Positions 1 to 46,116 of a DNA stretch of 46,116 nt are shown here, in pieces; the stretch's first letter is position 1, and each line of letters starts with the position of its first letter. The position numbers and the translations under genes are program-made. The DNA comes from an uncultured Bacilli bacterium (GTDB lineage Bacteria > Bacillota_I > Bacilli_A > RF39 > UBA660). The DNA is taken from NCBI GenBank assembly GCA_947586205.1, contig CANPXO010000004.1, forward strand, positions 1-46,116. The letters run 5' to 3'. Under the pieces are notes generated by a model. That model was not told where the DNA came from, ran no database searches, and saw only the letters and a program-made list of their open reading frames with translations.

Positions 1-7
1 AATATGT

Positions 8-694
8 ATGATACTAAATCGAGAAAATCATAAAATGAATCTTAAAAAAGTAAGAAGATTAATGAAAAAATATCATTTGTTTTGTCCAATAAGAAAACCT
101 AATCCATATAAACAAATGATGAAAGCATTAGAAGAATCGACTGTTGCTCCTAATTTACTAGAAAGAAAATTTAGAGAATATGGTCCAAGAGCAGTTTTGC
201 TTACAGATATTACTTATTTATTTTATGGGAATCATCAAAAATGTTATTTATCTTCTATAAAAGATGCATATACAAAAGAGATTTTAGCACATGTTTTAAG
301 TCAAACAATGGAGGAAGATTTTGTGTTAGAAACAGTAAATTTGTTACTACAAAATCATAAAAATGAATTACAAACAGATGCTCTAGTTCATTCTGATCAA
401 GGAATCCATTATAAAGTGATATTATTTCAAGATTTACTGAAAGATAATAATTTAAGACAGTCTATGTCTAGAAAAGCAAATTGTTGGGATAATGCTCCTC
501 AAGAATCTTTTCATGGGCATATGAAAGATGAAATAGATTTGAGTCAATGTAAGACATTTGAAGAGGTAAAAAGTGTAATTGATTCCTACATTGACTATTA
601 CAACAAAGAAAGACCTCAAATAGGTCTTGCAAAGTTAACTCCAGAAGAATATTATCAATATTCTATTACTGGGAATTATCCCAAAAATCATTAG
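8..694 (+). CDS. IS3-family transposase OrfB (rve/DDE integrase), 5' part possibly cut by window start
   Basis: TDITYLFY..., LVHSDQGIHY, SMSRKANCWDNAPQESFHGHMKDE, YIDYYNKERPQIGLAKLTPEEY are typical IS3/IS150 OrfB motifs. Confidence 0.93.
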   Translation: MILNRENHKMNLKKVRRLMKKYHLFCPIRKPNPYKQMMKALEESTVAPNLLERKFREYGPRAVLLTDITYLFYGNHQKCYLSSIKDAYTKEILAHVLSQTMEEDFVLETVNLLLQNHKNELQTDALVHSDQGIHYKVILFQDLLKDNNLRQSMSRKANCWDNAPQESFHGHMKDEIDLSQCKTFEEVKSVIDSYIDYYNKERPQIGLAKLTPEEYYQYSITGNYPKNH

Positions 695-914
695 GATATA
701 TTTCATCATACAAATCTTTTAGAACAACATTTTTATAATCAGATATTAATGATTGAAATATTTCAAAATAGGATGATTGTATTGAAATTCCATTCACTTT
801 GAAATGCAATGGTATATAATATGTTGCAACAATATCACTCATTTCTTCTTCTAAAAAGCAAATTTTATCTAATATCTGATTATATGCTAGTTCTTTTTCA
901 CTCATATATTTCAA
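666..914 (-). CDS. hypothetical protein, TTG start, overlaps the 3' end of the transposase ORF
   Basis: 82-codon ORF; GGAG upstream of a TTG start inside a hairpin; no recognised family. Confidence 0.4.
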   Translation of the reverse strand: MKYMSEKELAYNQILDKICFLEEEMSDIVATYYIPLHFKVNGISIQSSYFEIFQSLISDYKNVVLKDLYDEIYPNDFWDNSQ

Positions 915-992
915 AAACTGATACTCCTTTCTTGAGTATCAGTTTACATTGTTTATCTTATGATTACAATTGACTTTTTTTTCTTTGTCCAT

Positions 993-1010
993 CATATGGG
1001 GTACAGTTCA
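993..1010 (+). mobile_element. candidate IS3-family right terminal end (ATATGGGGTACAGTTCA)
   Basis: sequence resembles IS150-type termini (TGAACTGTACCCC in reverse complement); the matching left end is outside the window. Confidence 0.4.
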
Positions 1011-1014
1011 AAAA

Positions 1015-1049
1015 AGACAAGAGTTTTTTATTTTCTCTTGTCTTTTCTT
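1015..1049 (-). terminator. hairpin terminator AAGACAAGAG...CTCTTGTCTTTT, probably of the ftsW-like gene
   Basis: inverted repeat with T tracts in both directions. Confidence 0.6.
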
Positions 1050-1124
1050 TCTCAAATAATTTCCAAATTTCTTCATTTTTCTATATCATTTAATCTACAA
1101 ATCTACATGAATTTACTAATTTAT

Positions 1125-2300
1125 TTAATAAACTTTTTCCTGAGATAATCTTGCAATTTCTCTACTCTCTCTTCCCTCTTTATTTTCATAAGAAATACGA
1201 AGGATAACAAACATCATTAATATTACATTCATGTTAAATGAACCACCATAACTTAAGAATGGTACTGGAACACCTGTTAAAGGAATTAAGGCTAGAGTTC
1301 CCATTAAATTAATAAGTAAATGGAGTAATAGATAAATAAATGTTCCATAACAAATGAGACTATTACGAACCGATAAAGCATTCTTTCCTATTTTTAAAAT
1401 TCGATATAACATATAAACATAACCTAGAATTACTAGAATCCCTATTACTAAACCTAATTCTTCTACTAATATTGGAAAAATAAAGTCGGTATGGGCTTCT
1501 GGTAAATATAAATATTTTTGAGAAGAATTTCCTAACCCTTTTCCAAATAAGCCACCATTATGATAAGCAATAAAACCATTACAAACTTGGTATCCTGTAT
1601 CTTCTGTATATCTTTCACATGGTGTTTGAAATTTTAAACGAGATAACTGTGTACTATTAAAAATATCAGACCCACTGTAAAGTAATACAATCGCGGCGAT
1701 AATAGCTCCAAAACCAATCCATTTAATTAAATTTAATTTATTTTTCTCTTCAAAAGGAATAATTAAGAAGGTAAAGAATACAATCCCTGCAATAATAACA
1801 GCCCCTCCAAAGTCTGGTTCCATCGCGACAAAGAAGAATATAACAATCGCGATAATAATGGGAATTAATTGATACGAAAAGTTATGATTTTTTTTCAAAC
1901 TGGAATTATAGAAAACACCCATAAACAAAATTAATGCTGTTTTGGCAAATTCACTTGGTTGTAAGTTAAAGAACCCAAGGTCTAACCAGCTTTGAGCTCC
2001 ACCAGCGACAATTCCTAAACTAAAAACTAAAACAAGTAAAACTAAAACAACAACAATATAACAATAAACTGGCAATTTATAACGACCCGTAGAATATCTA
2101 AGGACAATGAAACCAGCAAGAAAAGTCACAAATTCAAATAAAAACTGACGAATAAAAAAGTAATACGTAGAAACATTATAACGTAGGACGGCAGAGATGG
2201 AAGATGCACTTAAAATCATGACTAAACCTAGAATAATATAAAGAATCATTAAAATAAATAAAGGGATATCCATTTTCATAAAAATCTTTTTCATCCTCAC
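1125..2300 (-). CDS. ftsW: FtsW/RodA/SpoVE-family SEDS protein
   Basis: multi-TM protein with HTDFIFPILVEELG and GVPVPFLSYGGS motifs. Confidence 0.92.
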   Translation of the reverse strand: MRMKKIFMKMDIPLFILMILYIILGLVMILSASSISAVLRYNVSTYYFFIRQFLFEFVTFLAGFIVLRYSTGRYKLPVYCYIVVVLVLLVLVFSLGIVAGGAQSWLDLGFFNLQPSEFAKTALILFMGVFYNSSLKKNHNFSYQLIPIIIAIVIFFFVAMEPDFGGAVIIAGIVFFTFLIIPFEEKNKLNLIKWIGFGAIIAAIVLLYSGSDIFNSTQLSRLKFQTPCERYTEDTGYQVCNGFIAYHNGGLFGKGLGNSSQKYLYLPEAHTDFIFPILVEELGLVIGILVILGYVYMLYRILKIGKNALSVRNSLICYGTFIYLLLHLLINLMGTLALIPLTGVPVPFLSYGGSFNMNVILMMFVILRISYENKEGRESREIARLSQEKVY

Positions 2301-2431
2301 ACTACCCTTTCTTATAACATCATATCATAAAATTCATTAGAATGTTTATCATTTCCTTTTTCTTTACGAATTTAATGTCAAAAATGGGAAACATTAATAA
2401 ACTATATTAGAAAGATTAGGAGGTATAAGTT

Positions 2432-2632
2432 ATGTATTATTACGGAAATAATGGCTTCTATGGTGGAGGATATGGTGGATACCAACCTTGCTGCTGTGGA
2501 GGAAACCAAGGATACGCTGGATATACTTCTGGTTATGGTGCTGGTGCTGCAATTTGGATTGTTTTATTCATTTTATTAGTCATCATCATTGGCGCTGGAT
2601 GGAATTTTGGCGGAAATAATAATAACAACTAG
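2432..2632 (+). CDS. small Gly/Tyr-rich YjcZ-like membrane protein
   Basis: 66 aa, GGYGGY N-terminus and single TM GAAIWIVLFILLVIIIGAGW; SD aggaggt upstream. Confidence 0.65.
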   Translation: MYYYGNNGFYGGGYGGYQPCCCGGNQGYAGYTSGYGAGAAIWIVLFILLVIIIGAGWNFGGNNNNN

Positions 2633-2640
2633 ATAAAGAA

Positions 2641-2667
2641 AAGGATAGAGTCGTCTATCCCTTTTTT
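2641..2667 (+). terminator. Rho-independent terminator GGATAGA-gtcg-TCTATCC-cTTTTTT
   Basis: perfect 7-bp stem followed by T tract. Confidence 0.85.
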
Positions 2668-2802
2668 AATGCCATCAAGTCATACTTTCTTGCATTATTC
2701 ATTTTATCATATATCCACCACGTTTTATCTCATTATACCTCATTTGACTGATTTTACTTTTCTTTTTTTTAATTTATGATACAATAATACTGTTTTTTAG
2801 GG

Positions 2803-3375
2803 GTGAATGAAATGGAAGAAATGGAATTACCAAAAATCAAAATCTTAAATGAATATGATAAAAGACTCCATATGATAAGTAAAGAAGTGACTTTTCCATT
2901 AGAAGATAAAGATAAAAAAATGATTGAAGATATGATACAGTATTTAAAAATGAGTCAAATGGATGATATGATTGAAAAATATAATCTTCGTTCAGGATGG
3001 GGACTCTCTGCTGTTCAACTTGGTGTTTTAAAAAGAATATTTGTGATTGTCGATGAAACAAAAGAACCTGGTGTTTTTAAAAATTATATTGTGATTAATC
3101 CGAAGATTCTATCTCACAGCGAAGAACAAATCTATGTTTCGGAAGGTGAAGGATGTTTATCTGTGGACCGTGATGTCGAAGGCATTGTGCCAAGATATGC
3201 AAGAATTACCGTAAAAGCTCAAGATATGGATGGAAATCCTTATGAGATACGTGTTCGAGAAGAAGTGTCCATAGCATTCCAACATGAAATAGATCATTTA
3301 AATGGGATTTTGTTTGTTGATAAAATAGATCCGAAGAACCCATATAAAAATAGTGATCATATGCGGGAAATCTAA
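2803..3375 (+). CDS. def: peptide deformylase
   Basis: GWGLSAVQLGV, EGCLSVD, QHEIDHLNGILFVD motifs. Confidence 0.95.
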   Translation: MNEMEEMELPKIKILNEYDKRLHMISKEVTFPLEDKDKKMIEDMIQYLKMSQMDDMIEKYNLRSGWGLSAVQLGVLKRIFVIVDETKEPGVFKNYIVINPKILSHSEEQIYVSEGEGCLSVDRDVEGIVPRYARITVKAQDMDGNPYEIRVREEVSIAFQHEIDHLNGILFVDKIDPKNPYKNSDHMREI

Positions 3376-3428
3376 AAGTCAGAAAAAAACTGATTTTTTT
3401 CTTGTATGAAAAAAAGTGGAAGTCCCAC

Positions 3429-3554
3429 TTATTTTGTCTCATTCGTTTTCTTTTTCTTACAATATTTTTTATTGATTAATTTTACTTTGACACCTTTATC
3501 ATAGGCAAACATCTTTTTGACACCATCTGGTAAATTTTTCTTATAAACTTTCAT
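3429..3554 (-). CDS. 41-aa basic small protein, absent from supplied ORF track
   Basis: MKVYKKNLPDGVKKMFAYDKGVKVKLINKKYCKKKKTNETK; strong SD AGGAGGG about 6 nt before ATG. Confidence 0.55.
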   Translation of the reverse strand: MKVYKKNLPDGVKKMFAYDKGVKVKLINKKYCKKKKTNETK

Positions 3555-3611
3555 ATTCTTCCCTCCTCTTGTAAAAAGTCTATTTGATTATAACAAAAAA
3601 CTTAAGAAAAA

Positions 3612-3998
3612 TCAATGTGATGTCGGTGTATATTGGCAAGTTTTTACTCCATTGGGAAAAGTCACAGTCACATTATCTGTTAATTTTACAGAACTTTTTG
3701 TTTTGGGGTCTATTAAATCTTTTTCTTCAATCAGATTTTTATCCAAAATTTGTTCCACGGTAACATTACAAGTATTTCCCACACATTTGTTATTTGGACA
3801 ACACTGATTCTTCTTTGATTTATCAATATCAACATAGGTACAAGCTGCATTTTGAATTGTTGCTAAAAACTCTTCATATTGTTTATCTTTCTCACCACTT
3901 AAAACATTTCCCATATTGGCAACGACAAGCGTTCCAATTAACGCGATTAAACCAATGGAAACAATAAGCTCAATCATGGTAAAACCTTTCTTTTTCAT
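3612..3998 (-). CDS. type IV prepilin-like / pseudopilin protein
   Basis: MKKKGFTMIELIVSIGLIALIGTLVVANM prepilin cleavage and methylation motif; CCPNNKC Cys cluster. Confidence 0.88.
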   Translation of the reverse strand: MKKKGFTMIELIVSIGLIALIGTLVVANMGNVLSGEKDKQYEEFLATIQNAACTYVDIDKSKKNQCCPNNKCVGNTCNVTVEQILDKNLIEEKDLIDPKTKSSVKLTDNVTVTFPNGVKTCQYTPTSH

Positions 3999-5044
3999 AG
4001 TACCTCTCCTTCAATTATAATATTCTTTGCTTTTTTTCTTTTTTTAAAATGAAAATAAACATAAAAGATTCCGCTAAAAATGACGATAGAATAGAAACTA
4101 ACTGTTCGAAGTAGTATCATAGCTGGCGTTGCAAGAGTACTTCCATAAATGAATTCATTTATTTGTAAAAGGAGTCCTTCACTTACGACCACTCCACCAG
4201 GGAATGGCATGAAGTCACTTGCTAGAGTAATACCTGCTTGAAATGCTAGTATCTCAAGTAAACTTAAGTCATGTAGTCCAAAGGATAGATAAATGAAGTA
4301 ACTAATGGATAACAAACATACTCTTTGACAAAGTAAGATAAAGTATGCTTCCCATAATATTTTTGGGTGCTCTTTGGTTAGTTTAGCACACTCTTGATAT
4401 CCTTTTAAAGCATCTTCAAATTGTTTTTCATAAATATCTATTTTTTTGATTTTTAACTTTCTTCCTAAGCGAAAAAGAATACTTGCTAATTTAGGAATTA
4501 ATTTTTTAGAATAAACGAGCATTAAAAAGAAGATAATTAAAAATATGGTTGTAATAAATCCTAAAGCGACAAGCCAGACGAATAAAGCACTTTGATTCCA
4601 TAAAAGCGTAAAACAAAAGAGAAAACCTATCACTGCGATTGTGAGTAGTGCAATTTTATAAATCAATGTATTTAATAGAATGAGTACTGTACTAATTCGA
4701 TAAGGAATTCCATCTCGGTTCATTTCAATCATTTGCACAGGTTGTCCTCCAATACTACTTGGTGTAATGGCTGAAAAATACACTTCGGTAAAATGATAAC
4801 CAAAGGCTTGATACCAACTAATCTTTTTGCCAAAATATTTTAAAATTCTTCGAAAATATTGAAAAGCAAAAAAACAATATCCAAATAAAGCTAAAAACGC
4901 ACAAAAAAGAAAACCTTTATTGCAATTTTGAACGGCAATAAAAAAATCTTCAATTTTATAATCTTTTAACACAAAATAATAGGTTCCAAAAATTAATACT
5001 AAAAACAAAACTATGGACCAACTATATTTTTTGATGTTTTTCAT
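3995..5044 (-). CDS. lysylphosphatidylglycerol synthase TM-region / UPF0104 flippase-like membrane protein
   Basis: multi-TM, ITPSSIGGQPVQMIEM and DFMPFPGGVVVSEG motifs. Confidence 0.85.
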   Translation of the reverse strand: MKNIKKYSWSIVLFLVLIFGTYYFVLKDYKIEDFFIAVQNCNKGFLFCAFLALFGYCFFAFQYFRRILKYFGKKISWYQAFGYHFTEVYFSAITPSSIGGQPVQMIEMNRDGIPYRISTVLILLNTLIYKIALLTIAVIGFLFCFTLLWNQSALFVWLVALGFITTIFLIIFFLMLVYSKKLIPKLASILFRLGRKLKIKKIDIYEKQFEDALKGYQECAKLTKEHPKILWEAYFILLCQRVCLLSISYFIYLSFGLHDLSLLEILAFQAGITLASDFMPFPGGVVVSEGLLLQINEFIYGSTLATPAMILLRTVSFYSIVIFSGIFYVYFHFKKRKKAKNIIIEGEVL

Positions 5045-5090
5045 AGAACCACCTATGATAATAGTAGCACAGTTAAGAGAAAAATTCTAC

Positions 5091-5121
5091 AAAAAAAATC
5101 TTACGATTTTGTAAGATTTTG
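5091..5121. terminator. hairpin AAATCTTAC-gatttt-GTAAGATTTT (copy 1)
   Basis: near-perfect inverted repeat; identical core at 6079-6108. Confidence 0.7.
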
Positions 5122-5205
5122 ACACTGTCAATCATAACAATACACTTTTTCAAAGAAAATACTCTCCATGAATGTATTCCATTCTAAGTGATTGTTTAAA
5201 TATTA

Positions 5206-5646
5206 TTATCTTTTTAATACTCGTCTTTGCTCTTCAGATCTCTGTTCTTCTTCCTCCATGTCTTTTAAGTGATTATTTGTAACAAGTTTCCGAACTTCTT
5301 CTTTTTTAATTGGATCCCATACATAAACATAGAAAGAATCATTTTTAGAAGATTGAACACCTATTTTGTCATCTACATAATCTACTTCAATATACCAACC
5401 AAACTCGCTTTTACCAGATTTTAATTTTTGATGCTCTTCTTGTTCCTCCTCTTGTTTCTCCATTTCTTTTAAGTGATTATTTGTAACAAGTTTCCGAACT
5501 TCTTTCTTTTTTATTGGATCCCACACATAAATATAGAAGGAATCATTTTTAGAAGATCGAACACCTATTTTGTCATCTACATAATCTGCTTCAATATACC
5601 AACCAAACTCACTTTTACCAGATTTTAATTTTTGATAATCTCTCAT
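5206..5646 (-). CDS. hypothetical protein made of two near-identical 59-aa repeats
   Basis: QKLKSGKSEFGWYIExDYVDDKIGVxSSKNDSFYxYVWDPIKKxEVRKLVTNNHLKxME occurs twice, period 68 aa. Confidence 0.75.
   Translation of the reverse strand: MRDYQKLKSGKSEFGWYIEADYVDDKIGVRSSKNDSFYIYVWDPIKKKEVRKLVTNNHLKEMEKQEEEQEEHQKLKSGKSEFGWYIEVDYVDDKIGVQSSKNDSFYVYVWDPIKKEEVRKLVTNNHLKDMEEEEQRSEEQRRVLKR
5254..5430 (-). repeat. direct repeat copy 2 within the 146-aa ORF
   Basis: nearly identical to 5458-5634 at DNA and protein level. Confidence 0.9.
5458..5634 (-). repeat. direct repeat copy 1 within the 146-aa ORF
   Basis: nearly identical to 5254-5430. Confidence 0.9.
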
Positions 5647-5710
5647 TATTCTCCTCCTCTTTTCACAAGATGTTTCTTGTTACTAACAATTATATGGATA
5701 GTAAAAATAT

Positions 5711-6053
5711 TACCTCAATTCGCCTAAAGTGTTGCTGTATATTTAAAAATTATGATTGAATTATTTCTTATATCTTCCAAATCTATAGGCAAATCGGTAT
5801 TGTATATAACATCATTATTTTAAGATTGGTATTAATTTTTCTCTAAATATTCAATTGTATACTTTAAGATTGCTCTTTATTTTACAAAATTCTATGATGT
5901 TGTAAATAACGAGTGGAGTTTGAATGATACTATAAGAATGTACAAAAAAGGAAAAAATTCATGTACAAAAAAGAGAATATAATATACACTTCAATATAAT
6001 CCTTTTTTGTGTACTTTTTATTATTCGAGCAACACTTTAGGCGAATTGAGGTA
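5711..6053. mobile_element. MITE-like element, 343 bp, 26-bp perfect terminal inverted repeats and candidate 6-bp target duplication AAATAT
   Basis: TACCTCAATTCGCCTAAAGTGTTGCT (5711-5736) is the exact reverse complement of AGCAACACTTTAGGCGAATTGAGGTA (6028-6053); AAATAT at 5705-5710 and 6054-6059; no long ORF inside. Confidence 0.8.
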
Positions 6054-6078
6054 AAATATTTGTCAACTACTATGTACT

Positions 6079-6108
6079 AAAAAAATCTTACGATTTTGTA
6101 AGATTTTT
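6079..6108. terminator. hairpin AAATCTTAC-gatttt-GTAAGATTTTT (copy 2), downstream of the AAA-ATPase-like gene
   Basis: inverted repeat, T/A-rich flanks. Confidence 0.7.
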
Positions 6109-6122
6109 GGTAACCGTAATAT

Positions 6123-7778
6123 TTATCTCACAATACACTTTTTTCTACAAAAGACAACAACATATTCTTTTATATTTTGTACTTTATCTAATTCTAGTTC
6201 TTTATAGTATTCTTTTTCCTTCATTTGTTTTTTTGCAATACTTGCAAGATTCTCCATTTCACTTTCTTTATCTGCCACTTTAAACTCAAAGATACAGCCA
6301 AAACTTCTGTCATCTCTCTCAATCATCACATCGTATCTTCCTAGTCCTGCTTCTCTATTTGATTTTACAATAAACTCAGGTGTTAGGAAAACTCCAAACA
6401 AAGAAATCATATACCCATGATAAAAGTTTTCTTTGGTATCATAGAAACTTGTGCTCTCAAGGAGTCTACATAAATACATTTCCATCTTTGATTTTCTTCC
6501 ATCTATTAAATCATCTACAAAGCCCTGATAATCTTCAAAATTTGATAATTCTTTATGATACATGATACTTTGAACCATTTTTACTAGGTCACTTCTTACT
6601 TCTTCATTAGGTATTTTAAATTCTTGAATTCTACTCTTTATCACTGGATGAATATATTCTTTATCAAACGTAAGATATCCTGATGCAAACAGAAGATTTA
6701 GAACTTTGGTAATATCTTTTGTTTCATCAAAATCCATATAAGTCATTCGATTATCATATCCAAAACTAATGCTTTCTCCTTTTAATAATTTCTCTATTGT
6801 TATTTTATCTTGATTATTAATATCACCTAATGTTTTTTTGATGAGAACATTTCCTGATGTATTCATCCAATAAGGTTGCAATATTCTTTTTTTGGCATAA
6901 TTTAAGATACTCCAAGGATTATAAATAGAAGTCCCCATAAAGTTATATCCATCATACATATTTTTTACTTCATCAGTAAGTTCTAATCCATAATATTCTA
7001 ATAGTTCTTTGGTCTCTTCCTTCGTAAATCCAAAAGCCTCATTATACTCTTTCGTCATCATATCACAAACTTCAGGATTATTTAAATCACTAAAAATACT
7101 TTCTTTACTGACTCTTAAAATCCCAGTCATGACTCCCATCTTTAAACTATCATTTCCCTTTAATGAACTTGATAATACACTTCTTATTAAATCAATCACG
7201 TCTGTATAAAACCCTTTTATATATCCTTCTTGAATAGGTATATCATATTCGTCAACTAATATAATAGTCTTTTTATGATGATATCTTTCTAACCAATTAG
7301 ATAACTGATAAATAGAATTTTTATATTCATCTGCATTTGCTTTGCCATCTCGAATATTTTTATACCTTTCAAGTTCTCCTTCATTTAATATTTCCATCAA
7401 ATATTCTTTTTTGGTATAAACTTCTTGTATTTTAAAAACAAACTGATTATAAACACTTTCATATGTACTTTGTTTTAAATCTTTAAAATCTAAAGTAATG
7501 ACTGGATATGCCCCAAATTCTTTATAATATTCACTTTTTTGAATGGCTAGTCCAACAAATAAATGCTCATTCTCTTTTCTTTTATCAATATCAAAAAAAT
7601 TATCCAACATGGAAATAAACAAACTTTTCCCAAATCTTCTTGGTCTTGGATATAATACAACTTTACTTCCCTTATCTAATAATTCTTCAATCACTGATGT
7701 TTTATCTACATAATAATAGTTCCCTGTAATAAGATCTTTAAAGTCATCGTTTCCAACTGGAACTTTTTTCAAATTCAT
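6123..7778 (-). CDS. AAA-ATPase-like protein with C-terminal PD-(D/E)XK nuclease-like domain (PF09820/PF08011 type)
   Basis: VPVGNDDFKDLITGNYYYVDKT, RPRRFGKSLFISML P-loop variant, ILVDEYDIPIQ, C-terminal RYDVMIERDDRSFGCIFEFKV. Confidence 0.9.
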   Translation of the reverse strand: MNLKKVPVGNDDFKDLITGNYYYVDKTSVIEELLDKGSKVVLYPRPRRFGKSLFISMLDNFFDIDKRKENEHLFVGLAIQKSEYYKEFGAYPVITLDFKDLKQSTYESVYNQFVFKIQEVYTKKEYLMEILNEGELERYKNIRDGKANADEYKNSIYQLSNWLERYHHKKTIILVDEYDIPIQEGYIKGFYTDVIDLIRSVLSSSLKGNDSLKMGVMTGILRVSKESIFSDLNNPEVCDMMTKEYNEAFGFTKEETKELLEYYGLELTDEVKNMYDGYNFMGTSIYNPWSILNYAKKRILQPYWMNTSGNVLIKKTLGDINNQDKITIEKLLKGESISFGYDNRMTYMDFDETKDITKVLNLLFASGYLTFDKEYIHPVIKSRIQEFKIPNEEVRSDLVKMVQSIMYHKELSNFEDYQGFVDDLIDGRKSKMEMYLCRLLESTSFYDTKENFYHGYMISLFGVFLTPEFIVKSNREAGLGRYDVMIERDDRSFGCIFEFKVADKESEMENLASIAKKQMKEKEYYKELELDKVQNIKEYVVVFCRKKCIVR

Positions 7779-7889
7779 GAGGATCCCTCTTTTCTTGCAC
7801 TTATTGTAGCAAATATTACTTTATCATGCAAGAGCAACCTTTTTAAATGTTTACAATGCAAAAAAGAAAGAATACACTCGGTACCTTTC

Positions 7890-10409
7890 TTATCTTTCTA
7901 ATTCTGCTAATTTTTTCTTTTCTAACTCTAATTTCTTTTTCTCTTCTTCGACTAGTTTCTCTGGTGCTTTTTTACAGAAGTTCTCATTCGAAAGAAGTGT
8001 CTCTCTTTTTTGAATGCTTGATTTTAAAGATTCAATTTCTTTTTGTTTCTTTTCTTCATCTTCTTTAGACTCTTCTTTTTCATCATATAAATACAAAGAA
8101 TAATTTTTATATGTCACAGGATAATAAATACTTTTTTCACATGCATCTACGATGTGTCCTTCTAGTTTTAAACGTTTACTAATAAAGCTATAGTCTTCCT
8201 TATTTTGAAATACTACACTGTAATCTTTGCCAATATGATGCTCGGCTTTGACATTTCTAAATGTACTGATAAATTGGATAGAATCTGTTACTTTCTCTTC
8301 CTCACTTTCAAAAACATAAGATTTTTCATAAATAGGGTAAACACTTACCATAATGTTTTCCTTGGAATTTGGAAGTCTAGAATAAATCTCATCGGTTACA
8401 AACGGCATGAATGGATGTAACATTTGTAAAATTCCTTTTAATACTTTAAGTAATACTTGTTTTGTTGTAGAATCATTTAAAGAGAACTTGGCCATTTCAA
8501 TGTATTCATCACAGAAATCTTCCCAAATAAATTTATATAGAATACTTCCGACATTTTGAAATTCATATTTATCCATATATTTTGTAACATCTTTCACTGT
8601 CTTTTCATAACGAGTTAAAATCCATTTGTCGGTATCTTTAAGGTTCATTTCTTCTTGATAATCTTCTAAATTTAGCAAAACAAATCTTGAAGCATTCCAA
8701 ATTTTATTAATGAAATTCCATGTACTTCTTACCTTTTCTTCTTCATAACGAAGATCTGTTCCTCCCGCAGTTGAAGTGGCAAGATAGTATCTTAAAGAAT
8801 CTGCTCCATACTCTTCAATGACATCCATGGGGTCTACCCCATTTCCAAGACTCTTACTCATTTTTCTTCCTAATTTATCACGAATGAGTCCATGAATATA
8901 ACAATACTCAAATGGTCTTTGTCCTGTAAAATGAAGACCTTGGAAAGTCATCCGATTCACCCAGAATGGAATAATGTCATAACCAGTTACTAAAACACTC
9001 GTTGGATAATATTTTTCAAAATCCTTCGTTTTATCTGGCCAACCCAACGTACTAAATGGCCATAAGGCACTGGAAAACCAAGTATCTAAAACATCTTCAT
9101 CTTGAACCCAACCTTCTTCTTTTGGTGCCTCCATTCCAACATAAATTTCATCATCCTTATACCAAGCTGGAATTTGATGTCCCCACCAAAGTTGTCTTGA
9201 AATACACCAGTCATAGGTAATTTCCATCCAGTGATTCATAATTTTTTCAAAACGACTTGGTAAAAAATGAACTTTGTTCTTCTTATCTTTTTGATTTCCT
9301 AAAACTTTGTCGGCTAAAGGACGCATTTTCACAAACCATTGTTTTGATACCATAGGTTCTACTGGAACACCAGTTCTTTCCGAATGTCCAACATTATGGG
9401 TAATGTTTTGAATGGATAGTAAATATCCTTTTTCTTTTAATTCTTCGACAAGCTTTTCCCGACATTCAAAACGGTCCATTCCTTCATAATGTAAAGCAAC
9501 CTCATTCATCGTTCCATCTAAATTAATACAAGTAATTCCTTCTAGGTTATGTCTTTTACCAACTTCATAGTCGTTCGGGTCATGATTCACTGTAATTTTT
9601 ACAGCACCTGTTCCTTTTTCGGGGTCCGCATGAGGATCGGCAATAATCGGAATTTCCCGATTGACAATAGGAAGAATCACATTTTTACCAATCCATTTTT
9701 GATAACGTTTATCTTCTGGGTTTACAGCAACGGCATTATCTCCAAACATCGTTTCTGGTCTTGTTGTTGCAACTTCTAAGTATTCCTCTGTTCCAACGAT
9801 TGGATATTTGATATGATAAAAAGAACCTTCAATATCTTTATAGATTACTTCTTCATTACTAAGAGCAGTTTTGGCAACAGGATCCCAGTTAATCATTCTT
9901 GTTCCTCGGTAAATGAGTCCTTCGTTATATAAATCAACGAATACTTTACGAACAGCTTTCGAAAGTCCTTCATCTAAAGTAAATCTTTCTTTTCGATAAT
10001 CCAAACTTAAACCTAATTTAGCCCATTGACTTCGAATATTTTCTGCATATTCTTTCTTCCAATCCCAAGCGACTTTCAACCATTCTTCTCTTTTCATACT
10101 TCGAGGGTCTATCCCACTTTCTTGTAGTTTTTTATCTACTTTAGCTTGCGTGGCAATTCCTGCATGATCCATTCCTGGAAGCCATAAAGTATCAAAACCC
10201 TTCATTCTTTTATAACGAATCATAATATCTTGTAAAGTGGTATCCCAAGCATGTCCTAAATGAAGTTTTCCAGTCACATTAGGTGGTGGTATCACAATTG
10301 TAAAAGGTTTGGCATTCGTATGCCCACATTCAAAGTACCCACTATAAACCCAACTTTCGTATTTTCCTTCTTCTACACTTTTATGATTATATTTTGTTTC
10401 CATTTCCAT
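7890..10409 (-). CDS. valS: valyl-tRNA synthetase
   Basis: [35 protein letters not shown]; start moved to internal ATG with SD AAGAAGGA. Confidence 0.97.
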
Positions 10410-10431
10410 TCCATTTTCCTTCTTTCTTTTC

Positions 10432-10920
10432 TTATTTTTTCTTTCGAGATAAACTTTTCCAATCATAATTTTCTTGCATACTTTCGTAGACTCGTACCCA
10501 ACTAGAATTTACATCTTCAGCTGTAATAAACTGAAAAGTATTTTGTTCACATTGAAAAGCCATCATCTTTTTCTTGATATTCTTTCGATTTTGTTCTTTG
10601 CTTGGAAGTAATTCTCTTTCAAAAAATTTTAATTGTTCTTCACTTACGACTTCTGGAATAAATAAGCCTATGTTTGTTTGCCTTAAAAAAACAATGAGAT
10701 AACCTAAATCCTTACATAATGTTTTGGAATATAAGTAATGGTCTAATAAGTTAGGAATATGATGTATTTCAATATAAGGAGGATGCATTTTAAAATACGA
10801 CTCATACATATGATAAACAATTTTATCTGAATTTGTTAAAAATTCATCCTGTTCTTTGGTGACTTTATTCCCAAAAGGATCCACGATAATCACTTGAATC
10901 AAATCAATCATTCCTTTCAT
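10432..10920 (-). CDS. hypothetical 162-aa protein between the T-box and valS
   Basis: ORF immediately after the T-box terminator and upstream of valS; no recognised family. Confidence 0.7.
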
Positions 10921-11110
10921 AAAAAAAGAATGATACCAAAGGAGTCTATAGAGACGGTACCATCCTTAAATTTCACTTTTTTTGATAACGCAGATCCCTG
11001 CGATTTTGCTCCCTTGCAACCTTCAAAGAACGAATGTTTCCTTGTTTTCACCAACCACAAGTTCTCTGTAAACTTCTTCCTTTTACTCCTCAAGTTCTTC
11101 ACAAATTTCG
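10921..11110 (-). promoter_or_regulatory. T-box riboswitch, probable tRNA-Val (GUU specifier)
   Basis: T-box core AAGGATGGTACCGTC (10953-10967), specifier context ATTC-GTT-CTTTGAA (GTT at 11029-11031), AGGAG / GGTTGGTGAAAAC stem I features, terminator hairpin with T7. Confidence 0.88.
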
Positions 11111-11115
11111 TATTT

Positions 11116-11144
11116 ATCTTATCAACTTTTTCTAAGAAAATCAA
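11116..11144 (-). promoter_or_regulatory. promoter of the T-box/valS operon: TTGATT-17 bp-TAAGAT
   Basis: -35 at 11139-11144, -10 at 11116-11121. Confidence 0.6.
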
Positions 11145-12118
11145 GTAAAAGATAGGGTTTCTACCACGTTTGCATTGATTTCAATTTCAATCTCGCCTGT
11201 TTCATTTCGTTTTGCAGACACAGTATCATCTTCTTCTATTTCGTGAACTTCAGAAATTACTTCATTTGTATTCATATCATAAATATAAAAAGTGCCTTCT
11301 ACAGTTTGACAACTGATGTACTTATCAATAAAAGCTAAAGAAACAAAATCCCCTTCTAAAACTTGTTCCCCAGAATAATTCATTAAATGATTCAACTCAT
11401 TTTTTTCAGTTATAATATAGGTATCATTATATGTTACGATTGGTTCAAGAATACTTTGAGTCAGTTTTTCATCATTAGCATTAATAATATACCATTCAGA
11501 TCCTTCCTCGGCGACAAAAGAAGAAGATGTTAATGGAGGTTCTCCCACTTTATCATCGATGACTCCAATAAAATCATAACTATAAGGTACAACTAAAGTG
11601 GCAAGCAAATCTACTTGTAAAATACCAAATTTATGTTCCTTATTTTCGACAATAAAATAAGAGTTAGCTAATCCTATTTGATAATTTTTAATGGAATCAT
11701 AAGAAACAGATTTATAAGAAAAATTATTTTTTATATCATATAGAAATGTTTCAGTACTCTCTTCTGTTTCATTATCTTGAATAAAAACATATTGATCTAA
11801 AATAACAGGAATGTAAGATGTTTCTTTGCTTTGATAATAGTCAATGGGATAATCTTTATCATTTTCATAAGATATTGCATAACGACAATTCGGATGTTCA
11901 CACGTATATGTTCCTAAAACCTCTCCACTCGCATTATAAAACCATAACATCCCGTTATAATATAATTCTTTATTTGGATTATCACTAAATGCTGGATTTT
12001 TAGGCTTTACATTTTTACTTATATGTAAGTAAAGACTATATCCTCCTAAAGGAACAAAGATGAGTAATAAAACGAGAATGATTAGAAAAGCTGTCTTCTG
12101 CATTTTTGGACTAATCAT
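11141..12118 (-). CDS. membrane-anchored extracellular repeat protein (one module), paralogous to the upstream gene
   Basis: N-terminal TM; module MLWFYNASGEVLGTYTCEHPNC...YIPVILDQYVFIQD; SD AAGGAG before ATG 12118; overlaps the upstream stop. Confidence 0.75.
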   Translation of the reverse strand: MISPKMQKTAFLIILVLLLIFVPLGGYSLYLHISKNVKPKNPAFSDNPNKELYYNGMLWFYNASGEVLGTYTCEHPNCRYAISYENDKDYPIDYYQSKETSYIPVILDQYVFIQDNETEESTETFLYDIKNNFSYKSVSYDSIKNYQIGLANSYFIVENKEHKFGILQVDLLATLVVPYSYDFIGVIDDKVGEPPLTSSSFVAEEGSEWYIINANDEKLTQSILEPIVTYNDTYIITEKNELNHLMNYSGEQVLEGDFVSLAFIDKYISCQTVEGTFYIYDMNTNEVISEVHEIEEDDTVSAKRNETGEIEIEINANVVETLSFT

Positions 12119-14450
12119 TCGTTTCTTCTCCTTCCGTAGACTCACTTGGATGATTTCCTTCTTCTGGATTTTGTTCTTCCTCACTCGGATCTGGTTCTTG
12201 TTCTTTTGGATGAATTGGATATGCAATTTCTTTTTGATAATAACCATTCGTATCGCCTAAAGCAACATAAATATTTTCATTATCAAATGTTATTTTGAAT
12301 GCATTGATTGTTTGTCCATAATATTTATCAGATGGTAAAATGAGTTTTAATCCTTCTTCTTCCCCATCACTAATCAAATTCTTTTTTGCATCTTCATATG
12401 AATAGACATAGAGTCTTCCACTTAAAACTGTTGCAAAGTAATTATCATAAAGTTCTACATAATCATAACTGTTACTTGTAAGTTCTCCTTCAAAAGAATA
12501 GACATGATATTGGTTATCTTTTAGGGTTTTCATATAGTTTTTATGATAATCAACAATTGGTGATGGAGCATCTGTTGTCACTTTCTTTCCACTTGCATCA
12601 TATAAAGAATATTTTCCGTTTTCTTCTACTACATAGTAATCTCCTAGTTTTAAAATACTTTCTTTTTCAAAACTAATCACAGATTCTACTTTATCCTTAG
12701 AAATCTTTACAACTCCATATTTAGAGGAATTATTAGATTTTGCAATAAAGGTAATGTCCCCATTTTGAAAGCTAAGTTCTTTTAAACCTGTATAAGAAGA
12801 AGTATCGACTGTTTCATAAGGAGCTTTTTCTTCGTTATTCAAAAGATCATAGAACACAATTCGATCTCCATCTTGAATAAAGATGTACTGTTTATAGAAA
12901 ATTGGAATCACACCTGTTTCTATTTTTTGATTTTCTTTTGTATTTCTTGTTTCTCTTAGAATCGAATCAATGGCAGGTGCACAGGCACTTAAACTTTCTG
13001 TTTTTTCTTCCACTTCATTACGATTTGTGCATTCATAACTGCCAAGTAATTTTGTTTTTTCTTGGTCTTCATAGAAATAGAGTTTGCCATCAAAGTAATT
13101 CATATAAGCAAGTTTTTGAGATAAGTTTCCTTCCCATAAATCATAATGATAATTTTGAGCCGAAATTCCATCATAGACATTTAAATTTAAAGTATGATCT
13201 TGTTTTTCATAATCAAAAGATTTTGCTGTTTCTACCGTCTTACCATCTTTAATCGTTGCTTTTGGATTATAATTTGTATTTTTAAGTGTCACTTCTTGTA
13301 AGCCCATTGTATGGTTTTCATAGTCTTTTATCACAACAGATTTGTTTACAATTCCAATATAAATGTCATCTAATAAAGCTACATAATCATACATTTCTTC
13401 ATTGATTTTTTTTCCATTATAATCATAAATTTGATATTTTCCTGCCGCATCTTTGGATTTGATATGAGTACTACTTGCTCCGACAATTGGTAAAGTGACA
13501 GCTTTCGAAACTTGATTTAAAAGATTGGCAACATAGTAGTTTTGGTCTTTTCGAACAGCCACCATAGCTAGAGCATCACTTTCAGGAATCATGTGCATTT
13601 CTTCATAAGAAGAAGCATAAGGAATGACAATTTTTACTTCACTTTCGGTAAATTGTAGTAAAGCATAGAAACCCTCATCATTTTTAGTCACAAAGTATCC
13701 ATCATATTCTGGAGTTTGTAAGACTTCAATTACGGTATCAACAACTTCTTTATTTTTGATATCATAGATTTTGGTTTCAATATTTTTAGCATTGCTAGAA
13801 TCTCTTAAGAAAACAAAACGGTTAAAATAGATTTTGGAACGGAAATTAAGAGATTTTCCATCAACATCCACTCTTCTTACTGTATCCATGGTTTCATCGG
13901 TTTGTAATGTTGCAACAGCACATAAAGTCTCATCTTGATTGATACATTCATACTCCCCAATTTCTTCTTCTTTTTCATCTAAGAAAATTAATTTCCCATT
14001 TTCATAACGATAGTTGTCCATTTCTAAAACAATATCTGGTTCCTTTGGAGTCTCTTCTGGTTTCTTGAATAAGATACATAAAAAGACAATTAAGACAATC
14101 ATCAATACAAGAACAAAAACACCTAAAGATACAAATAAAATCTTATTTTTCTTACTTAAACCATTCCATTTCTTTTTGCATTTACTAAAAATACTTTCTT
14201 TCTTTTCAGCATTTATTTTTTCTTTTGTTTCTACTTCTGTTTGAAAAATTAAATCTGCATCTCGACTACTCTCATCAAAAGCTTGAGCATAGTCCTCTAT
14301 AGAATTTTGTCCTTTTTCAGGAATTAAGTCTTTTAATTCAATCACTTCTTTTGTCGTTTCTAATGTTTCCATCTCATTTTCAAAAAGATCTTTATTTTCC
14401 TTATTTTTTTCTTCTTCGAAAGAAAAATCTTTCTCATCCATACTAGTCAT
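12111..14450 (-). CDS. membrane-anchored extracellular repeat protein with at least two modules
   Basis: acidic cytosolic N-terminus, TM ILFVSLGVFVLVLMIVLIVFLCILF, repeated LIFLDEKEEEIGEYEC / KLYFYEDQEKTKLLGSYEC modules. Confidence 0.8.
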   Translation of the reverse strand: MTSMDEKDFSFEEEKNKENKDLFENEMETLETTKEVIELKDLIPEKGQNSIEDYAQAFDESSRDADLIFQTEVETKEKINAEKKESIFSKCKKKWNGLSKKNKILFVSLGVFVLVLMIVLIVFLCILFKKPEETPKEPDIVLEMDNYRYENGKLIFLDEKEEEIGEYECINQDETLCAVATLQTDETMDTVRRVDVDGKSLNFRSKIYFNRFVFLRDSSNAKNIETKIYDIKNKEVVDTVIEVLQTPEYDGYFVTKNDEGFYALLQFTESEVKIVIPYASSYEEMHMIPESDALAMVAVRKDQNYYVANLLNQVSKAVTLPIVGASSTHIKSKDAAGKYQIYDYNGKKINEEMYDYVALLDDIYIGIVNKSVVIKDYENHTMGLQEVTLKNTNYNPKATIKDGKTVETAKSFDYEKQDHTLNLNVYDGISAQNYHYDLWEGNLSQKLAYMNYFDGKLYFYEDQEKTKLLGSYECTNRNEVEEKTESLSACAPAIDSILRETRNTKENQKIETGVIPIFYKQYIFIQDGDRIVFYDLLNNEEKAPYETVDTSSYTGLKELSFQNGDITFIAKSNNSSKYGVVKISKDKVESVISFEKESILKLGDYYVVEENGKYSLYDASGKKVTTDAPSPIVDYHKNYMKTLKDNQYHVYSFEGELTSNSYDYVELYDNYFATVLSGRLYVYSYEDAKKNLISDGEEEGLKLILPSDKYYGQTINAFKITFDNENIYVALGDTNGYYQKEIAYPIHPKEQEPDPSEEEQNPEEGNHPSESTEGEETND

Positions 14451-14558
14451 CTCCTACTTTAAACATTATACCAACGATATTTAAAATTTACAACTAGGGA
14501 ATGGAAATTTGTGATAAAATGAAAAAGAAAAGCATAGATTGATATAAAGGAGAATGTT

Positions 14559-14885
14559 ATGAAATTAAAACTGAATAATAAAGAATTAGAGATTGTTGTT
14601 GCCAAAGATTTTAAAACAAGACTTTTGGGCCTCATGGGAAAAAAGAATATTAATTTTGGGATGCTTTTTCCTAAGTGTAATGGAATTCATACCTATTTTA
14701 TGAAGGAAAATATTGATGTCATTGGTTTAAATGAGGACAACCAAGTGATTTATATTTATCGTTCTGTTCCGAAAAATAAAATTGTGAAAATCAGTGAAGA
14801 TGCCAAGAAAACAAGTATTTTAGAATTACCTGAAAATGCCAGTCAAAAATTATATATAGGTTCTATTTTAAAGTTTGAAGACTAA
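14559..14885 (+). CDS. DUF192 family protein
   Basis: LLGLMGKKN...GMLFPKCNGIHTYFMKENIDVIGL...ILELPENAS pattern. Confidence 0.8.
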   Translation: MKLKLNNKELEIVVAKDFKTRLLGLMGKKNINFGMLFPKCNGIHTYFMKENIDVIGLNEDNQVIYIYRSVPKNKIVKISEDAKKTSILELPENASQKLYIGSILKFED

Positions 14886-14916
14886 AAAAGATTACTCCAT
14901 GTAACCTTTTTTTATT
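14886..14916. terminator. hairpin aaaaaagattac-tccat-gtaaccttttttt
   Basis: inverted repeat between convergent genes with A/T tracts on both sides. Confidence 0.6.
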
Positions 14917-16186
14917 CTCGCCATTCAAAGATATAATCTAAAATTTGGACTTCGTCTCCTCTTTTGGCTCCAAGACGTTCGAGTTCATCATCAATACCCA
15001 TTCCTTTTAGTTTTCGTGCAAAGCGAAGAACTGCTTCGTCTTCATTAAAACGAGTCATGGCAAATAATTTTTCAATTTCTGCTCCTCTTAATACCCATAT
15101 TCCATCTTCTTTGGTAATCGTATATGGTTTTTCATTTTGAAAACGATAGACAATGGTACTTTCATAATCATCCTCTTGATACATAGGGCTTTCTTCAATC
15201 GTTTCTAAAGTATCTTTTAAATAAATCATTAACTCATCTAATCCTTCATGATGGAGTGCACTTATTGAAAATATGACAGCATCTGGATATTTTTCTTTAA
15301 AGCGTTTTAAATTTTCATCAAATCCTTCCACATCCTTTTTATTCGCGACAATGACTTCTTTTTTATGAGCAAGCACGTCATTGTAAGAAACGATTTCTCG
15401 TCGAATGACTTCATAGTCTTCTATCGGGTCTCTTCCTTCAGACCCAGCCATGTCAAGAACATGTAAAAGCATACGAGTTCGCATCGCGTGTTTCAAAAAC
15501 TGAATACCAAGACCTACTCCCTCATGGGCTCCTTCAATGAGTCCTGGTAAATCCGCTAGAATAAAGCTTCGTTTATCTTTTAATTCGACTACACCAAGGT
15601 TAGGACTAATGGTTGTAAAATGGTAACTAGCAATTTTTGGATTCGCTTTAGTCACAGCATCTAAGATGGTACTTTTTCCAACACTAGGCATACCAATGAT
15701 TCCGACATCAGCAATGAGTTTGAGCTCGCATCGAATATAGCGAATTTCTCCAGGCTCTCCTAGTTCTGAAAAATTAGGCGCTGGTTTTTCATGTGTTGCA
15801 AAAGCAACATTTCCACGGCCACCTCTTCCACCATGGGCGACAATTACTTGTTCTTGATCCTCAGTTAAATCGGCAATCACTAGTCCCGTATCTTCATCAT
15901 AAATTGTTGTTCCAGCAGGCACATGAATCACAATATCTTCCGCATTTTTACCGCGACAATTCTTGCCACTTCCATTCTCCCCTTTATTTGCTTTCATAAT
16001 TTTATGAAATTTTAAATCAATTAAAGTTCCAAGCCCTTTATCGACTTTAAAAATGATGTCTCCTCCTTTTCCGCCAGAGCCCCCATCAGGACCACCCATA
16101 GCTACGTATTTTTCACGTCTAAAAGAAGTACATCCATCTCCCCCTTTTCCGGCTACCAATTTCATTTTCACTTCATCTAAAAACAT
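14912..16186 (-). CDS. obgE: Obg-family GTPase
   Basis: MFLDEVKMKLVAGKGGDGCTSFRREKYV, GMPSVGKSTIL, DLPGLIEGAHEGVGLG; OCT-type C-terminus. Confidence 0.96.
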   Translation of the reverse strand: MFLDEVKMKLVAGKGGDGCTSFRREKYVAMGGPDGGSGGKGGDIIFKVDKGLGTLIDLKFHKIMKANKGENGSGKNCRGKNAEDIVIHVPAGTTIYDEDTGLVIADLTEDQEQVIVAHGGRGGRGNVAFATHEKPAPNFSELGEPGEIRYIRCELKLIADVGIIGMPSVGKSTILDAVTKANPKIASYHFTTISPNLGVVELKDKRSFILADLPGLIEGAHEGVGLGIQFLKHAMRTRMLLHVLDMAGSEGRDPIEDYEVIRREIVSYNDVLAHKKEVIVANKKDVEGFDENLKRFKEKYPDAVIFSISALHHEGLDELMIYLKDTLETIEESPMYQEDDYESTIVYRFQNEKPYTITKEDGIWVLRGAEIEKLFAMTRFNEDEAVLRFARKLKGMGIDDELERLGAKRGDEVQILDYIFEWRE

Positions 16187-16267
16187 AGGAACCACTCCTT
16201 GTATTCATTTTAATAAAGAATACAGAAAAATGCAAGAATTAAAAAACTACAGCTTAATTTCTGTAGT

Positions 16268-18382
16268 CTATTTTTCTTTTTTATGAATCACAAATTCGTC
16301 ATTTTGAACATCAATTTCTAACGTTTCTCCAACAGATAGTTCAGAAGAAAGAAGGGCATGTGCGATTAAGGATTCAATATTTTTCGTGACATATCGTTTA
16401 ATTGGTCTTGCTCCAAACTCTGGGTCAAAAGATTCTTCAATGATTTTATCTTTGGCACTTTGGGTTAATGTTAAATGAATTAAATTCGTATCTAATCTTT
16501 TTTGAAGTTCACCAATGAGTTTATCTAATATTTCACCGACTACTTCTTTCTTTAAAGATGAGAATACGATAATTTCATCAATTCGGTTAATAAACTCTGG
16601 ACGGAAGTGAGTTCTTAATTCAGCCATGACTTTTTCTTTTGCATGTTCATCATTTTCTAAAATCGATTCACTTCCTAAGTTACTTGTCATGATAATAATG
16701 GTATTTTTAAAGTCAACCGTTCTTCCTTGACTATCCGTAAGTCGTCCATCATCTAAGATTTGTAGTAAAATATTGAAAACATCTTTATGAGCTTTTTCAA
16801 TTTCATCAAATAAGACAATGCTATATGGATTTCTTCGAACCGCTTCGGTTAATACTCCACCTTCGTCATAACCAACATATCCTGGAGGCGCGCCAATAAG
16901 ACGAGAAACATTGAAGGCTTCCATGTATTCGGAACAATCGATTCGTATCATGTGTCTTTCATCATCAAATAGTTCATAGGCTAAGCTTCGAGCAACTTCT
17001 GTTTTTCCAACTCCTGTTGGACCTAGGAAAATAAATGATCCAATTGGACGATTCGGGTCTTTGATTCCACTTCTTGCCCTGATAATCGCTTCACTTACTA
17101 AATCTAAAGCTTCATCTTGACCTTTAACTCTTTCCTTTAATCTTGATTTTAATTGTAGCAATTTTTCCTTCTCACTACTTACGAGTTTCGCGACAGGAAT
17201 ATGAGTCCAACGAGAAATAATCTCTGCGATTTTCTCATCATCGACGACATCTGATAAGATTTTACTATCTTCTTCTTTGCGTAAATCCTCAAGTTCTTTT
17301 TCAAGTGTTGGAATCACCCCATGACGAAGTCTTGCACTGGTCTCTAAATCATAGTTGTTCTCGGCTTTTTCTAATTCGAATTTTGTTCTTTCGAGTTCTT
17401 CTTTTTTACTATTAATGGTTTCTTTAATCTTTTTCTCTTGTTCCCATTTTTGTCTTAGATTTGCTTCTTGTTCTTTTAAATTTTTAAGTTCTTCTTCAAT
17501 GGTATTCATACGAGCGATAGAAATTTCATCTTTCTCTTTCTTTAAAGCTTGACGTTCAATTTCTAAAGACATAATTTTTCTTGTTAACGTATCAAGTTCT
17601 ACTGGAACAGAATCTAATTGCATTTTAATCGTGGCACAGGCTTCATCGACTAAGTCAATGGCTTTATCAGGTAAGAATCTGTCTGTAATATAACGGTCTG
17701 AAAGAGTTGCAGCAGAAACTAAAGCAGAATCTTTGATGGATACTTTATGAAATATTTCAAAACGTTCTTTGAGTCCTCTTAGAATCGTAATGGTATCTTC
17801 TACGGTAGGTTCACTTACTAAAACTTTTTGGAAACGTCTTTCTAAGGCTCCATCTTTCTCAATATACTTACGATATTCATTTAGAGTTGTCGCGCCTATT
17901 ACATGAATTTCACCACGGGCAAGAAGTGGCTTTAACATATTAGATACGTCCATCGCTCCTTCTGCCCCACTTCCAACAATCATATGAATTTCATCAATAA
18001 ACATGATGATGTCTCCATCACTTTCTTGAATTTCTTTTAAGACAGCTTTCAGTCTTTCCTCAAATTCACCTCGGTATTTGGCACCTGCAACTAAAGCACC
18101 TAAGTCTAACTCCCAAATTGTTTTTCCTTTTAAACTATTTGGAATATCTCCTTTTACAATACGTTCAGCAAGGCCTTCCACGATTGCGGTTTTACCAACA
18201 CCTGGTTCACCAATTAATACTGGATTATTTTTACTTTTACGAGATAATATTCGAACAACATTACGAATCTCTTCATCACGACCAATGACTGGGTCTACTT
18301 TATTATCACGAACATTTTTTGTAATATCACGTCCATATTTCTCTAATGGTTTTTGTATTTCTTCATTATTATTAGGATACAT
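16268..18382 (-). CDS. clpB: ClpB-type AAA+ disaggregase lacking the N-terminal domain
   Basis: [15 protein letters not shown], coiled-coil middle domain, [12 protein letters not shown]; starts just before the D1 domain; SD GGAGGTGGG. Confidence 0.93.
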
Positions 18383-18411
18383 AAGATCCCACCTCCATTT
18401 CATACTATTCC

Positions 18412-18439
18412 ATTATATCATATTTTTAGCACTTGTCAA
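18412..18439 (-). promoter_or_regulatory. sigma-A promoter TTGACA-16 bp-TATAAT for clpB, overlapping CIRCE
   Basis: -35 at 18434-18439, -10 at 18412-18417. Confidence 0.85.
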
Positions 18440-18452
18440 TATCGAGTGCTAA
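18426..18452 (-). promoter_or_regulatory. CIRCE element (HrcA operator)
   Basis: TTAGCACTT-N9-GAGTGCTAA, one mismatch to the canonical CIRCE. Confidence 0.95.
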
Positions 18453-18519
18453 TTTCATTTTAAAAAGGAGAGGAGAATAAATAATCCTCCCATATTTATA
18501 ATGTACATCTTGATAAGAT

Positions 18520-19026
18520 TTATACAGTAATATGATTATATTCTAAACATTTTTCTTCTAATAATGGGAAGTTACAGCATCGATTCATTATATTAAGATT
18601 TAATTTTCCCTTTTGATAGTAATCGTATAGTTTTTCCGATTTTCGATAAACTTTATCTTTATTTCTATTTAGAAAAATAGAATCTGCTTTCAACAAATTG
18701 TAATATTTTTGTTCTTCGCTAGAATTTTGAATTTGATTTAAGTCCAATACTTCATAATTAGCTGAAGTAACTGGAATCATATTATTAAAATTAATAACTC
18801 CTACTAATCTATTTTTTACTTCTATTTTCATAAAATCAATAAAATTCGACATATTTTGGTGCTTTGCTTTAGGACTTGATAAAGGAGCAAAATATTCCAT
18901 ATCCTTTACTTTTAATAAAGCACCAATATATGGTCGATTTTGTTTAAACTCATATATCTTTTCTTCAAAATTTCTTAAATAATCTAGATAATCCTTATCT
19001 ATTTTAACAATTTTTATTGTTTTCAT
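18520..19026 (-). CDS. toxN: type III toxin-antitoxin endoribonuclease toxin, ToxN/AbiQ family
   Basis: RPYIGALLKVKDMEYFAPLSSPKAKHQNM, GVINFNNMIPV, CNFPLLEEKCLEY match the remembered ToxN pattern (KAFIGIVLEIQGHKYLAPLTSPK... LINLKFMIPI ... CNFSLLEEKYRDF). Confidence 0.92.
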   Translation of the reverse strand: MKTIKIVKIDKDYLDYLRNFEEKIYEFKQNRPYIGALLKVKDMEYFAPLSSPKAKHQNMSNFIDFMKIEVKNRLVGVINFNNMIPVTSANYEVLDLNQIQNSSEEQKYYNLLKADSIFLNRNKDKVYRKSEKLYDYYQKGKLNLNIMNRCCNFPLLEEKCLEYNHITV

Positions 19027-19080
19027 TATAACCAACTCTTTTCCTTGCTTATAATTATAATACACAGGCGAACATTTGTA

Positions 19081-19115
19081 AAGAAAAAGACTAAATTTTT
19101 TTAAAAACTTAGTCT
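19081..19115 (-). terminator. Rho-independent terminator between antitoxin repeats and toxN
   Basis: minus strand AGACTAAG-TTTTTAAAAAAAT-TTAGTCT-TTTTC. Confidence 0.85.
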
Positions 19116-19220
19116 GCTTTTATGATTCCCGACTTATGGCTGGGGTCACCGCTTTTATCATTTCCATTTATTGGCTGGAATCACCGCTTTAATCATTTCC
19201 ATTTAACGGCTGGAATCACC
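19116..19220 (-). ncRNA. toxI: ToxI-like antitoxin RNA: three 35-nt tandem repeats
   Basis: minus-strand units GGTGATTCCAGCCGTTAAATGGAAATGATTAAAGC, GGTGATTCCAGCCAATAAATGGAAATGATAAAAGC, GGTGACCCCAGCCATAAGTCGGGAATCATAAAAGC, directly between promoter and terminator. Confidence 0.92.
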
Positions 19221-19253
19221 TCTTTTAATACGTACATCTCTCTGTACAAATTA

Positions 19254-19283
19254 ATAGTAGCATATAATTGTATATTTTGTCAA
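19254..19283 (-). promoter_or_regulatory. promoter of the toxI-toxN locus: TTGACA-18 bp-TACTAT with extended -10 TG
   Basis: -35 at 19278-19283, -10 at 19254-19259. Confidence 0.8.
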
Positions 19284-19286
19284 GCA

Positions 19287-19598
19287 TTAATGAATCATTT
19301 TTTCTGCATATTCATAAGCAAGTTTTCTGGTTCTCTCATCGACGGCTTTGATATTCAAACTATTAAATTGATAGACTCCATCATGACAAATGATATTTCC
19401 TTCTAAACAAGCTTTTTGTAAACTTTCATAATACAATTTTAGCACTTCTAAAGCACTAAGTTCAGGATGATGTTTCAAATATTCATTACAAAGCGTCGTT
19501 CGAAGTAAAGATAAAGAAGAAAATCTAGAGTCAATTCTTTGAATACGACATAAAATTGCTAAAAAAAGTGAATAAAAATCCTCTTTTGTTGTCTCCAT
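19287..19598 (-). CDS. hypothetical protein, about 103 aa
   Basis: internal ATG (METTKEDFYSL...) preceded by SD AGGGGGT; no recognised family. Confidence 0.65.
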   Translation of the reverse strand: METTKEDFYSLFLAILCRIQRIDSRFSSLSLLRTTLCNEYLKHHPELSALEVLKLYYESLQKACLEGNIICHDGVYQFNSLNIKAVDERTRKLAYEYAEKMIH

Positions 19599-19654
19599 AC
19601 AATACCCCCTGTTACGAATAAATATTCTAACACACTTTCCGAAAAATGCAAGAA

Positions 19655-19680
19655 AAAAACAGTAAGAATTTTTACTGATT
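19655..19680 (-). terminator. terminator CAGTAA-aaattc-TTACTG-TTTTTTT
   Basis: inverted repeat and T tract downstream of the ATPase ORF. Confidence 0.75.
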
Positions 19681-19681
19681 T

Positions 19682-20659
19682 TTATAAATAGAATTTTGGT
19701 GGGTTCCCATCGATTTCTCTTAACTCTTTTTTTCTTATTAATTGACAAAGTATTGCTTCATCAGCTTCAGCATTAATATCTACTTTACCCTCTTCCCAAG
19801 TGAATACATCATGAATTTCTCCACATGTAACGATCATAGAAGAAATATCTCCATTTAATTTTTCAATCATTTTTTTATAAATTTCATCCGATAAAATATT
19901 TACATCAAAAGGATTTAACACTTTATTTAAATTTATTCTTCTTCTAATGATTTGCTTTATCACATCTATTTCTTTTCCATATGTTACAGGTACAAAGGAG
20001 TATCCATTTTTTATCAAACGCTCTTTCTCTAAAGAATCATCATCTACAGTAATCACAGTCTTATCAAATAAATCAAAATACTTACTTATTAGAGATTGTG
20101 TATAGGAACTACTTCCATTCATCCAATCAAAACGGTCAATAGCTAGATTTAATTTTTGAATCCCTAAATATTTTTTTAATCTGGTTATGATTTCTGATGA
20201 TATTTCTGTAGGTCTTAAAAATCTTTCTATCGTCCTTTTGGAAAAATAAATATTTTGAATATAATCATTCGTATTCTGAGAGACATTGTGCAATAATGCT
20301 TCTATATCTTGAAAATAAGTTTCATATGTAAGACCATAATATTGCTTTATAAAGGATAACAAATTCCAAGAAAAGACTAATTCATAATAATGAGCAAAAA
20401 AAGCTTCATTAAACCATTTCGTTGGATACTCGGCAAAACTAATAACAGAATCAAAACGCATAAGTATGGTTTGACTTTCCATTCCTAGTCTTTGGTTTTG
20501 CATACAAGAAAGGGTTACACTTTTACCTGTTCCTCTTCCTCCATTTAAAATTATTTTTTTGGAAGAATTTTCTCTTATTTCTGTTGTTAAAGAATATACT
20601 GGTTCTCTTACAAAAGCTTCTGTATTTATTAATTCTTCTGGTTTTATATTTTTTATCAT
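19682..20659 (-). CDS. divergent P-loop (AAA/STAND-like) ATPase
   Basis: Walker A GGRGTGKS; candidate Walker B LNLAIDRFDW. Confidence 0.7.
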   Translation of the reverse strand: MIKNIKPEELINTEAFVREPVYSLTTEIRENSSKKIILNGGRGTGKSVTLSCMQNQRLGMESQTILMRFDSVISFAEYPTKWFNEAFFAHYYELVFSWNLLSFIKQYYGLTYETYFQDIEALLHNVSQNTNDYIQNIYFSKRTIERFLRPTEISSEIITRLKKYLGIQKLNLAIDRFDWMNGSSSYTQSLISKYFDLFDKTVITVDDDSLEKERLIKNGYSFVPVTYGKEIDVIKQIIRRRINLNKVLNPFDVNILSDEIYKKMIEKLNGDISSMIVTCGEIHDVFTWEEGKVDINAEADEAILCQLIRKKELREIDGNPPKFYL

Positions 20660-20743
20660 TTTTAGAAACCTCCCTATCGATATTTATTGTAGCATAACAA
20701 ACTTTAACATTCAATTATTTTTTTGCAAGAAAAAAGCACTGAA

Positions 20744-23700
20744 TTATTCTTCAGCACTTTCTTCATTTGTTTCAACTTCTGTTTCTACATCAGCAGTTTC
20801 AACGTTTTCATCTTCTTGACTTTCCACACTGTCCTCTTCAGAGCCAAACAATCTATTTTCTAATACTTCACTTGCATCATCATCCATAAATTGTTTTTGT
20901 AACACAAGTTCAATATCACTATATTGATGAGCTCCTGTACCAGCAGGAATAAGTTTACCAATAATAACGTTTTCTTTAAGTCCTCGTAAGTAGTCCACAG
21001 AACCTTTGATTGCAGCATCAGTAAGAACTCTTGTTGTCTCTTGGAAAGAAGCTGCTGATAAGAAGGAATCTGTTTGTAAAGAACTCTTTGTAATACCAAG
21101 CATAATTGGACGTCCTTTGGCAGGAACTTTACCAGCTAGGATAACAGGTTTATTGGCATCTGTGAATTCTTTCATTGATACACTTAAGCCTTCTACTAAA
21201 TCCGTATCTCCTGGATCTACAATACGAACTTTATTAATCATACGTTTACAAATAATTTCAACGTGTTTATCGTTAATATCAACACCTTGTAATTTATAAA
21301 CCATTTGAATTTCTTTCAAAATATATTCTTGAGCTGTAATTGGGTCTGTGACTGCAAGTAACTCTTTAGGAGAAATAACACCTTCCGTAAGTTTATCTCC
21401 AGCACTCACAACATCACCAACAGAAACACGAACTTTCATATTGTAATTTGTAATATGTTCACGAGTTTCCACATCATTTTCAACAATGATACGATGTTTT
21501 CCGTTATCTTCTTTAATTAAAGTGACTTTACCACTAATCTCAGAAATGGTTGCTTTTCCTTTTGGATTACGAGCTTCAAATAACTCTTCAACACGAGGAA
21601 GACCTTGGGTAATATCGTCTCCGGCAACTCCACCAGAGTGGAATGTACGCATGGTAAGTTGGGTACCAGGTTCACCAATAGATTGAGCCGCCATAATACC
21701 AACCGCTTCCCCAGTTTCAACTAAATTACCTGTTGCTAGGTTACGTCCATAACATTTTTGACATACACCATTTTCGGTCTTACATGTTAAGATGCTTCGA
21801 ATTTCAACGGTTTTAATACCAGCATCTGTAATTTTCTTCACGATGTTTTCAGTAATTAATACGCCTTTGTCAGCAATGACTTCTTTAGTTTCAGGATGAA
21901 CAATCTTTTGAGCTGTAAATCTTCCTAAAATACGTTCACTAAGAGGTTCAATGACACTTCCATCTTTATCGTTAATTAAATCAGAAACAGCAACTCCTTG
22001 TAAAGAACCACAATCATGTTCTTTCACGATGATATCTTGAACAACTTCAACTAAACGACGAGTTAAGTATCCAGAGTCTGCTGTACGAAGTGCAGTGTCG
22101 GCAGAACCTTTTCTTGAACCATGGCTTGATAAGAAGAATTCAGATACGGTTAAACCTTCAGAGAAGTTTGACATAACTGGGATTTCAATCGTAGAACCAT
22201 CTGGTTTCGCCATTAATCCACGCATACCAGCTAACTGAGCAAAGTTTGATAAGGAACCACGAGCTCCAGAATTCATCATCATGAATAATGGGTTATCATA
22301 GTTTCCATCAGCGATGCTTTTGAGTTCTGCTTTAATTTTATCATTTGCTTTGGTCCAAATATCAATAACGGTATTGTAACGTTCTTCTTCGGTAATCATA
22401 CCACGTTTAAATTGTTTATTGACTTTATCAACTAATTCTTTTGATTCCGCGATGACTTCATTCTTTGTCTTAGATGGAACAATATCGGCAGCAGATACCG
22501 TAATACCAGCAATCGTTGAATATTTAAATCCTAAGTCTTTTAATTTATCAAGGAAAACAGAAGTTTCTGTTGTATGATAACGTTTAAAGACTTGAGCAAT
22601 AATCTTACTTAAATCACCTTTTACAAAAGGATTAATAATTGGCATATTTGCAATTGCTTCAGGAATATTCGTTCCCATTTCTAAGAAGAATTTATTTGGA
22701 GTAATTCCTTCGATATTTTCTTTTGTTGCTTCATTAATATAAGGATAACTATCAGGTAAAATTTCATTGAATATAATCTTACCACAAGTTGTGACTAAAT
22801 ATTTATCTTGTTGTTCTTCGGTAAATAATTTATGTTTGAAAGAACGAACTGGAAGAGCAATACGCGTATGAAGCGTAATTTCTTTTCTTTCATAAGCCAT
22901 TAAAACTTCATTTGGATCTTTATAGACTTTACCTTCATGTTCTTCGCCTGCTTTTTCTTGAGTTAAATAACAGTTTCCAAGAACCATATCTTGAGATGGT
23001 GTAACAATAGGTTTTCCGTCTTTTGGATTCAAGATGTTTTGAGCACCTAACATTAAGATTCTTGCTTCTGATTTCGCTTCTTCAGAAAGAGGAACGTGAA
23101 CAGCCATCTGGTCTCCATCGAAGTCAGCATTAAATCCTGTACAAACAAGTGGGTGTAAACGAATGGCTTTTCCACCAACTAATTTTGGTTCGAATGCTTG
23201 AATACCAAGTCTATGTAGAGTTGGGGCACGGTTTAATAAAACTGGATGCTCAGTAATGACTTCTTCCACGATATCCCAAACACAATCATCTTTGGCATCA
23301 ATAAGTTTCTTTGCTCCTTTAATATTATGAGCAAGTCCCTTTTCGACTAATCCATGAATAACATGAGGTTTAAATAACTCTAAAGCCATATCTTTTGGAA
23401 TACCACATTGATACATTTTAAGGTTTGGTCCAACAACGATAACGCTACGTCCAGAGTAGTCAACACGTTTACCGAGAAGATTTTGACGGAAACGACCTTG
23501 TTTTCCTTTTAACATCGAAGATAAACTCTTGAGTGGTCTATTTCCTGCTCCTGATACACTTCTTCCACGACGTCCATTATCAAGTAAGCTGTCTACTGCT
23601 TCTTGTAACATACGTTTTTCGTTTTGAACAATAATCGTTGGAGCATTTAATTCTAATAATTTTTTCAAACGATTATTACGGTTAATAATACGACGGTACA

Positions 23701-24469
23701 AATCATTTAAGTCACTTGTTGCAAAACGTCCACCATCTAATTGAATCATAGGTCTGATATCTGGTGGAATGACTGGAATGACATCTAGAATCATCCATTC
23801 AGGACGGTTTCCACTTTCTTGGAAAGCTACTAAGCAATCTAGTCGTTTTACTAAACGAATTCTCTTTTGTCCAGTGGCACCATCTAATTCTTTTCTTACC
23901 TCTTCCACTTCTTTATCGATATCTACTTCTTTTAATAGGGTTTTAATGGCTTCAGCACCCATACCTACTTTGAAACTATTTCCATATTTTTCATAGTAAG
24001 CACGGTACTCCTTATCTGATAAAGTTTGTTTCTTTCCTAGAGGAACATTTCCAGGGTCTAAGACAACATAACTTACAAAGTATAAAACTTCTTCTAGGTC
24101 TCTTGGACTCATGTCTAAGACAAGCCCCATTTTAGATGGAACACCTTTAAAGAACCAAATGTGTGAACATGGAGAAGCAAGTTCAATATGTCCCATACGT
24201 TCACGACGTACTTTAGACTTTGTTACTTCTACTCCACATCTATCACATATGACATTTTTATAACGTAATCTTTTATATTTTCCACAGTTACATTCATAAT
24301 CTTTGGTTGGTCCAAAAATCTTCTCGCAGAAAAGTCCATCTTTTTCTGGTTTTAAAGTACGATAGTTAATTGTTTCAGGTTTCTTTACTTCTCCGTAAGA
24401 CCAAGAACGGATTTGTTCAGGACTTGCAAGACTAATTTTAATTCCTTTAAAATTATTAACTTCAATCAT
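20744..24469 (-). CDS. rpoC: DNA-directed RNA polymerase beta-prime subunit
   Basis: [55 protein letters not shown]. Confidence 0.99.
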
Positions 24470-24470
24470 T

Positions 24471-27400
24471 CTATTCAACCTCCCCATCACTATCTATATA
24501 GGCATCGCCAGGAAATTCTAAATCATCTAGACTATCCCCTTCGAATTCATCTTCTTCCTCTTCTTCTGTTTCTTCAGTAGGAGCTTCTTCCTCTGGAAGA
24601 GGTGGTTCTTCGATTGGTTCTGAATTTAAGTCGATTTCATCAATCTTAATGATATCTTCTTTGTCTTCTTCTTTCTCAATTTCTTTTAAATCTAAGACTT
24701 CATCATTATTATTAATAATTTGAACATTTAAACCTAAAGCTTGGAATTCTTTGATTAATACTCTGAATGATTCTGGAACACCAGCTTGATTTACTGTTTT
24801 ACCTTTGACTAAAGCTTCATAAACTTTTACACGACCAATGACATCATCGGATTTAATGGTTAATATTTCTTGAAGAACATGAGCTGCACCATAAGCATAT
24901 AATGCCCAAACTTCCATTTCTCCAAAACGTTGTCCACCAAATTGAGCTTTACCACCTAATGGTTGTTGAGTCACTAAGCTATAAGGTCCAGTCGCACGAG
25001 CATGTAATTTATCATCTACCATGTGGTGAAGTTTTACCATGTACATTACACCAACGTTGACTTTATTTTCAAAAGGCTCTCCTGTACGTCCATTAATTAA
25101 TGTGACTTTTCCATCTTCAGGCATTCCTGCTTCTTTCATTTCTTCATGAATATCTTCAATGTTTGCTCCATCAAAGACTGGAGTTGCATAATGAACACCT
25201 AATTTTTTACCAGCCATTCCTAAATGAACTTCGAGGATCTGACCAATATTCATACGAGATGGAACACCAAGTGGATTTAACATAACATCAACTGGAGTCC
25301 CGTCTGGTAAGTAAGGCATATCTTCTTCTGGTAAGACTAGAGAAATAACACCTTTGTTTCCATGACGTCCACTCATTTTATCTCCCACTTGAATCTTACG
25401 TTTTTGAATAATGTAAACACGAATAATTTTGAAAACGCCAGCAGGTAGTTCATCACTATTTTCTTTGGTATATACTTTCACATCATGAATGATACCAGCT
25501 GCACCATGCTCTACTCTTAAAGATGTATCTCTTACTTCACGAGTTTTTTCACCAAAGATCGCATGTAATAATTTTTCTTCACTCGTAAGCTCTTGAACTC
25601 CTTTTGGTGTGACTTTACCAACAAGGATATCTCCTTCTTTTACTTCGGTACCAATTCTTACAATACCATCCGCATCTAAGTTCTTACGAGCTTCTTCACC
25701 AACATTTGGAATATCTCTTGTAATTTCTTCTGGTCCTAATTTGGTATCACGACATTCAATTTCATACATTTCAATATGAAGTGAAGTATAAACGTCTTCT
25801 TTCACTAATCTTTCATTTAATATGACTGCATCTTCATAGTTAAATCCATTGTAAGTCATAAATGCAACTGTCATGTTTTTACCTAAGGCAAGTTCTCCTT
25901 GGTCTGTAGAAGGACCATCGGCAATCACTTGTCCCATTTTGATTTTATCGCCTTTATGAACTAGAGGAATATGATTTGTACAACTTCCAGCATTGTTTCC
26001 TTCATAGTTTGCAAGGTGATAGACATCTTTTCCTTTGGCATTTTTTACAATAATTTGTTTGGCATCCGCATACTCTACAACACCATCCGCTTTCGCGACA
26101 ATCGTACTACCAGAGTATTTTGCTGCGACACATTCTACACCAGTACCTACAATCGGAGCTTCACTCTTTAATAGAGGTACTGCTTGACGTTGCATGTTAG
26201 AACCCATAAGTGTACGGTTTGCATCGTCGTAGTTTAAGAATGGGATACAACTTGTTGTAATAGAAACAACTTGACTAGGTGAAACGTCCACAAAGTTAAC
26301 TTTGTCTTTTGAAATCATCACATTATCGCCATTATATCTTACGATAACTTCTTTTTCTAGAATTTCATTATTTTCTCCTAAAGCAATATTTGCTTCAGAA
26401 ATATAGTAATCTGCTTCTTCATCAGCTGTCATATAAACAACGTCATCTAAATCTACTATACCATTTGTGACACGACGGTACGGAGTCATAATAAATCCAT
26501 ATTCGTTTACTTTGGCATAACCAGCAAGTGATGTAATAAGTCCAATGTTTTGTCCTTCTGGGCTTTCTACTGGACAAATACGTCCATAATGGCTAGCGTT
26601 TACGTCACGAACATCCATTCCAGCACGATCTCTAGAAAGACCTCCAGGTCCTAAACTAGATAAACGTCTTTTATCGGTAAGTTCAGCAATTGGGTTAATT
26701 TGGTCCATAAATTTAGATAATTGAGAAGAACCAAAGAACTCTTTTAAAACTGCAGTCACTGGACGAATATTAATTAATGATTTCGGTGTGATATCTGTCG
26801 TTTCTTGAGTCGTCATTCTCTCACGGATCACTCTTTCCATACGAGCCATACCAACTCTAAATTGATTTTCAATTAACTCTCCTACTTGACGAACACGACG
26901 ATTTCCTAAGTTATCGATTTCATCGGTATTTCCAATGCCAGCATGTAAATTTAAATAGTAGTTTACTGAGGCATAAATATCAGGGATGGTTAAACGTCTT
27001 TCATCAATACTTGTATCGACACCAATAATCGAAATCACTTTCTCGGTATTTACTTTATCAAAGACTTTAATTTCTTGAATTTGATCATATTGGTCTAATT
27101 CTTCATGAATTAAAACTTTATGAAGTCCAAATCCCGCTTTTAAAGCTGGTTTTATAGACTCTAGAACTTCTTTCGTTACTAAAGTTCCTGATTTAGCCAC
27201 AACTTTATTATTTTCATCCGTAATATCTTCGGCTAAAGTACAGCCTACTAAACGGTCACATACATTTAATTTTTTATTAAATTTGTAACGTCCTACCTTG
27301 GCTAAGTCATAACGGAAATGATCAAAGAAACGAGTAATTAATTGATTCTTTGCTGAATCAAGAGTTGCTGGTTCTCCAGGTCTTAATTTTTCAAAGATAT

Positions 27401-28103
27401 CAATTAAAGCTTCGTCTGTATTCTTCGTACTATCTTTTTCTAATGTATTGGTAATGTAATCATTTTCACCAAACACATGAGTAATGTCTTCGTTACTAGA
27501 TAGACCTAATGCACGTAAGAAAGTTGTTACTGGTACTTTTCTTGTACGGTCAATACGTACATAAACAACATCTCTTGCATCGGTCTCAAACTCTAACCAC
27601 GTTCCTTTGTTTGGAATCATCTCGCCTGTAATAATACGACGTCCATTCTTGTCAATTTCTCTTTTGAAATAAACACTTGGACTACGTACTAATTGGGATA
27701 CAATAACACGTTCTGCTCCATTAATAATAAATGTACCAGAATCGGTCATTAAAGGCATATCCCCTAGGAATATTTCCTGTTCTTTGACTTCACCAGTTTC
27801 ATGAATGAAAACACGTGCTTGCACCTTTAAAGGAGCGGCATAGTTTACCATTCTTTCCTTTGATTCTTTCACAGAGTATCTTGGAGTTTCTAAAGAATAA
27901 TCTCCAAAATCAATGGTTACATTTCCTGTAAAACTTTCCACAGGAAATAATTCATCAAAAACTTCTTTGATTCCCACCTCTAAGAAATCTTGATAACTCT
28001 TCTTTTGAATCTCCAAAAGATCTGAAAGTTCCATCGTATTTTTGCTTTTTGAAAAGCTACGTCTTGTTCTGTAATCTCCACATTTTTTTAGTTTATAAGC
28101 CAC
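24471..28103 (-). CDS. rpoB: DNA-directed RNA polymerase beta subunit
   Basis: [66 protein letters not shown] start. Confidence 0.99.
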
Positions 28104-28175
28104 AATCTCACCCCATCTAAATTTATTTTTTTTGGAAACACTACAGTGCTAGAAACTAACACGTCACCAATTTAT

Positions 28176-28205
28176 AATTTAACACACTTTTACAAGATGT
28201 GTCAA
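28176..28205 (-). promoter_or_regulatory. candidate rpoB promoter TTGACA-18 bp-TAAATT
   Basis: -35 at 28200-28205 overlapping the end of the rsmC-like gene; -10 at 28176-28181. Confidence 0.55.
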
Positions 28206-28831
28206 CAACTTTTTGCACACATTACGTAAAAACCTTTGGATGTTGCCATTTTTTCCACTTTATAGGTATTCTCTAAGATTTTAGAAATACTTTTGACTCC
28301 TTGGTCTTTTCGAATGACAAACCATAACTCACCTTCCTCATTCATATATTCTTTTGCTTTTTCTAACATTTCTAATACCACATTTTTTCCAGCTCGAATT
28401 GGTGGGTTCGTTACCACCAAATCAAATTTTCCTGTCACATTCTCATAGATATTACTTTCTGTGCATTTCCCTTCTACTTGATTTTCTTTTCGATTTTTCT
28501 CACATAAATGTAAAGCTCTTTTATTGACATCCACCATGGTAACCTCACCATTTAAAAGTTTACCTAGAACAATTCCAATAAAACCGTATCCACATCCCAC
28601 ATCTAATATTTTTAAATTTTGCTTTTTTCTTTTTTCTAAAATTGTTTCTACTAAAAGTTTACTTCCATAATCTATATGATTTTTGGAAAAAACTCCTAAA
28701 TCACTCCAAAAAGTGAAAACAGTATCTCCGTTTTCATAAGTGATTTGTCTCATTTCACTTTTGAGATTCGTATTATTTGTGAAGTAATGTTCCAAAAAAT
28801 CACCATTCATTTCCTCTTTTTTTGACTGCAT
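28202..28831 (-). CDS. class I SAM methyltransferase, RsmC-like
   Basis: KILDVGCGYGFIGIVLGK, FDLVVTNPPIRAGK; position upstream of rpoB parallels ybxB of Bacillus. Confidence 0.9.
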   Translation of the reverse strand: MQSKKEEMNGDFLEHYFTNNTNLKSEMRQITYENGDTVFTFWSDLGVFSKNHIDYGSKLLVETILEKRKKQNLKILDVGCGYGFIGIVLGKLLNGEVTMVDVNKRALHLCEKNRKENQVEGKCTESNIYENVTGKFDLVVTNPPIRAGKNVVLEMLEKAKEYMNEEGELWFVIRKDQGVKSISKILENTYKVEKMATSKGFYVMCAKSC

Positions 28832-28929
28832 TTAAAAGTTTATGAACTCATTCTACTATATTTTCTTTCTTTTGTAAAGAGAAAATGTGGGGAAAAATAT
28901 TGCATTTGTTACAATCTTTTTTTAATCAA

Positions 28930-28966
28930 AAAGCACATAAGATTTTAAACTTATGTACTTCATTTG
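28930..28966 (-). terminator. terminator GTACATAAG-tttaaaat-CTTATGTGC-TTTTTG
   Basis: inverted repeat and T tract after the prepilin-like gene. Confidence 0.75.
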
Positions 28967-28970
28967 AAAA

Positions 28971-30920
28971 TTAGCAATAATTCTTTCTAGCTACTGTACA
29001 TTGTTGACTACAACTTGTATCATTGCAATCATACAAAGCATCAGGGCTTTGTGCACAACCAGCAGCAGTACAACTAGGCGTGCATTTGCAACAACTCCTT
29101 CCTGTACTACAACTTGTGTAATGGGAGCCAGCATCTCCACAATCTTGTCCAGTTACACGACTTATATATCTTCTTGAAATATATCTACTTCCTGTTCCAC
29201 AACTACCCTGACAAGAACCACTGCTTTCGCTTATATATGTAAATTGTGAATCACAACAACTTACTGTATTACAACTTTGTGAATCTTCATCTGTATGAGT
29301 TCCACATGAAGTTCTATGATCATATGCACTTTGATAATAGACATCTCTAGTTTGTGTTCCTCCATTACATGTTGCACTACAAGATTTCCAAGATCCTTCA
29401 CCAGATCTTTCTATGCTGCTGCAACAATTTGTTGGCTGTGGACAATGTGGATGCAATGTTCTTGTATCACAAACATCCCCTAAATATTTATCAAAAGATG
29501 AATCATATTGATTATAATAGTTATTTCCACACGCTGGACATGAATTACTTGTATTTGATTGTTCAATCCATCCTGTTTGTGCACTGCATCTCGCATAGAC
29601 TGTATAATTTTGTTGAGCATTCTTGGTATTTCCTGCTTTGTCTCTTATGGATACATATACCGTTCGAACTTGTCCGTCATAATCCCCATTAAATTTTAAT
29701 AATTGTTCTGTTTCTTCATATTTTTCCCATGTACAATCTCTTAAATATCCTGTTTGAGAGATACACATCTCTAAATTTTCTTTTCCATCATCGTCATCAG
29801 CCTGAATTTTTATTTTGACATTTAAATCATTGTATCCTGGTGATGAAGATTTCACTGTGACACCATTGATTTTTGGAATCTCACTGTCCACCCGATCAAT
29901 ATGAATTTGATTTCTTTCACTTCTTAAATCATCATCACTACTTACATTTCCTACTTTATCTTTTACACATATATAATATGTTTTATTGCTTCCATCTGCT
30001 CTTAAATACTCTGTTTGAATGCCTTCTGATGCACTTTTGTATCCACTTATATTACTACATGTATTTGTTCCAATATTATCTGCTATTGCATACTCTTTAA
30101 TTCCACTTCCAGATCCATCTGTGAGTTCAAAGGTCACTCTTCTTGCTCCACTCGTATTTGTATCATTATTTACTGTAACACTTCCTTCTGTCACTGTTGG
30201 TCTTTGGATATCTAATAATACTTTTGTTGATAAATTATTCACAAGAGAAGCTCCACTTTCATTTAATACTATTTTTACTTGTAATCTCACTTCTATATTT
30301 TTGATCCCATTTTCATAGGCTTCTATTAAATATTTTTGACATTCATCTAGATTGTTCTCTTGTGTACTACAATTTAGTTGAGCTTGTCCACTCCATGAGA
30401 TTTCACTTATTATTCCTTTCCTTTCGTATTCTGGTTTTAACCGATATCTTACATTCACTTTACTTTCTTTTAACCATGTATTTTCATTTTCTCTTGGTAT
30501 TTCTTGTCCATTTGTATTTTCTAAATACAGTTCCACCATTCCAAATAAGTTTTCTAGGTATTGTTCTTCATAACATTCATGACTTTCTGTAATACTTGCT
30601 TCATAACTTCCATTTTGATACTGCATTGTTATAATATCACAAGACATATCTCGTCCACTTACAGGATCCTTATATTCTCCTAGTTCACTATCGGAAGATA
30701 ATACTCCTGCTTCTATTAATGTCTTCACATCAAAAACGCTTTTGCCTGTTTCTTCAGCATATTTTTCACTTTTCGCTTTTAATTCCTCTATTTTTGTTTC
30801 TGACATACTTTGATTTATATTTGCAGATATTGTTAAATATACTGGCACAGAAACACCAATTAATAATCCTAGTATAGCAATCACTGCTAAAAGTTCTATT
30901 AATGTAAATCCTCTTTTCAT
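28971..30920 (-). CDS. large prepilin-like surface protein with Cys-rich, thrombospondin-1-like C-terminus
   Basis: MKRGFTLIELLAVIAILGLLIGVSVPVYLTI prepilin signal; GSWKSCSATCNGGTQTRDV TSP1-like motif; many Cys in the last 200 aa. Confidence 0.85.
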   Translation of the reverse strand: MKRGFTLIELLAVIAILGLLIGVSVPVYLTISANINQSMSETKIEELKAKSEKYAEETGKSVFDVKTLIEAGVLSSDSELGEYKDPVSGRDMSCDIITMQYQNGSYEASITESHECYEEQYLENLFGMVELYLENTNGQEIPRENENTWLKESKVNVRYRLKPEYERKGIISEISWSGQAQLNCSTQENNLDECQKYLIEAYENGIKNIEVRLQVKIVLNESGASLVNNLSTKVLLDIQRPTVTEGSVTVNNDTNTSGARRVTFELTDGSGSGIKEYAIADNIGTNTCSNISGYKSASEGIQTEYLRADGSNKTYYICVKDKVGNVSSDDDLRSERNQIHIDRVDSEIPKINGVTVKSSSPGYNDLNVKIKIQADDDDGKENLEMCISQTGYLRDCTWEKYEETEQLLKFNGDYDGQVRTVYVSIRDKAGNTKNAQQNYTVYARCSAQTGWIEQSNTSNSCPACGNNYYNQYDSSFDKYLGDVCDTRTLHPHCPQPTNCCSSIERSGEGSWKSCSATCNGGTQTRDVYYQSAYDHRTSCGTHTDEDSQSCNTVSCCDSQFTYISESSGSCQGSCGTGSRYISRRYISRVTGQDCGDAGSHYTSCSTGRSCCKCTPSCTAAGCAQSPDALYDCNDTSCSQQCTVARKNYC

Positions 30921-30988
30921 ACTCTCACCTATTCTCTTTTACTCTTTCATTGTATCATAAAAATAAATTTTTCCAAAGAAAAACTGGA

Positions 30989-33256
30989 TTATTCTCCAGG
31001 ATTTTCATTATTTTCAAGTTTTACTAATACTTCTCTAGGTTTCGATCCATTTTGAGGTCCAATAATTCCTCGTTCTTCTAATAAATCCACAATACGAGCT
31101 GCACGGTTATAGCCAAAACGGAATCTTCTTTGAAGAAGGGATGCACTAATCTTACCTGTTTGAATGGCAAATTCCACAACTTCTTGGTACATTGGATCAT
31201 CGTATTCTTCTGCGTCTCCCCCTCCAGAGTGTGATGAAGTAGTTTCTGTTTGAATTTCACTTAAGGATTCATCATAACTAGCTTGTTGTTGTTTACATAC
31301 ATGGTCAATGAGCCTCCTGATTTCATCATCGGAAATATAACATCCTTGAATACGAATTGGTGTATTTTCACCCATTGGTTGAAAGAGCATATCACCTTTT
31401 CCAAGAAGTTTCTCGGCTCCACCACAATCTAAAATGGTTCGAGAGTCAATTTGACTTGCTACAGAGAATGCAATACGAGATGGAATATTGGTTTTAATAA
31501 CACCTGTGATAACATCGGTACTAGGTCTTTGAGTCGCGACAATCAAATGAATTCCAGCTGCACGAGCAAGTTGAGTAATTCTCATAATGGAGTCTTCGAC
31601 TTCTTTTCTTGCTGCAATCATCAAATCTGCCATTTCATCAACAATCACAACTATGTAATGCATTCTAGGTCTTGGATTCTCAGGATGACGAGCATTTTCT
31701 TCATCAATCTTTTTATTGTAATCGCCAATATTTTTGACTCCGTTATCCGCAAGTTCATGATATCTTCGGTCCATTTCGACAACCACTTTTTGTAAGGTTG
31801 CACTTGCTCTTTTCGGGTCTACCACGACTGGACAAAGTAAATGAGGAACTCCATTATAATTTGATAATTCTACTTGTTTTGGGTCTACCAACACAAGTTT
31901 CACTTCATCAGGCCGATAACGCATCAAAATAGATGCAATAATACTATTCACACAGACAGATTTACCAGAACCAGTAGAACCAGCAATGAGTAAGTGAGGC
32001 ATCTTTGACAAATCACAAATTCTTGGTGTACCCATAATATCTTTTCCTAAGGCAACTAAAATGCCACCTTTACTTTCTAACATTTCTTTACTTGCTAAAA
32101 TTTCTTTAATCTTTACAGCTGAAATGGCTTGATTTGGAATTTCAATACCAATCGTACTTTTTCCAGGAATTGGCGCTTCTATACGAACATCTTTGGCAGC
32201 TAAAGCCAAAGCAATTTCTTTATTAATAGATACAATACGACTTACTTTTGTTCCACTTGGTACCACGACTTCAAACTGAGTCACAGATGGCCCCATATGA
32301 ATATCAACGACTTTACCTGTAATTTGGAAATCATTTAAAACTCTTTCTAGATTTTGTTTATTATTAATTAAGAATTGGTTGGAATTTGTCTTTTTGCTTA
32401 CCACTGGATTATCTAAAATCTTCATATCAGGAAGTTTATAATTTGGATTACTTACATTTGATTTGCTCTCTTCTTGAGGAGTCTCTACCACAGGTTCTTT
32501 AGGAGGCTCAGAAAATTGTTTTAATTCTTCCATACTATTTATGACAATCGCTTTACTAGATGGTTCTTCTTCCTCACCCATCAACCTTTTTTCTAGAGCT
32601 TTTTCTCTTCTTGTCACGTCATCTTCGACAGACCCTTCTTCACTCTCTTCCGCAAGGTCTTTCACGTGACGTATTTTATTCCAAAGATTTGATAATATCT
32701 CAGATAAATTGACATTAAAGAGTAACACAACTCCAAAAAGAGTCACGAATGCTAACACAACATAAGTTCCTGTCTCATCAAATAAAGCATCGGATGCAAA
32801 AGCAAATACGGCCCCGATGATACCTCCACCAATCGCGATTGAAGAAAGTCCAGAACTTGATAAAGCCGAGTGACTATCCATAGAATTCACTCTTGCACCA
32901 TAGTTTTTAATTGTTTCTTCAAAAATATCAGATGCACTTTCACATTCCCGAATAAAAGTTAAATGACTAAATACTAAGACTACAATGAGTAAAAGATAGA
33001 AACCAATATATTTTTGTTGAAAAAAATTTGGTAACTTTCTTTTAATTAACATAAAGAATCCTAAATATAAAACAAAAATTAAAATAAGTGGCCACCACTC
33101 CCCTGCAAGAAACATAGCAAATTTTTTTAGTAATGCTCCAACAGGTCCAAAACCAAAGCCAATCAAACCTATAAGAATTAAAATGAGTCCAGTGAGTTCT
33201 ACACTGAATGTCATATTTTTGGTATTTTCACTTGTTCCTTTTTTCTTCTTTGCCAT
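30989..33256 (-). CDS. ftsK: DNA translocase FtsK/SpoIIIE
   Basis: four N-terminal TMs, PHLLIAGSTGSGKSVCVNSII, C-terminal gamma-type winged helix FRFGYNRAARIVDLLEERGIIGP. Confidence 0.96.
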   Translation of the reverse strand: MAKKKKGTSENTKNMTFSVELTGLILILIGLIGFGFGPVGALLKKFAMFLAGEWWPLILIFVLYLGFFMLIKRKLPNFFQQKYIGFYLLLIVVLVFSHLTFIRECESASDIFEETIKNYGARVNSMDSHSALSSSGLSSIAIGGGIIGAVFAFASDALFDETGTYVVLAFVTLFGVVLLFNVNLSEILSNLWNKIRHVKDLAEESEEGSVEDDVTRREKALEKRLMGEEEEPSSKAIVINSMEELKQFSEPPKEPVVETPQEESKSNVSNPNYKLPDMKILDNPVVSKKTNSNQFLINNKQNLERVLNDFQITGKVVDIHMGPSVTQFEVVVPSGTKVSRIVSINKEIALALAAKDVRIEAPIPGKSTIGIEIPNQAISAVKIKEILASKEMLESKGGILVALGKDIMGTPRICDLSKMPHLLIAGSTGSGKSVCVNSIIASILMRYRPDEVKLVLVDPKQVELSNYNGVPHLLCPVVVDPKRASATLQKVVVEMDRRYHELADNGVKNIGDYNKKIDEENARHPENPRPRMHYIVVIVDEMADLMIAARKEVEDSIMRITQLARAAGIHLIVATQRPSTDVITGVIKTNIPSRIAFSVASQIDSRTILDCGGAEKLLGKGDMLFQPMGENTPIRIQGCYISDDEIRRLIDHVCKQQQASYDESLSEIQTETTSSHSGGGDAEEYDDPMYQEVVEFAIQTGKISASLLQRRFRFGYNRAARIVDLLEERGIIGPQNGSKPREVLVKLENNENPGE

Positions 33257-33331
33257 ACTTATCTTCACCATAAACATTATATCGAAAGATAAAAAAAGTG
33301 TCAAACTTTGAACACACTTTTTTACATTTTT

Positions 33332-34411
33332 TTACTCTTTTGTTTTTTTTCTTTTCTTTTTCTTTTTTTCTTCTGTTTCTTCTAAGTTTTCTGGGTCTCC
33401 TATTTTCAAGAAAATCTTAGCAAGGGCAATGGGGTGCATCACAAATTCAATCGAATCTGCTTTATCAACAAGTGTAATAAGCCAAGCTTCTTTACTTCTA
33501 GGGAGTTTTTTATTCACTGGAAACATATGGGTAAGCATAATTTCTTCTACTTTTGGAGTTACAACTTTGGTTCCAAAGACTCTCTTTGCATTATCCACTG
33601 CATTTTTCGCATGAGTAAACGCATGTTTTTCAAAAAATTTTTTTCTTTCTTTGTCATATTGCCAAGGTTTCTCATAAAAATCATGTAACATTCCGGCAAC
33701 AGCTAAGCTTTTATAATCTAAGGAATATCTTTTTCCAATTTTATAACAATCAAATGCGACTTTAGAAACATGTTCATAAACAGATTCATGTATATGATGG
33801 GGATATTTTTTCCTTTTTTGAAATTCTTCATTTTCAATAATAGGTTTGACTAATTCAAGAAATTCTTTACGTTCTTTATCTCTTTCTTTTTGTATTTCTT
33901 CTTTGGTTCTTCCTTTATAATAAAGATAACAACATAATGTTAGAATTTGTAAAATAAAAGTAATGATAATAAATATTTGAATCGGAATCCATGGAATTAT
34001 CATAGCTAAAAAGCCAAAAAGAATCGTTAAGAAAATAGCCCAAGTTTTAATTTTACCAATCAGTAAAGATGCGACAACTCCTTTTTTAAAATAAAAATAT
34101 AAATTAATACAAGCAATCACACATTCTAAAAGAAGTAAATAGAAATAAGCATGATTTTTAATCACTAATAAAATCAGTAAACTAATTGCCAATGTCTTAT
34201 CGGCAACCGTATCTAACTTCGCACCAAATGCACTTGTGACTTTCCATTTTCTTGCTAAAAAGCCATCTAAAAAATCAGTAAAAGAAATGATTCCCACGAC
34301 AACAATTAAAAGCCAATAATGATTCGTTAATCCTAAATAAATTATCATAGGTGTACATATAATTCTTAACGATGTTAAACAATTAGGAATATATTTTTTT
34401 ATGCTTTTCAT
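33332..34411 (-). CDS. CDP-alcohol phosphatidyltransferase fused to an HD-domain phosphohydrolase
   Basis: N-terminal DFLDGFLARKWKVTSAFGAKLDTVADK (CDP-OH-P motif D-G-A-R-G-D-D); C-terminal HHIHESVYEHVSKVAFDCYKI...AGMLHDFYEKPW...MLTHMFP...LVDKADS. Confidence 0.88.
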   Translation of the reverse strand: MKSIKKYIPNCLTSLRIICTPMIIYLGLTNHYWLLIVVVGIISFTDFLDGFLARKWKVTSAFGAKLDTVADKTLAISLLILLVIKNHAYFYLLLLECVIACINLYFYFKKGVVASLLIGKIKTWAIFLTILFGFLAMIIPWIPIQIFIIITFILQILTLCCYLYYKGRTKEEIQKERDKERKEFLELVKPIIENEEFQKRKKYPHHIHESVYEHVSKVAFDCYKIGKRYSLDYKSLAVAGMLHDFYEKPWQYDKERKKFFEKHAFTHAKNAVDNAKRVFGTKVVTPKVEEIMLTHMFPVNKKLPRSKEAWLITLVDKADSIEFVMHPIALAKIFLKIGDPENLEETEEKKKKKRKKTKE

Positions 34412-34511
34412 AACTCATAACTCTCCGTACTTTAGTTTACTCGCTTTTTATCGATTTGACAAGTAAAAATAAAAGTGTTATAATATTTGGCAACAAAAGG
34501 GGGTTTTGAAT

Positions 34512-35333
34512 ATGAATGCGATTTATATAACACCAGAAGATTTAAAAAAAGAAATTGGTCATGGAACAGATGGCGCGGTTTATAAATATAATTCTAAATA
34601 TTATGTTAAGTTGTATCATGCCTATGTAAGGGATATTTTAACGCAAGAAAAAACTTCATTAGAAGAAACAAAAATCTATCAAAAAAATTCATCTACTATT
34701 CATTTGGTTTCTGAACCGCTTACTTATTATTCTTATAAAGAAGAAGAAATTAGAGTTAGACCAAAAGAAGCAATTTATTTAGCCATGAAAAGACAAGAAA
34801 ATGTTCATAGAAATTATCTTCCTCAAGCTCCTGTTTATTTAAATCATCGATTTGCAGGCTGTTTACTTAGAAAAGTATCTGGTATTTCAATTCATAAACT
34901 TATGGGCCTTCCTCAAAATCTAAAAAGAAAAATTATGTATGAGGTTCTTCTTGATATTGAAGAACTTTTACAAAATAATATTTATCCTGTTGATTTAGCA
35001 AATAGTCCTTATGCAAATACAATTGGTTTTGAAAAAGGACATTCACATATTTTAGTAAATCCTATTAATTTACATACTCATATTATTGATTTAGATGGAA
35101 AATCAACTATTTACACTGAAAAAAGAAATGAAGAACATTATACTCATACTTTAAATACTTTAAATATTTTATTTTTAGAATTCTTCTATCATCTTTCTTA
35201 TGATGACTATGAAACAGAAGATGAACTTTTAAGTAATTTAGAAGAATTAAAAATTCCATCTACTTATCAAAAAGATTTAGTTAATGGAACTTTATCTATT
35301 CCTAAAATAAAAGAATTAATAAAAGAAAAATAA
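34512..35333 (+). CDS. divergent protein-kinase-like fold protein
   Basis: Gly-rich loop EIGHGTDGAVYKYNSKYYVKLY; HIIDLDGKSTIY DFG-like segment. Confidence 0.6.
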   Translation: MNAIYITPEDLKKEIGHGTDGAVYKYNSKYYVKLYHAYVRDILTQEKTSLEETKIYQKNSSTIHLVSEPLTYYSYKEEEIRVRPKEAIYLAMKRQENVHRNYLPQAPVYLNHRFAGCLLRKVSGISIHKLMGLPQNLKRKIMYEVLLDIEELLQNNIYPVDLANSPYANTIGFEKGHSHILVNPINLHTHIIDLDGKSTIYTEKRNEEHYTHTLNTLNILFLEFFYHLSYDDYETEDELLSNLEELKIPSTYQKDLVNGTLSIPKIKELIKEK

Positions 35334-35375
35334 AATTCCTATTTTGTTTCTAAAACAGAGAAAAAGAAATACTTG

Positions 35376-35813
35376 TTATAAATATTTCTTAAACTCATCT
35401 AAACTACGATGTTCAAATTCAATTAAATTCTCTATCATAGGAATAATCTTTTTATCTTTTCCTTCATAATGATTTTTTAATTCTTCTAGTTGTACTAAAC
35501 CTTTATTGGTTCCTTCTATCATCATTTTGGCAATATGAGAATCTGTATTATCCATCATCATTTTCATATTTACCATCATATCACTTTCCATGTGAACTAA
35601 AGCTCCTAGTTCTTTATCTTCGACATGATATTTTTTACATAATGGTGTTAAAGCATGTTTAATACTATCATATTGTTTCTTTTGTTTTAGAACTACTTCT
35701 AATAAATCATGGGATTTAATTTTATCTTTAATACTTTCTATTCCTACAACACCCATTTCTACATTTTGATGTAGTTTTAAAATTGTTTCTCTTTCTTCCA
35801 TATTAATCACCAT
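35376..35813 (-). CDS. Met-rich, all-helical (ferritin-like?) protein
   Basis: helical HxxxE/ExxH spacing, MESDMMVNMKMMM; family uncertain. Confidence 0.5.
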   Translation of the reverse strand: MVINMEERETILKLHQNVEMGVVGIESIKDKIKSHDLLEVVLKQKKQYDSIKHALTPLCKKYHVEDKELGALVHMESDMMVNMKMMMDNTDSHIAKMMIEGTNKGLVQLEELKNHYEGKDKKIIPMIENLIEFEHRSLDEFKKYL

Positions 35814-35870
35814 TTATAATATGAAACACTTTATTCTAAAATATTCTTTTTTCAAATTACTTAAAACCAC

Positions 35871-36015
35871 TTGAATTTTTATTTTATTTTTGGTATACTG
35901 TATACAGATGAAGGAAACTTCATAAAATAAAAAGGAAGCATTTCAGTTTTGATACGCTGAATGCCTACCTACAAAGACGTAGACATTTACATTTCTGTAA
36001 GTGTCATTTCTTTAT
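35871..36015 (+). ncRNA. unit 1 antisense-type small RNA (candidate type I antitoxin)
   Basis: promoter TTGAAT-17-TATACT (35871-35876/35894-35899), 5' hairpin ATGAAGgaaaCTTCAT, GCATTTCAG...CTGAATGC hairpin, terminator GACATTTACA-tttc-TGTAAGTGTC. Confidence 0.8.
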
Positions 36016-36105
36016 TATGGAAAGAATCGTTATGATTTCCCATAATATGTTGACAATATAATCAAATACTTGAATTATAAATCTTCGTTTTTGACTCATA
36101 TTCAT
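36004..36105 (-). CDS. unit 1 candidate type I toxin, 33-aa hydrophobic peptide MNMSQKRRFIIQVFDYIVNILWEIITILSIIKK
   Basis: SD AAGGAGAAAGGGG before ATG; own promoter; 3' end overlaps the antisense RNA terminator. Confidence 0.8.
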   Translation of the reverse strand: MNMSQKRRFIIQVFDYIVNILWEIITILSIIKK

Positions 36106-36188
36106 CACACCCCTTTCTCCTTAAAAAAATTTGTTTATAGAGAGGAGAAAGTGGTAGACACTCAGCAACTATAATGCTTCCTACAAAC

Positions 36189-36217
36189 ATATTAACACAC
36201 TTTTATAATATTGGCAA
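36189..36217 (-). promoter_or_regulatory. unit 1 toxin mRNA promoter TTGCCA-17-TAATAT
   Basis: -35 at 36212-36217, -10 at 36189-36194. Confidence 0.75.
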
Positions 36218-36239
36218 GCAAAAAATGATATTTTCCTAC

Positions 36240-36386
36240 TTGAATTTTTATCTGATTTTTGATATACTGTATATAGATGAAGGAAACTTCATTAAATAAA
36301 AAGAAGCATTTCAGTTTTGACCGCTGAATGTCTACTTTGGAAAAGCTTAAGACATTTACAATTTCTTGTAAGTGTCTATTTTATTA
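36240..36386 (+). ncRNA. unit 2 antisense-type small RNA
   Basis: promoter TTGAAT-17-TATACT (36240-36245/36263-36268), same hairpins, terminator GACATTTACAA-tttc-TTGTAAGTGTC. Confidence 0.8.
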
Positions 36387-36469
36387 AGTATTGATAACAA
36401 TATTATCTCGCATAATAAAATGTTATGAATTTGAATACTTCTTTTAGTATCTCTTTCATGAAACAACAC
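36356..36469 (-). CDS. unit 2 candidate toxin (GTG/TTG start) or frameshifted copy: MLFHERDTKRSIQIHNILLCEIILLSILNKIDTYKKL
   Basis: SD AAGGAGAAGGGA; NILLCEIILLSILNK parallels NILWEIITILSIIKK of unit 1; an overlapping ATG frame gives only 18 aa. Confidence 0.5.
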   Translation of the reverse strand: MLFHERDTKRSIQIHNILLCEIILLSILNKIDTYKKL

Positions 36470-36543
36470 TCCCTTCTCCTTAAAATTGATTTTATAGAGA
36501 GGAGAAGCGTAGACACCCAGCAACTAAAATGCTTCCTACAAAC

Positions 36544-36572
36544 ATATTAACATACTTTTATAATATTAGCAA
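36544..36572 (-). promoter_or_regulatory. unit 2 toxin mRNA promoter TTGCTA-17-TAATAT
   Basis: -35 at 36567-36572, -10 at 36544-36549. Confidence 0.75.
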
Positions 36573-36595
36573 GCAAAAATATTATTTTTTGCTAC

Positions 36596-36748
36596 TTGCA
36601 TTTTTATTGTATTTTTGATATACTGTATGCAGATGAAGGAAACTTCATAAAATAAAAAAGGAAGGTATTTCAGAATAGCCGCTGAATGCCTCACCTAACG
36701 TGTGGCATTTAATAAGATTCTATTTGAATTTTATTAAGTGCCTTTTTG
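36596..36748 (+). ncRNA. unit 3 antisense-type small RNA (divergent sequence)
   Basis: promoter TTGCAT-17-TATACT (36596-36601/36619-36624), terminator GGCATTTAATAA...TTATTAAGTGCC-TTTTT. Confidence 0.8.
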
Positions 36749-36850
36749 CATCATTACGTACAAAAATGCTAAAAAGCATATTGTAAATAATGTAGCAAGT
36801 GCTAATAGATATCGAAAAATCTTTATTACAAAAGTTCTTCGCTTATCCAT
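36734..36850 (-). CDS. unit 3 candidate type I toxin, 38-aa hydrophobic peptide MDKRRTFVIKIFRYLLALATLFTICFLAFLYVMMQKGT
   Basis: strong SD GAGGAGGTGATG; KRRxFxIxxFxY parallels unit 1; single TM. Confidence 0.82.
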   Translation of the reverse strand: MDKRRTFVIKIFRYLLALATLFTICFLAFLYVMMQKGT

Positions 36851-36927
36851 GGCTCATCACCTCCTCGAGCTTATAATAGCCCGTAGGTGAAAAGGCACCC
36901 AGTTTTTCTAAAAACCTTCCTGTAAAA

Positions 36928-36956
36928 ATATTAACACACCTTTATAATATTAACAA
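36928..36956 (-). promoter_or_regulatory. unit 3 toxin mRNA promoter TTGTTA-17-TAATAT
   Basis: -35 at 36951-36956, -10 at 36928-36933. Confidence 0.7.
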
Positions 36957-36978
36957 GCAAAAAATGATTTTTTACCAC

Positions 36979-37121
36979 TTGAAATTTTTTCTTATTTTTG
37001 ATATACTGTATATAGATGAAGGAAACTTCATTAAATAAAAAGAAGCATTTCAGTTTTGGTATGCTGAATGTCTACTTTGGAAATAGTTGAGACATTTACG
37101 TTATGTAAGTGTCATTTTTTT
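36979..37121 (+). ncRNA. unit 4 orphan antisense-type small RNA (no toxin partner)
   Basis: promoter TTGAAA-17-TATACT (36979-36984/37002-37007), same hairpins as unit 2, terminator GACATTTAC-gttat-GTAAGTGTC-aTTTTTTT. Confidence 0.8.
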
Positions 37122-37133
37122 ATTCTATAAACT

Positions 37134-37160
37134 AAAAAAGAGGCATTTTTATACCTCTTG
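37134..37160 (-). terminator. terminator overlapping the RNase J-like stop codon: AAGAGG-tataaaaatg-CCTCTTTTTT
   Basis: inverted repeat and T tract. Confidence 0.65.
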
Positions 37161-38783
37161 GACAACTGCAATAATCATTGGTTTTGATTCTGTTTGTTCA
37201 TATAAGTAATTACTTAATTCAGAACGAATTTCTGTTTTAATTTTATTATAATCAACAATTCCATTTACAATGTTACGTTTAATAATTTCTTCACTTAAGT
37301 TTTTCATTCCATAAATGATATCTTTAGAATCCTTGACATAAATAAAACCTTTTGTAGTCACTTCTGGACCTACTAATAAAATTTTATCTTTCTTGCTAAG
37401 AGTCGCGCTGATAAGAACAATTCCATTATCACTTAACATCTCTCTATCTTTGATAACGAGTTCTCCGACATCATCACTACTCTTTCCATCAATTAAGGTT
37501 TCTTTTACTTTAATATGGTCAAAGTTTTCCGTTGCTACACCATCTACAAATTCCACAACATCACCATTTTGTTTTAAGAAAATATGGTCTGCTGGAATTC
37601 CTAAGGCACTTGCAAGATTTGCATTATTCACCATATAACGGTACTCACCTTTGACAGGCATATAATATTTTGGATTCATAAGCTTAATCATTAACATTAA
37701 ATCTTCTTGAGATGCATGATGTAAAATGTTTTTGGTCTTTGGTAAAGAAATAATTTTACAACCAGCCATCGCTAAATCATTTTCTAATCTAACAACTGTT
37801 TTTTCATTGGAGTCATAACGAGGTTCGGCAAATACTACGGCATCCCCCTCTTTTAAAGTTATAAACTTATCATACCCACTCACAATTTTATTAATCGCAG
37901 CATAAGCATTTGATTTATCATCACAAATAAGTAAAATCGAATTTGCATCATTAATATTTGATAAATCACCAATTAATTCTTCTTGATACTCTAAGTAGCC
38001 ATTATCATGCGCAAAATGAATAAAGTTTTGTAATTTTTTCCCCATAATGACAATTTTTCGATGAGAGTTTCTGGCACCTTCAAAAATGTCTTGAATGGTA
38101 TACAAATGTGTTGGTAATACACTAAATAAAATACGGTTTTCACATTTATTAATAATGTCTCCAAAAAATGAAGCTAATCGGTGTGTTGGTGAAGTATGTC
38201 CAATATGTTCTGAAAATACTGACTCGCTTAAAAGACATAAAACTCCTTGTTTTCCAACATAAGCAATTTTTCCTAAATCCATATCATAATTTTCTTTCAT
38301 TAAAGGGTCAATGATAAAGTCCCCTGTATAGCAAATCGCTCCATGGGGAGTATTAATACAATACATGACAGCTCCTGGCACACTATGACTCACAGGCATT
38401 GGAAAAATGGAAACCGTTCCAAAATTTAATTTACGATTTGGTGTAATCTCAATGATGTTCTCCTCTTTCACACCTAAGTCCATAAGGACAAACTTTGTAT
38501 AATGAGTGGCATAAAATTTAATTCCGGGTATTGTTCTTGCTAGGTCTGCTGCCGCCCCCATGTTCTCATAATGACCATGAGTAATAAAGACACCTTTAAT
38601 CTTTGCTTTATTTTTGATTAAATATTCATAATCAGGAATGATATAATCAATTCCATACATGAATCCTTCGGCATATTTTAACCCGCAGTCAAACACAAAA
38701 ATTTCTTCGTTGATTTCAATGACATAGGTATTTTTTCCCATTTCATCCAAACCACCCAAACTAAAAATTCTAATTTTTTCCAT
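37149..38783 (-). CDS. RNase J-family beta-CASP protein with degraded catalytic motifs (RNase J2-like)
   Basis: MEKIRIFSLGGLDEMGKNTYVIEI, HGHYENMGA, HSVPGAVMYCINTPHGAICYTGDF, HHASQEDLMLMIKLMNPKYYMPVKGEYRYM. Confidence 0.9.
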   Translation of the reverse strand: MEKIRIFSLGGLDEMGKNTYVIEINEEIFVFDCGLKYAEGFMYGIDYIIPDYEYLIKNKAKIKGVFITHGHYENMGAAADLARTIPGIKFYATHYTKFVLMDLGVKEENIIEITPNRKLNFGTVSIFPMPVSHSVPGAVMYCINTPHGAICYTGDFIIDPLMKENYDMDLGKIAYVGKQGVLCLLSESVFSEHIGHTSPTHRLASFFGDIINKCENRILFSVLPTHLYTIQDIFEGARNSHRKIVIMGKKLQNFIHFAHDNGYLEYQEELIGDLSNINDANSILLICDDKSNAYAAINKIVSGYDKFITLKEGDAVVFAEPRYDSNEKTVVRLENDLAMAGCKIISLPKTKNILHHASQEDLMLMIKLMNPKYYMPVKGEYRYMVNNANLASALGIPADHIFLKQNGDVVEFVDGVATENFDHIKVKETLIDGKSSDDVGELVIKDREMLSDNGIVLISATLSKKDKILLVGPEVTTKGFIYVKDSKDIIYGMKNLSEEIIKRNIVNGIVDYNKIKTEIRSELSNYLYEQTESKPMIIAVVQEV

Positions 38784-38882
38784 AACGATTCTCCTAACTT
38801 AATAGTTTCTTTATAAAAGAAAGAAACTGATATAAGAATTTTTGCATGAATTCATTATAGCAAAAAAAGAATGGTTTGTAAA

Positions 38883-39668
38883 TCAGGAACGTGATTCACT
38901 TAATAATTCTTCCAACGGTAAGACTTTTAAACCTTGAAAATAGATTTGATTTAGTAAAACTTGTACTTTTGGAATTTCTAAATTTTCTAAGAAAAGAATG
39001 GAACCAGATTTAATGGAATGATAGTTAGATACAAAGTTTTGATTATTCAAACGAAGTGTTTCTTCAATCATAATCTTTTTCTTTTTTTGACAAAATTCTT
39101 CGGATAATAAACGAATATAACAAAAATCGTTGTTCCATTCATTTTTCTTTAACATATTTTCGACTTCTTGATAATTTTTTTCATCGACATTTAATTTGCT
39201 TCCGTATTTTATAACTCCACCTACATTTTCTTTAGTTGTTAAAATAGAATAAGGAACACCCATCTCTTCAAAGTACTCTTTTAATGTATTACTTGCGATG
39301 ATGAAACTGACTCCTTCTTTTAACTTGCTTCCTTCTGATATGACTTTATCTAAGTTTTCACTTAATGAAATGTTTGGTTTTACTTCATCAAAAACAAAGT
39401 TATTTTCAGAGTAGTATCCAAGATTCTTCATAGCTGTAAAACTTTTATCGACGTTTACAACCTCGCCTACTAGCCCAGGAATAATCGTATCATCTTTGAT
39501 GATGGCATCCACGGACTTGATTTCATAGTCATCCATCGAAGCAAGAATGGATTCATAAATGGGGTCTTTACTCCTCATAAATTGAGCAATTTTTTCGGTA
39601 TAGTAAAAACTAAAACATAACAAAACAATTAAACCAAAGATTCGTACATACTTATTCATAAAATTCAC
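38883..39668 (-). CDS. membrane-anchored protein, possibly degenerate polysaccharide deacetylase-like
   Basis: N-terminal TM; C-terminus FVSNYHSIKSGSILFLENLEIPKVQVLLNQIYFQGLKVLPLEELL resembles the end of a NodB-type fold. Confidence 0.5.
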   Translation of the reverse strand: MNFMNKYVRIFGLIVLLCFSFYYTEKIAQFMRSKDPIYESILASMDDYEIKSVDAIIKDDTIIPGLVGEVVNVDKSFTAMKNLGYYSENNFVFDEVKPNISLSENLDKVISEGSKLKEGVSFIIASNTLKEYFEEMGVPYSILTTKENVGGVIKYGSKLNVDEKNYQEVENMLKKNEWNNDFCYIRLLSEEFCQKKKKIMIEETLRLNNQNFVSNYHSIKSGSILFLENLEIPKVQVLLNQIYFQGLKVLPLEELLSESRS

Positions 39669-39701
39669 CTAATTCATTCTATGAAAAAAAGTTTTTTTTA
39701 T

Positions 39702-40052
39702 CTAATTTTTTTCATTTTTTTCTTTAGGATGATAACTAGATACAAAAGCAATGGTCTCGGCAATCACTTCGGTCATGAATTTTTTCTCGCCTTGTTCATT
39801 GGTGTAGTTACGAACTTGTAAACGTCCACGGATGCAGACAATGTCGCCTTTTTTACAGTATTCGTTTGCCCGTTCGGCAATACCGTTCCAGAGTACGCAG
39901 CGAATAAAGTCCGTTTCATAAATCCCATCCATGTTTTTGTAAGTTCTCGGAACTGCAAGATTTACAACTGTACGAAAAGACTCATTTTCCGTTTTGACAA
40001 TCTCTGGGTCGCCCGATAATCTTCCGATTAGAATGACATGATTCATGTACAA
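39702..40052 (-). CDS. ssb: single-stranded DNA-binding protein, short form
   Basis: MNHVILIGRLSGDPEIVKTENESFRTVVNLAVPRTYK...CVLWNGIAERANEYCKKGDIVCIRGRLQVR OB fold. Confidence 0.93.
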   Translation of the reverse strand: MYMNHVILIGRLSGDPEIVKTENESFRTVVNLAVPRTYKNMDGIYETDFIRCVLWNGIAERANEYCKKGDIVCIRGRLQVRNYTNEQGEKKFMTEVIAETIAFVSSYHPKEKNEKN

Positions 40053-40124
40053 TTCCTCCTTTCGTGCTACACATTAAAGCAAAAAAAGAGGATCATTTCA
40101 AATGGCAAAAATGGCCAAAACCTT

Positions 40125-40165
40125 GCAGATTTTGAAAATCTGCTTAGCAAATTTTCAAAATTTGC
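40125..40165. repeat. two adjacent 19-bp perfect palindromes
   Basis: GCAGATTTTGAAAATCTGC tta GCAAATTTTCAAAATTTGC. Confidence 0.9.
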
Positions 40166-40185
40166 AGGGAAAAACACCAAAAAAG

Positions 40186-40222
40186 GGCAAAAATGCCTAA
40201 TTTGCCCACTTTTTTTGACAAG
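40186..40222. terminator. bidirectional-type terminator GGGCAAA-aatgccta-aTTTGCCC with A and T tracts
   Basis: inverted repeat between sufB and ssb. Confidence 0.65.
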
Positions 40223-40275
40223 TTTTGTCACATGGTGTCACATCTTGTCGAATTCAGTCGTTTTTGATGATTTTA

Positions 40276-41580
40276 TCACACAGTCTCTTTTAATAAACGA
40301 TTTAATTCCACTGCATATTCCATTGGTAATTCTTTTTTAAAATCTTCGACAAAACCTAAAATAAATAATTCTTTTGCTTCGTTTTCATCTAGACCTTTAC
40401 TCTCTAAGTAAAATAATTTTTCTTCATTCACTTTTGAGACAGTTGCTTCATGTTCTATTTGAGAACTTTTATTTTCGACAATGTTTTTAGGAATGGTATC
40501 ACTCTTGCTTATTCCATCTATTAAAATCGTATCGCATTTTACAGTTGCAACAGAGTCCGTGGCATCTTTGGTAATTCTCGTTGTTCCTCTGTAATTAGCA
40601 ACTCCTCCACCTTCCGCGATAGATTTATTTAAAATATTGCTCTTAGTGTGACGTCCTAAATGAATCATTTTTGCCCCAGCATCTAAAACTTGGCCTTTCT
40701 TCGCATAAGCGATGGAAATACAGTTTCCACTTGAGTAGTCTCCTTTTAAGATAACAGATGGATATTTCATGGTAACTTTACTCCCAATATTTCCATCTAC
40801 CCATTCCATGCGGCCACCTTCTTCGACAATGGCTCTTTTGGTGACTAAATTATAAACATCATTACTCCAGTTTTGAATCGTGCTATAACGCACTCTCGCG
40901 TTTTTTCCAACAAAAATTTCAACGACTCCAGCATGCAAAGAACTTTTGGAGTAACTTCTTGCTGTACAACCTTCAATATAAGATAATTCGGAATTTTCAT
41001 CCACGATTATAATGGTTCTTTCAAATTGTCCTAAACTTTCTGTATCAATTCGAAAGTAACTTTGTAAAGGTCTATCTAATTTGGTATTCGGTGGAATATA
41101 GATGAAAGATCCCCCACTCCAAACAGCACCATTCAAAGCTGTGTATTTATTTTCTTTGTAATCCACTAAAGTATTAAAATACTTTTGAAATAATTCAGGA
41201 TATTTTTGTAAAGCTTCATCGGTACTACAAAAAATTATATTTTTATCTGTTAAGTTTTTATGATAAACAACTTCACTTTCTAATTGATTGGAAACACCAT
41301 CTAAATATTTTTTCTCGGCATCTACAACACCTAGTTCGCAAAAAGTTTGATAAGTTGATGCGTTTACATCTTCCCATTTATCCTTTTGTTCTTCTGTTTT
41401 TTTATAATATAAAATATCATCAAAAGAAAACTCTAAACTAGGTCCAAAGTTTGGATTTTCTAAAGATTCAAATGCTTTAAAAGCTTGAAGTCGAAACTCT
41501 CTCATCCACTCTGGCTCATTTTTCTTTAAAGATAACTCTTGTATAAATAATTCATCTAATTTCTGTTTCATAAATATCAC
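40276..41580 (-). CDS. sufB: Fe-S cluster assembly protein SufB
   Basis: GAVWSGGSFIYIPPNTKLDRPLQSYFRI, YIEGCTA, ILNKSIAEGGG, CDTILIDGISKSDTIP. Confidence 0.93.
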   Translation of the reverse strand: MIFMKQKLDELFIQELSLKKNEPEWMREFRLQAFKAFESLENPNFGPSLEFSFDDILYYKKTEEQKDKWEDVNASTYQTFCELGVVDAEKKYLDGVSNQLESEVVYHKNLTDKNIIFCSTDEALQKYPELFQKYFNTLVDYKENKYTALNGAVWSGGSFIYIPPNTKLDRPLQSYFRIDTESLGQFERTIIIVDENSELSYIEGCTARSYSKSSLHAGVVEIFVGKNARVRYSTIQNWSNDVYNLVTKRAIVEEGGRMEWVDGNIGSKVTMKYPSVILKGDYSSGNCISIAYAKKGQVLDAGAKMIHLGRHTKSNILNKSIAEGGGVANYRGTTRITKDATDSVATVKCDTILIDGISKSDTIPKNIVENKSSQIEHEATVSKVNEEKLFYLESKGLDENEAKELFILGFVEDFKKELPMEYAVELNRLLKETV

Positions 41581-41672
41581 ATTATTTATTATAATCAGTT
41601 TTATTTTTAAAGTAAAGAACTTCCCATTTTAAAAAAATAGTGTTATACTAATTTTAGAATAAAGGTGAGCCT

Positions 41673-42173
41673 ATGACACAAAGCGTGATGAAAGATAATA
41701 TTGCTTATTTAAATGTCTGGATGAACTATAACCCCGCATTTAAAGAAAACTTAAGTATTATAGGAAATGAGTTAGTTTGGAAAGACCATGACAAAGAAGA
41801 ATCTATCGATATCTCTCACTTTTATTTACCTGAAATGCTTTATAATGAAAATTTTCGAAGACAAATTGCTGAAACACATGAACTTACAGGAGAAGATTTA
41901 TTTCAAATCATAAAAATCTATGTTCAGACTGAAGAAATTTTAGAGGCTGCACAAAAAGAGTTTGCGAGTTCACCAATCATTGAAGATATTAGTACACGAA
42001 CAGAAAACGGAAATATTTTTTTAGTGATTACTGATAATCAAAGCAAAAAATATCGTTATGATACAAAAGAGCCAGAAAAAGTCATCAATACTTTTTTAGA
42101 TTTAAAAGATGAAAAAGGTACTGTGACTTTAAAAGAATTTGGGAGGGTGATTCAAAATGAAAAGTTTAAATGA
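41673..42173 (+). CDS. hypothetical protein, 166 aa
   Basis: ORF overlapping the next ORF by 17 nt. Confidence 0.65.
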   Translation: MTQSVMKDNIAYLNVWMNYNPAFKENLSIIGNELVWKDHDKEESIDISHFYLPEMLYNENFRRQIAETHELTGEDLFQIIKIYVQTEEILEAAQKEFASSPIIEDISTRTENGNIFLVITDNQSKKYRYDTKEPEKVINTFLDLKDEKGTVTLKEFGRVIQNEKFK

Positions 42174-42579
42174 ATACATAAGGATTCTTACAAATCCTAC
42201 GCCAACTGAAGAAGATGTACGTACACGAGATTACCTTATGAACTTTGTTTCTGATTGTAACGACCAGATGGAATGTCTCTCTGTTAATACGATTAACTTT
42301 TTAATTGGACTTAGTTCTGCTATAGAGAGTGTACGTATGCAAAATCAAGAAGTTCCTAATGCTTATTTCCAAAGTACTCTTGATACTTGGAGGAGGATTA
42401 CTTCCTCTCCATCTAAATTAGAACTAAGACATATGGAAGAAGAAAAGTTAAATCAAAAAAAAGAACAAATGCGCTTATCCAAGCAAAAAAAAGATGGATT
42501 TACAAATGCTTCCATCTTAATTTATGTAGCTCTTAATTTAGGTTTATTCTTAGCTTGTTTACTACTTTTATTTAAGTAG
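42157..42579 (+). CDS. hypothetical protein with C-terminal TM, translationally coupled to the previous ORF
   Basis: SD ggagggtg inside the upstream ORF; C-terminal ASILIYVALNLGLFLACLLLLFK. Confidence 0.65.
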   Translation: MKSLNEYIRILTNPTPTEEDVRTRDYLMNFVSDCNDQMECLSVNTINFLIGLSSAIESVRMQNQEVPNAYFQSTLDTWRRITSSPSKLELRHMEEEKLNQKKEQMRLSKQKKDGFTNASILIYVALNLGLFLACLLLLFK

Positions 42580-42614
42580 TTTTTTTCTTTTTTATATTCA
42601 TTTTTTAATATACA

Positions 42615-43667
42615 TTATTCATCTTCCATTTTTTCTGTGGATACCTCTTTGGCAAAACCATAATGCTCTCTTACTTTTGTTTCAAGTTCATTCATAAGTT
42701 CTTTATTTTCTTTTAATAATGCTTTTACATTTTCTTTTCCTTGCCCTATTTTCTCCCCATTATAAGCATACCAAGCTCCAGATTTATCTAAGATATTTAA
42801 GTCAGATGCAATATCAATGACTTCTCCTTCTTTCGAAACTCCTTCGCCATACATAATATCTACACAAGCAGACTTAAATGGTGGAGCTACTTTATTTTTT
42901 ACCACTTTAATATTCGTACGGTTTCCAATCACTTGGTCTCCTACTTTAATTTGCTCCCCACGACGAACATCTAAACGAATCGTTGCATAGAACTTTAAAG
43001 CTCTTCCACCTGGTGTCGTTTCAGGATTACCAAACATCACTCCTACTTTTTCTCTTAATTGATTGATAAAAATCGCGGTTGTTTTTGTTTTATTAATGGT
43101 TCCTGATAATTTTCTTAATGCTTGGGACATCAATCTTGCTTGAAGACCGACATGAGCATCTCCCATATCGCCATCAATCTCAGCTTGAGGAACTAACGCA
43201 GCCACAGAGTCAATGACAATGATATTCACGGCCTCACTTCGTACCAATGCTTCACAAATTTCAAGAGCTTGTTCTCCCGTATCTGGTTGAGATAAAAGAA
43301 GTTCATTGATATCTACTCCCAAATTTTTAGCATAGACAGGGTCCAGAGCATGCTCGGCATCAATAAATGCGGCTCTTCCACCTTGTTTTTGAACCTCTGC
43401 TATCGCATGAAGGGCAAATGTCGTTTTTCCACTTGATTCTGGTCCATAAATTTCAATAATTCTTCCTTTTGGATATCCTCCAACTCCTAAAGCAATATCG
43501 AGTGCTAGAGAACCACTTGGGGTTACATCAATCTCCATATGGTCTTCTGCCCCCAGTTTCATAATGGCTCCTTTTCCAAATTGTTTTTCAATATCAGCTA
43601 GTACTTGTTCTAGTGCTTTGTCCTTATCCTTTAAATCCTTTGTTGTTTTCATAATGTTTCCTCCCAT
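42615..43667 (-). CDS. recA: recombinase RecA
   Basis: [51 protein letters not shown]. Confidence 0.99.
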
Positions 43668-43678
43668 TTCATAAATTC

Positions 43679-43707
43679 AATTTATCATAAAAAAAAGTGT
43701 TTGTCAA
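43679..43707 (-). promoter_or_regulatory. recA promoter TTGACA-17-TAAATT
   Basis: -35 at 43702-43707, -10 at 43679-43684; -35 sits in an AAAAGTGTT...AACACTTTT hairpin. Confidence 0.75.
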
Positions 43708-43716
43708 CACTTTTTA

Positions 43717-43730
43717 CGAACATATGTTTT
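43717..43730 (-). promoter_or_regulatory. LexA/SOS box upstream of recA
   Basis: CGAACATATGTTTT, 13/14 match to the Bacillus consensus CGAACRNRYGTTYC. Confidence 0.75.
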
Positions 43731-43736
43731 CTATAC

Positions 43737-44336
43737 TTATTTTAAAGTTATTTGAAGTTTTTGTTTCCATTCGATAAAATAAAGGAAAGCAGATACGACT
43801 GATAAAATGGTTGCAATGTCAATCAAAATTTCAGCTACATAAATCCCCCAGACTTCAAAAGGAAGATTATAGAATAACATGAGAGAAATTCCTACTAACA
43901 TTGTAATGGTTTTCACTTTTCCCCAAATATTGGCTTTAATCACTTTATTATTTTTTAAGGCAAGCATGCGAAGAGCATCCATAAAGATATCTCTTATCAC
44001 AATTACAACTGGTACAAGCACATGAATGAAACCATGATATGCAAGGATAATTAAAACACCATTTACTAAAAACTTATCTGCTACTGCATCTAGTAGAGCT
44101 CCCACATCGGTCTCTTGTTTTTCTTTTCTAGCAATCGCTCCATCTAAATAGTCAGTCACGGAAGCAATCACAAATAAAAAACCTGCTACTAAATACTTTA
44201 CATCTACAACAACTTTTCCCATCACTAAAAATGTTGGTATTGTAATTCCGACATCTTGCCATGGAAATAATAATAGAATAAAAATAATTACGGCTAACAC
44301 CATTCTAGAAATGGTTAATCGATTCGATAAATTCAT
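43737..44336 (-). CDS. pgsA: CDP-diacylglycerol-glycerol-3-phosphate 3-phosphatidyltransferase
   Basis: SVTDYLDGAIARKEKQETDVGALLDAVADKFLV. Confidence 0.93.
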   Translation of the reverse strand: MNLSNRLTISRMVLAVIIFILLLFPWQDVGITIPTFLVMGKVVVDVKYLVAGFLFVIASVTDYLDGAIARKEKQETDVGALLDAVADKFLVNGVLIILAYHGFIHVLVPVVIVIRDIFMDALRMLALKNNKVIKANIWGKVKTITMLVGISLMLFYNLPFEVWGIYVAEILIDIATILSVVSAFLYFIEWKQKLQITLK

Positions 44337-44349
44337 AAAACCCTACTTT

Positions 44350-44793
44350 CTAAGACACTACTGTCATAAGACTCCAAATAATAATACCAATGGCTAATAA
44401 AATTAAAACAGTATACAGAATCATATAATATTTAGATGGATATTTCTTCATCGGTTTCGTATAAGGAGAAACAATTTTTTCTTCCACTTTTTCTTTTTGT
44501 TGTTCACTTACTTTTTTTTCAATTTCTTTTAAAGGTATTTTTGAAGTATATTCAAATAAATATTCATTAAATTCATCAATTAATTTAGCTCCATCTAAAC
44601 CTAAATATTTTGCATAATTCACAATATAATCTTTGAGTTCATAAATATCTTTAAAACAACCTATACTTCCACTTTCGATATTTTCTAAAATGACCTCTTT
44701 AATTCCTAAATCTTCAGATGCTTCTTTTAAGTTCACTCCGGATGATATTCGAGCTTCTTTTAATTTCTCACCAATACTATCCAAGATTCTCAC
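44350..44793 (-). CDS. RodZ-like HTH membrane protein
   Basis: IGEKLKEARISSGVNLKEASEDLGIKEVILENIESG plus C-terminal TM; next to pgsA-recA as in Bacillus. Confidence 0.85.
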   Translation of the reverse strand: MRILDSIGEKLKEARISSGVNLKEASEDLGIKEVILENIESGSIGCFKDIYELKDYIVNYAKYLGLDGAKLIDEFNEYLFEYTSKIPLKEIEKKVSEQQKEKVEEKIVSPYTKPMKKYPSKYYMILYTVLILLAIGIIIWSLMTVVS

Positions 44794-44824
44794 TCCTTTT
44801 TGGTATCATATGATATTAATCACA

Positions 44825-45170
44825 AAAATAATTTCATAAGCCTTGTTCTGTAATGTATTGCTACATTGGCAAATATTTATCTATTTCAAAATGAAATCTC
44901 TTGCATCGTTCATTTTCTAGCAAAAGTTCCCCTACCAAATTTGGGTTTCTCGCTTGCGGGGTTTACCACGTTCCACTTCCAAGGTTTCCCTTTTCTTCGT
45001 CACTTTGGCACTTTTATATTTACTAATACCATTTAAGGTACGTTCAAAGCCGTTTGTACTAAGTACAACCATAGGTTATTTTTTCCCTATGCACAATCAC
45101 TACAACCATCTCAGGCTGTGCGAGCAAGGACTTTCCTCTACATTGTTTTTATGCAGCATTTGCCTCATTA
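44825..45170 (-). ncRNA. rnpB: RNase P RNA, Bacillus type B-like
   Basis: minus strand GTAGAGGAAAGTCCTTGCTCGCACAGCCTGAGATGG..., AAAGTGCCAAAGTGACGAAG, GTGGAACGTGGTAAACCCCGCAAGCGAGAAACCCAAATTTGGTAGGGGAA, ...ACAGAACAAGGCTTATGAAA. Confidence 0.95.
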
Positions 45171-45503
45171 TTTTTGCATATGTCCATACACAAATTTTTC
45201 TAATTGGCTAATTCTTCTTAGTAAATCGATGTTGCTTACTCCACTAGCTTCACCACTTGTCTCAGGTTTATTTTCTAATTTCATTTGAAGTTCACGAATT
45301 TGTTGTTTCAAACCTTGAATTTCTTCATTCTTAGCCCCTAATTCTTTTTCCATACCTTTGATTATTTTCATAAACTCTGTGTAATCTTTAATCACAAGGT
45401 CTAAAAAATTATCTACTTCTTGAGGGCGATATCCACGTGCATCTACTTTGAATTCTTTCTCATAGATTTCTTCTGGACTTAATGTAATTCTTTCATTTAA
45501 CAT
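45168..45503 (-). CDS. gpsB: GpsB/DivIVA-like cell division protein
   Basis: LSPEEIYEKEFKVDARGYRPQEVDNFLDLVIKDY; adjacent to rnpB as in Bacillus. Confidence 0.93.
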   Translation of the reverse strand: MLNERITLSPEEIYEKEFKVDARGYRPQEVDNFLDLVIKDYTEFMKIIKGMEKELGAKNEEIQGLKQQIRELQMKLENKPETSGEASGVSNIDLLRRISQLEKFVYGHMQK

Positions 45504-45541
45504 ATGACCACATCCTCAAGATAATATTACCAATACTTTTC

Positions 45542-45955
45542 CTATTTGTCAATTGACAACTGTTTACAAAGACTAGGCGATTTGGAAGATACATACTCTC
45601 CAGGAATTTGATAGGCAATTAAAGTATGATTTTGAACAAGTTCCAAAGCCTCCTCTTTCGTATAGACCTCTCTAGGTGCAAAGGTTTGAAACGGAACAAA
45701 AGAAGAAAATTCTAGCTTGTATTTTTTCGAATCTTTCACTTTCTCGGTATTAAGTATTAACATAGAATTTAAATCTAAATATCTTCCATCATGATACCAA
45801 ATAGCAGAGCGAACCGTATGTCCAATCGTCGCTTCATCATGCCATTTTGCGGAGGCATCTCTTTCAATAATTTCAATTGTTGCTTCATAAAGTTCTTCGC
45901 TTTTCATAAATTTAAACATCGCATGCAATTTTAGTGATAAATCTTTTGTGTTCAT
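45542..45955 (-). CDS. hypothetical protein, 137 aa
   Basis: complete ORF upstream of gpsB; no recognised family. Confidence 0.65.
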   Translation of the reverse strand: MNTKDLSLKLHAMFKFMKSEELYEATIEIIERDASAKWHDEATIGHTVRSAIWYHDGRYLDLNSMLILNTEKVKDSKKYKLEFSSFVPFQTFAPREVYTKEEALELVQNHTLIAYQIPGEYVSSKSPSLCKQLSIDK

Positions 45956-46116
45956 ACAATGATTTCCTTTCTAGCAATACATATCATATTCCTAGTTTAC
46001 TAGAAAAGTCAAGAGGATAATCCGTCGAAAGTTGTCTAAAGTTACAGTTTTGTGACTACAAGGAAAAAAATCAAAATTTTTTTAGCAAAATCAAATATTT
46101 ATTGATATAATTAGAA

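Follow-up and report, generated by a model that had tools for sequence, protein, structure and literature searches.

The window analysed here, 46,116 nucleotides long, is one contig (C4) of a 104-contig, 1.48-Mb genome that is 92% complete. Its source is probably a member of the RF39-like gut Bacilli, which have small genomes (PMC6784871). Positions 28971..30920 of its minus strand hold a complete open reading frame whose translation is a modular prepilin of 649 residues. The preliminary description had located the gene at these positions, which stand; the strand is the minus one, and a plus-strand reading was discarded because there is no open frame on it. The neighbors are housekeeping genes, with an FtsK/SpoIIIE-type translocase upstream and an RsmC-type methyltransferase downstream, followed by rpoB and rpoC (names assigned from their sequence). 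Elsewhere on the minus strand of the window, we observed two adjoining single-pass membrane proteins of 368 and 779 residues with a similar sequence style (11141-14450), the larger of them without a Pfam match, and a single open reading frame in which a CDP-alcohol phosphatidyltransferase is fused to an HD domain (33332-34411).

The 649-residue protein starts with a class III signal, MKRG followed by FTLIELLAVIAILGLLIGVSVP, which would be cut after the glycine and carries Glu5 (MKRG/FTLIE). This N-terminus scored over the cut-offs of both Pfam N_methyl (26.4 bits; cut-off, 21.2) and TIGR02532 (28.8 bits; cut-off, 16.3), bearing out the prepilin identity proposed in the preliminary description. 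The signal and the pilin alpha-1 helix occupy residues 1-58 (30747..30920, minus strand). In the predicted model, the long helix spans residues 7-58 and leads into a small pilin head (residues 59-128; 30537..30746, minus strand), delimited by the secondary structure of the model (pLDDT ~90) with approximate boundaries. Residues 129-443 (29592..30536, minus strand) follow as three Ig/FnIII-like beta-sandwich domains (about 129-239, 240-345, and 346-443; pLDDT near 90). No Pfam domain reached its cut-off there in the whole-protein scan, and it is the model and its Ig/FnIII fold matches that agree with the Ig-like domains expected after the prepilin signal. The fold search with the whole model returned Ig/FnIII stacks only, with bacterial matches including the adhesins SiiE and GhpA, and the C-terminal repeat was therefore modeled alone.

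From residue 445 onward, the protein has 26 cysteines, arranged as three head-to-tail six-cysteine units, with eight cysteines left for the tail. Where one unit meets the next, at 499/500 and 555/556, the last cysteine of the former and the first cysteine of the latter form a CC pair. Unit 2 (residues 500-555; 29256..29423, minus strand) is a thrombospondin type 1 repeat (TSR) with a group-2 cysteine pattern, identified by profiles and fold search. Its sequence (GSWKSCSATCNGGTQTRDV) matched TSP1_ADAMTS with 25.2 bits over residues 509-555 (cut-off, 23.8), confirming a TSP1-class module in the same open reading frame as the prepilin scaffold. Against PF00090 (TSP_1), the unit scored 25.2 bits in the genome search, over the cut-off, and 19.4 bits in the whole-protein scan, below the cut-off of 21.6. 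A bacterial TSR profile, built only from repeats of other genomes, gave 45.8 bits for unit 2, 13.7 bits for unit 3 (CQGSCGTGSRYISRRY), and 4.3 bits for unit 1, against 11.0 bits at best among 2000 shuffles of the tail that kept its composition. Since unit 3 (residues 556-610; 29091..29255, minus strand; CQGSCGTGSRY...) exceeds this value, it is a divergent TSR, in keeping with the second TSP1-like segment of the preliminary description. Unit 1 (residues 445-499; 29424..29588, minus strand) shows TSR spacing with CxxC in place of CxxxC; its profile score falls inside the shuffle range, no better than chance, and it would count as a TSR by cysteine spacing only. The tail (residues 611-649; 28974..29090, minus strand), defined from the translation by its eight cysteines, was modeled with low confidence, as was unit 3, and its pLDDT is below 50.

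Structural comparisons pointed in the same direction. The repeat profile matched 40 distinct PDB sequences at E-values up to 0.01, all 40 of them containing TSRs. Residues 484-562 were modeled with three strands, and a PDB fold search with this model gave TSRs at every rank from 1 to 45, the matches being weak (E-values of 0.01 and up, query TM-scores near 0.4). With these strengths in mind, the TSR-like fold anticipated in the preliminary description was recovered, and we consider the prepilin-Ig-TSR architecture, whose domain order follows from sequence and model, to be established.

Group 1 TSRs have the disulfides C1-C5, C2-C6, and C3-C4, and group 2 TSRs have C1-C4, C2-C5, and C3-C6 (PMC11990869). 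The group-2 pattern, with an additional N-terminal cysteine and a strand B free of cysteine, was found in 52 of the 57 distinct bacterial units, units 2 and 3 of the 649-residue protein among them. A strand-B cysteine occurs in four units (three in L096 and one in L090), and in the L028/L008 unit, the N-terminal cysteine and its predicted C1-C4 partner are both gone. No unit lacking the strand-B cysteine has lost one of these partners alone. This joint loss is indirect evidence for C1-C4, one of the predicted group-2 disulfides. The Trp/Arg ladder looks thin: one tryptophan and one strand-B arginine are clear in unit 2, and 26 of the 57 units have no tryptophan within the 8 residues before CxxxC. 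In animal TSRs, a Ser/Thr position is O-fucosylated, and the residue is kept at this position in 39 of the 57 units. Bacterial TSRs differ from eukaryotic ones in that they sit on a pilin, abut via a CC pair, have few tryptophans, and gave no match to O-FucT or Dpy19 in six carrier genomes, in searches run without a positive control.

The relatives share one order: prepilin, head, Ig-like domains, TSR, and an end module that differs from one protein to the next. The end module is a Listeria-Bacteroides repeat in L006, further Ig-like repeats in L008 and L018, and a common module starting with DPVESMDPN or similar in L012, L013, L014, and L036. In L017 (3-2084), a prepilin-family TSR protein whose 5' end is cut by the contig edge, the end module is an ALK/LTK-type glycine-rich domain that scored 99.5 bits against a cut-off of 24.5; it, too, takes its name from animal receptors. 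Other relatives carry end domains without assignment beyond the TSR. Small proteins with an N-terminal membrane segment are often encoded 3' of the pilin genes (L029:3974-4666, L104:7356-8021, L041:5531-6037, and L032:7863-8345); the one in L104 has DUF285/LRR repeats and the other three have no Pfam match.

Paralogs of one genome are 88-97% identical at the DNA level along a shared scaffold stretch. In eight pairs from four genomes (L026/L060, L061/L062/L012, L058/L059, and L063/L064/L065), this identity ends 0-13 bases from the end of the first TSR, and unrelated modules follow, with an ungapped identity of 0.28-0.46 over the next 300 bases. In a ninth pair, the similarity runs on past the TSR, as in a whole-gene duplication. 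Since the near-identical scaffold stops at the end of the first TSR, this repeat is the junction between constant and variable parts in several relatives, a feature new here. Such near-identical scaffolds were seen in relatives and not in the window's own genome, which encodes one close paralog (C5:37905, 1210 residues) with no TSR, a different end, and a scaffold 72-73% identical in DNA to that of the window gene. In the window protein, the first TSR-type unit is followed by two more TSR-type units and the cysteine-rich tail. Of the genus, 25 TSR genes were examined on their contigs, and 20 of them are cut by a contig end, against about five expected from contig density (P ~1e-10, or 4e-5 with the rate doubled; genes of the same genome are not independent). 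Repeated scaffolds would break assembly at TSR genes, and strain variety in the samples could add to this effect. As a tentative and rather unlikely reading, a homogenised pilin-Ig-TSR scaffold might be kept at several loci per genome and recombination might add different C-terminal modules to it, stopping at the final cysteine of the first TSR, a repeat that would serve as a standard connector. If true, populations would vary what their pili display, like antigenic or phase variation.

The genome encodes candidate machinery for processing and assembling a pilin. On contig C34, a PilB/GspE-type ATPase is encoded along with a PilC/GspF-type platform protein and a bifunctional PilD-type prepilin peptidase (A24_N_bact, 99.5 bits; Peptidase_A24, 43 bits), so that the pilus genes to which the preliminary description had directed attention are present. 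Tad-type ATPase loci are also present (C20 and C25), so that the C34 machine, a Tad-type one, or neither may assemble the pilin. Regarding the cysteines, the window genome had no match to VKOR and no strong match to a DsbA-type oxidase. An exported, membrane-anchored thioredoxin-like protein with a CPHC motif (L098:1426-2184), below every Pfam cut-off, is a possible candidate for the enzyme forming disulfides in cysteine-rich surface proteins. With this CPHC protein as the only candidate and no strong DsbA or VKOR, we can only assume that this anaerobe forms the disulfides.

We propose that the 649-residue protein is a modular type IV pilin with a TSR array, and we hold this whole explanation, including filament and surface contact, to be somewhat more probable than not. 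A PilD-type peptidase, such as the one encoded in the genome, would cut the class III signal after MKRG. The Glu5 helix would then be packed by the PilB/PilC machine of C34 into a filament; display on a filament is likely. The pilin would probably sit at or near the tip, as suggested by PilB of Streptococcus sanguinis and because its bulky body would clash inside the shaft. The three Ig-like domains and the group-2 TSR chain, stiffened by presumed disulfides, would project as a stalk or adaptor, and the end of the chain, which is a variable module in relatives and two TSR-type units with the cysteine-rich tail in the window protein, may contact a gut surface, be it mucus, another cell, or a matrix protein. 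That the protein serves adhesion is a reasoned guess, which we hold to be slightly more probable than not, and the host-binding minor pilin or adhesin suggested in the preliminary description is a putative role. The seemingly thin Trp/Arg ladder and the extra module found beyond the TSR in most relatives count against the idea of glycosaminoglycan binding, and the TSR looks at least as much like a stalk or adaptor as like a binding head.

The most serious alternative for the function, which we regard as possible and clearly less probable than adhesion, is that the array does not bind the host and serves another task of the pilus, such as DNA capture or bacterium-to-bacterium contact. The sequence does not name a ligand and the C-terminal modules vary widely, as such a role would allow. 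The counter-evidence is indirect. The relatives are metagenome bins whose isolate names point to rabbit and chicken, placing them in animal-gut metagenomes, and TSRs and pilus-grafted modules are usually adhesive, which favors surface adhesion and not a given partner.

The prepilin-like N-terminus might instead be a mere membrane anchor, or belong to a pseudopilin, with the Ig-TSR body on the cell surface and outside any filament. The gene stands alone among housekeeping genes rather than in a pilus operon, its body is very large for a pilin, and the PilB/PilC/PilD set is only minimal. However, Glu5 and the full pilin helix are retained, the genome has genes for an assembly ATPase and a platform protein that match, and S. 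sanguinis is able to assemble modular pilins of large size (PMC8179133), making a non-filament anchor unlikely, with about one chance in four.

It is improbable that the repeats are a convergent cysteine-rich module, similar to TSRs without homology. The domain is short, so that single scores are modest, the window repeat has one tryptophan and few strand-B arginines, and an origin by transfer from eukaryotes is a candidate only. Against convergence, a spondin-like TSR is the best Pfam model for some relatives, and L026 reaches 81.9 bits with TSP1_spondin and 65.7 bits with TSP_1, far above the scores of the window protein. The CSx[ST]CGGG core with six-cysteine spacing is present in 52 of the 57 bacterial units, and the 40 PDB matches and the first 45 fold matches were TSRs without exception.

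The distribution of the repeats is narrow. TSP_1 matches were found in 15 of 99 relatives (14 of the same genus, the remaining one of a second genus in the family), in 22 of 385 genomes from the order (spread over 11 genera of that one family), in 2 of the 392 genomes with which the phylum was sampled (again members of the family), and in none of 14 controls. A search with the bacterial profile gave 1 to 7 units per genome in 15 of 37 genomes of the genus. In one carrier, the TSR gene lies on a 1.26-Mb contig between ftsH-like and ParA/ParB-like genes. From this one-family distribution and long-contig linkage, the TSR is a stable part of bacterial genomes, restricted to a lineage, and the confinement of TSP_1 to one family in the genomes searched agrees with the earlier remark that such modules on pilins are rare in bacteria. 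Eukaryotic contamination from host or parasite, conceivable because TSRs occur mostly in eukaryotes and every genome in this analysis was assembled from a metagenome, is ruled out by genomic linkage: the TSR shares an open reading frame with a prepilin signal next to ftsK and rpoB/rpoC, a carrier contig is 1.26 Mb long, and the repeat recurs in 11 genera of a single family. Carriage by phages or plasmids was also considered and rejected, as tblastn of the 649-residue protein gave no match in phage or plasmid collections. Four weak TSR-like matches were observed on IMG/VR viral contigs (L099-L102).

Modular pilins combine a pilin module with a domain not specific to pilus biology, according to PMC8179133, and on every feature testable here, the predicted 649-residue protein is one in that sense. 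In S. sanguinis, PilB carries a grafted vWA module that binds host proteins (PMC8179133), and PilC, likewise a modular type IV pilin, carries a lectin module (PMC8179133 and PMC9934059). These pilins and the window family have in common a class III signal, a pilin module, a C-terminal graft used in adhesion elsewhere, and a monoderm-type bacterium. They differ in the graft, vWA or lectin versus three Ig-like domains and a TSR chain, and in that the window family consists of dispersed single genes with a constant scaffold and different ends within one genome. The PilC/PilY1 tip adhesins likewise present variable effector modules on a common carrier at the tip (PMC8179133). In PilY1, the carrier is a beta-propeller and not a pilin, whereas in the window family it is the pilin itself. 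The CSx[ST]CGGG core, the arginine strand, and the six cysteines in group-2 spacing are shared with the group-2 TSRs of F-spondin and the TSRs of thrombospondin-1, properdin, and apicomplexan CSP/TRAP; TSRs are the best matches in both sequence and fold. Thrombospondin is absent from the main texts of PMC8179133 (which stands beside a dataset of 264 architectures) and PMC10191384. We found no report of TSRs on pilins in the open literature, and database annotation or subscription papers may exist. Modular pilins were thus already known, and the TSR as their grafted module is unreported as far as the open literature shows.

In animal matrix proteins and in the invasion proteins of apicomplexans, TSRs act as the adhesive modules, and apart from the present family it is chiefly in animals and malaria-type parasites that the module is known. 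Group-2 TSRs on bacterial pilins offer a natural system for asking how a small anaerobe makes disulfide-rich TSRs, apparently without the eukaryotic helper glycosyltransferases. They raise the question of whether the TSR crossed kingdoms or arose twice, and that of how small-genome uncultured gut bacteria hold to their surroundings. The constant scaffold and the sharp junction after the first TSR make exchange at the pilus tip open to direct test.
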